Part shown: positions 1-41,828 of the stretch, piece by piece
Layout: each line of letters starts with the position of its first letter
How positions within the stretch are numbered: position 1 is the first letter of the stretch
Assembly (NCBI GenBank): GCA_007127095.1
Contig: SKZY01000254.1
Coordinates: 1-41,828 of the forward strand
From: Planctomycetaceae bacterium
GTDB lineage: Bacteria > Planctomycetota > Planctomycetia > Pirellulales > Pirellulaceae
Length of the DNA: 41,828 nucleotides
Direction: 5' to 3'
Program-made: the position numbers and the translations under genes
Notes under the pieces: generated by a model
Told to the model about the DNA's origin: nothing
The model's input: only the letters and a program-made list of their open reading frames with translations
Database searches by the model: none

Positions 1-308
1 ACCAGTCATGTCAAATACGCTGGCTCACGTCTGGGGCTCGTGTCGCCTTTTCAGTTCAAAGTGGCATTGTTCAGTGCGTCCACTTCGATGAGTAAGACTT
101 GCTGTCGAGAAGTTGCCTAGTTCGCTCATCTTCAAGCTTTCACAACACCGAGATCCCCTGTGGGGGCACGAAAAAGTTAACGCGATCGTTATTTCTTGAG
201 AGATCGCGATGACGTCTCGGAAACGGCGGTTGCGGCTTGTTGTTGGCTGCCTTGCAGGTGGCTATAATCGCCCTGAACTGGACTTGGATCTTTGGCTGAT
301 TTTCCATC
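1..308. other. Intergenic leader before the helicase-nuclease gene
   Basis: No coding region with recognisable product lies here; the short frames on either strand are arginine/serine-rich and look like chance. The stretch contains a plausible promoter at 240-268 for the downstream gene and a small GGGG/CCCC hairpin near 153-164. No tRNA or repeat was seen. Confidence 0.5.
240..268 (+). promoter_or_regulatory. Putative sigma70-type promoter of the helicase-nuclease gene
   Basis: A perfect TATAAT at 263-268 is preceded, after a 17-base spacer, by TTGTTG at 240-245, which matches the first three bases of the -35 consensus. Transcription would start near 275, about 34 bases before the ATG at 309. 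No clear Shine-Dalgarno sequence precedes that ATG. Inference from sequence match only. Confidence 0.5.
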
Positions 309-3300
309 ATGACTGACGAATTGAACCCGACACCGGAACCCGTTTGCATCCAAGCCGAAGCAACCGATTCCTTGAACTACGCGTCTTGGCAAAACTCGGT
401 TCCGCTGCTGAAGTCTTTACAAGTTCGGAATCAAACCGCCGAAGCGATGCAAGATTTGCGGTTATCCGTTGTATCGTCTCCGGCTTTCATTCGTCCCAAG
501 CAGTGGGTTCTCGATCGGCTCGATGCGAAGTCTGAAAACACGCTTCGTGATCGCGATGTGAAGCTGGATGCTGACTACCTCAACGGCCTGAACGAAGCTG
601 AACGCGGCGTGCTGACATTCACCCTCACCCGTGGTGACGTCGTTGTCGGGACGACGGAGAAAGAACTTCGGGTTCTGGCCAGAGATGAATGGGGCGGCTT
701 GAACTCCGGTGGCGAATTGTTGGCGGCATTTGTGATGCCGAACGATCCCGCCATCGCAAAGATCCTCAAAATCGCCGCCGATGTGCTGGCGAATCATGGT
801 CATAGCCCGGCGCTGGACGGATACCAGAGTCGCGACCCGCGTCGCGCCTACATGCTGGTCGCGGCACTTTGGTCAGCGGTGGCGTCTCGATCGTTGACCT
901 ATGCGAACCCGCCACGAAGCTTTGAATTGGTAGGTCAGAAGACTCGCCGGCCAGCCACGGTGATCGCAGACGGCTTGGCGACGTGTTTGGACAGCACTTT
1001 ACTGTTCGCCGCCGCGATCGAAGCCATCGGCCTGAACCCAGTCGTGGTGTTATGCGAAGGCCATTGCTTTGTCGGCGCTTGGCTGGTCGAAAAGACGCTT
1101 GGACAAGTAATCGAACGAGATTGCAGCGAAATCCGTAAAGCGATCGCCGCTAAGGAATTAATCACATTCGAGACGACTCTCGTCACGGGACGTCCGCCCG
1201 CTCCCTTTGAGGACGCTGTGAGAACCGCAGCGGACTTGACCAGCGCAGCCAAAGAAGATGAATACCAAGCATCCATCGACATCGGGCGTGCTCGGATGGC
1301 TCAAATTCGACCGCTTGCGTCGCATCAAGCGGCATCGCAACATGCCGACGAAACGCACGAAGAACGGGGGCCGCTCCCACTTCCCGCAGCACCAGGATTC
1401 GCTGATATCGCGACCGACGAAGTGGAGGAGAAGCCGGCGACCCCTGAAGGACGCATCGACCGATGGCAACGGAAACTGCTGGATTTGTCGCTTCGCAATC
1501 GCCTACTGAACTTCAAACCAAACAAGCAGTCGGTTCCGATTCTGTGTCCAGATATCTCACTTCTTGAAGACCGCTTGGCTGCCGGAAAAAAGTTGCGGTT
1601 GATTTCGTTGCCAGAGCAAAACCCACTCCGTGAACGTGATGCGGAACTCCATCGCCAGCGAACCAATCAAGATTTCAACACTGAGTTTGCTCGTGTTGCT
1701 TTGGACCGTAACGAAGTTTCCTGCTCGCTGACCGAGCAGGAATTGTCGAGTCGCCTGACCACCATCTACCGCAACGTCCGCAACGACCTTTCCGAAGGCG
1801 GATCAAACACGCTGTTTCTTGCCGTTGGGTTCTTGCGATGGAAACAGAAACCGGAAGACTCCAAGAGCTATCGGGCACCGTTGCTGTTGGTTCCCGTCAA
1901 ACTGACACGCAAGAGTGCTCTATCGCCGTTCCATCTTACGCTACACGAAGATGATGTGCGGTTCAACGCGACCCTAATTCAATTGCTCAAAAAGGACTTC
2001 GGTCGCGATCTGTCATTCCTTGAATCGGATTTGCCCCGCGATGAGAGTGGCGTCGATGTGCCGAAGGTTCTGGAGCGGATGCGGCGTGAAATCCGTGATA
2101 TTCCAGGATTTGAAGTGGCCGACGAGTCGGCACTGGGGACGTTCTCGTTCGCCAAATACTTGATGTGGAAGGACCTGGTCGATCGCATCGGAACATTGAA
2201 ACAAAACCGCGTCGTTCGACACTTGGTCGACAATCCCGAACAGGCGTTCGAATCGGTGTCTGGTTCGATTCCGAATCCGCATCAGATCGACGTTCGATTT
2301 GATCCAAAAGACATCTATCATCCACTGCCGGCCGATTCATCTCAATTGGCCGCCGTAATGGCCGCTTCCGAAGGTCAGGACTTTGTCCTCGTTGGACCAC
2401 CGGGAACAGGAAAGAGCCAGACGATTGCGAACATCATTTCACAATGCTTAGCTACTGGCAAAACAGTATTGTTCGTTGCCGAAAAAACGGCTGCCTTGGA
2501 TGTGGTCTATCGACGCTTGAAGGAACACGGGCTGGGCGATTGCTGCCTTGAATTACACAGCAACAAAGCCGAACGCCGAAAGTTTCTTAGTCAATTAGAC
2601 GCGGCTTGGCAAAACAACCAGCGAGCGAAGAGGAATGCCTGGCTAACCATTAGCGAACGGTTGCGAATTCGCCGTGACGAGCTGAATGCCTACGTATCCT
2701 CGATTCACCGAACGCACCCCAACGAATGGTCGGCATTTGAGGCGATGGGTACTTGTGTCAAGGGCGGCGACCAGCCGACACCAACGCTTGATTGGGCTGA
2801 CACAGTTCAACATGATCATGACGCCTATCAGAAACTCGCCCGAATCGTCGATGCACTCGCGCTCACTTACGGTGCCATCGACCCAGCGTTCGCGTTACCG
2901 ATGGTAAAGAAGGCTCAGTGGTCCGCCTCGTGGGAACAATCGCTGCTTTCGCAGTGCGGGCAATTGCAACAGGCTGCGGTTGGTTTGCGAGACGCGTTGC
3001 AGGCTTTCAGCGAAGCGATCGGAATTGGTCCGAAGTCGGATTGTTCGCTGGCCGAGATGGACGTTTTGAGCCGATTGGCACAGTCGCTGGTCAATTGTGC
3101 AGGCGAGGATGTCCGCATTCTGTTCCACAAACAGTTCGCCAAGTTCGCGACTGCTCAAGCTGAACTGAACGCCGCTATTGACGCCTATCAAGGTTCGGTG
3201 CAGTCCATGGACGCCGACTACTCGGCTTCACTCGAAGCCATACCGTTGAATGAGATCGACCAACGTTGGCGTCAGGCGGTTTCGTCATTCTTTCCCATGT

Positions 3301-6077
3301 CATGGTTCGCAAAGCGAAAGGTAACCCGCTTATTGCAGACGTATGCATCGAGTGGTATCGCCAATCCGGAAACCGATATTGGTGCCATTCGGTCCGTGCG
3401 TGACCAATTGGCAATCATTGCGGCCAGCCCTTTAGCGAATCAAACCGGTTTTTGGAATGCCGCGGAAACCGACATGTCCAAGGTCGATGTTCAGTTAACC
3501 AAAGCGGGCGAACTCCGCACCGCGATCGTCATGGTTGGAAAGGTTTTGGGAGCGACGAACGAGATTTCCAAAGCGGTTCAGCCGCACATTGACGGCAGTA
3601 ACATTGAAGCGCCGCCGTTTGTTGCTGCCACGCAATTTCTGAAAGCGACCCAAAAGTTTTTGGCCGGGATCAAGGTATTTGCGGAAGCTTCCGGTGCAAG
3701 TCCGCTGTCAAAAGAAACGCCAGCGATCGCCGAAGCTTCGCTCGCGGCCGCGCGGGGTATCGAAGCGAAGCGAAGTGGCCTTCAGCGTTGGACATCGTGG
3801 TGCGACGTGAAAAGTAGGGCTGAGCCGGTAGGCCTCGGCTCATTTGTAACCGCATTAGAACAAGGCGAAGTTGATGCATCTGACCTGGCCGATCGCTTCC
3901 GTCTGGCATATTCGCGATGGTGGATCCGCCAGATCATCGACCGAGACGATGTCCTTCGATCGTTCCAGCGTTTTAAGCATGAAGATGCGATCGCCGACTT
4001 CCGCAAGCTGGACGAGCAGGCACGAGCTTTAGCGTCGACGAGGGTTAAACAAGCTATCGCCCACCATTTGCCGGTTGACGGCGTTCCCAAAAGAAGCGAA
4101 CTCGGGCTGCTGCGCCATCAAATCGGATTGACTCGGCCCAGCAAGTCGATTCGCGAGGTCATCGGTTCGATGCCCGAGGCGTTTGGGAGGCTCGCACCTT
4201 GTCTGCTGATGTCACCGCTGTCGATCGCACAGTATTTACCAGCGGATCAGGCCTTGTTCGATGTCGTGATCTTTGACGAAGCCTCACAGATCACGACCTG
4301 GGATGCCGTCGGTGCGATCGCTCGTGGCCGCCAAACGATCATTGTCGGCGATCCCAAACAGCTGCCCCCAACGAACTTTTTTGGTCGCACGGATGACGAT
4401 GACACGAATGACGAGATCGAAGACCACGAGAAGGATCTCGAAAGCATCCTTGACGAGGCGAAAGCTTCAGGCCTTCCGACACTGCAATTAAATTGGCACT
4501 ATCGAAGTCGTCACGAATCGTTGATCGCGTTCTCGAACTGGAACTACTACGGCAACAACCTGGTGACGTTTCCTGCCGCGGAGTCCGATGACCGCGGCGT
4601 GTCCTTCGTTCACCTCCCCGATGCGGTTTACGATCGTGGTAATAGTCGAACCAATCGCAAGGAAGCCGAAGCGATTGTTCACAACGCTGTCGCGAGAATG
4701 AAACGTAATCTTCAACTCCCAGAGGAAAAGCGTTTGACTTTCGGTGTGATCACATTCAACAGCCAACAGCAAACACTGATTCAAGACTTGTTCGATCAAG
4801 CCCAGAGAGATTCCCCGGAACTTGATTGGTACTTTTCCGACGAGCGTATCGAGCCGACGGTCGTGAAGAACTTGGAGAACGTTCAGGGCGACGAACGCGA
4901 TGTGATGCTGTTTTCAATCACTTTCGGTCGCGACATCTCCGGCAAAAGCATTCCGCTGACTTTTGGCGCTCTGAACCGCGATGGTGGCGAGAGACGCTTG
5001 AACGTTGCCGTTACAAGAGCTCGGCAAGAATTGGTGGTCTTTTCGTCATTTAAGGCAGATGAACTGAATGCGGAGCGATCGAAGGCTCGCGGGGTGAATG
5101 ACCTGAAGGCCTTCTTGGAGTACGCCGAAAAAGGCCCTGAAGCGATCGCGGCGAGAATAGAGGGCAGCGTCGGCGGGTTTGATTCGCCGTTCGAGGAGGC
5201 GGTCGCCGGAGCTTTACAGAACAAGGGTTGGCAGGTCGTCCCACAAGTCGGCGTTTCTGGTTTCCGAGTCGATTTGGGCATTCGACATCCAGACAAACCT
5301 GGAGCGTATCTTGCCGGGGTCGAATGTGACGGTGCAACTTACCATCGCAGCGCGGTGGCACGCGATCGCGACAAAACACGGCAAATGGTGCTGGAAAACC
5401 TTGGCTGGAAAATTCTTCGAGTCTGGTCGCCTGACTGGTGGTACGACTCCGTATCGGCAACACAGTTTTTGAATCAACAGCTTTCCGAGCTTCTTGAAGA
5501 ATCGCGAAGCGATGTCGATACAGTCGCCGAGACTTCCGAGAGTGATTGCGGCTCGGTTGGTTCACAAACGGAGCCACAGGTCTACTTTGCTCGCGTGAAG
5601 CTGACCGACGCCATGGTCAACCAAGGCCGCTTCTACGACTCTTCCTACGATGATGAGTTGAAGCAAATGGCATTGGAGATTTTGAAGCACGAAGCGCCGG
5701 TCCGGGAAGATATCTTGGCCAAGCAAGTAGCCCGCGCTCATGGTTTCGCACGGACCGGAGTCAACATCCGAGGTCGAATTCTTGCGTTACTGGGCAACGT
5801 CGTATCAACGGACGAATCGACCGGTCGTTTTCTTTGGGCAAGCGACGCGCCGAAGCCGATCGTCGACTTCCGGCACGCAAAAGCGGACAATGATCAGCGC
5901 AGCGTCGATGAAATTTCGATCGCCGAGTTAGGTGGATTGATCCATCAGTCCCGCGAACTGCTCGCCGAGGATGACCCCGCGGTCGCGGTCGCCCGTAGCA
6001 TCGGCCTTAGCCGTTTAACTCAGTCGTCCAGAGAACGAATTGAAGAAGCGATCCGACTCGCCTGTGGCGATCAGTGA
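309..6077 (+). CDS. Giant DUF4011 / SF1 helicase / Vsr-like nuclease protein (putative antiphage defence)
   Basis: A 1922-residue multidomain protein. An N-terminal transglutaminase-like segment (about residues 150-300) shows Cys226 in a TCLD context and His252 in GHCF. DUF4011 follows (about 405-700). The helicase has Walker A GPPGTGKS at 696-703, DEAS at 1323-1326, GDPKQLPP just after, HYRSR from 1397 and VAVTRAR near 1566-1572; a long insertion of about 560 residues separates motifs Ia and II. A Vsr/MTES_1575-type endonuclease lies at about 1630-1710 (VECDG at 1671-1675), then DUF3320 at about 1750-1800. The family is known from predicted defence loci; as I recall, this architecture was listed as 'hhe' among candidate antiphage genes. 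It stands alone with no methylase beside it. The gene looks more AT-rich than its neighbours, consistent with transfer. Role in phage defence is inferred. Confidence 0.9.
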   Translation: MTDELNPTPEPVCIQAEATDSLNYASWQNSVPLLKSLQVRNQTAEAMQDLRLSVVSSPAFIRPKQWVLDRLDAKSENTLRDRDVKLDADYLNGLNEAERGVLTFTLTRGDVVVGTTEKELRVLARDEWGGLNSGGELLAAFVMPNDPAIAKILKIAADVLANHGHSPALDGYQSRDPRRAYMLVAALWSAVASRSLTYANPPRSFELVGQKTRRPATVIADGLATCLDSTLLFAAAIEAIGLNPVVVLCEGHCFVGAWLVEKTLGQVIERDCSEIRKAIAAKELITFETTLVTGRPPAPFEDAVRTAADLTSAAKEDEYQASIDIGRARMAQIRPLASHQAASQHADETHEERGPLPLPAAPGFADIATDEVEEKPATPEGRIDRWQRKLLDLSLRNRLLNFKPNKQSVPILCPDISLLEDRLAAGKKLRLISLPEQNPLRERDAELHRQRTNQDFNTEFARVALDRNEVSCSLTEQELSSRLTTIYRNVRNDLSEGGSNTLFLAVGFLRWKQKPEDSKSYRAPLLLVPVKLTRKSALSPFHLTLHEDDVRFNATLIQLLKKDFGRDLSFLESDLPRDESGVDVPKVLERMRREIRDIPGFEVADESALGTFSFAKYLMWKDLVDRIGTLKQNRVVRHLVDNPEQAFESVSGSIPNPHQIDVRFDPKDIYHPLPADSSQLAAVMAASEGQDFVLVGPPGTGKSQTIANIISQCLATGKTVLFVAEKTAALDVVYRRLKEHGLGDCCLELHSNKAERRKFLSQLDAAWQNNQRAKRNAWLTISERLRIRRDELNAYVSSIHRTHPNEWSAFEAMGTCVKGGDQPTPTLDWADTVQHDHDAYQKLARIVDALALTYGAIDPAFALPMVKKAQWSASWEQSLLSQCGQLQQAAVGLRDALQAFSEAIGIGPKSDCSLAEMDVLSRLAQSLVNCAGEDVRILFHKQFAKFATAQAELNAAIDAYQGSVQSMDADYSASLEAIPLNEIDQRWRQAVSSFFPMSWFAKRKVTRLLQTYASSGIANPETDIGAIRSVRDQLAIIAASPLANQTGFWNAAETDMSKVDVQLTKAGELRTAIVMVGKVLGATNEISKAVQPHIDGSNIEAPPFVAATQFLKATQKFLAGIKVFAEASGASPLSKETPAIAEASLAAARGIEAKRSGLQRWTSWCDVKSRAEPVGLGSFVTALEQGEVDASDLADRFRLAYSRWWIRQIIDRDDVLRSFQRFKHEDAIADFRKLDEQARALASTRVKQAIAHHLPVDGVPKRSELGLLRHQIGLTRPSKSIREVIGSMPEAFGRLAPCLLMSPLSIAQYLPADQALFDVVIFDEASQITTWDAVGAIARGRQTIIVGDPKQLPPTNFFGRTDDDDTNDEIEDHEKDLESILDEAKASGLPTLQLNWHYRSRHESLIAFSNWNYYGNNLVTFPAAESDDRGVSFVHLPDAVYDRGNSRTNRKEAEAIVHNAVARMKRNLQLPEEKRLTFGVITFNSQQQTLIQDLFDQAQRDSPELDWYFSDERIEPTVVKNLENVQGDERDVMLFSITFGRDISGKSIPLTFGALNRDGGERRLNVAVTRARQELVVFSSFKADELNAERSKARGVNDLKAFLEYAEKGPEAIAARIEGSVGGFDSPFEEAVAGALQNKGWQVVPQVGVSGFRVDLGIRHPDKPGAYLAGVECDGATYHRSAVARDRDKTRQMVLENLGWKILRVWSPDWWYDSVSATQFLNQQLSELLEESRSDVDTVAETSESDCGSVGSQTEPQVYFARVKLTDAMVNQGRFYDSSYDDELKQMALEILKHEAPVREDILAKQVARAHGFARTGVNIRGRILALLGNVVSTDESTGRFLWASDAPKPIVDFRHAKADNDQRSVDEISIAELGGLIHQSRELLAEDDPAVAVARSIGLSRLTQSSRERIEEAIRLACGDQ

Positions 6078-6314
6078 ATGACAATGCAGCGGTTGGGGAA
6101 TTTGCTGTCCGTTTCTTCACCGGCGCCCCGCGAAGGTTCTTACCAGCATTCCTTGGCAAACGCTACCTCGCCGCGGCGAGTCGGAGATACGAGCGGGTAC
6201 ACAGAAAGTCTCGGCAAAATCGAGTCATCCGCACGGCGTTAGTCTGGGTTTTCGGGAGGCACGACCGTCAGCAACCGCGGCTTTCATGCGATTACCGCGG
6301 TGCGGCAAACAGCC

Positions 6315-6343
6315 TTGACACGCGGTATACCGAACGGTATACC
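6315..6343 (+). promoter_or_regulatory. Promoter of the redoxin/cytochrome/TetR operon
   Basis: A perfect -35 hexamer TTGACA (6315-6320) and a -10 hexamer TATACC (6338-6343) are separated by exactly 17 bases. Transcription would begin near 6350. The -10 hexamer and most of the spacer lie inside the palindrome at 6324-6343, so a bound dimeric repressor would block polymerase. Confidence 0.7.
6324..6343. promoter_or_regulatory. Operator O1: perfect 9+2+9 palindrome
   Basis: GGTATACCG (6324-6332), AA, CGGTATACC (6335-6343) form a perfect inverted repeat of the size TetR-family dimers commonly bind. It covers the promoter spacer and -10. The likely ligand protein is the TetR regulator at 8286-8903, the last gene of the operon this promoter would drive. 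The assignment to that regulator is inferred. Confidence 0.7.
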
Positions 6344-6359
6344 TGGAGGCACCGGCATG

Positions 6360-6371
6360 TACCGATCGGTA
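6360..6371. promoter_or_regulatory. Operator O2: second, related palindrome
   Basis: TACCGATCGGTA is a perfect 12-base palindrome that differs from the core of O1 (TACCGAACGGTA, 6328-6339) at one central base. The two centres are 32 bases apart, about three helical turns, so dimers would sit on the same DNA face. It lies just downstream of the expected transcription start. A second, weaker operator is the simplest reading. Confidence 0.5.
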
Positions 6372-6420
6372 TGCACCGATTCCGTTTAGGTTTTTTGGGC
6401 CGCGAGTGATGGTGCCACGA

Positions 6421-8289
6421 ATGAGACAATTCAATTCCGTTTTGTTGATCGTTTTCTGCCTGTCCGCAGCAGACGCTGCTGATCCGATCGGATGGCAAAC
6501 CCACTTTCCGTTTGACCTGCAGGGACTGAACGGCCAGCAATACAATCTTTCACAAAATGACAAGTTGGTCAGCCGAGCGTTCGTCTTCTTGTCGACTTCT
6601 TGCCCGGTTTCCAATTCGTACATTCCTGAACTCAATCGGCTGACGAAGACATTGCCCACTGGCGTCGAATTATACGGCGTCTTATCGGATCCCAGCACGA
6701 CCAGGGAGATGGCAACAAAGCACTTTGCGGAATACAAGACGGCGTTTCCCATCCTGTTCGATGCATCGCGATTGATGAGCATGACGCTCAAACCGACACA
6801 TGTTCCCGAAGCATTCGTTTTGAACCCTGCGGGTGAGTTGGTCTATCGTGGCGCGATCGATAACGCCTACGCATCGATCGGTCGAAGGCGGGTGAATGTC
6901 GAGAATCGCTATCTTTCGGATGCGCTTGCCACGGTTGCTGCGGGGCGAAATCCGACGCTCAGCCGAACCGAGCCTGTCGGATGCGTTCTACCTCCAGCCC
7001 GAACGGACCGACCGGTCGGCGAAATAACGTATGCCCGCGATATCGCCCCGATCTTGCAGCAGCGTTGCGAAACCTGCCATCGCCCTGGCCAGGTCGCTCC
7101 GTTCGCGATAGCGAATTACGGCGAAGCGAAATCGCATGCGGACATGATCGTTGAAGTCACACGACGTCGGCTCATGCCCCCTTGGATTCCCGGCCCGCAG
7201 ACGGCGCACCGCTTCGTCGGCCAGCGATGGTTGAGCGATCGAGAACTGGAATTGCTGGACAAATGGGTCGAGCAGGGCTGTGCTTTGGGTGACACTGCCG
7301 ACCTGCCGCCCCGTCCCACGTTTGCCGAGGGGTGGCAATTGGGCATTCCCGATCTTGTGGTCAGGATGCAAGAGCCCTTCGCGGTTCCGGCGTCGGGTCC
7401 AGACCTGCTCCAAAATTTCGTACTGCCCATCGAAATCCCCGAGGACAAATTGGTGGCCGCAGTCGAGTTCCACCCCGGCAACAAACGCGTCGTACACCAT
7501 GCGGTCCTGTTCCTCGACGACAAAGGGCGAGCGCGAGAGCTCGATGCGGCGACACCCGAACCTGGCTATGCCAACTTTGGTGGGCCTGGCTTTTTGCCCA
7601 GCGGGGCACTCGGTGGCTGGTCGGTTGGGAACACGGCGCGACGACTGCCCAACGAGATGGGTAGGTATTTAAAGCAGGGGAGCGATCTTGTCGTGCAAGT
7701 CCACTATCATCCGACCGGGAAAATCGAAGTCGATCAATCCGAAGTTGGCCTTTACTTTGTCGACAAACCGGTGGAACAGTCGCTGCGAGAACCTGCGAAG
7801 CTTGTCGGCAGCATCTGGATGGCAAACTACGAAATGGATATCCCGGCTGGCGAATCGAACTATCGGCGATCGACATCCTATACCCTGCCTGCCGATCTGA
7901 TCATGGTTGGCATTGTCCCGCACATGCACCTGCTCGGCAAATCGATGCGGGTGACGGCGACTCAGCCGAGTAAACGACCGGAAGTGCTGATCGACATTCC
8001 GGACTGGAATTACAATTGGCAAGACGAGTATTACTACGAACGACCGATCCGCTTGAAAGCCGGTACCAAGATTGACGTCGAAGCCGTCTTTGACAATTCG
8101 TCTGATAACCCCTCGAATCCGTCATCACCGCCGGAGCGAGTCACTTGGGGCGAGGCAACCACGGACGAAATGTTGTTCTGCTTTTTTTTGATTACCGCCG
8201 AAAAGACCGAAGATTTGATCTATACGATTTTCGACAATCTGAAGCATGACCTGCAGCAGAATCGTAGAGACGTGAGTCAAACGCGATGA
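6421..8289 (+). CDS. Secreted redoxin / cytochrome c / copper type II monooxygenase fusion
   Basis: About 622 residues. The ATG at 6421 gives a clean signal peptide (hydrophobic to about residue 20, ending SAADAAD); GTG 6406 and ATG 6409 are alternatives in the same frame. Domains in order: an AhpC/TSA-like thioredoxin fold with Cys61 in a CPVS motif; a mono-haem cytochrome c segment, CETCH at 216-220; and a module resembling the copper type II ascorbate-dependent monooxygenases (PHM/DBM family). The last keeps the expected copper ligands: His359-His360, His428-x-His430, His501-x-His503 and Met584 in a TDEM motif. It should act outside the cytoplasmic membrane, passing electrons from haem to copper and hydroxylating an unknown substrate. 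Its stop overlaps the start of the TetR gene. The fold calls are strong; the substrate is unknown. Confidence 0.85.
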   Translation: MRQFNSVLLIVFCLSAADAADPIGWQTHFPFDLQGLNGQQYNLSQNDKLVSRAFVFLSTSCPVSNSYIPELNRLTKTLPTGVELYGVLSDPSTTREMATKHFAEYKTAFPILFDASRLMSMTLKPTHVPEAFVLNPAGELVYRGAIDNAYASIGRRRVNVENRYLSDALATVAAGRNPTLSRTEPVGCVLPPARTDRPVGEITYARDIAPILQQRCETCHRPGQVAPFAIANYGEAKSHADMIVEVTRRRLMPPWIPGPQTAHRFVGQRWLSDRELELLDKWVEQGCALGDTADLPPRPTFAEGWQLGIPDLVVRMQEPFAVPASGPDLLQNFVLPIEIPEDKLVAAVEFHPGNKRVVHHAVLFLDDKGRARELDAATPEPGYANFGGPGFLPSGALGGWSVGNTARRLPNEMGRYLKQGSDLVVQVHYHPTGKIEVDQSEVGLYFVDKPVEQSLREPAKLVGSIWMANYEMDIPAGESNYRRSTSYTLPADLIMVGIVPHMHLLGKSMRVTATQPSKRPEVLIDIPDWNYNWQDEYYYERPIRLKAGTKIDVEAVFDNSSDNPSNPSSPPERVTWGEATTDEMLFCFFLITAEKTEDLIYTIFDNLKHDLQQNRRDVSQTR

Positions 8290-8903
8290 GCGCACGGAAT
8301 GAGGCAGCAGCGGAGACGCGCCAGCGATTGCTCGATGCGGCGTTAACCCTATTTTCACAGCGTGGGTATGCGGCCACTGGGATTCGCGAGATCCTACGAG
8401 CGGCCGGTGTCACCCAGCCCACATTATATCAGCACTTCACCGACAAGGCTTCCGTACTGCAGGCTTTGATCGAACAGCACTATGGCGAGAGCCAGCAACG
8501 ATTGGCGGCGATTCTCGCCACGGAGGCGAGCGTCGCGGGAAAGCTGCTGGCGTTCGTGGCGTCATCCTTCGAGCACTGCTGCATCGATCCTCGTGTACCA
8601 CGACTGATGTTTCAAACGTACCTTGGCCCGACCGTTCCGGAGATCGATGGAATCCTGGACAAGCTGACCGCACGGCGTTTTCGACTGATCGTTGGAGTCA
8701 TGGAACTCGGTATTGGCACCGGGGAGCTTGCCGAGTCCGACCCAGAATTCTTGGCATTATCCTTTTGCAGCATGGTGGATCAACCACTTAACCTGTTCTC
8801 GCGTAGGCCTCGTCCGAAGCGATACCTGACACCGGACCTGGCTCACGCGATCGTCGGTTTGTTTCTGACCGGTGCAGCCACGGGCCATCCGCTGACCCGT
8901 TAA
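8286..8903 (+). CDS. TetR/AcrR-family transcriptional regulator
   Basis: 205 residues. The N-terminal 60 residues carry a typical TetR helix-turn-helix: TRQRLLDAALTLF, then GIREILRAAGV and TLYQHFTDK, followed by an all-helical ligand-binding part of normal length. The ATG overlaps the stop of the preceding gene by four bases, so the two are translationally coupled. The matching palindromes at 6324-6343 and 6360-6371 in the operon promoter suggest autoregulation, with the ligand perhaps the substrate or product of the copper monooxygenase. The regulator class is certain by motif; the circuit is inferred. Confidence 0.92.
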   Translation: MSARNEAAAETRQRLLDAALTLFSQRGYAATGIREILRAAGVTQPTLYQHFTDKASVLQALIEQHYGESQQRLAAILATEASVAGKLLAFVASSFEHCCIDPRVPRLMFQTYLGPTVPEIDGILDKLTARRFRLIVGVMELGIGTGELAESDPEFLALSFCSMVDQPLNLFSRRPRPKRYLTPDLAHAIVGLFLTGAATGHPLTR

Positions 8904-9003
8904 CGGGCGAGAAACCATAGAAAACCCACGAAAACGGATCCGGTTAAGACGAGGCAACGGAACCGAGACGGCGATCACCTTCGAGTCCCCCCTTCACGGC
9001 CGC

Positions 9004-10764
9004 TTAGTCGCTGATGACCTCGGCAACCGTCTGAAAGAATTTCGGCGACCACTCGGCGTTATCTGGACCGCTCTGTTTGCGGACCTGCACGACAACGAGT
9101 TCTTGGTCAGGATCGATGAAGAAAACGCAGCCGGAAAAGGAGCCGTGGCCCAGGCTGTTTGGCCCGAATAGCAAGTCTTCGTCGCGTTTCGAGTCGCGTG
9201 ATGCACCGGGCTTGAGGTGCCGCTGCCAGTGGATGCCGATCCCTTCCTCGGCGGTGTAACCGCGATCGGCGACTCGCAGCGGTTGTGGCAGAAGTCGTTC
9301 AAACGTTTCCGGGCGAATGAACTGGCGAGTCCCATAGCTGCCCCGGTTGAGCATCCACTGGGCCAAGATCCCCAACTCGATCGCCGTGAACTCGCCGGAA
9401 GAGCTGGCGTTACCCATCCGCACATCGCCGAACTCCAGCGGGCGGAAAAGTTGCTCGTCGTAAAGCCTGGCGGCACTCTTGCCCGTAACGATCTCCATTG
9501 CCTTGGCGACCAGCTCGAAGCCCAATCCGCAGTAAGCGTACTTGACGCCCGGTTCGTTCACGTCGATCCCGTTGAGGACGATATTCTCCAGATGGGCGGT
9601 ATGCATGTCACCGAGTTCGCCGTGTCCGGACAGTCCGCTGGTATGGGTGAGGCATTGCCGGAAAGTGGGCACATTGGCATCGTGGTGTTGGTAGTCCGGA
9701 AAAACGGTGCCCAACGAATCGTCCAAGTCGATCAGTCGCTGGTCGAGAAACTGGCTGAACAAGATCGCGGTGACCGTCTTGGTAATGGAAGCGACCCAGC
9801 AACGATAGTCACGGTCGATCGGTTGGCCCTTGGCATCCTGACCGAAGGCCTCGTGAGTGATGATCACGCCGTGACGGGCTACGAGAGTCACGAACGGCTC
9901 GCCGGAAGCCTCGGCCCAGGCGTGGCAGACGGCGTCGATGCTCGCTTTGGCATCGCTTGCCACATCGGCTTCGGCGGGCGAACCCTCTCGCAATCGGGGC
10001 GCCGGCTGATCCAAATGCCGAGGCGGACGCAAGGCACGCAGCTTGTCCTGCAACCCTTGGAGTTTGAGTTTCAGCGCCAACTGAACGTCATCATTTCGGA
10101 CGATTGTCGATTCGATGTACCTGGCAGGGCGTCCGAGCGACTCGATCTCGGTAAGTCCAGCCACCAGCACCGCCCCTTGTTCGTTGCCGAACACGGTTTG
10201 TACCAGGGCGTCGTTTGCCAAGCGGACGATTTCCGCCTCGTGCTCACGGACGACCTCCGGCACGCGGGAGGTCGATAAGTGGGGAAAAGCGATCGTCAAG
10301 TCCGGCAGGAGGGAAGCGGGAAGCTGCTCCGGCAATGCGTAGAAGGTTCGCAAACGCCGTACCGGAGTGCCGTTGGGGGCGGTCCCTTCGATCGAGGCGA
10401 GCCAGCGACCGGGAGCATCGGGTTCCGGCGATTCGTTCAGCTCCGCGTCGAACCAGCGGACTCGCAGCGGTTCGTTGCATCCGAGCCGGCGAACCGTCTC
10501 GATGTCGCGCCACAGCACCCGAGGTGTCTCGCCGGGCTTAAAGATCCAACCGCCCGATTTCGCCAGCATCAGTTCCTGCGACTGAAACTCTCGCCGCTGT
10601 TCCCGTTGGCGATCGGCCGCCTGCATCGCAGTGGCAGTCGCGGTCGAATCACCCCCGTCTGCCGCTCCGTCGGTTTGGCCATGAGAGAATTCCGCCTGCA
10701 AAGTTGCCAGTCCCACGAGAAGGCCCAACGATGCGATCCTGGCGAGGCGTGGCAGCGGCAGCAT
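9004..10764 (-). CDS. Secreted beta-lactamase-family serine hydrolase
   Basis: 586 residues from the ATG at 10764, which gives a signal peptide (LARIASLGLLVGLATL) and sits 13 bases after the stop of the dehydrogenase gene; the frame extends to 10812 but would then overlap that gene and bury the signal. The C-terminal half is a PF00144-type domain: SITK at 326-329 is the catalytic Ser-x-x-Lys, HTSGLSG follows at the usual distance, and YCGLGF replaces the usual Tyr-x-Asn, a change common outside true beta-lactamases. The N-terminal 230 residues are not recognised. It is probably an esterase or peptidase acting outside the cell rather than a resistance enzyme. It appears to be in one operon with the upstream dehydrogenase. 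Confidence 0.85.
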   Translation of the reverse strand: MLPLPRLARIASLGLLVGLATLQAEFSHGQTDGAADGGDSTATATAMQAADRQREQRREFQSQELMLAKSGGWIFKPGETPRVLWRDIETVRRLGCNEPLRVRWFDAELNESPEPDAPGRWLASIEGTAPNGTPVRRLRTFYALPEQLPASLLPDLTIAFPHLSTSRVPEVVREHEAEIVRLANDALVQTVFGNEQGAVLVAGLTEIESLGRPARYIESTIVRNDDVQLALKLKLQGLQDKLRALRPPRHLDQPAPRLREGSPAEADVASDAKASIDAVCHAWAEASGEPFVTLVARHGVIITHEAFGQDAKGQPIDRDYRCWVASITKTVTAILFSQFLDQRLIDLDDSLGTVFPDYQHHDANVPTFRQCLTHTSGLSGHGELGDMHTAHLENIVLNGIDVNEPGVKYAYCGLGFELVAKAMEIVTGKSAARLYDEQLFRPLEFGDVRMGNASSSGEFTAIELGILAQWMLNRGSYGTRQFIRPETFERLLPQPLRVADRGYTAEEGIGIHWQRHLKPGASRDSKRDEDLLFGPNSLGHGSFSGCVFFIDPDQELVVVQVRKQSGPDNAEWSPKFFQTVAEVISD

Positions 10765-10777
10765 TTTCCAACTTCTT

Positions 10778-11506
10778 CTAAAGGTCGAAATGCGTGGGCA
10801 TGATGACCACATCGCGAATGGTCACGTTGCGGGGGCGAGTCAGCATGAACATCACCACATCGGCGACCTCCGCCGCCTCGATCAGGCTGCCGGATTCCTT
10901 GGCTTCATCGAGTTTTTGCTCCGACCAGTCGTCGAGTAGTGCGGTGATCACCGGGCCGGGCGAGACCGATCCGACACGGATGCCGTGCTTGAACACTTGC
11001 CGTCTCACCACCTGCACGAAACAGTTGATCGCCCATTTGGAAGACGCGTAGACGGGTTCCCATGGCGTGGGGAAATGGGCCGCTAACGAACTCGTCACCA
11101 CGATATCGCCCGAACCACGCTCGATCATATGCGGCAGTACATCGCGTACGTTCTTGATCACGACGTTGACGTTCAAGTTCAGCATCCGGTCGATTTGTTC
11201 GGTGTCGGCATCGATCAGATCGCCGCCAACATAAATTCCAGCATTGGCGTGCAGGATGTCGATCTGGCCCGTCTTCTCCAGCACCTGTGGAACCAACGTC
11301 GCACAGCTCTGCGGATCGAGCAGATCCATGGCCAGGGGAATCACAGCATCGCCATGCTTCTCACGAAGCGCGGCAATTGCCGCCTCGTCACGGTCGACCA
11401 GCACGACGCATGCTCCGGCCGCGAGCATCGCCTCGGTGCTGGCCAGCCCGATACCCGCCGCCGCTCCGGTAACGACGGCGACCTTACCAGCTAACTCTCT
11501 TGTCAT
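10778..11506 (-). CDS. Short-chain dehydrogenase/reductase (SDR)
   Basis: 242 residues, the usual length for a classical SDR. The Rossmann motif TGAAAGIG is at 13-20, NAG at 88-90, and the catalytic set is Ser139/140, Tyr153 and Lys157 in YASSK. An acidic residue after the second strand (VDRD) suggests NAD rather than NADP. It resembles the ribitol-dehydrogenase-like subgroup. It is cytoplasmic and is followed 13 bases downstream by the secreted hydrolase, so the two are likely co-transcribed. The substrate cannot be told from sequence. Confidence 0.9.
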   Translation of the reverse strand: MTRELAGKVAVVTGAAAGIGLASTEAMLAAGACVVLVDRDEAAIAALREKHGDAVIPLAMDLLDPQSCATLVPQVLEKTGQIDILHANAGIYVGGDLIDADTEQIDRMLNLNVNVVIKNVRDVLPHMIERGSGDIVVTSSLAAHFPTPWEPVYASSKWAINCFVQVVRRQVFKHGIRVGSVSPGPVITALLDDWSEQKLDEAKESGSLIEAAEVADVVMFMLTRPRNVTIRDVVIMPTHFDL

Positions 11507-11890
11507 CGTTTTTCTCCGCTTGCAGCAAGACGGGTAACGGCCCGATCAGCCGCAGGATTCGACGCCCTTCCATTACCACCAGTTATACACAAGTCCTTCG
11601 CCAAAATCAGCCGCAGGGCGCTAGCCGCGGACCCTGCGAACCGGTCGCCAAGCAATGTGCGGGAAAAATTGCTGGGCACTTCTTTCCACTCGTCCCTAAC
11701 GCGGAATCAAGCACACCCACCTGCTTCAAGGTGGTGCATTCCGCCATGTCGATTTAACGTTCTTCTCGATACCCCTATCACACAAAACCGTGACAATGGA
11801 CTTGCCTCCAGAAGCAGGCCGCACGGAGACGGCGATCCGAAAACTGCTTCCATTTATTGCCGAAAAACCATTGTGACTGCGATTTAAGCT
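11507..11890. other. Intergenic region with a possible interspersed repeat
   Basis: This 384-base gap separates two divergent operons. No frame in it resembles a protein. It holds the short motif at 11606-11630 described separately. No convincing -35/-10 pair was found for either neighbour. Confidence 0.5.
11606..11630. repeat. Possible planctomycete interspersed motif
   Basis: The core CCGCAGGGCGCTAGCCGCGG (11611-11630) looks like the AGCCGC-AGGGCGCTAGC-type intergenic motif I recall as recurring in Rhodopirellula genomes. A partial copy of its left end (TCAGCCGCAGG) occurs in the same gap near 11547-11557. Only these copies are visible here, so the repeat status rests on memory. Confidence 0.35.
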
Positions 11891-12244
11891 ATGCAAATTC
11901 AGGTAAACACCGATAGGAACATAGAGGGAAGTGCCGACCTGACATCACAGGTCGAAGCAAAACTCGAGAACGCCTTGTCACGATTCAGCGAACGAATCAC
12001 GCGAGTGGAGGTCCAGCTATCAGACGAGAACAGCAGCCACAAGTCTGGCAGCAGCGACAAACGGTGCATACTGGAGGCTAGGCTGACTGGAATGCAACCG
12101 ATCAAGGTGAGTGCTGATGGTTTAAGCCATGAGCAGGCACTCGCCGGTGCCACAAAGAATCTCGCAAAACTCCTCGGTCGCACGTTAGAACGGGCAGACA
12201 ACACCAAGGGGCGTACGTCATACGCTGGCGAGCCGACTGACTAA
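11891..12244 (+). CDS. Ribosome hibernation promoting factor / RaiA family protein
   Basis: 117 residues, matching the short HPF/YfiA (sigma-54 modulation, PF02482) class without the C-terminal dimerisation domain of long HPF. The pattern is typical: an opening strand MQIQVNTDR, a helix with LENALSRF, then strands with ITRVEVQL, CILEARL and PIKVSADG, and a closing helix ending in LGRTLER. Family members bind the 30S A/P site region and silence ribosomes under stress. Some divergence from housekeeping HPF suggests an accessory paralogue. The gene precedes the baeRF gene by about 90 bases to its likely ATG. No good Shine-Dalgarno is evident. Confidence 0.8.
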   Translation: MQIQVNTDRNIEGSADLTSQVEAKLENALSRFSERITRVEVQLSDENSSHKSGSSDKRCILEARLTGMQPIKVSADGLSHEQALAGATKNLAKLLGRTLERADNTKGRTSYAGEPTD

Positions 12245-12330
12245 GCAATGTGCGAAAAAAACCGCCAGATACTTATGCCCCCACTCGACCGCAAACGACA
12301 GCCCAAACACGCACACAAACGGGATTTTAC

Positions 12331-13497
12331 ATGATGCACCAAATTGTCAGAGAACAGCTTTCCAAGTTCCTTGCGGATCAGCATCCTCCCTGTGTTTCGC
12401 TTTACATGCCGACCCACCGGCGGCACCCTGAAAACCAGCAAGATCCGATTCGATTCAGAAACCTGCTGCAAAGGCTCGAAGGCTTACTCAGTCAAGACCC
12501 CTCGAACCGCGAAACAGGGAAAAAAATACTGACAAGACTACAGACGCTTTCACATGATGAACCGTTTTGGAACCGACGCACAGAAGGACTAGCAATCCTC
12601 AGTTCACCTGATGCGTTCCAAATTTTCGATCTCTATAATCCTGTCGAAGAATTGATGGTGGTCGCTGACAGCTTCCACATCAAGCCGCTTCTGTGGGCAT
12701 TACAGGCGACAGACCGTTTCCAAGTACTCGGCCTCAACCGCCATGCAGCAAAACTATACGAGGGCAATCGCAAAACACTGAACGAAATCAAACTTAACAA
12801 TGGAGTGCCTGCGACAATCGAAGAGGCATTAGGGAGTGAGCTCACCGAAGCCCATTTGACGGTAGGGTCTTACGGCGGCAGTGGCCGCCCAGGGCACGGC
12901 TCCCCTTCGATGCATCATGGTCATGGTCAGAAGAAAGAAGAAGTCGAGATTGACAACCAACGTTTCTTTCGCGCAGTCGACCGAGCAATCCTTGAACATC
13001 ACTCACGGCCGACTCGGCTTCCGTTGCTGCTTGCCGCTTTAGCGGAACATCACGACGTATTTCGTAAAATCAGTCACAATCCGTTTCTGCTGGAAGTCGG
13101 CATTAAATTGGATCCGCAGTCGGTTTCAGGAGAACGTTTGCGTTCAGCAGCCTGGCAAGTGATGGAGCCGTACTTTATGCAGCGGATTGCGAAGTACATC
13201 GAGGACTTCCAAACTGCACAATCTCAACAGCTGGGTGCAAGCGACTTGACCGACATTGCTCACGCTCTGATCGCCGGCAGAGTGGGAGTTTTACTGGTCG
13301 AAGCCGATCGGGAGATTCCCGGCAAACTCGACCCCGCGACAGGTTCTCTTGAATTCCTCGCTCTCGAAGCGACGGACGTAGACGACCTGCTTGATGACTT
13401 CGCCGAGTTGGCGTTGAAGATGGGAGGCGAAGTCATGATCATCCCTGCGGAACAAATGCCGTCGACAACCGGTGCGGCAGCAACCTACCGATACTAA
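12331..13497 (+). CDS. baeRF-type (bacterial/archaeal eRF1-like) protein, probably family 3
   Basis: 388 residues from ATG 12331 (a second ATG follows at 12334; the frame opens at GTG 12250 but the added residues are low-complexity). The order of segments fits the bacterial archaeo-eukaryotic release factor family: CVSLYMPTHR near residue 20, DPIRFRNLL, a central strand-rich domain with FHIKPLLWALQ and YEGNR, a glycine/histidine-rich loop (about 195-220, HHGHGQKK), then AEHHDVFRKISHNPFLL and a C-terminal alpha/beta domain. Related proteins are proposed to act on stalled or hibernating ribosomes. Sitting behind an HPF-family gene supports a ribosome-stress role. Function is inferred. Confidence 0.75.
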   Translation: MMHQIVREQLSKFLADQHPPCVSLYMPTHRRHPENQQDPIRFRNLLQRLEGLLSQDPSNRETGKKILTRLQTLSHDEPFWNRRTEGLAILSSPDAFQIFDLYNPVEELMVVADSFHIKPLLWALQATDRFQVLGLNRHAAKLYEGNRKTLNEIKLNNGVPATIEEALGSELTEAHLTVGSYGGSGRPGHGSPSMHHGHGQKKEEVEIDNQRFFRAVDRAILEHHSRPTRLPLLLAALAEHHDVFRKISHNPFLLEVGIKLDPQSVSGERLRSAAWQVMEPYFMQRIAKYIEDFQTAQSQQLGASDLTDIAHALIAGRVGVLLVEADREIPGKLDPATGSLEFLALEATDVDDLLDDFAELALKMGGEVMIIPAEQMPSTTGAAATYRY

Positions 13498-13796
13498 CAT
13501 GTTTGGGAGAGCGAAACTGGGGTTGGAGTGTTCGCGGTGACACTGTGTTGTGGTTGAGTGTGCTCGTGCAGGTGGCCCGCCGGACGCCGGGCGCGTCAGA
13601 GCCGATGACACTTTTCGAGGGCCACAACGGCATCGGCATTGAATCGGCGAAAAAAACGGTAAACTCTGCGTTCCAAACTGTCCAGCGGGGAAACGTGGGC
13701 CGCGAGTCGACGCAAATGCACGCTAATTGTCGAGTCGCAGTCGCCGCCGAAGCGCAGACCCGGGAAATTGGCGTAGAATCAGGAGTGAGGTGGACG
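13498..13796. other. Intergenic region before the nucleotidyltransferase
   Basis: Nothing recognised. The downstream frame stays open through the whole gap, but its translation here is compositionally unlike the rest of that protein, so it is treated as non-coding. Confidence 0.5.
13781..13785 (+). promoter_or_regulatory. Ribosome binding site fixing the nucleotidyltransferase start
   Basis: AGGAG at 13781-13785 lies 11 bases before ATG 13797 and supports that start over the far-upstream in-frame start at 13503. Confidence 0.6.
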
Positions 13797-14372
13797 ATGA
13801 ACACGACACAACAGGCCTACACCATGCTCGGCAACGAGTCGCTTTGGGACGTTGCTGCGAGATGTCATGGATTGCTGACCGCGGCTGAAGTCCCCTATTC
13901 CATTTGCGGAGGCGTCGCTGTTTGCCTTCATGGGTACCAGCGAAATACGACGGATCTGGATTTGGTCATTCGATCCGAGGACAGCCAGTCAGTACGACGT
14001 GTCTTGACCGAGGCCGGATTCGCTTGGGATTCCGAAAAAGCCGAGTTCCGCACGGAAGACGGCATCGCCATTCAGTTCCTGATCGCCGGCCAACAGGCTG
14101 GCAAGGGAACCGAGGTCTTAGTGTCCGAGCCTGTTGGAGATCTGAATGTCGAGCAGATTGAAGGACTCTCTGTCGTGCGTCTATCGCGGTTGATCGAGTT
14201 GAAGATCGCCTCTGGTATGAACAACCTGCGACGAACCCACAAAGACTTCGCCGACGTGGTGGAGCTAATCGCGATCCGCCATTTGGACGGCTCATTTGCT
14301 CGCCACTTACACAAGTCACTTCGCCCCACGTTTCGCCAGCTCGTTCGCAACGCGACCACCACAGATGACTAG
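13797..14372 (+). CDS. Nucleotidyltransferase-fold protein (MNT/AbiEii-like)
   Basis: 191 residues. The motif GGVAVCLHGY followed by TTDLDLVI is the GG...DxD signature of small nucleotidyltransferases. Further on are a LSRLIELKIASG segment and a KDFADVVELI helix, typical of the stand-alone AbiEii/DUF6036-like group. Some relatives are toxins or antitoxins, others adenylate tRNA or proteins; no HEPN or AbiEi-like partner lies beside it, so its role is open. The start at 13797 is supported by the AGGAG just upstream. Confidence 0.75.
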   Translation: MNTTQQAYTMLGNESLWDVAARCHGLLTAAEVPYSICGGVAVCLHGYQRNTTDLDLVIRSEDSQSVRRVLTEAGFAWDSEKAEFRTEDGIAIQFLIAGQQAGKGTEVLVSEPVGDLNVEQIEGLSVVRLSRLIELKIASGMNNLRRTHKDFADVVELIAIRHLDGSFARHLHKSLRPTFRQLVRNATTTDD

Positions 14373-14509
14373 CGATCGAGAACACCGCGGATTTGATTCG
14401 AGCGATCACCTCGATCTTGGAGGCTAATTTCTTGCGCGAAGCTTCCGCTGGCCGGTGGGGTCACTTGCCTGGTTACGGCGACGGCCCGAACCTCACTCGC
14501 TCCTGGCCC

Positions 14510-15169
14510 TTAGCCATTTTCCAGCAACCACTGGACGGCGGCGCGGGAGAGTTCGGCGGCATTACTGATACCTAACTTGCGTTTGATGTTTTCACGGTGG
14601 GTATCGACGGTATGCGAGCTGAGGACGAGCTGGCTAGCGATGGCACTGCTGCCCTGTCCTTCGCCGATCATACGAAAGATCTCAAGCTCGCGGTCCGTCA
14701 ACAGTTCGATCGAGTCCTTCGCCTGATCACGGCCGTCCAAGGCTCGGGCGACCAAACGGCGAGTTAGCTCCGGGCCGACGAAGCGCTCGCCCTTGAGTAC
14801 GATTCGGATAGCCTCGATCACCTTTTCATTCGATTCCTGCTTATTCAGATAGCCCATCGCCCCGGCGCGCAAGGCGCGTTCACCGTAGAGCGACTCTTGA
14901 AAACCCGACACGACCAACATTTTCACGGACGGGTAGCGCGACTTGACCTGCTTGGCCAACTCCAGACCGTGTCCATCCTTCAGTGTGATGTCGATGATCA
15001 TCAGGTCGGGCTTGGTTTGCTTTACCAGCTCCATCGCCTCGTCCTTCGAAGCTGCTTCGCCGCAGACCTCCAGATCGGGGTGGTTCAAAATGCGGAAGGT
15101 CAATCCTTCCCGCACCATCGGGTGGTCGTCGACGATCAGAATCTTGAACGGTACCGAACGGCTAGGCAT
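14510..15169 (-). CDS. NarL/FixJ-type response regulator
   Basis: 219 residues. The receiver has the acidic pair at 14-15 (VDDH), phospho-acceptor Asp60 (IIDITLKD) and the conserved Lys in LNKQ. The C-terminal LuxR-type helix-turn-helix runs from about residue 155 (LTDRELEIFRMIGEG) through VLSSHTVDTHRENIKRKLG. It starts 6 bases after the kinase stop, and a GGAGAAGGG run at the end of the kinase gene provides the ribosome binding site, so the pair is a single transcriptional and functional unit. Target genes are unknown; the divergent block at 19968-21985 is a reasonable guess. Confidence 0.95.
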   Translation of the reverse strand: MPSRSVPFKILIVDDHPMVREGLTFRILNHPDLEVCGEAASKDEAMELVKQTKPDLMIIDITLKDGHGLELAKQVKSRYPSVKMLVVSGFQESLYGERALRAGAMGYLNKQESNEKVIEAIRIVLKGERFVGPELTRRLVARALDGRDQAKDSIELLTDRELEIFRMIGEGQGSSAIASQLVLSSHTVDTHRENIKRKLGISNAAELSRAAVQWLLENG

Positions 15170-15175
15170 AGTAAG

Positions 15176-18100
15176 TCACCCTTCTCCCAACAAGATCACG
15201 CAGCTGACCAACATCCCACCCTCCGCCTGACGCTCGACCCGCATCGTGCCACCAATCATTCCGGCGCGGTATTGCATGGTCCGCAGGCCCATGCCTTGGC
15301 CTTTGCGATCGGAGGCATCGGTACCATCGACATCGACGCCGACACCGTTATCACTGACAGCCAAGATTATCTTATCCGCACTCTGCCGGAGAGAAATGCG
15401 GATCTGATCGGCTTGGCTGTGCTTGAGTGCGTTGTTGACCGCTTCCTGGGCGATGCGGTACAAGTGTAGGGCTGTGATGTTGTTTGGCATCACGACCGGA
15501 CCGGAACACTCCAAGCGGCAAGAGATATTGTTTTGAGCATCCGTAGTCGCGGCAAGTTCTTCCAGCGCCGACCTGAGTCCCTCGGCGTCGATCTGCACGG
15601 GCAAGATTCCGTGTGAGAGTCTTTGAACGTGTCGATTCGCCTCTGCGAGACCGCGAGATAGTCGATCGCTGGTTTTCTCGAGTCGCAGGAAATCGGCTTC
15701 TTCCAGCAGCCGCATCGCGCGGCCCTCGATATCCCGGCTGACCACACCGTGAAGGATCTCCTCGATGGTGCCCGCGAAGAATGACAGGCCTGTCAACTCT
15801 TGGCCCGTGCCGTCATGCAGTTCCTGCCCGATGCGGCGTTGCTCCTCGGCGGCGATATTCAGCACATGCTTCTCCATCTCCTTGAGTGACGTCATATCCC
15901 GGATGATGGCGGTGAACAAGCCCAGGTGATCGACCTCGCTCACCGCCAGTCCCGCGGGAAACGTGGAACCGTCCCTGCGGCGACCGACCACTTCTTGTCG
16001 GATATCGAGAAAACGCTCGCTGCCCGTTTCGAGGTGTCGGGCGAGATGGCCTTCGAGATGTTCGCCGTACGGTTTGGCCATCAGGAGCTTGACGTTTTGG
16101 CCCAGGAGTTCGTCCTCTCGGTAGCCGAACATTTTCTGGCTGGCAAAGTTGATCGTTTTAATGATGCCGTACCGGTCGATAATCACAATCGCGTCGGCGG
16201 CCGTATCGAGTACCGCTCGCAATTGCTCTTCGCGTTCCCTGAGTTTTGATTCTGCCCGCTTCCGCTCGCTGATGTCGCGATGGATGGAGACGAAGTTGGT
16301 TTGCCGGCCCGCAGTATCGAGCAGGGGTGTGACGAACAACTCGGCGTCGTAGGCGGTACCGTCCTTGCGGTAGTTCACCGTTTCGGCAAGGCAGGAACGA
16401 CCGGCGGCAAGTTCGCCTTTGATCCGACTGAGCGTTTGTCGTTCACTACGCTCGCCCTGCAAAATACGCGGTGTCTGACCGATCAACTCGTCCGCCTGGT
16501 AGCCGGTGATGCTGCACATCGCCTTATTCACGAAAACGATCCTCGGTTCCGGCCACTTCAAGCCGGCGGTGGTAATCACCACGCCTTCGCCGAGGTTCGC
16601 CAAAGCTTCGGCCAGCAGGTGGATTTCATGAGTTTGTGCTACGACGCGTTGTTCGAGAGTATCGTTGAGTTGTTGGAGCTCGGCTTCGGATTGCTTGCGA
16701 TTGGTAACGTCGCGTTCGGTGGTAGCGATGGCGACCACATCCCCCGCCTCGTCGACCAGTTTCGATACAGTCAGCCAGATATCGAGCGTACGGCCGCTTT
16801 TGGTCACCCGTTGGGTGTCGAGTGACTCGGACTCTTGGCCCTCGGCGATGCATCGGATGCTGGCCAATGCTTCATGACGGATGTGTTCGGGGATCAGATC
16901 GCGAACGTTCATTTGCAGGGCCTCGGATTCGCGATAGCCGTACATGCGCTCGGCCCCGCGATTCCAGAAGATAAAACGACCGTCCAGCGTATGCGCGGTC
17001 ACCGCATCGTTGGAGTCCCGCATGGCGGTGGCCAAATGCCTCGATTCGGCCTCAGCCTGCACACGCGTGGTGATATCGACGTAGGTAATGGCGACGCCAA
17101 CAATCCGATTATCGGCGGTACGATAAGGCAAGATACGGCGTAGGAAGTGGCGATCCTCTGCTGTGCGCAGTTCGCGGTCCACCGGCACCAGCCTGTCGAG
17201 CACCATTTGGCATTCGTCGAGCAGATTATCGTCGGTAAAACGCGGCGCGAAGTCACGCAGTGGACGCCCGACGTCAGAGGCCCTCAGATTCAGTAGCCTG
17301 GCCGTGGCGGGGGTGAACCGTACGATCTGCAACTCGGTGTCCAGGAACACGGTGGCGATGTCGCTGACGGCCATCAAATTGTTCAGGTCATTGTTGGCGG
17401 TATCCAACTCACCGACTTTGTCCTGAAGCTGGTTATTGACCGTGGTCAGCTCTTCGTTGAGCGTTTGCAGTTTTTCCTTCGAGGTCTCGAGTTCCTCGTT
17501 GGCCGACTGCAACTCCTTGTTCATCGACATCACCTCCTCGTTGGAGGCCTTCAGCTCCTCGTTCGAGCTCTCCATCTCTTCGACGGTACTCTGCAGTTCT
17601 TCGCGCGTCGAATTGAGTTCGAGCTCGAGTTGCTGGACGAGCGGGGATTCATCGTCGTCGGAAGTGAGACCGATGCCCGACGGATCGTCGGTATCTCGCT
17701 CACGTAGCGGGGACTCTGCTCGGTCCTGAAAGGTGACCAGGATCAACCCTTCGGCTTCCTTCGGTTCGGAGATCGACCGAACCGTGATGGTGCAGGGAAC
17801 GTAGACATGGTTGCGTTTGACACGAGCGTCGGCATCGATCGCGGTCTCATGACCGTGGATGGCTCGCTGGCAAGCGGCGCGAACTTTCGTCCTCAGGCCC
17901 TGCCGGGCCATCGACAACAAATCCCTGGTCGGTTCTCCAGCCGGAAACTCCAAATAGTCGACCAGCGGTCCTACGATGAACAGGATTTCGTACTTCCGGT
18001 TGATCAAAGCAGAAGCCGGTGCATAGTTGCTCAGGACCAGCCGTTCGGTGAGTTCTTTGAAGCTTCTCGGCGGCAAGGAGGCCGGTTCGGAACGCCGCGG

Positions 18101-19675
18101 CGGGATGCGGCGTCCCTCGGTCGACACGATCGGTATTTCGACGAGTTCACGCCGCACCGGGCCGATGCGGCGGTAGACCCGCGACTTCTTCGAGACCGGT
18201 TCGAACAAGTCCACGGATCGACCGATCGATTCGGAGGGACCGAGCAACAGGTAACCGTCCTGAATCAGGGCGAAGTGAAACAGGGTAACCACTTTCTGCT
18301 GCACGTCCGGTTCTAAATAGATCAGCAGATTGCGACACGAAATCAGATCGAGCCTTGAGAACGGCGCGTCACTGATCAGGTTTTGTAGGGCGAAACAGAT
18401 CGACTCACGAAGTTGCTTGTTGACCTGGTAGTGATTCTCGTCCGACTGGATGAAGAACCGCTTCAACCGCTCGGACGAGACGTCACCGGCGATGCTGGCG
18501 GGATAGATGCCGATACGAGCCACGTCGAGCGCTTGCTCGTCGATATCACTGGCGAATATCTGGACGTTGACCGGTTTGTCGGCCGCGGCAAACCCTTCGA
18601 ACAGCAGCATGGCGACCGAATAGGCTTCCTCCCCGGTGGCGCAACCCGGTATCCAAACACGAACCGGCGCATCACGACTCTGGCGTTTGACGAGTGCCGG
18701 AATGATCTGTTGCTCGAGCGCGCGAAACGCCTCCGACTCGCGGAAGAATGCCGTGACGTTGATCAGCAGGTCTTGTTGCAACGCCGCCAGCTCGTCGGGA
18801 TTCTCGAGGAGCAAGTCGACGTAGTCGGCGATCTGGTCGATCTGGGACAAGCTCATCCGCCGCTGCACGCGGCGGATCAGCATATTCTTGCGATAGCTGT
18901 GGAAATCATACTTGGTCCGCGCCCGCAACACGGCGAGGACACGGCCGAGCCCTTCTACCGCATCTTCCGACCGCGACACCAGTCGCTCGTCTCGGTTCAG
19001 GTACGGCTGTTGGATATACTTGAGCAATACCGGCGGCATCTCCTCAGGCGGCAGTACGTAATCGACGACGCCGGAAAGGATCGCACTGCGCGGCATTTGG
19101 TCGTATTCGGCGGTATCGGGGTCTTGTGCGATCACCAGTCCGCCGGCCAGCTTAATCTCACGGAGGCCGGGTGTGCCGTGACTGCCGGTGCCTGACAACA
19201 CGATGCCGATGGACCGCTCATGCTGATCTACGGCTAGCGACCGCAGAAAAGAATCGATCGCTGTCTGCAAACCGCGTGGCTGCGGCGGGGTGCTCAGTCG
19301 CAAGACACCCTCTGAAAGGGTCAGGTACTTATTCGGTGGGATGACGTAAACGCGGTTTGAGCTGACCACTGTACCGTCTTGAACCTCCACGACCGGCATC
19401 GTCGTCTCGCGGGCCAACAGTTCGGCCATCAGGCTTTCGTGCGTCGGATCGAGATGGGGAACGAGCACGAACGCCATCCCGCTATCAACGGGCATCGCCC
19501 TCAGGAGCTTCTTCAGCGCATTCAACCCGCCCGCCGAGGCACCGATACCGACGATGGGACCAGCGGACTTGGCCGACTTGGCCACGGCGTGGCCGTCGGA
19601 TCGAAGCGTGCCGGGATTCGCCCCCGATCGTGCCAGACCGTTCGCTGCCCGCTCCCTCGGTTTCTCATCGGCCAT
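15176..19675 (-). CDS. CheB-CheR-PAS hybrid histidine kinase
   Basis: 1499 residues from ATG 19675 (preceded by GGGAA; the frame runs on to 19945 but that extension is arginine-rich and lacks homology). Domains: CheB-like methylesterase (about 40-220), CheR-like methyltransferase with SAM motif PGCATGEEAYS (about 230-480), a coiled coil built on repeated S/NEEL units, PAS10 and several PAS domains, then a HisKA_3-type dimerisation domain with phospho-acceptor His1287 (ELHDGTGQ) and an HATPase_c ending DNGVGVD. In CheB, Ser47 and His74 are present, but the expected catalytic Asp in GTGSxG is His166. The DHp type matches the NarL-type regulator directly downstream. CheB/CheR here are likely sensory or regulatory rather than chemoreceptor-modifying, since no chemoreceptor is nearby. 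Confidence 0.93.
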   Translation of the reverse strand: MADEKPRERAANGLARSGANPGTLRSDGHAVAKSAKSAGPIVGIGASAGGLNALKKLLRAMPVDSGMAFVLVPHLDPTHESLMAELLARETTMPVVEVQDGTVVSSNRVYVIPPNKYLTLSEGVLRLSTPPQPRGLQTAIDSFLRSLAVDQHERSIGIVLSGTGSHGTPGLREIKLAGGLVIAQDPDTAEYDQMPRSAILSGVVDYVLPPEEMPPVLLKYIQQPYLNRDERLVSRSEDAVEGLGRVLAVLRARTKYDFHSYRKNMLIRRVQRRMSLSQIDQIADYVDLLLENPDELAALQQDLLINVTAFFRESEAFRALEQQIIPALVKRQSRDAPVRVWIPGCATGEEAYSVAMLLFEGFAAADKPVNVQIFASDIDEQALDVARIGIYPASIAGDVSSERLKRFFIQSDENHYQVNKQLRESICFALQNLISDAPFSRLDLISCRNLLIYLEPDVQQKVVTLFHFALIQDGYLLLGPSESIGRSVDLFEPVSKKSRVYRRIGPVRRELVEIPIVSTEGRRIPPRRSEPASLPPRSFKELTERLVLSNYAPASALINRKYEILFIVGPLVDYLEFPAGEPTRDLLSMARQGLRTKVRAACQRAIHGHETAIDADARVKRNHVYVPCTITVRSISEPKEAEGLILVTFQDRAESPLRERDTDDPSGIGLTSDDDESPLVQQLELELNSTREELQSTVEEMESSNEELKASNEEVMSMNKELQSANEELETSKEKLQTLNEELTTVNNQLQDKVGELDTANNDLNNLMAVSDIATVFLDTELQIVRFTPATARLLNLRASDVGRPLRDFAPRFTDDNLLDECQMVLDRLVPVDRELRTAEDRHFLRRILPYRTADNRIVGVAITYVDITTRVQAEAESRHLATAMRDSNDAVTAHTLDGRFIFWNRGAERMYGYRESEALQMNVRDLIPEHIRHEALASIRCIAEGQESESLDTQRVTKSGRTLDIWLTVSKLVDEAGDVVAIATTERDVTNRKQSEAELQQLNDTLEQRVVAQTHEIHLLAEALANLGEGVVITTAGLKWPEPRIVFVNKAMCSITGYQADELIGQTPRILQGERSERQTLSRIKGELAAGRSCLAETVNYRKDGTAYDAELFVTPLLDTAGRQTNFVSIHRDISERKRAESKLREREEQLRAVLDTAADAIVIIDRYGIIKTINFASQKMFGYREDELLGQNVKLLMAKPYGEHLEGHLARHLETGSERFLDIRQEVVGRRRDGSTFPAGLAVSEVDHLGLFTAIIRDMTSLKEMEKHVLNIAAEEQRRIGQELHDGTGQELTGLSFFAGTIEEILHGVVSRDIEGRAMRLLEEADFLRLEKTSDRLSRGLAEANRHVQRLSHGILPVQIDAEGLRSALEELAATTDAQNNISCRLECSGPVVMPNNITALHLYRIAQEAVNNALKHSQADQIRISLRQSADKIILAVSDNGVGVDVDGTDASDRKGQGMGLRTMQYRAGMIGGTMRVERQAEGGMLVSCVILLGEG

Positions 19676-19967
19676 CTTCGATTCCCTGTGGCGCCGCGAT
19701 TCGGCGTTTCCGGTTTGCGACGGTGGTGGTCTTTCCCCGCGGACCGGTGCGATTTCGACTCGCCAGCGGAGACGCGGCGATTGTAACAAGCGGTTGCACC
19801 GATCGACATGGCGGATTTCACCACGAGCAGAATGGTCAGCGACTCGATTTGCAATGCTTGCCATCGTTGGCATACTTCGGCAACAACGATCGGGACGCCT
19901 CCTCGGCAGAGGCGTTGGCCGTTGAGCATGCCATCCATTCGACACACAGCAAGCCGGAGTGGCCTCG
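19676..19967. other. Divergent intergenic region between kinase and pseudo-receiver
   Basis: About 290 bases should contain promoters for both directions. I could not find a convincing consensus pair on either strand. The kinase frame runs through most of it but lacks coding character. No palindrome of note. Confidence 0.4.
19956..19959 (+). promoter_or_regulatory. Ribosome binding site fixing the pseudo-receiver start
   Basis: GGAG at 19956-19959 lies 8 bases before ATG 19968. It overlaps the in-frame GTG at 19959, so that earlier start is unlikely. Confidence 0.55.
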
Positions 19968-20378
19968 ATGCGAGTTCTGATTACGGGTGCGGACGAGACC
20001 TTTCTCGAGATCTTGCAGTCCTACTTGTGGGACCGCGGGCACGAAACCGAGATCGCCACGACCGGGCTGGAGTGCATGGCGATCGTGCGTGAGTTCGTCC
20101 CCGAGGTACTGGTCCTGGGAGACGAACTGCTGTGGGGCGGCTGCGACGGCGTCTTGGCCCTGATGGGTGAGTCGTTCGCGCTTGTACCGAAAAGTGTCAT
20201 CTTGATCAGCGAGAATCGACACTACCGATCACTGCCACTCGGACTGCGTTGGAGCATCGTCAAGATCCTGCATAAGCCGTTTCGACTCGGCGACCTGACC
20301 GCTTGTATCGACGACGCAAATCGAACGACAAAGTCCGGCAGGGCCCCCTATCATTGGACCGCAGGAGCCCATCATTGA
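19968..20378 (+). CDS. Degenerate receiver (pseudo-receiver) protein
   Basis: 136 residues forming one CheY-like receiver fold and nothing else. The usual acidic pair after strand 1 is Gly7-Ala8 (with Asp9 next). The phospho-acceptor after strand 3 is Gly51 followed by Asp52, within VLVLGDELLWGG, where relatives have VLVLDxELPWGG. The conserved Lys103 in HKPF and Ser81 remain. Loss of the acceptor Asp suggests it is not phosphorylated in the normal way and may act as a constitutive or ligand-gated adaptor. It diverges from the CheB-CheR kinase gene. The fold is clear; function is inferred. Confidence 0.8.
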   Translation: MRVLITGADETFLEILQSYLWDRGHETEIATTGLECMAIVREFVPEVLVLGDELLWGGCDGVLALMGESFALVPKSVILISENRHYRSLPLGLRWSIVKILHKPFRLGDLTACIDDANRTTKSGRAPYHWTAGAHH

Positions 20379-20707
20379 ATGCCTGCTAACGACTGGAAAT
20401 CATAACGAAGGAAGCCAGCGTATCAACGCAATTGCATGCCAGGCCCCCGTCACGAACAGGAGACCCGATCGCGGCCGTGTCAACCACGGCCGCGACTTGA
20501 TCCACGAGTCAGGCAGCCACCTCGATTTACTCGAAGGATACTCACATCCCATCGCGAGCGCCGACTGGTATGTGAGGTTGAGGCAGTTCTGGCCTGGCGG
20601 GAAGGTGCTGAAACAGTAGGGCATACAGTGACTCAAGGACTTGATTGGCGGGGAAGTTCGCAATGGTCGCTTTCACACGTTACGTCGACAGGAGACAGAA
20701 AGAATTC
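20379..20707. other. Intergenic region with a strong hairpin
   Basis: About 330 bases without a recognisable gene. An 87-codon minus-strand frame has no support. The stretch holds the perfect hairpin at 20469-20495 and the ribosome binding site (AGGAGA, 20690-20695) of the next gene. Confidence 0.5.
20469..20495. repeat. Perfect 11-bp inverted repeat with 5-base loop
   Basis: CGCGGCCGTG (20470-20479), loop TCAAC, CACGGCCGCG (20485-20494); one flanking T-A pair extends the stem to 11. It is very GC-rich and stable but is followed by CTTGATCC, not a T-run, so it is not a standard intrinsic terminator. It lies about 90 bases after the pseudo-receiver stop and could stabilise an mRNA end or bind a protein. 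Confidence 0.6.
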
Positions 20708-21130
20708 ATGAATCGTTCATTATTGATCATTGAAGACGATCTCGACGAACTCGATTTTCTCGCCCGTCGTTTCTTCCGCTCCGGCTATCACGTCTTCAGT
20801 GCGAATCACCCCCACCAGGCCCTCGAGGTGGCTAGAGTCCGACAGTTTCACGTCGCGATAATCGACCTGAGCCTTCGGGATAGGGACCGCATTGAGTTCG
20901 TGAGAAGCTTGAAGCGTTACCAGGATTTTGTGCAGCTCATCGTCTTGTCTCGCTATCACAAAGACCGAGAGTTTCAAGCCAAAAAAGAGGGTGCCTTCGC
21001 CTTCCTCTCGAAGCCCTGCACATGGGCCAATTTGGAACTGGCGGTGGAGGACGCGTGGGACCGGGCATGGAGCGAACGGCGGAGGAGTGAGCGACCGGCG
21101 AAGGGCAAACGAACGACGCTTTCAAGGTAA
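20708..21130 (+). CDS. Single-domain response regulator receiver
   Basis: 140 residues. All receiver positions are intact: Glu9-Asp10-Asp11 (IEDD), phospho-acceptor Asp53 (IIDLSLRD), Ser in LIVLSRY and Lys in FLSKP. The tail after the receiver is basic (SERRRSERPAKGKR) and has no output domain. ATG 20708 follows AGGAGA; an earlier in-frame start at 20645 adds unconserved residues. It probably receives phosphate from a hybrid kinase, perhaps the CheB-CheR kinase next door, and works by protein contact. The contrast with the degenerate receiver just upstream is notable. Confidence 0.9.
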   Translation: MNRSLLIIEDDLDELDFLARRFFRSGYHVFSANHPHQALEVARVRQFHVAIIDLSLRDRDRIEFVRSLKRYQDFVQLIVLSRYHKDREFQAKKEGAFAFLSKPCTWANLELAVEDAWDRAWSERRRSERPAKGKRTTLSR

Positions 21131-21148
21131 AACCGCCGGTACGGATAC

Positions 21149-21532
21149 ATGGATCACTCAGAGGCTTACGAAGACACAGAATCCACGGCGTCAGGGAAGC
21201 CCCTCGGGCCACATCACGACGGGGGTCACCGTGAGGACGCGATTATCAAAGCGATCGAAATGCGTTTACTAGGCAGCCCCCACTTCGCCCTGCGATCGAT
21301 CACGACCGAACTCCGTCAGGGCGTCATCGTCCTGCGTGGCCGGGTCGCGTCTGACTATCTCAAGTTCATGGCGCAAGAAACGGTACGGGGCATCGAGGGT
21401 GTCAGCGTGATTATCAATGCTTTGGAAGTCGCTCGAGAGACGAGCGATTTCGGTGATCGCGATGAGGCACTCGAACACGACCACGATGACTCTTCTGAGC
21501 CGATGTCGAACGATGGAGACATCGTGGGATGA
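21149..21532 (+). CDS. BON-domain protein
   Basis: 127 residues with one BON domain at about 28-95: a helix with EDAIIKAIEMRLL, then strands in ITTELRQGVIVLRGRV, a helix YLKFMAQETVRGIEGV and a final strand VSVIINALEV. The N-terminus is polar with no signal peptide, so unlike OsmY-type BON proteins it looks cytoplasmic. The C-terminus is acidic (EHDHDDSSE). It follows the receiver gene by 18 bases and is probably in the same operon. BON domains commonly bind membranes or surfaces under stress. Function here is unknown. Confidence 0.8.
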   Translation: MDHSEAYEDTESTASGKPLGPHHDGGHREDAIIKAIEMRLLGSPHFALRSITTELRQGVIVLRGRVASDYLKFMAQETVRGIEGVSVIINALEVARETSDFGDRDEALEHDHDDSSEPMSNDGDIVG

Positions 21533-21534
21533 TT

Positions 21535-21551
21535 TGCTGCGAAACGCAGCA
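21535..21551. repeat. Short hairpin after the BON gene
   Basis: TGCTGCG, loop AAA, CGCAGCA: a perfect 7-bp stem three bases after the BON stop. The sequence after it is GCAATTG with no T-run. It could be a weak attenuator or mRNA-end structure between the BON and GSSGG genes. Confidence 0.4.
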
Positions 21552-21607
21552 GCAATTGTGATTTCCGGAGTTACTTCTTCCTCGAAAAATGAGAAAGGCA
21601 CACAGAG

Positions 21608-21985
21608 ATGAAACGGATCGGATTGTTGGTGGCGTTATCGGTCATGCTGGTCGCTTCGAGTGGCATGGCACAAGCGGGTTGGGGCAGTTCCGGGGGCGGT
21701 AGCAGCGGAGGCCACGCCGCCCACTACGGTAGTAGCGGTGGAAGCAGCGGTGGCAGTAGCGGTGGAAGCAGCGGCGGGCACGTCGCCGGATACGGCAGCA
21801 GCGGTGGCAGCAGCGGCGGTTTCCTGTCGCGTCTGCGTCATCGCCGGGCCGCGCGTCATGCGAGTTACGGCAGCAGCGGCCAAAGCTTCCGCGGCTATGG
21901 CAGCAGTGGTGGCAGCAGTGGTGGCAGCTATGGCAGCAGTGGCGGGGCCTATCGAGCCTATGGATACGGTTCGAGCGGTCGTTGA
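21608..21985 (+). CDS. Secreted GSSGG-repeat protein
   Basis: 125 residues. A signal peptide covers residues 1-23 (MKRIGLLVALSVMLVASSG, ending MAQAG). The mature part is nearly all glycine, serine and tyrosine in GSSGG units, broken by a basic segment RLRHRRAARH near 76-86. The DNA is repetitive too: four 12-base units encoding SSGG at 21731-21778. No fold or enzyme motif is visible. Such proteins recur in planctomycetes, but no function is known to me; a surface, matrix or phosphate/metal-binding role would be speculation. It follows the signalling genes on the same strand, about 75 bases after the BON gene. Confidence 0.75.
   Translation: MKRIGLLVALSVMLVASSGMAQAGWGSSGGGSSGGHAAHYGSSGGSSGGSSGGSSGGHVAGYGSSGGSSGGFLSRLRHRRAARHASYGSSGQSFRGYGSSGGSSGGSYGSSGGAYRAYGYGSSGR
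21731..21778 (+). repeat. Four 12-base tandem repeats encoding SSGG
   Basis: Units of the form AGYAGCGGYGGN repeat four times in frame (residues 42-57). Differences are confined to third codon positions. Looser SSGG copies occur downstream in the gene. In-frame expansion or loss would change protein length without a frameshift. Confidence 0.75.
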
Positions 21986-22035
21986 TCGTCTCGACGCGGA
22001 TCGTTCATCGCGACAAGCCTGTCGGCCGAATCCGA

Positions 22036-22788
22036 TCAGGGTTTGGCCTTTTCTAACATCGCCCGAACTCGGGCTTGCTCTTTTTCGAGGGCGGCTGGGG
22101 GGACGGGCAGCGGCTGGAAGTTGGGGTCGGGGATGAGCGGTTCGTCGGCGGGGATCGTCCGCATCCGGAGGTTGCGGAACCAGACATCTTGGCCATGATC
22201 TTGCAGATAAAGCTTGCCACCACGACCCGTCAAATCGCCACCGCGGATGCTCAACAGTTTGACTTGGTCTGCCCACTTGGCGTCGTTGTAATCGAATGAC
22301 AGCACCCGCTCTCCGTTGAGCCAGTGCTCGATCACCGAGTCTTTGCAGATAATCCGGGCGGTATTCCACTGGCCATACGGTAACGCGGCTCGCTTGCTGG
22401 GCGCCATGCAGAAAAAGAGTGATGCCGCCGCCTGCCGTGGGTTCTCGCCATAAGGGCTGTGTTCGTCGTCGAGTACCTGATACTCGACCTGGCCCGGGCG
22501 GTAATAGACACCGCTGTTGCACCCTTTCGAAACCTTCCATTCGAATCGCAATTCGAAATCGTCGGGAACGAGCTCCGCGGTGTAGGTCAGATTGCCTCCA
22601 TTTCGTACCCGGGCGAAGACACCGTCTTGAATCTTCCAATTGCCGCTGTGCTCCCAGCCCGCAAAGCTCTGGCCATCGAACAGCTCGACAAACCCGAGTT
22701 CCTTTTCCACTGGCTCGATCGCTGCTGCGACCAGTGGACAGATCGCGGATAGGAGAAGCACGGCGGCGACGAATGAAAAGATTTTCAT
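22036..22788 (-). CDS. Secreted DUF1080 (3-keto-disaccharide hydrolase fold) protein
   Basis: 250 residues from ATG 22788, which yields a signal peptide (IFSFVAAVLLLSAICPLVAAA); the frame extends to 22893 but would overlap the upstream gene. The DUF1080 (PF06439) pattern is clear: FVELFDGQSFAGW, WKIQDGVFA, FELRFEWKVSKGCNSGVYYR, VEYQVLDDEH, then GQWNTARI and IEHWLNGERV and a final GGKLYLQDHG. The fold is a concanavalin-like jelly roll; members cleave or bind sugars, including 3-keto-glycosides. It begins 7 bases after the sorbosone-dehydrogenase-like gene, so the two are co-transcribed. Together they suggest oxidation then cleavage of a sugar outside the membrane, which is an inference. Confidence 0.9.
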   Translation of the reverse strand: MKIFSFVAAVLLLSAICPLVAAAIEPVEKELGFVELFDGQSFAGWEHSGNWKIQDGVFARVRNGGNLTYTAELVPDDFELRFEWKVSKGCNSGVYYRPGQVEYQVLDDEHSPYGENPRQAAASLFFCMAPSKRAALPYGQWNTARIICKDSVIEHWLNGERVLSFDYNDAKWADQVKLLSIRGGDLTGRGGKLYLQDHGQDVWFRNLRMRTIPADEPLIPDPNFQPLPVPPAALEKEQARVRAMLEKAKP

Positions 22789-22795
22789 GATGAAC

Positions 22796-25606
22796 TCACT
22801 TTGTGACAGCGGGAGCTTCGGTGGGAACGATCGGAGCAGGCCCCGCTTCGAGGAAGCGAAGCAGGTCGAGGATCTCTGTTTTGGAAAGGCCATTGAGCAG
22901 TCCCTCCGGCATGGCGGAGTTTTTGGAAACCTGCCGATCCTCGATCTCGGATCGGTCGATGAGCGTTAAATCTTGTGGCATCAGCAAGTTGGTAGCGATT
23001 TGGATCACGCTTTCATCTTCCCGGATGACATTACCGACCACCACTTGGCCGCTTTCGAGCAGGAACTGTGAAGTTTGGTACTTCGGGTGGATTTCGAGAG
23101 CGGGCTCGATGATGTGACGCAGTAGCTTTTCACCTCGGAACTTCTTGACCGATTCGACCAGGTCGGGCCCCGATTCGGCGCCGTAGCCGGATACCGAGTG
23201 GCATTGCAGGCACTGGGCTTTGAGAAAGGCCTGGCGACCGCGCGCGATAGCGGCCGGATCGGCGGTTTCGGTGCTGACACGTTCGCCGATGTCGGAAAAG
23301 TCGCTCATCGTCCAGGCGTTTTGGACCGTCGGAGTTCGGGCCGCTTCGATCCGGGCGAATTCGGGGTCGGATAGTTTTTCTAGGTAGCCGACCAATTGGT
23401 TGATCTGTTTCTCGGTGAGGATGCCACCGACAGGAGGCATCAGGTTTTCTGGATAACCGTCGACCAACAGGGCGTTAGGGTCCTGGATCGAATGCCGCAG
23501 ATATTGTCTGTCAGCCTGGACTTCGAAGGTTTTGCCGGTTTGCTGGTCGCGGACCTTTCGTGTTGAGCCTGCCAGGTTCAGGAAGCTGGGACCGACGAGT
23601 CGCGAGCCATCGAGACTATGGCACGAGGCGCAGTAGTTTTGGTAGAGCACTCGGCCGGCGTTACCTGGTGAGAATTGGAAGTACGGCTTGTTGGTCAGCA
23701 AGGCTCGCCTGGGCGGATTGCGCACATCACCCGGCTTTCCGACCGGAATTCGGTTGACGGTATACCACAGCTCACCGGCCCACAGCGGTTGGCCACTTTC
23801 CGAGGAGAACGATTCGGGGAGTCGCAGATGCACGACCTCATCCTCAATCATCTCGGGCAGTTCCAAAAAGACTCTTCGCCGATCGGAAGAGACGGTTGCC
23901 GAAGCGACTTCGGTCTGTCGATAGCGGACCTTCGCCCCGCCATAGGTCTGGGTCGCTTGATAGCCCCACTGGGTGACAAAGTAGCTTGCTGGGTCCCAAC
24001 CGCTTCCCGTGGCCAGCGGCAGGCTGAACTCGATTTCCAAGCCGTTGGAACGAATCCGAGCGGCGAGCGGTTCGAAGACTTCCTGGCCCGTATAGCGAAT
24101 CCGAGTCAACCCGCTGACCCGGTCGATGAAATCCCAATCGTTCCCGCGGGCGATGCCGCCGGCGTACAGTTCACCTTCCGGGGTCAAGGCAAATCGATGG
24201 AACAGGTGTTGAAAGCCCTGAGAGAATGGGAAAACGGCTCCTTGCACCACCCCTTCGGATTCTTCCAGAAATGCCCGTTGGAGTCCGCCAAAGGTCGCAT
24301 CGCCGAACAGCACGTGACCGGCGAAGTGGCCCCAGGTTTCCGGCAGCGTAATCGGTTGCGTCGGTGAGGCGGCGATCTCTCCTTGAGGCAGCCAAACCGC
24401 TGGCGGAGTCGCTTGTGGTCGATCGAGTGGATGCCAGGGCGGGACGCTCCGGAACTGGTAGAAGCCATCCTGTTGCACATGGATCAGTTTGTTGGCTGGG
24501 AGCCATTCCCCTTGGTTATCGGTGACCAGCAGTGCCCCGTCGAGGCCGAGGCCGATCCCGTCGGGAGTCCGCAACCCGCCGGCGATGATTTCGGTTTGCC
24601 CGGTGCCGATATCGACCTGCACCAGACTGCCCCGCAGCGGTGCTTGGTAATTGTCTTTGCCCCGCCGGGCCATCCCGACACTGCTGGAAAAAGAGAGTTT
24701 TGAATCGCGGATCACCGCCCCGAACAGGTATTCGTGATAGTCGAGGGTGCTTTCCCAATCGTGCGACAGGCAGCGATAGGTTTCGAATCGGCCGTCACCA
24801 TCCTCATCGATCAACTCGGTCGCCTGATTCTTCTCGGTGACAAAGATCCGCTGACCGGAAATCGCCAGCCCCATCGGTTCGGAGAGGCCTTGGGCGATCA
24901 GCCGAAATGGCGGGGCTTCACGCTCGGAGACGGCATCGAGATCGAGCGAAAACAGCTCCCCTTCCCAGGTCGTGAATAAAAGTTCTCGGGGCCCTCGCAT
25001 CGCCATCCCGGTGACCCGCAGTGGGCGATCGTCGTCGCGAAGGTCGATCGCGTCGAGGGCCGGGTGACGTTCGGTCAGTTTGCGTCCGAAACCGGGTGAG
25101 GCGTCCGGCACCGTCGGTTCTTCCAGGTTGGTGACCAGCGACAGATTCCCCGGCTTCGTTCCCTCCACGATCAGCTTGCGGAACTTGACCGGCTGCGGAT
25201 AGGTGGTGCCCGATGGCGGAACCAGCAGCACCAGGATCGGCAAGCCGGCCCGGACGCGAAAGGTTCCCAGTTCCGCCCGACTCCACTCTCCACCGGTTGT
25301 CGGCTCGACATCCCAGAAACGGTCCATCGCGTCAAAGGAAAGTTGATACTTCTGATTGAGTGGCTGGGTCGACGCGTACTCGACGGCGACCGTGACCTGA
25401 TCGGCTTGTTCCGCCTGCAGATACCAACCGATGATCGCGCCGCGGCCGCGGGTGATTTCCAGGACGTCGTCATTCCACTGATTGGGGCCCTTGGAAAAGA
25501 TCGCCTTGGCTGGGAGATCGAGTAAGCGGCTCGGGTCGGCCGCTTGGCCTACGGTGCAGCCCACGAGCGAGAAGACCAGGCAGCAAACGATTCGGAGGCG
25601 ATTCAT
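22796..25606 (-). CDS. Sorbosone-dehydrogenase-like beta-propeller with two haem c sites
   Basis: 936 residues with a signal peptide (VCCLVFSLVGCTVGQA; a cysteine near its end could also be a lipidation site). An N-terminal beta-sandwich (about 25-160) resembles a sugar-binding module. A PVC-type glucose/sorbosone dehydrogenase-like propeller spans about 190-510, with GLSEPMGLAI, TPDGIGLGLDG and VTDNQGEW. The C-terminus holds two cytochrome c segments: CASCH at 659-663 and CLQCH at 799-803, the latter followed by the V/Q-rich haem-binding region common in planctomycetes. It likely oxidises a sugar or alcohol and passes electrons to haem. The gene sits between an unrecognised exported protein and the DUF1080 gene, all on one strand. 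Confidence 0.88.
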   Translation of the reverse strand: MNRLRIVCCLVFSLVGCTVGQAADPSRLLDLPAKAIFSKGPNQWNDDVLEITRGRGAIIGWYLQAEQADQVTVAVEYASTQPLNQKYQLSFDAMDRFWDVEPTTGGEWSRAELGTFRVRAGLPILVLLVPPSGTTYPQPVKFRKLIVEGTKPGNLSLVTNLEEPTVPDASPGFGRKLTERHPALDAIDLRDDDRPLRVTGMAMRGPRELLFTTWEGELFSLDLDAVSEREAPPFRLIAQGLSEPMGLAISGQRIFVTEKNQATELIDEDGDGRFETYRCLSHDWESTLDYHEYLFGAVIRDSKLSFSSSVGMARRGKDNYQAPLRGSLVQVDIGTGQTEIIAGGLRTPDGIGLGLDGALLVTDNQGEWLPANKLIHVQQDGFYQFRSVPPWHPLDRPQATPPAVWLPQGEIAASPTQPITLPETWGHFAGHVLFGDATFGGLQRAFLEESEGVVQGAVFPFSQGFQHLFHRFALTPEGELYAGGIARGNDWDFIDRVSGLTRIRYTGQEVFEPLAARIRSNGLEIEFSLPLATGSGWDPASYFVTQWGYQATQTYGGAKVRYRQTEVASATVSSDRRRVFLELPEMIEDEVVHLRLPESFSSESGQPLWAGELWYTVNRIPVGKPGDVRNPPRRALLTNKPYFQFSPGNAGRVLYQNYCASCHSLDGSRLVGPSFLNLAGSTRKVRDQQTGKTFEVQADRQYLRHSIQDPNALLVDGYPENLMPPVGGILTEKQINQLVGYLEKLSDPEFARIEAARTPTVQNAWTMSDFSDIGERVSTETADPAAIARGRQAFLKAQCLQCHSVSGYGAESGPDLVESVKKFRGEKLLRHIIEPALEIHPKYQTSQFLLESGQVVVGNVIREDESVIQIATNLLMPQDLTLIDRSEIEDRQVSKNSAMPEGLLNGLSKTEILDLLRFLEAGPAPIVPTEAPAVTK

Positions 25607-25639
25607 GGCAGGGAGCCCATGCGGGCGGTATTCGTTGAG

Positions 25640-25681
25640 GCGGTTCTGGCGGCGCGGTTCTGGCGGAGCGGTTCTGGCAGG
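25640..25681. repeat. Three 14-base tandem repeats in an intra-operon gap
   Basis: GCGGTTCTGGCGGC (25640-25653), GCGGTTCTGGCGGA (25654-25667) and GCGGTTCTGGCAGG (25668-25681) are near-identical. They fill half of the 81-base gap between the unrecognised exported protein and the dehydrogenase gene, ending 34 bases before the latter's start codon. Possible roles are a protein-binding array or a slippage site. Confidence 0.8.
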
Positions 25682-25687
25682 TCGAGC

Positions 25688-26317
25688 TCAGCGGGGCGTG
25701 AGCCGATACCACTGGGAGTCGCCCAGGCTAGAGGCGGGGCGGCCGTCTGCGGTCAGCAGGTTCCATCGCCGTTGCGCCGGGAGCGGAAGCAGCAGTTGCG
25801 CCCCGGCCGGCAGTGAATCGACTTGAACTTCTCGCGTCACGGCGTTTTCATTCCCGGCAGTCTTCGGCACCCGTTCGCGAAGCGTCACGATATCGGCATC
25901 GTGGCTCAGTTCCCACCGCAGTTCGAAATAGCCGCGACGTTGGGAACAACCGAGATAGCGAATGGCAAGTGGAACGGTTTCACCGCTGCGCCGCAGCTTC
26001 CATGGCTCGTCCGATCGATCTTCGTAGAGCGTATTTCCCACCGACCGCATGACGAACCCGGTCTGTTTGAGCCCCGCCTCGCCCGCAGGTGCCCGCCACA
26101 CCTTATAAAGCGTCGCCCGTGGCAGATCGTACCCGAGCCAAACGTCGTCCCCCTGCCGAATCGAAATCGATCGGGGCAGGTGGTCGAGGCTATAGCGGTT
26201 GATCCGTTCGCGATCGAACGGCAAACCATCGGTCTCGATCTCTTCAGCACGCAAGCTGCTGACGCAAGTCACGCTGAGGAAGACGAAAAGGACGAATCGA
26301 TATCGGGTGTCGTGCAT
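25688..26317 (-). CDS. Exported protein of unknown function
   Basis: 209 residues from ATG 26317, which gives a signal peptide (FVLFVFLSVTCVSSLRAEE); the frame extends upstream to 26362 without support. I do not recognise a domain. Visible features are a mixed polar beta-rich sequence, a single Cys in YLGCSQRRGYFELRWEL, and a C-terminus LTADGRPASSLGDSQWYRL. The haem-binding CxxCH motif is absent. It is the first gene of the cluster with the dehydrogenase and DUF1080 genes, so it may bind the same substrate or help assemble the propeller protein; that is a guess from position. Confidence 0.65.
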   Translation of the reverse strand: MHDTRYRFVLFVFLSVTCVSSLRAEEIETDGLPFDRERINRYSLDHLPRSISIRQGDDVWLGYDLPRATLYKVWRAPAGEAGLKQTGFVMRSVGNTLYEDRSDEPWKLRRSGETVPLAIRYLGCSQRRGYFELRWELSHDADIVTLRERVPKTAGNENAVTREVQVDSLPAGAQLLLPLPAQRRWNLLTADGRPASSLGDSQWYRLTPR

Positions 26318-26529
26318 GGAGAATCGTGAGTGGATCGAGAACGAGGCTGCATTGCCCTCCATCGCCCCAAGTGTAACCGAGCCGATGATCGCCGATGGAT
26401 TTTAGCCCGAGCGGCGCATTCCAGCGATTAGCTGTTCCGTCGCGACCTCGATCGTTGCTACAAGCCGTCACTGAAGAATTAGCAGCTGGTTGTCAACGAC
26501 GACGTAATTCCAGTATCCGGGCATTTGGT

Positions 26530-26535
26530 AAGGAG
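26530..26535 (+). promoter_or_regulatory. Ribosome binding site fixing the MBL lipoprotein start
   Basis: AAGGAG lies 7 bases before ATG 26543 and favours that start over the earlier in-frame codon at 26525. Confidence 0.6.
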
Positions 26536-26542
26536 ACCAGGC

Positions 26543-27529
26543 ATGGAGGCGATGGCGAGCGGTCAATTTCGACCCTGGGGGCAATGGCTGAGCGGATTAG
26601 CAGCTTGCCTGCTGGTCCTGAGCGGTTGCGACGTGCGGTCGTTGTCGGAATCGGGTACATCCGTTGACGTCACCGAGGTACGTACGGATTCGAGGAGCGA
26701 CGGACAACCGCGGATAACGGACGTTCCGGGGTCGGAGCTGGAGGTATATTATTTCGACGTTGGCCAGGGAGACGCCACTCTGCTGGCGGGACCCGACTTC
26801 ACCATCCTGATCGATGCGGGGCGTCACAACCGGCGTGAAGTCGTGCCGTACTTGCAACAAGCCGGCGTCGAATCGATCGATTTGCTGATCGGCACTCATC
26901 CTCACGCGGACCATATCGGCCAATTCCCCCAGGTCTTGGAAAGCTTCGTGGTTCAGGATGTTTGGCTGTGTGGCAATTCCAGCAATACGCTCACATTTGC
27001 CAGAACCGTTGATGCCATCGCCGAATCGGGTGCGGGGTATCATGAACCGCGTGCGGGCGAGGCTTATCGGATCGGTTCTTCGTACATCGAAGTACTCCAT
27101 CCGACCGAGTTGACCAGCAACTTGAACGACAGCAGCGTGAGCGTGCGAATCACGTTTGGCGAGATCGCCTTCCTGTTTACCGGCGACGCCGAAGAGAACG
27201 GCGAGTGGGAAATGGTCGAACGTGGCATGCCGCTGAACGCCCAGATCCTCAAGATGGGACACCACGGTTCTCGGACGTCATCGCACAGCGGATTCTTGGG
27301 TGCCGTTCGACCGAAGGTAGCGATTTACTCATGCGGTATCGACAATTCCTACGGGCACCCCCACCAAGAAGCGCTAGACCGGGTACACGGCATGGGTGTG
27401 GAGGTATTCGGCACCGATCGTCACGGTACGATCCAGGTAGTCACCGACGGGAAACATTTCGAGGTCTACACCGAACGTGGTGAGCAACGAATCGCTCGAC
27501 AACCCGGCGAACCTGCACTCACCCGATAG
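26543..27529 (+). CDS. ComEC-like metallo-beta-lactamase-fold lipoprotein
   Basis: 328 residues. The N-terminus has a hydrophobic stretch ending in lipobox LSGC with Cys29 as the lipid anchor. The rest is an MBL fold of the ComEC/Rec2 C-terminal type: FDVGQGDATLL, DAG, THPHADHIG (metal ligands), FTGDAE and MGHHGSRTS. Relatives in this group are stand-alone nucleases or phosphodiesterases; ComEC's own domain degrades the non-transported DNA strand. It lacks ComEC's membrane channel, so it may act on extracellular nucleic acid or phosphodiesters. It is followed 9 bases later by a DUF3006 gene, the common companion of this group. Confidence 0.85.
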   Translation: MEAMASGQFRPWGQWLSGLAACLLVLSGCDVRSLSESGTSVDVTEVRTDSRSDGQPRITDVPGSELEVYYFDVGQGDATLLAGPDFTILIDAGRHNRREVVPYLQQAGVESIDLLIGTHPHADHIGQFPQVLESFVVQDVWLCGNSSNTLTFARTVDAIAESGAGYHEPRAGEAYRIGSSYIEVLHPTELTSNLNDSSVSVRITFGEIAFLFTGDAEENGEWEMVERGMPLNAQILKMGHHGSRTSSHSGFLGAVRPKVAIYSCGIDNSYGHPHQEALDRVHGMGVEVFGTDRHGTIQVVTDGKHFEVYTERGEQRIARQPGEPALTR

Positions 27530-27538
27530 GCGTTCAAG

Positions 27539-27823
27539 ATGCTGGATAACCCGAACCCGGTTGACGACAAAGCCGTTTTTGAGCGAATCGCAGACAATCG
27601 GCTGGCGGTGTTGCTGGTCGGCAGCGAGGAGCGTGAATTGCACGTTCCGGTCGAGCAGCTGCCGCCCGGAGCGTCGCCAGGGTGTTGGTTGCGAGTGACC
27701 GTTGCCGGCGACGATCTCGTCAGGGCGATGATCGACGCGGAACAGACCGAGCGAGTCGCGGCGCACATTTCCAAGCAACTCGATCGATTGCGGAAGAGGG
27801 GCAGTCGTCTGCGGCCTGAATAG
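27539..27823 (+). CDS. DUF3006 small protein
   Basis: 94 residues. The pattern VFERIADNRLAVLLVG...ELHVPVEQLPPGASPGCWL matches DUF3006, a small SH3/OB-like beta domain usually encoded next to ComEC-type MBL hydrolases. The helical C-terminus ends basic (RLRKRGSRLRPE). No signal peptide, so it is probably cytoplasmic while its partner is a lipoprotein. It starts 9 bases after the MBL stop. Function of the family is unknown. Confidence 0.8.
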   Translation: MLDNPNPVDDKAVFERIADNRLAVLLVGSEERELHVPVEQLPPGASPGCWLRVTVAGDDLVRAMIDAEQTERVAAHISKQLDRLRKRGSRLRPE

Positions 27824-27997
27824 CTGGTGGCGATCCGCCGGTTCGTTCGGCGCCGAACTTGCCACTGCGCCGTGATCTGGTGACAATCCAGAGGCTTGGC
27901 CGAGGCATAGTACCCTGCCGGGTGAGCGTTCTTGTTGACCGCGTTTCCTCCGAACCAGCACTAACCACGTACGACTCGATTGCCGAAGGACTACCGA

Positions 27998-28450
27998 ATG
28001 GGTTCGTCGAAGACTCGCAACACCCTCCTCGCTGCCGCATGTGGAATCGTGTTCGGCATCTTTTCTTTATGGTTCGTACAATTCGCTTGGCAACAAATTC
28101 AGGAACACGATGCCAGGCCTCGGCGGGCGAGCTTAAAAAGCCAACTGATGCGACGCAAGTCGGCGGCGATGGACGAGGCTTTACAGGCGATCATCCGCGG
28201 CAACCTGGCGAAGGTGAACGCCGCGGCGGTCAAGATGAAGCGATCGGCCGGTAACATTGACGGTTTTCTGTCGACTCCTGTTTACGACGAGCATGGCGAG
28301 GAATTTCATAGGGCCATTGACGACCTGCTCGCCGCCTCCGGTGAGAACGACCGGGACGCTTCTCGAGACGCGATTCTGAGGCTAGAAAAATCGTGTATCG
28401 AATGCCATTACTTGATCAATCAGCCCGCGTTCGAGACGAGTGAAAGATAA
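27998..28450 (+). CDS. Membrane-anchored cytochrome c'-like protein
   Basis: 150 residues. One N-terminal transmembrane segment (about 9-30) is followed by a soluble, mostly helical part and a C-terminal haem site CIECH at 133-137. A haem site on the last helix of a short four-helix protein fits the cytochrome c' class rather than class I cytochromes. ATG 27998 follows AAGGA; an earlier TTG at 27980 is in frame. It could bind NO or CO or carry electrons at the membrane. It sits between the DUF3006 gene and the DUF4132 gene without clear operon linkage. Confidence 0.75.
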   Translation: MGSSKTRNTLLAAACGIVFGIFSLWFVQFAWQQIQEHDARPRRASLKSQLMRRKSAAMDEALQAIIRGNLAKVNAAAVKMKRSAGNIDGFLSTPVYDEHGEEFHRAIDDLLAASGENDRDASRDAILRLEKSCIECHYLINQPAFETSER

Positions 28451-28553
28451 GCAAGGACCGCGGGTATTTCGTACGCGATAGTTGCCGCGTTTTTCTCCGG
28501 CCGTTATTCTCAGCTCGATCCTGCTCGTCGTTTTCGCTTGGGGGTCGGCCGCG

Positions 28554-31500
28554 ATGAAGTCCCAGCCCGAGATCAAACCGTTGGCGTTCTCGTTCCCGCC
28601 GAACGATCCGTTGGCTCGGGAGCACACGGAAGTGGCGCAGTGGGTCGAGGACGCTGCCTCGTCTCTCAATGAGAACCAGTACTACCAGCAGTTGGAGCTT
28701 AAGAGCTTGCCGAGCGGAAAGCGGCTGCTGGCTGCCGACCCCGAGCAGGCGAGGCGTTATGTCCTGGCTGCGGTTGCCCAAACCCGGCACTGGGACCAAT
28801 TGGCCATGCAGCTCCGCGATCAGGCAGAAACTGAGATGGAGCGGATCAACGGGCATCACTTGCCCGGTTGGGCGGTGATTTGGGGACGACGGCAACAGTC
28901 CAAAGCTGTGATTCACGCCCTGCTGCGGCGGAAATTGCCGCTGGTCGAACCAGACCTCCTTGATATCCTCGCCTGGTGCAATCAAGCCGAGCAAGTTTCA
29001 CCGTACTGGCATCCGCTCTCCTCCATCGTTCGCTTGCTGCAGCGGTTCGCGGAGGGCCGACAGGTCGACGATGAACTCCGGACCGCGATGCAGAAATTCG
29101 CCTCGCGTCTGCGAAGCTGTCACGACAAGACGACCGCGAGGCTCGGCACGAGCGTGGAACAAATCTGTGGCACCGGTGAACCGGCGGATCAGGCCGTGAG
29201 CGATACGCCAGCGGTGCTGCCACCACCTCAGCCCGCAGCGGCGGGGCAGCCCAACGTACTGGTCACCCTGAAGGCGTTCCTGCAGATGGCGCCGCCGGCG
29301 GGGCCGCCCGACACCACGAGCATTGGGCCGGACGGATTCCCTTTAGCGAACGATTCTCCACTGCATGATCAGCACGCCTTGATCACGCAGTTGATGGAAG
29401 AAGTGGTCGGCACGCCGCACTACCACCAGCCGCGGTTGGGCACCCATGCCGCTGGTCGAGTGCTGTTGCAGCAAGAGCCGGACCCCGCGGGGCGAGCGCT
29501 GTTGGCTGCGGCAGAACGGCATGTCCATGCTTTGCTAGCCCCGTCTGCTGACTACTCGGAGGCGGGCAACTGGCAATCTCGAGCGACGGCCACCAGCATT
29601 TTCTGTCCCTTGGCGGCAGTCCCGTTTAATCTGTCCCGCGAGGGGATCTTCGATCTGCTGCTATACCTATCCGTCCGCCCTCCCGAAGGCCAGCGGTCAC
29701 TCGAATCGCTGGCCGCCAGGCTGATCAAGCATATCGAACGCGAAGCGGAAAGCCTGCCGCTGGGTGAAGGCGAACGCTATGTGTTGCATCGGTACCGTGC
29801 CTCGATCGTCGCGGGACCGTTGCTGGGCAAGCAGCCGCCGGAGGTTGCCCGTTTAACTCGGTTGGTCGGTGACGGAGCCTGCTTTTGCCTGCAGCCTGGT
29901 GAGGTTTGGGCGGATGTGGTCAACGAGGAGTTCACCGGCTTGTCGTCGGCCGAGCGTCAACTGTGGACGGCGCTGTTCAATCATCTGTTGACAGCGACGG
30001 CGGCGCGGCCGTCGCAAAAGTGGCTTAAGACGGGTGTTCAGCGAGTGGAGGCGATCGGCGGCGACCGGTTTCGAATGGCCCTTACGCGGTGGTTGCCGTT
30101 GGTCGCGCGCGGCCGTTCGCTGGGCCGGTTGGGCGGCTACGCGGGTGACACTCGTGGCGCGGCCGACACGATGTCCGATGAAAACGCGAATTGCTTGCGT
30201 GGGCTGTTGTGGTTAATTCCGACGCTGGACGACCGCTGCGATCTGATTCGCCAAATCGCGGCGGTCGCCTTATCGGCATACAAAAAAGTGCCGGGGGTCG
30301 GTCCGCGAGCGGTGAAGGTTGGCAACGCGGCAGTCTATGCGTTGTCGCAGCTGGCCGCCGTCGAGGCGGTGGGGCAGCTGGCGATGCTGAAGGTCCGCGT
30401 CAAGTTCGGCACCGCTCAGAAAGAGATCGAGAAGGCGTTCAACGTGGCCGCTGAAGCACTCGACCTGCCCCGCGATGAAATCGAAGAGCTGGGCGTGCCA
30501 TCCTATGGGCTTGAAACGGTAGGCCAGCGAGTGGAATCGCTCGGCGATTATCGTGCGGAATTAGTGGTCACCGGCAGCGACGCCCAGCTGAACTGGTTCG
30601 ATAGCAAGGGCAAGTCGCTGAAGTCGGTTCCCGCCAAGTTGCGCAACGAGCACAAGCAAGAGCTGGCGGACTTGAAGCAATCGCTGAAGGACATTCAAGG
30701 GATGTTGCCGGCCCAGCGAGATCGGATCGACACGATGTTTCTGTTGCAGAAGTCGTGGCCGATCGGTCAATGGCAGCAGCGTTATCTGGACCATCCGCTG
30801 GTCGGTACGATCACGTCGCGGCTGCTCTGGTGCGTGGACGGCACCGCCGCCCTGTTTATCGATGGCGAGCCGACCGATGCGGCCGGAAAGGCGATTCCAC
30901 ATGGTAAAACGGCCGAGATCACACCGTGGCATCCGGTCGGGCGGAGCGTCGAGGAGATCATCGCCTGGCGGGGACGACTCGAAGCACTCGGGATCACCCA
31001 ACCATTCAAGCAGGCTCATCGCGAGGTCTATCTCTTAACCGACGCGGAACGTCGGACCGGTACCTACTCCAATCGATATGCGGCCCACATCATCCGCCAA
31101 CACCAGTTCAATGCCCTTTGTGCGGCCCGGGGGTGGACCAACCGGCTGCGGTTGATGGTTGACGATTCCTATCCACCGGCTCTCAAAGAACTGCCCCAGT
31201 GGGGCTTACGAGCCGAGTTTTGGATCGAAGGCATCGGCGATGATTTCGGAGGAGACACTAATGAATCGGGCGTCTACCTGAGGCTGGCAACCGATCAGGT
31301 ACGATTCTATCGCAGCGGTGCGGCGTTCAGTTACGCGCATGCGGGCGGTGGCGGCTACGACGTCGCCGCGGCTGGGCCGGGGCAAGGCGGCATCAACGAG
31401 CCGCTGTCGCTGGCGGAGATCCCACCGCTGATCTTCTCGGAAATCATGCGGGACGTCGATCTGTTTGTCGGTGTCGCCTCGGTCGGCAACGACCCGACCT

Positions 31501-31898
31501 GGCAGGACGGCGGTCCGGAGGGTCGCTATCGCGACTACTGGCAGAGCTATTCTTTTGGCGAGCTTTCCGGTACCGCGGCGACCCGCAAAGAGGTGTTGCA
31601 GCGAATCGTGCCACGTTTGAAGATCGCAGAGAAATGTTCGTTCAGCGATCGGTTCCTGATCGTGGAGGGTACGAAGCGGACATACAAAATTCATCTCGGC
31701 TCGGGGAATATCCTGATGGAGCCGAACGACCAGTACTTGTGCATCGTTCCCGATTCTCGGGCGCGGTCCCGACCGAACGACCTGTTCCTGCCGTTCGAAG
31801 GCGACAGCACGCTCTCGATCATCATCAGCAAGGCGTTGATGCTGGCCGCCGACGACCAGATCAAGGACCGCACCATTATTGCCCAAGTCGAATCCTAG
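28554..31898 (+). CDS. DUF4132-domain large protein
   Basis: 1114 residues from ATG 28554, which has GGGGGTCGG upstream. A TTG at 28482 would add a hydrophobic segment and no ribosome binding site; that longer form (1138 residues) cannot be ruled out. The first 600 residues are helical and repeat-like. The DUF4132 (MolR/YehI-related) domain lies at about 640-830, opening near GDYRAELVVTGSDAQLNWFD. A conserved C-terminal part follows, with QFNALCAARGW and RTYKIHLGSGNILMEPNDQYLCIVPD, probably DUF7737. No catalytic motif is visible. E. coli relatives were once linked to molybdate, but the biochemical role is unknown. The stop overlaps the ribosome binding site of the next gene. Confidence 0.85.
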   Translation: MKSQPEIKPLAFSFPPNDPLAREHTEVAQWVEDAASSLNENQYYQQLELKSLPSGKRLLAADPEQARRYVLAAVAQTRHWDQLAMQLRDQAETEMERINGHHLPGWAVIWGRRQQSKAVIHALLRRKLPLVEPDLLDILAWCNQAEQVSPYWHPLSSIVRLLQRFAEGRQVDDELRTAMQKFASRLRSCHDKTTARLGTSVEQICGTGEPADQAVSDTPAVLPPPQPAAAGQPNVLVTLKAFLQMAPPAGPPDTTSIGPDGFPLANDSPLHDQHALITQLMEEVVGTPHYHQPRLGTHAAGRVLLQQEPDPAGRALLAAAERHVHALLAPSADYSEAGNWQSRATATSIFCPLAAVPFNLSREGIFDLLLYLSVRPPEGQRSLESLAARLIKHIEREAESLPLGEGERYVLHRYRASIVAGPLLGKQPPEVARLTRLVGDGACFCLQPGEVWADVVNEEFTGLSSAERQLWTALFNHLLTATAARPSQKWLKTGVQRVEAIGGDRFRMALTRWLPLVARGRSLGRLGGYAGDTRGAADTMSDENANCLRGLLWLIPTLDDRCDLIRQIAAVALSAYKKVPGVGPRAVKVGNAAVYALSQLAAVEAVGQLAMLKVRVKFGTAQKEIEKAFNVAAEALDLPRDEIEELGVPSYGLETVGQRVESLGDYRAELVVTGSDAQLNWFDSKGKSLKSVPAKLRNEHKQELADLKQSLKDIQGMLPAQRDRIDTMFLLQKSWPIGQWQQRYLDHPLVGTITSRLLWCVDGTAALFIDGEPTDAAGKAIPHGKTAEITPWHPVGRSVEEIIAWRGRLEALGITQPFKQAHREVYLLTDAERRTGTYSNRYAAHIIRQHQFNALCAARGWTNRLRLMVDDSYPPALKELPQWGLRAEFWIEGIGDDFGGDTNESGVYLRLATDQVRFYRSGAAFSYAHAGGGGYDVAAAGPGQGGINEPLSLAEIPPLIFSEIMRDVDLFVGVASVGNDPTWQDGGPEGRYRDYWQSYSFGELSGTAATRKEVLQRIVPRLKIAEKCSFSDRFLIVEGTKRTYKIHLGSGNILMEPNDQYLCIVPDSRARSRPNDLFLPFEGDSTLSIIISKALMLAADDQIKDRTIIAQVES

Positions 31899-31901
31899 GA
31901 G
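31897..31901 (+). promoter_or_regulatory. Ribosome binding site overlapping the DUF4132 stop
   Basis: AGGAG shares bases with the TAG stop at 31896-31898 and lies 7 bases before ATG 31909, showing tight coupling of the two genes. Confidence 0.65.
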
Positions 31902-31908
31902 TAACGCG

Positions 31909-32319
31909 ATGAGTATCTCGGTGACGATTCGAGACGAAACGATGGCCGGCCACGTCCTTTGCGAAAGGCCGTTGGCGTTTCCGTCGGAGAGAATTACGGT
32001 CCGTGAGCTGATCCGCGAGCGAGTCTATCAGGAAGTGGACGACTTCAACCGTTCGCAGGGCGAACCGGTTTTTCGAGGACTGATTCAGCCGACCGATGCC
32101 GAGCGATTCTTGAATGGCGATCGCGCCGAGTTCCGCATGAAACAACGCCGCACGATCGATTGGAAAGAGCAGTTTGAGAAAGCACTCGAGGCGTTCGAGA
32201 GCAGCGGCTTTTTGATTTTGATCGAACAAAAACAAGCCGAACGACTCGACCAGGAGTTCACGGTCGGCCCCGGCACCGAAGTCGGTTTTGTCAAGCTGAC
32301 GATGCTCGTCGGCGGTTGA
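31909..32319 (+). CDS. Small conserved partner of the DUF4132 protein
   Basis: 136 residues, unrecognised by domain name. It is alpha/beta with no signal peptide: ISVTIRDETM opens a strand, ITVRELIRERVYQEVDDFN is a helix, RGLIQPTDAERFLNG follows, then WKEQFEKALEAFESSGFLILIEQKQ and a C-terminal strand region TEVGFVKLTMLVGG. The GFLILIEQKQ...LD segment resembles a short helix-strand hairpin. Its start lies 10 bases after the DUF4132 stop. A binding subunit for the large protein is the natural reading, inferred from linkage. Confidence 0.7.
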   Translation: MSISVTIRDETMAGHVLCERPLAFPSERITVRELIRERVYQEVDDFNRSQGEPVFRGLIQPTDAERFLNGDRAEFRMKQRRTIDWKEQFEKALEAFESSGFLILIEQKQAERLDQEFTVGPGTEVGFVKLTMLVGG

Positions 32320-32337
32320 TCGACCGGTTGCCGAATC

Positions 32338-33171
32338 TCAAGCCGTTTCGGCGAGGGCTCGTTGGAGGGTCGCGATGCTTTCGCCGGCGAGCCGCTGGGG
32401 GCCGGGTTCGTAATCGAAGACTTCGACGCTCAGCCATCCCTGATAGCCGACTTCACGCAACGCGGCGATGATCGGGGTGAAGTCGACATCGCCCATCCCC
32501 GGCCCACGGCGGTTGGGATCGTTGGCGTGGAAGTGCAGCAGCCAATCGGCGTGCTTGCGGATGATTGTGGGAATGTCCTCGGGCTCGCTCGACATCGCCT
32601 TGACGTCCAAATGCAGACCGAACCGCGGGCTGGTCAACCGTTCGCGAAGCGATCGAGCTTCGTCGGCGGTGTTGAGAAAATTGCCTTCTTGGGGCCCGAG
32701 CGGTTCGAGCGCGATCCGAACGTCGTGCTTCTCGAGAGTATCGCCGAGTCCACCGAGGACGTCGGCGGCATTTTCGATCGCCATCGCGGTGGTGATTTCG
32801 TCGCTGCGGTTTCGCTGTTGGGGGCTGCCCAGCACCATCACGCCGCCGGGACCGTCTTCGCAGAGGTCACCGCAGAGGCGGATCAGGTCTTCGAAATAGC
32901 GGCTGGTGCGGGCTCGGGTAGCGGCGTCCGCGGTCGTCAGATGATGCCCTTCGGTCTTGGCCAACAGCCAATGGAGACCGACGATTTCCAGTCCCGCGGC
33001 GCGGACGATCTGGCGGTAACGGCGGCGTTGTTCGCTGGTGATCGCATTGGCGTCGCTGCCGAGCATGAATGGGGCGACTTCCCAGCCGGTGTAGCCGAGT
33101 GAGACGGCCATTTCGACGGCTTGCTCGAGCGGCATGTCGCCAAAGGTCTCATTGCAGATTGCGATTCGCAT
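32338..33171 (-). CDS. Sugar phosphate isomerase/epimerase-like TIM-barrel protein
   Basis: 277 residues from ATG 33171, preceded by AGGAG on the minus strand; the frame extends to 33240 without support. The xylose-isomerase-like barrel (PF01261) is clear: ICNETFGDMPLEQAVEMAVSLGYTGWEV, IVGLHWLLA, GGVMVLGSPQQRN, IALEPLG, FGLHLDVKAM, LLHFHANDPNRRGPGMGDVDF and GWLSVEVFDYEPG. The acidic and histidine residues in ALEPL, HLD, HFH and SVEV are the expected metal ligands. The GPG(M)GDVDF segment is typical of IolE/hydroxypyruvate-isomerase-like members. It is cytoplasmic; the sugar is unknown. Confidence 0.88.
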   Translation of the reverse strand: MRIAICNETFGDMPLEQAVEMAVSLGYTGWEVAPFMLGSDANAITSEQRRRYRQIVRAAGLEIVGLHWLLAKTEGHHLTTADAATRARTSRYFEDLIRLCGDLCEDGPGGVMVLGSPQQRNRSDEITTAMAIENAADVLGGLGDTLEKHDVRIALEPLGPQEGNFLNTADEARSLRERLTSPRFGLHLDVKAMSSEPEDIPTIIRKHADWLLHFHANDPNRRGPGMGDVDFTPIIAALREVGYQGWLSVEVFDYEPGPQRLAGESIATLQRALAETA

Positions 33172-33295
33172 CGTCGTGGCTCCTGCGGTGGTCGATCGAT
33201 CGGTGGGCAAGCGGTCTCGCGGCCATGCGTTCCCACGCATAATGGATGGTCATGGCCGGACAGGTCCGCAGACGATAGACCACAACGATCGTCGA

Positions 33296-33338
33296 GCCAA
33301 CCCACTGACCCGCTTGGCCAACCCGCTAGCCCGCTTTG
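33296..33338. repeat. Degenerate direct repeats between ABC exporter and isomerase genes
   Basis: Four related units, ACCCACTG (33300), ACCCGCTTG (33308), ACCCGCTAG (33321) and CCCGCTTTG (33330), two preceded by GCCA, fill a short stretch just past the exporter stop. On the minus strand they read as GCGGG-rich repeats. No T-run follows. Possibly an intergenic repeat family of this genome. Confidence 0.5.
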
Positions 33339-33346
33339 ACGTTCGG

Positions 33347-35347
33347 TCAAGCGGCGCCGCGTGCTTCGCCGCCCCCGCAGAGGCTTTGGTAGAACCGATT
33401 GCTGGCCAACAACTCGTCGTGTCGGCCGACATCGGCGATCTGACCGTCGGCCATGACGACGATCCGGTCGGCCATCGCCAGCGAGGTCGGGCGGTGGGTG
33501 ATCAGGATTCCGGTCCGGTTGACGAGAAACTTGGATAAAGCTTGATGGATCAGGTGTTCGCTCTCCAGATCGATTTGGCTCGTCGCTTCGTCGAGGATCA
33601 GGATATCGGGGTCGCGGAGGAACGCTCGAGCCAACGCGATCCGTTGCATTTGGCCGCCGGACAACCGCACGCCCTGGGAACCCAACACGGTGTCATAGCC
33701 GTCGGGTGTTTTATTGCGAATGAAGTCGTCGGCGTAGGCCATCTTGGCGACCTGCTCAATCGCGTCTCGGTCGCGTCGACGGCATCCGTAGCCGATGTTG
33801 TTGGCGATCGTGTCATCGAACAGCGTCGTCCGTTGGGTAACCAACCCGATCCGTCGGCGGATATCGCGGATCCGCATCTGCGACAGCGGCACGTCGTCCA
33901 GCATCACCGCGCCCTGCCAGGGGTCGTCGAAGCGGCAGAGGAGACTGATCAAGGTGCTCTTGCCGCAACCGTTGGGGCCGACGATCGCGATCGTCTCGCC
34001 GTGCCGGATTTCGAGGTCGACGCCGCCGAGCACCGGTGGTCCGCTCGGATAGCGAAAGTGAACGTCTTGAAAACGGATCAGGCGATGTGGGCGTGGCGGC
34101 GAGACGGTGACCGCCGCGTTGCGAACCCGGACCGGTCGGTCGATGATCTCGAACACACGCTGGGCCGCAGCGATCCCACGCTGCAAGTCGCTCCAGACCT
34201 CCGCCAATTTTCTCGCCGGGTCCGACGCCCCGATCAGAAACCCGAAAAACAACAACACATGCCCGACTTCCATCGGGTGCAAGCTCATCCGGATCCCCAT
34301 CAGGTGTGTCTTTTGGTTGACCACCAGGTAGCCGCCGGCGATGATCCCGATGCAAACCACGACGGTCCCGAGAAACTCCGAGGTGCTGCGGGCAAGCGTA
34401 TTGTAAAAGGCCATCTTGATCGAACGACCGTAGTAGGACCGCAGTCCGGCGTTCAACCTGGCTCGTTCGACGGCCTGGGTGTTACAGATCTTGACCAATC
34501 GGATGCCGGCGAACGAATCGTTCAGCATCCCGAAGATTTGTCCCATCTCGCTCATCACCCGACGCGAGGCGCGGCGGATGGCACGGGATAGGAAATGCGT
34601 GACCAGGCCGACCAGCGGCAGGACGACCATCACCAACAACAGCAATCGCCAGCAGACGAATGCGGCGCCGCCGAGGCAGACGATCAGCTTCAACGGTTCA
34701 CGGATCAACCGGCCCAATAGCGTATTGATACCGCCGTTCAGGTAAGCGACGTCGGTGGTCAAGCGACTGGTCAAATCCGCCGAACCGGTATCGCCAAACT
34801 CGTCCAAGTCGAGTTGCAGGGCGCGGCGGTAAAACAGTCCACGGACCGCGATCGCCGTCCGTTCGGTAACGACTTGAACCAGCATCAGGTTAGCGGCCAA
34901 CGCCACCAGCTTGATCACCGTACCGGTCAGCAAGAAGCCCATCAGCCAGAGCAGGGTGGCATAGGGCGTTTCAGGGGCGTGCTTCGCCAAATAGGGCTCG
35001 ACCCCTTGCAGAACCCACAACGACCTTTGCATCGATTCGATCCCCAACCGCTCGATCCGGAGACGGCTGGTCAATTTCCGCCGATTGGGAACCTCGTCAG
35101 CGGCCAATTCCGCTTGGATCTCCGCGATCCGCTGCTGGTGACTTTCGATCTGCAGCTGCGAACTGGCGATTTTCTGTGAGACATAGCCGGGCAGACTGTC
35201 ACCCTTGAAAACCACTTCCACCAACGGGTAGACCGCGCCGATGTTGATGCCCCAGAACGCGGCGATCAGCAACGATGAGCAGACGAGTCCCACCAGAGCC
35301 GTTCGCTGACGGCAGGCGATCCGTAGGACGCGAACGAAATCCTTCAT
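33347..35347 (-). CDS. MsbA-type ABC exporter (fused permease and ATPase)
   Basis: 666 residues, full-length for a half-transporter. The N-terminal membrane domain has a first helix at about 17-38, an unusually long periplasmic/coiled section (residues about 55-105) between the first two helices, then helices near 130, 215-245 and 320. The ATPase has Walker A GPNGCGKST at 457-465, signature LSGGQMQR, Walker B ILILDEATS and a TH-R switch (LITHRPTSL). It probably dimerises and flips lipid, lipopolysaccharide or a small product outward. The long insertion after helix 1 is larger than in MsbA and is a family variant. The substrate is not evident from neighbours. Confidence 0.92.
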   Translation of the reverse strand: MKDFVRVLRIACRQRTALVGLVCSSLLIAAFWGINIGAVYPLVEVVFKGDSLPGYVSQKIASSQLQIESHQQRIAEIQAELAADEVPNRRKLTSRLRIERLGIESMQRSLWVLQGVEPYLAKHAPETPYATLLWLMGFLLTGTVIKLVALAANLMLVQVVTERTAIAVRGLFYRRALQLDLDEFGDTGSADLTSRLTTDVAYLNGGINTLLGRLIREPLKLIVCLGGAAFVCWRLLLLVMVVLPLVGLVTHFLSRAIRRASRRVMSEMGQIFGMLNDSFAGIRLVKICNTQAVERARLNAGLRSYYGRSIKMAFYNTLARSTSEFLGTVVVCIGIIAGGYLVVNQKTHLMGIRMSLHPMEVGHVLLFFGFLIGASDPARKLAEVWSDLQRGIAAAQRVFEIIDRPVRVRNAAVTVSPPRPHRLIRFQDVHFRYPSGPPVLGGVDLEIRHGETIAIVGPNGCGKSTLISLLCRFDDPWQGAVMLDDVPLSQMRIRDIRRRIGLVTQRTTLFDDTIANNIGYGCRRRDRDAIEQVAKMAYADDFIRNKTPDGYDTVLGSQGVRLSGGQMQRIALARAFLRDPDILILDEATSQIDLESEHLIHQALSKFLVNRTGILITHRPTSLAMADRIVVMADGQIADVGRHDELLASNRFYQSLCGGGEARGAA

Positions 35348-35709
35348 GAACCCATACTTCCCTGCTGTGAAATCCGATCGAGCCCGATCCGTCGTGAACG
35401 GCCCGCGAAAATGCTCTATAATCGATTCGACTTGCGTAGATCCAGGTCGCTTTCCGAAGCGGCTGGTCCGTTGCCCATGGCCTTCTGACCGCGGACGGTC
35501 TGCCGCCCCGATTTGCGGGATTCGCCTCCCGGCCCCGGGACTGGCTGCCCCACCGTGCGGAAGCTGGCGGACGGCAGCGAGTCAAGATGTTAAATTCAGT
35601 GGAATATTCGCCGAACCGCTATGTTTCGCCGTTTGACCGTGACATAATTAGGGCTCGCGATGTACCTTCCCACCTGACGCGACCTCCCCACCTCCCACCG
35701 ACTTGTCCC
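35348..35709. other. Divergent intergenic region, ABC exporter / TlpA-like gene
   Basis: 362 bases with no gene. A perfect TATAAT at 35417-35422 has only a poor -35 match (GTGAAC) 17 bases upstream, so a plus-strand promoter about 290 bases before the TlpA-like gene is possible but weak. An in-frame ATG at 35587 would extend the TlpA-like protein through this region; the signal peptide at 35710 argues against it. Confidence 0.45.
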
Positions 35710-36948
35710 ATGATGAAACTATTTAACCTTCGCCTGACCCTGTTGCTGGCATTTTGCGGCGTGTCCGTCGTCAGCGTACTCTGGTTTCCCGCCGGTTCCG
35801 AAAACGTATTAGCGTTGGAATCGGATGCCGAAGCGACGCCTGCGGTAGCCGCGGCGGCGGAAGAAGCGTCACTCGGGATCGGTTCGGACGCTCCGAAATT
35901 GGATATTGAACACTGGATCCAAGACGGCAACGGCTTCTTCAAGCCGGTAACCGAGTTCAAGCCGGGACAGGTTTACGTGGTCGAGTTTTGGGCGACCTGG
36001 TGTGGACCATGCGTCGCTTCGATGCCGCACTTGGCCGAACTGCAGAACCGCTATCGCGGCCAAAACGTGCAGATCATCAGTGTCAGCGACGAACCGCTCG
36101 AGACGGTGACGGGATTTCTTGAGCGGAGCACCGAATCGCCGTCCGGCGAACCGGTCACCTTTGCCGAAGTCACGGCTCCCTACAGCCTGACCACCGACCC
36201 CGATCGTTCGACGCACGCCGCCTACATGGAAGCGTCGCAACAACAGGGGATTCCGACCGCCTTCATCGTCGGCAAAGACAGCAAAATCGAGTGGATCGGG
36301 CATCCGATGGAAATCGACGAGCCGCTCGACCGAGTCGTCAAAGACAGCTGGCCTCGGGAAGAGTTTGCCGAGATGTACATCGCCAAGCAGTCCTTCGGTG
36401 AAGTCGTACAGCGATTATCCGGTCTGGCCAATCGAGGCCGGTTCGCTGAAGCGATCGAAGTGATCGACGCCGAACTCGAAAAGAAGCTCCCCGCGGAACT
36501 CCAGGCCCAACTGATCGGGTTCAAGAACCAGATCAAACTGATGGGTGGCATGATCGATGAAGACGTCACGACGTTCTTGCGTCAACGAATCGCCGCCAGC
36601 CAGGGTGACGCGATCGGGATCGCCCGTGTCGGCTGGTCGCTGCACCAAGCGGCTCAACAGGATCCGGGCGCCACGAAGCAGCCCGCCTTGACGGCGTTGA
36701 TCAACGAATCGATCGAAGCCTTGGATCGCGAAGTGACGACCGCCGACGAAGAAATGCAGCCGCTGTTGTACGACACGCTAGCCCATCTGCGGGAATCGAT
36801 CGGCGACCTCGATGGGGCGATCAAAGCTCAGGAAACGGCGATCGAGCGAGCCGATTCCCGGACCAAGGAACGCTTGACCCGCTTTCTCGATGAACTCAAG
36901 GCAGCCAAGCAGGGTGAGTCCGAGCAAGGCGAGCCCAAGCAAGAGTAG
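35710..36948 (+). CDS. Secreted TlpA/ResA-like thioredoxin with helical C-terminal extension
   Basis: 412 residues from ATG 35710 (a second ATG follows at once). A signal peptide or anchor covers about 4-26. The thioredoxin domain carries WCGPC at 97-101 and the cis-proline region GIPTAFIVG, residues about 58-210. The remaining 200 residues are helical and TPR-like (FAEAIEVIDAELEKKL, LRESIGDLDGAIKAQETAIERAD) and end in a Glu/Gln/Lys tail. It reduces or shuffles disulfides outside the membrane, perhaps for cytochrome maturation; the downstream haem protein (start 111 bases later) is a plausible client. Confidence 0.88.
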   Translation: MMKLFNLRLTLLLAFCGVSVVSVLWFPAGSENVLALESDAEATPAVAAAAEEASLGIGSDAPKLDIEHWIQDGNGFFKPVTEFKPGQVYVVEFWATWCGPCVASMPHLAELQNRYRGQNVQIISVSDEPLETVTGFLERSTESPSGEPVTFAEVTAPYSLTTDPDRSTHAAYMEASQQQGIPTAFIVGKDSKIEWIGHPMEIDEPLDRVVKDSWPREEFAEMYIAKQSFGEVVQRLSGLANRGRFAEAIEVIDAELEKKLPAELQAQLIGFKNQIKLMGGMIDEDVTTFLRQRIAASQGDAIGIARVGWSLHQAAQQDPGATKQPALTALINESIEALDREVTTADEEMQPLLYDTLAHLRESIGDLDGAIKAQETAIERADSRTKERLTRFLDELKAAKQGESEQGEPKQE

Positions 36949-36981
36949 GCAGCGAGCGGAAATCGGGCGTCGGTGCGGTAC

Positions 36982-37004
36982 GGCTGGTTAAAATACGACC
37001 AGCC
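36982..37004. repeat. Hairpin between TlpA-like and PSCyt1 genes
   Basis: GGCTGGT (36982-36988) and ACCAGCC (36998-37004) form a 7-bp stem around the AT-rich loop TAAAATACG. No T-run follows, so it is not a standard terminator. Confidence 0.4.
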
Positions 37005-37058
37005 CAACACTCGGGGCTCTGCCAACGCATCTTCTCATTGCCGGATATGTGATTCAAA

Positions 37059-39944
37059 ATGAAGTTTCGGTCTCAGATCGGTGGAAAACCTTGGCCACCG
37101 GCCGGTGCCACAGCGATGTTCGCCGTGGTCGGGCTGGCCTTGTTCGGGCTGACCGCGACCGCTCGAGCGGCCGATCGAGTCGACTTCGTCCGCGACGTGC
37201 AGCCGATTCTGGAAACCTACTGCGTCGCCTGTCACACCAGCGACGACCCTCAAGGTGGGTTGGTGATGCGGTCGCACGACGCTTTGATGTTGGGTGGTGA
37301 TTCGGGGGCGGCGATCACCCCAGGAAGCGCCGGCAGCAGTCGGTTGTGGCTGATGGCCGCAGGTAAACTCGAACCGGTGATGCCGCCCGATGACGCTGTC
37401 GGGCCGAATGAAGACGAATTGGCGGTACTGGCGGCCTGGATCGATCAAGGGGCGGACGGTCCCGAGGGCGATTCGCCGATGCGACGGAATCTGCGTGTCC
37501 CCGAAATCGCTCCGGTCGATGGGGTCGCGTTGCCGATCACGGCATTGGCGATCGACCCGTCTACCGATTCGCGGATCGTAGCGAGTTTCGGCGACGTCCG
37601 CTGGGTTACCCCCGACGGAACGGTCACGGGTCGACTGCCGCCGCAACCGGGAAAAGTGAACTCGTTGCGGGTCGGCCCAGACGGTCGACAATTATCGGTC
37701 GCCAGCGGAGTGACCGGGCTTTACGGCCGCGTGGCGGTCTATGACCTCGACGATCAACGACTGATCCACGAATTGATCGGCCACGATGACATCGTCCAGA
37801 TGGCGATCTTTTCGCCCGATGGTCGCTGGATCGCATCGGCCAGCTACGACCACCAGATTATCCTTTGGGATGCCCACAGCGGTGCCGCGATCCGGACACT
37901 CCGCGGCCACAATGGCGCCGTTTACTCGATCGCGTTCTCGCCCGATTCGAGTCTTTTGATCAGTGGTAGCGCCGATGAGACCGTCAAGGTATGGGATGTC
38001 GAATCGGGCCGCCGACTCGACACGATGAGCCAGCCTGAGGGTGAAGTGCATGCCGTGGCGGTCACCGCCGACGGACGCTTCGTACTCGCCGGCAGCGGTG
38101 ACAACCGACTCCGCGTTTGGCGCCTCGAATCGACCACTAGCGAACGGATCAACCCGCTGTTGGCTTCGCGTTATGTCGACGAGTCGCCGCCGACTCACTT
38201 GGCGATTACCGCCGACGGGTCACGGTTGGTAATCGTCTCGGAAGCGGGAAATGTCAAAGTCTTTTCGACAGACGATTGGAACCAACAAGCCGTCCTAACA
38301 CCACTCGGTGAAACCGCCAACGACCTAGCGATCAGTGTGGATGGAGCCGGACTGCTGGTATCGCTCGCCTCGGGGAACGTGGTCACCCGAGACCTGCCGT
38401 CGGCAACCGATCACGGCGGTGGCGACCGACCCGCCGTTGCAGCCATCGACCCGGACCCGATCTATCTCGATGTCGGCCCACTGCGGCCGATCGACGAGTC
38501 GGAACTCCGTTCGCAGGTGACCGCGGAAACCTTGCCGGACGAACGATCGACGGGGCCGGCGGAATCGGGTTCACCGAGTATCAACACGCCATTGGCACTT
38601 CCCCGTGGTGCCGAAGTGAACGGTGTGATCGGTCGTCCGGGTGAAGAAGATTGGTTCGCGTTTGAAGCCGACGCCGGTGAGATGTGGGTGATCGAAACCG
38701 ATACCACGGGACTCGACAGTCGACTCGATTCGGTCGTCGAGATTCGTGATTCGGATGGCGCTCCGGTCACGCGGGTGCGATTGCAAGCGGTGAGAGATTC
38801 CTACTTCACGTTCCGCGGTAAGAACAGCAGCCAAACCAACGACTTTCGGGTCTTCGCATGGGAAGAGATGACCGTCGGCGAGTATTTTTACTCCGGTGGC
38901 GAGGTCACACGTTTGTGGCTCTATCCTCGTGGAGCCGATTCAGGGTTCGACGTCTTTCCGGGAATGGGCAGCAGGTGGACCTACTTTGGCACCACCGCCG
39001 CCACCCATGCGTTGGGCGATCCGGCCTACATCGTCCGCCCGTTAATGAGCGGCGAACCGGCCCCGGCGAATGGCTTGCCCGTCTTCGACATCCCTTACCT
39101 GAATGACGACCACCCCCATCAAACTCGCGGAAAAGACAGCTACCTGCTGTTCAAAGCGCCCGCGGCGGATCGCTACCTGATCCGCTTGCGTGACACTCGT
39201 GGTGAAGGGGGCGATGGTTATCGTTACCGGTTACGGTTGCGGCCGGCAACCCCGGGATTCATCCCTAAGCTGACCCCGATCAATGCCGGTCTGCGGTCCG
39301 GCGCGGGTCGCGAGGTGATGCTGATGGTCGACCGCATCGACGGGTTCGACGGAGAAGTGACTTTCGATATCGACGAACTGCCGCCGGGCGTGACGAGCAG
39401 TTTTCCGGTCACGGTTCAGGCCGGTCAGCGGTTCGCGGTCGCGACGATTTTTGTTCAACCCGATGCCGAGCCATGGGACGGTGAGGTCGAACCGAAGGTC
39501 CGGGCACATGCGATCGTCGACCGCCGGCGAGTGGAACGCGAGGTCGGATCGGCTGGCAAGTTGAAGTGGCAGGAGCGCGGTGAGGCGATCCTGACGATCC
39601 ACGCCGATGATGATCGTGGGGAAGCTTCGCCGTTGGGCTGCGATTCCGTGGTGAAGATTCGCCGTGGCGAAACGATTTCATTGATCGTCCGTGCCGACCG
39701 ACAGGAAGGGTTCACCACTCAAATCCCGCTGGGCAACGAGCAATCGGGACGAAATCTCCCGTTCGGTTGCTATGTCGACAACATCGGGTTGAACGGATTA
39801 TTGATCCGTGAGCGGGAGAGCGAGCGGCGATTCTTCATCACCGCCGACGCGGTAACCGAGCCGGGACGCCGAACTTTTTTCCTGACCGGAGCGATCGACG
39901 GCGGCTTGACGACCGAGCCGATCACGATGGAAGTGTTGCCGTAA
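37059..39944 (+). CDS. Secreted PSCyt1 cytochrome / WD40 repeat protein
   Basis: 961 residues. A signal peptide runs to about residue 38 (VVGLALFGLTATARAAD). A planctomycete PSCyt1 haem domain follows with CVACH at 55-59, PGSAGSSRLWLM and MPPDD. WD40 repeats occupy about 160-460; clear units include GHDDIVQMAIFSPDGRWIAS and GHNGAVYSIAFSPDSSLLIS, each ending in an LWD/VWD-type strand. The C-terminal 450 residues contain PPC-like beta domains (GVIGRPGEEDWFAFEADAG) and an Ig-like tail. Such proteins are a hallmark of planctomycetes and may bind or oxidise complex glycans at the surface; the usual PSD1 partner is not next to it. Confidence 0.9.
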   Translation: MKFRSQIGGKPWPPAGATAMFAVVGLALFGLTATARAADRVDFVRDVQPILETYCVACHTSDDPQGGLVMRSHDALMLGGDSGAAITPGSAGSSRLWLMAAGKLEPVMPPDDAVGPNEDELAVLAAWIDQGADGPEGDSPMRRNLRVPEIAPVDGVALPITALAIDPSTDSRIVASFGDVRWVTPDGTVTGRLPPQPGKVNSLRVGPDGRQLSVASGVTGLYGRVAVYDLDDQRLIHELIGHDDIVQMAIFSPDGRWIASASYDHQIILWDAHSGAAIRTLRGHNGAVYSIAFSPDSSLLISGSADETVKVWDVESGRRLDTMSQPEGEVHAVAVTADGRFVLAGSGDNRLRVWRLESTTSERINPLLASRYVDESPPTHLAITADGSRLVIVSEAGNVKVFSTDDWNQQAVLTPLGETANDLAISVDGAGLLVSLASGNVVTRDLPSATDHGGGDRPAVAAIDPDPIYLDVGPLRPIDESELRSQVTAETLPDERSTGPAESGSPSINTPLALPRGAEVNGVIGRPGEEDWFAFEADAGEMWVIETDTTGLDSRLDSVVEIRDSDGAPVTRVRLQAVRDSYFTFRGKNSSQTNDFRVFAWEEMTVGEYFYSGGEVTRLWLYPRGADSGFDVFPGMGSRWTYFGTTAATHALGDPAYIVRPLMSGEPAPANGLPVFDIPYLNDDHPHQTRGKDSYLLFKAPAADRYLIRLRDTRGEGGDGYRYRLRLRPATPGFIPKLTPINAGLRSGAGREVMLMVDRIDGFDGEVTFDIDELPPGVTSSFPVTVQAGQRFAVATIFVQPDAEPWDGEVEPKVRAHAIVDRRRVEREVGSAGKLKWQERGEAILTIHADDDRGEASPLGCDSVVKIRRGETISLIVRADRQEGFTTQIPLGNEQSGRNLPFGCYVDNIGLNGLLIRERESERRFFITADAVTEPGRRTFFLTGAIDGGLTTEPITMEVLP

Positions 39945-39997
39945 CCGTGTGCGATGTTCGACAAGCACCGCGAGCGAACCGGTTGGCTGCCGAATCT

Positions 39998-40477
39998 TCA
40001 GCCGGTCAGCCCGTCTCGTTCGAGCCGCAGGACTTTGTCGAGCCGACGTGAGTGCCGTTCGCCCGGTGTATACCTGGCAGCCAAGAAGGCCGAGACGATC
40101 TCTCTGGCCAGATCGGGACCGATCACCCGGGCGCCGATACAGAGCACGTTCATATCATCGTGCTCGACCCCTTGGTGCGCCGAATAGGTGTCGTGACAGA
40201 TCGCGGCGCGGATCCCCTTGATCTTGTTCGCGGCGACGCTGACGCCGACACCACTGCCGCACACCAACACTCCGCGGTCGGCCTTACCGGTCACGATTTC
40301 ACGCGACACCGCGGCGGCGAAATCGGGGTAATCACAGCTCGTCTCATCATCTGTCCCGCAATCGATCAAGGGAACGTCGCCTGCGCGGAGCAGTTCGACC
40401 ACCCATTTCTTGAGCGGGAAACCGGCATGGTCACCGCCGACAGCAACAAGAAGGGGAACTGTAGCTACAGGACTCAT
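39998..40477 (-). CDS. rpiB: Ribose-5-phosphate isomerase B
   Basis: 159 residues from ATG 40477, the normal RpiB length; the frame runs to 40723 but the extension is not conserved. Motifs: GGDHAGF near the start, CDYPDFA, the active-site loop GVLVCGSGVGVSVAANK with catalytic Cys, and CHDTYSAHQGVEHDDMNVLCIGARVIG. It converts ribose 5-phosphate and ribulose 5-phosphate in the cytoplasm. It diverges from hisE, and ribose 5-phosphate feeds PRPP, the hisG substrate, which may be chance or linkage. No good ribosome binding site is evident. Confidence 0.95.
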   Translation of the reverse strand: MSPVATVPLLVAVGGDHAGFPLKKWVVELLRAGDVPLIDCGTDDETSCDYPDFAAAVSREIVTGKADRGVLVCGSGVGVSVAANKIKGIRAAICHDTYSAHQGVEHDDMNVLCIGARVIGPDLAREIVSAFLAARYTPGERHSRRLDKVLRLERDGLTG

Positions 40478-40680
40478 CGACGGCACGTGCGGATTACGGG
40501 TTCGGCTTGCGGAAAGGCGTCGGGAGCGTAATTTATCGCTGGTCACGGCGACCCGATAGGAGGTGACGAGGGGGGCGCCGGCGGTTTCGGGGGCGCTGTC
40601 GCATTTTTGGGCAATTCGACTAACATTCGGGAACTCATGCCCGGCCACACCGTAACTGACCTTTACCTCTCCGACCACCG

Positions 40681-41019
40681 ATGCCCCAATCACTCGAACC
40701 GCTCGATCGCCTGATGCGGACACTTACGGATCGTGCCCGATCGCTGCCGCCGGGATCCTACACGACCCGACTGATGCAGGGCGGGACGGCTGAACTCGGA
40801 CGCAAATTGCGTGAGGAGGCCGAGGAGATGATCGAAGCGGCTGACGAAACGGGCGACGCGGGGCGAGAGCATTTTGTCTACGAAGCGGGTGATCTGATCT
40901 ATCACGCGCTCGCTCTACTCGCCTTTCGCGGGGTCAGCTTGGACGAAGTCGCCGCCGAGTTGGCACGGCGAGAGGGAACGTCGGGGTTGGTCGAAAAGGC
41001 GAATCGCGGCCACCAGTAA
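40681..41019 (+). CDS. hisE: Phosphoribosyl-ATP pyrophosphatase
   Basis: 112 residues, typical for stand-alone HisE. The all-alpha MazG-like core is present: SYTTRLMQGG, KLREEAEEMIEAA and YEAGDLIYHALALLAFRGV, giving the ExxE and ExxD metal-binding residues. It hydrolyses phosphoribosyl-ATP to phosphoribosyl-AMP, the second step of histidine synthesis, in the cytoplasm. hisG begins 84 bases downstream, so the first two steps are adjacent; hisI is not fused. No histidine-rich leader peptide was seen upstream. Confidence 0.93.
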   Translation: MPQSLEPLDRLMRTLTDRARSLPPGSYTTRLMQGGTAELGRKLREEAEEMIEAADETGDAGREHFVYEAGDLIYHALALLAFRGVSLDEVAAELARREGTSGLVEKANRGHQ

Positions 41020-41103
41020 ATCGCTCTCGACCACGTTGGTCCACCGAAAATCCCGCCCTTACTGCAATCGATCTTTCGCACTCGTGGTAACGATCCAAGA
41101 CCC

Positions 41104-41828
41104 ATGAACTCAGAACGCGACGCAAGTCGAAACCTCCGCATCGGCATCCCGAGTAAGGGGCGGCTGAGCGAACTCGCCGGCGAATTGCTCCGCCAAGCCG
41201 GACTGCAATTCCGTCGTCAGGACCGCGGATTGTTCGCCCGCGTCAACGGCTTGCCGATCGATTTGACTTTCCTGCGGACCGATGACATCCCGACCCTCTG
41301 CGCCGAAGGCGCCATCGATATGGGCATCACCGGCAGTGACCTGCTGGCGGAGGCCGGCGTCGATACGAATCTGCGGATGCGACTCGGGGTCGGCCGTTGT
41401 CGACTGGCGATCTGTGTCCCTGACGACTCGGACTACGCTTCGGCAGCCGATCTCGACGGCGCCCGCATCGCGACCAGTTTTCCCTCGGTCACCGCGCGTT
41501 ACCTGGCCAGCCACAACGCGACGGCACATCTGGTGTCGTTGTCCGGTTCGGTCGAAGTGATGATCCAATTGGGCGTCGCCGATGCGATCGTCGACCTGGT
41601 CGAGACCGGCAGCACGTTGGCAGCCAACCGCTTGCGGATCTTGGAAGAGATCGGTCAGTACGAAACCGTGTTGATCCAGAGCGAGAACTGCCATGACCCG
41701 GAAACCGCCGAGCGGGTCGTCCGTCGGCTAGAAGGGGTGACGATCGCGCGTGACTATTCGATGCTTGAATACAACGTCCCGCGGCAATCACTCGAGCAAG
41801 CCGAAGCGATCACGCCCGGATTCAACTC
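41104..41828 (+). CDS. hisG: ATP phosphoribosyltransferase, cut by window end
   Basis: 241 complete codons are visible and the frame is still open at the window edge. The N-terminus has RIGIPSKGRL; further on are GITGSDLLAEAG, SGSVEVMIQLGVADAIVDLV and the PRPP-binding loop DLVETGSTLAANRL. The sequence continues into EYNVPRQSLEQAEAITPG, the start of the C-terminal regulatory region, so this is the long, histidine-inhibited HisG rather than the short form that needs HisZ. It catalyses the first step of histidine synthesis. The ATG at 41104 is chosen because the preceding frame has no homology. Confidence 0.93.
   Translation, partial: MNSERDASRNLRIGIPSKGRLSELAGELLRQAGLQFRRQDRGLFARVNGLPIDLTFLRTDDIPTLCAEGAIDMGITGSDLLAEAGVDTNLRMRLGVGRCRLAICVPDDSDYASAADLDGARIATSFPSVTARYLASHNATAHLVSLSGSVEVMIQLGVADAIVDLVETGSTLAANRLRILEEIGQYETVLIQSENCHDPETAERVVRRLEGVTIARDYSMLEYNVPRQSLEQAEAITPGFN

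What the first reader, a model, noticed from the sequence alone, without database searches (positions are those of the whole stretch)
309..6077. Lone DUF4011 helicase / Vsr-like nuclease, a candidate single-gene defence system
Helicase and nuclease motifs are intact, the gene is solitary and appears more AT-rich than its surroundings, and the architecture is one associated with predicted antiphage loci. A planctomycete example is of interest because defence in this phylum is little tested.
Basis: partly seen in the sequence, partly recalled or inferred. Interest (0 to 1): 0.55.

Follow-up and report, generated by a model that had tools for sequence, protein, structure and literature searches.

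The report
ProA-family antiphage helicase-nuclease in a planctomycete
The gene is an intact, probably horizontally acquired copy of an already named antiphage protein family (ProA) that joins a transglutaminase-fold domain, a DNA helicase and a nuclease in one protein, so it is a new member of a known kind rather than a new system.

Summary
In detail: an intact 1,922-residue ORF at 309-6077 carries DUF4011, SF1 helicase, an MTES_1575/Vsr-like nuclease and DUF3320. The protein is not Hhe (802.7 bits, cut-off 2000); it matches NCBIfam NF058533 'anti-phage protein ProA' end to end (2126.9 bits, cut-off 1500). 'Solitary' cannot be tested: the window is a whole contig and the gene starts 308 bp from its end. 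Horizontal movement is supported: the nearest copy found is in another genus, pieces in two congeners lie at another place, and an AU test on 1,590 columns rejects a genus clade (p 0.0076), though one on 348 columns did not (p 0.276). In other hosts some copies sit beside restriction, ubiquitin-like or SbcCD-like genes. Phage protection by this copy is untested, and my paper searches found no source for the ProA name. New member of a known kind.

The parts
309..6077 (+). ProA-family gene, 1,922 aa, intact
   Evidence: NCBIfam NF058533.1 2126.9 bits, residues 23-1902, profile 1-1903; PADLOC PDC-S37 1215.8 bits
333..680 (+). Ig-like beta-sandwich, residues 9-124
   Evidence: AlphaFold2 model of residues 1-385, mean pLDDT 93.1; the 50 VIA-align rows shown (Z 9.4-10.7) span residues 9-124 and are domains of varied function
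681..1328 (+). transglutaminase-fold domain, residues 125-340; triad C226, H252, D/E271
   Evidence: AlphaFold2 mean pLDDT 96.2; VIA-align rows with Z 7.0-9.3 led by PNGase and a putative cysteine protease, with transglutaminases, Rad4/XPC and LapG; triad; weak Pfam Transglut_core/DUF553 hits in 5 and 6 of 50 members, none of them the window protein
1473..1988 (+). DUF4011 domain, residues 389-560
   Evidence: PF13195 8.4e-48; the only DUF4011 match in the genome
2337..2510 (+). SF1 helicase motif I region with Walker A GPPGTGKSQ (K702)
   Evidence: AAA_30 677-734; K702 85/85
4248..4373 (+). helicase motifs II-III (FDEAS, GDPKQLPPT)
   Evidence: AAA_11 1314-1355; E1324 85/85
4449..5045 (+). 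helicase C-terminal lobe, motifs IV-VI
   Evidence: AAA_12 1381-1579
5190..5483 (+). MTES_1575 / Vsr-like PD-(D/E)XK-type nuclease, with VECDG
   Evidence: PF18741 3.2e-33, residues 1628-1725; E1672 and D1674 84/85. The PD-(D/E)XK label is recalled
5628..5771 (+). DUF3320, residues 1774-1821
   Evidence: PF11784 6.5e-14
1..308 (.). all the upstream sequence there is; contig end; no long forward frame
6406..8289 (+). next larger gene downstream: redoxin-like N-terminal part, rest unnamed; no PADLOC match

Best explanation
It is an intact member of the ProA family that NCBI names antiphage, probably acquired horizontally within its planctomycete family. Most likely mechanism (inferred, not shown): the DUF4011/SF1 helicase engages invading DNA at ends, single-stranded stretches or replication intermediates and moves along it using ATP; the linked MTES_1575 nuclease then cuts that DNA. 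The N-terminal transglutaminase-fold domain is probably an active cysteine protease or transferase that either releases the nuclease on sensing infection or acts on a phage or host protein. Shown here: family membership, intact and conserved catalytic motifs, the transglutaminase fold by prediction, a non-vertical history on the longer alignment, and defence-type neighbours for some copies in other hosts. Inferred: DNA as substrate, order of events, role of the protease-like domain, and protection against phage.
For: Full-length NF058533 match over the curated cut-off. Domains and intact motifs. Confident N-terminal models and their fold matches. Patchy presence: over the ProA cut-off in 11 of 117 related genomes, 6 of them matching the profile from position 1. 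The nearest copy found, in G048 of another genus, is 82% identical over 1,587 columns against 67% and 68% for congeners G004 and G001, although rpoB is 84.8% for G048 and 93.8% (593 residues) for G001. AU test rejects a genus clade, p 0.0076. Different place in G001/G004. Plasmids: 449 of 72,556 records match, 67 with at least 80% of the query. Neighbours elsewhere: a type I restriction endonuclease subunit over its cut-off, about 2.4 kb upstream of the G024 copy; an Old/GajA-like gene in L155; multiubiquitin, ThiF, E2 or Mov34-type genes in 3 of 8 plasmid loci read; in L130, L132, L135 and L143 genes that I read as HsdM and HsdS, of which only the L135 HsdM was scanned and it scored below the hsdM cut-off.
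Against: The PADLOC scan of 10 downstream genes gave nothing I count as a defence system, and upstream is unknown. The AU test on 348 columns did not reject a genus clade, p 0.276. Some relatives lack the N-terminal domain, others stop after the nuclease, and L093, L095, L097 and L129 differ at nuclease D1655, so not every part may be needed. A DUF4011 gene is a core gene flanking a defence hotspot in every P. aeruginosa isolate examined (PMC10250203, passages seen), which would fit a housekeeping role if that gene is ProA; I did not test that. My paper searches found none that describes ProA as antiphage, so the family's activity rests here on NCBI's name.
Confidence: 0.6

Rival explanations
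1. A DNA repair or replication-fork helicase-nuclease of the host, not a defence gene.
For: SbcCD-type proteins are repair proteins (recalled), and an SbcD-like and a YhaN/SbcC-like gene lie together near ProA in 12 of 80 named loci. A DUF4011 gene is core in P. aeruginosa.
Against: Patchy distribution, different loci within a genus, cross-genus nearest copy and plasmid carriage; restriction and ubiquitin-like gene neighbours elsewhere.
Confidence: 0.15
2. A multi-gene system in which ProA needs partners, such as the SbcCD-like pair, and the window shows only one gene of it because the contig ends.
For: 12 of 80 named loci hold both partner clusters, in several orientations. Of 8 plasmid loci read, 4 (H3, H6, H7, H10) have a 'DNA repair exonuclease' followed by a large gene annotated YhaN family, DNA-binding protein or AAA family ATPase, next to ProA; H2 has an AAA ATPase beside ProA and an sbcD further off.
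Against: H14, H18 and H13 lack the pair. None of the named planctomycete loci is in the two partner clusters, and by eye I saw no such pair in the wider maps of G048, G070, G024, G034 and G060. G048, the nearest copy, has a DUF2130 gene just upstream and a TM0106-type nuclease-helicase about 1.1 kb downstream instead. In the window the next larger genes downstream are redoxin-like and TetR.
Confidence: 0.2
3. An Hhe-type system.
For: PADLOC Hhe 533 bits and NCBIfam Hhe 802.7 bits point to common descent.
Against: NCBIfam Hhe cut-off of 2000 not reached; ProA cut-off exceeded.
Confidence: 0.03

Closest known systems
NCBIfam NF058533.1, anti-phage protein ProA
   Same: Whole-length match, profile 1-1903, 2126.9 bits against cut-off 1500; the G048, Pseudomonas (L157), L112 and L095 copies also pass
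   Different: Nothing found in sequence marks this copy as unusual; planctomycete host, contig-end context; activity untested
PADLOC PDC-S37
   Same: 1215.8 bits over residues 382-1916
   Different: The profile (1,550 positions) lines up without the N-terminal 381 residues
Hhe (NF042953.1, PADLOC Hhe)
   Same: DUF4011 helicase and nuclease region matches
   Different: 802.7 bits, under the cut-off of 2000
Mokosh MkoA/MkoC (PADLOC)
   Same: Helicase region
   Different: 80-123 bits for the best models, mostly helicase-limited; Mokosh's own nuclease type is recalled, not tested
Transglutaminase-like superfamily (PNGase, LapG, PeiW/PeiP, transglutaminases, Rad4)
   Same: Predicted fold, Z 7.0-9.3, and C-H-D/E triad; that these proteins form one superfamily is recalled
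   Different: No solved structure by sequence profile; Foldseek gave no match at E 0.001 or below for this domain

Membership tests
ProA (NF058533.1) | score over the curated cut-off of 1500 bits | tested here: met
   2126.9 bits
ProA (NF058533.1) | match along the whole profile, N-terminal part included | tested here: met
   profile 1-1903, residues 23-1902; a copy without the N-terminus, L008, also passes the cut-off
ProA (NF058533.1) | protection against phage | not testable with these tools
   needs a phage assay
Hhe (NF042953.1) | score over the curated cut-off of 2000 bits | tested here: not met
   802.7 bits
PDC-S37 (PADLOC) | profile match over most of the model | tested here: met
   1215.8 bits, profile 9-1531 of 1550; the tool gives no cut-off
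SF1 helicase | Walker A, Walker B and motifs III-VI present | tested here: met
   motif names are recalled
MTES_1575 REase (PF18741) | over the Pfam cut-off, with conserved acidic residues | tested here: met
   114.1 bits against 38.2; E1629, D1655, E1672, D1674 present
Transglutaminase-like superfamily | fold | tested here: met
   pLDDT 96.2 model; the VIA-align rows shown are, by my reading of their names, mostly this fold; Foldseek alone gave no E of 0.001 or below, and the tool warns that Z under 8 may be a common arrangement
Transglutaminase-like superfamily | conserved Cys-His-Asp/Glu triad | tested here: met
   C226 and H252 in 84 of 85 rows, D or E at 271 in 83 of 85; L016, which has no such N-terminus, is the exception at C226 and H252
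Transglutaminase-like superfamily | Pfam sequence match | tested here: inconclusive
   Transglut_core in 5 and DUF553 in 6 of 50 members, best E 0.0029 and 0.0018; not in the window protein
Transglutaminase-like superfamily | protease or transferase activity | not testable with these tools
   needs biochemistry

The most novel reading that the evidence does not exclude
ProA is a protease-gated DNA-degrading immune machine: a transglutaminase-fold cysteine protease sets loose, or is set loose by, a helicase-nuclease. In other hosts it is coupled to an SbcCD-like end-sensing pair, so that copies like this one are a minimal form of a modular DNA-end surveillance system.
Probability: 0.2. Interest if true: 0.6.

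Novelty: new member of a known kind. Interest (0 to 1): 0.3.

Why it matters
It places a named antiphage family in planctomycetes, gives evidence of its movement between genera, and points to a conserved transglutaminase-fold domain that Pfam does not name in this protein and to a recurring SbcCD-like gene pair as testable parts of its mechanism.

Tried and rejected
Hhe membership: rejected on the cut-off. Search of solved structures by sequence: only helicase-part matches for the whole protein; one match at E 0.91 for the transglutaminase-domain profile, taken as chance. Viral origin: 3 of 50,697 phage records match, one covering 88% at 32% identity; not pursued. PHROGs: helicase matches and unnamed families only. 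Exact empty-site comparison: the best-scoring matches to the neighbouring redoxin gene in the four congeners are 34-37% identical, so it is no anchor. Orthologues of the left flank of the G001/G004 copies lie on G000 contig C317 with 13.5 kb on the ProA-facing side and no ProA match there, but the right-flank genes were not found beside them, so no exact empty site was found. Origin of the name ProA: none of nine paper searches gave it. Foldseek and VIA-align on the 1-385 model were filled mostly by beta-sandwich matches, so the domain was modelled alone. Not done: a fold search against the viral library, a structure of the helicase or nuclease part. The tree on 348 columns did not reject a genus clade.

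Full report
What is there. The window is one entire contig, C466, of a draft genome of 475 contigs, 95.57% complete. The ORF at 309-6077 is intact and codes for 1,922 residues. Pfam finds DUF4011 (389-560), AAA_11/AAA_12 helicase parts, an MTES_1575 restriction-endonuclease domain (1628-1725) and DUF3320 (1774-1821). The gene is AT-richer than its contig, GC 0.549 against 0.594; its GC3 is 0.596, where 14 of the 15 other genes measured have 0.64-0.79 and one has 0.53.

What family it is. NCBIfam NF058533.1 'anti-phage protein ProA' matches from profile position 1 to 1903 with 2126.9 bits (cut-off 1500); Hhe reaches 802.7 of 2000 bits. PADLOC's best is PDC-S37, 1215.8 bits over residues 382-1916; Hhe has 533 bits. 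A ProA call is no proof of the full architecture: L008, a relative without the N-terminus, also passes with 1587.4 bits. My paper searches found no paper that describes this ProA; the antiphage role of the family rests here on NCBI's name.

The N-terminus. AlphaFold2 on residues 1-385 with 50 sequences gave mean pLDDT 93.1; residues 9-124 match Ig-like sandwiches. Residues 125-340 modelled alone gave pLDDT 96.2. Foldseek gave no match at E 0.001 or below. The 50 VIA-align rows shown, Z 7.0 to 9.3, are by my reading of their names mostly transglutaminase-fold proteins: PNGase, a putative cysteine protease, transglutaminases, PeiW/PeiP, LapG, Rad4/XPC, with axonemal proteins among them. The tool warns that Z under 8 can be a common arrangement; I weigh it together with the triad. 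In the 85-row alignment C226 and H252 are kept in 84 and position 271 is D or E in 83; L016, which has no such N-terminus, is the exception at C226 and H252. Pfam finds Transglut_core in 5 and DUF553 in 6 of 50 members at weak E-values, none in the window protein.

Catalytic core. The 85 rows are the window protein and 84 of the 109 others extracted; short or open-ended ones were left out, with three exceptions (L089-L091). Walker A K702, Walker B E1324 and motif VI R1570 are invariant; nuclease E1629 is kept in 83, D1655 in 80, E1672 and D1674 in 84. L093, L095, L097 and L129 have Ala or Ser at 1655; L006 differs at 1629; L090 is a gap at these sites because it runs off its contig.

Distribution and movement. 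Of 117 genomes of relatives, 11 pass the ProA cut-off, 6 of them from profile position 1; the other 5 start at 340-356. In the genus, G001 and G004 hold pieces of the gene on several contigs each, which I take to be one gene apiece; for G002 (89% complete) and G003 (99% complete) the listed matches are weak and confined to the helicase (at most 3 candidates were scored in each genome and the list was cut). G001 and G004 share both flanks; the right-flank genes look like LURP-type, comB and purK, names that are my reading and come from no call. G000 orthologues of the left flank lie on contig C317, where no ProA match was found. The G000 copy is 82% identical to that of G048, another genus, and 67-68% to those of G004 and G001, whereas rpoB is 84.8% to G048 and 93.8% to G001 over 593 residues. 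A tree of 17 rows and 1,590 columns, with 14 relatives that I chose, joins the window with G048 at 99/98, and the AU test rejects window plus G001 plus G004 as a clade, p 0.0076. On 348 columns and 40 rows the same test gave p 0.276. The congener rows are partial (1,285 and 802 columns). In genome contigs 449 of 466 candidate stretches encode relatives and the best 80 were kept, from planctomycetes to alpha-, gamma- and zetaproteobacteria, Verrucomicrobia and Chlorobi; 449 plasmid records match, 67 with at least 80% of the query.

Neighbours elsewhere. In the 80 named loci, clustering of neighbouring ORFs put an SbcD-type gene near ProA in 15 and a YhaN/SbcC-like gene in 12, both together in 12. 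The labels rest on scans of two SbcD-type members (Metallophos) and one YhaN-like member (AAA_27). The other three loci (L102, L125, L148) share a different large gene that looks like a P-loop ATPase and was not scanned. Of the 80, 61 have at least 4.5 kb upstream and 48 have it on both sides. Many of the 12 are Rhodobacterales, so they are not independent, and no random-gene control was run. The pair occurs co-directed, divergent and downstream. NCBIfam names neither gene as part of a ProA system. The G024 copy has a type I restriction endonuclease subunit over its cut-off about 2.4 kb upstream. L155 has an Old/GajA-like gene. In L130, L132, L135 and L143 I read HsdM and HsdS genes upstream; only the L135 HsdM was scanned, and it lies below that model's cut-off. 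Of eight plasmid loci, picked by me from the 20 rows listed, three show multiubiquitin, ThiF, E2 or Mov34-type genes (H3, H14, H7) and four an exonuclease with a large ATPase-type gene (H3, H6, H7, H10). In the window, PADLOC hits of 10 genes scanned are mad3 (7.3e-30) and mad8 at an ABC transporter and HEAT-ARM_XIII (9e-18) at a WD40 gene; mad3 also hits the YhaN-like gene, and I read these as generic.

Mechanism. I commit to a DNA-targeting helicase-nuclease with a regulatory or effector transglutaminase-fold domain. The enzymatic parts are shown by sequence and prediction; substrate, order of events and protection are inferred.

Verdict.

Noticed in passing
L046:2120-4082 (G004:C101): In G004 a DUF2887 ORF (2789-3640) lies between two copies (94% over 338 bp) of the ProA N-terminal region, as if something had inserted with a long duplication.
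   Followed up: partly
L029:1-3102 (G001:C315): The G001 copy is split into two overlapping frames near residue 925; draft error or decay not distinguished.
   Followed up: no
G105:C14, G089:C95, G027:C1, G114:C326, G091:C129: Open frames of 419-455 aa match only the N-terminal part of the ProA profile; G105 and G114 also carry an N-terminus-less helicase form on another contig. A possible split form.
   Followed up: no
L093, L095, L097: These Rhodopirellula/Stieleria-type copies differ at nuclease Asp 1655, and their alignment to the window protein stops at residue 1731-1735, before DUF3320.
   Followed up: partly
L112, L114, L115, L116, L122: SbcD-like, YhaN/SbcC-like and ProA genes in one row on one strand, an apparent operon; NCBIfam does not name the L112 partners as a system.
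   Followed up: partly
L185:8935-17441 (R. leguminosarum Vaf-108 plasmid): The ProA homologue is annotated in two parts with istA and istB between them.
   Followed up: no
window 12250-13497: baeRF family 3 gene with the lowest GC3 (0.53) of the genes measured; another possible incomer.
   Followed up: no
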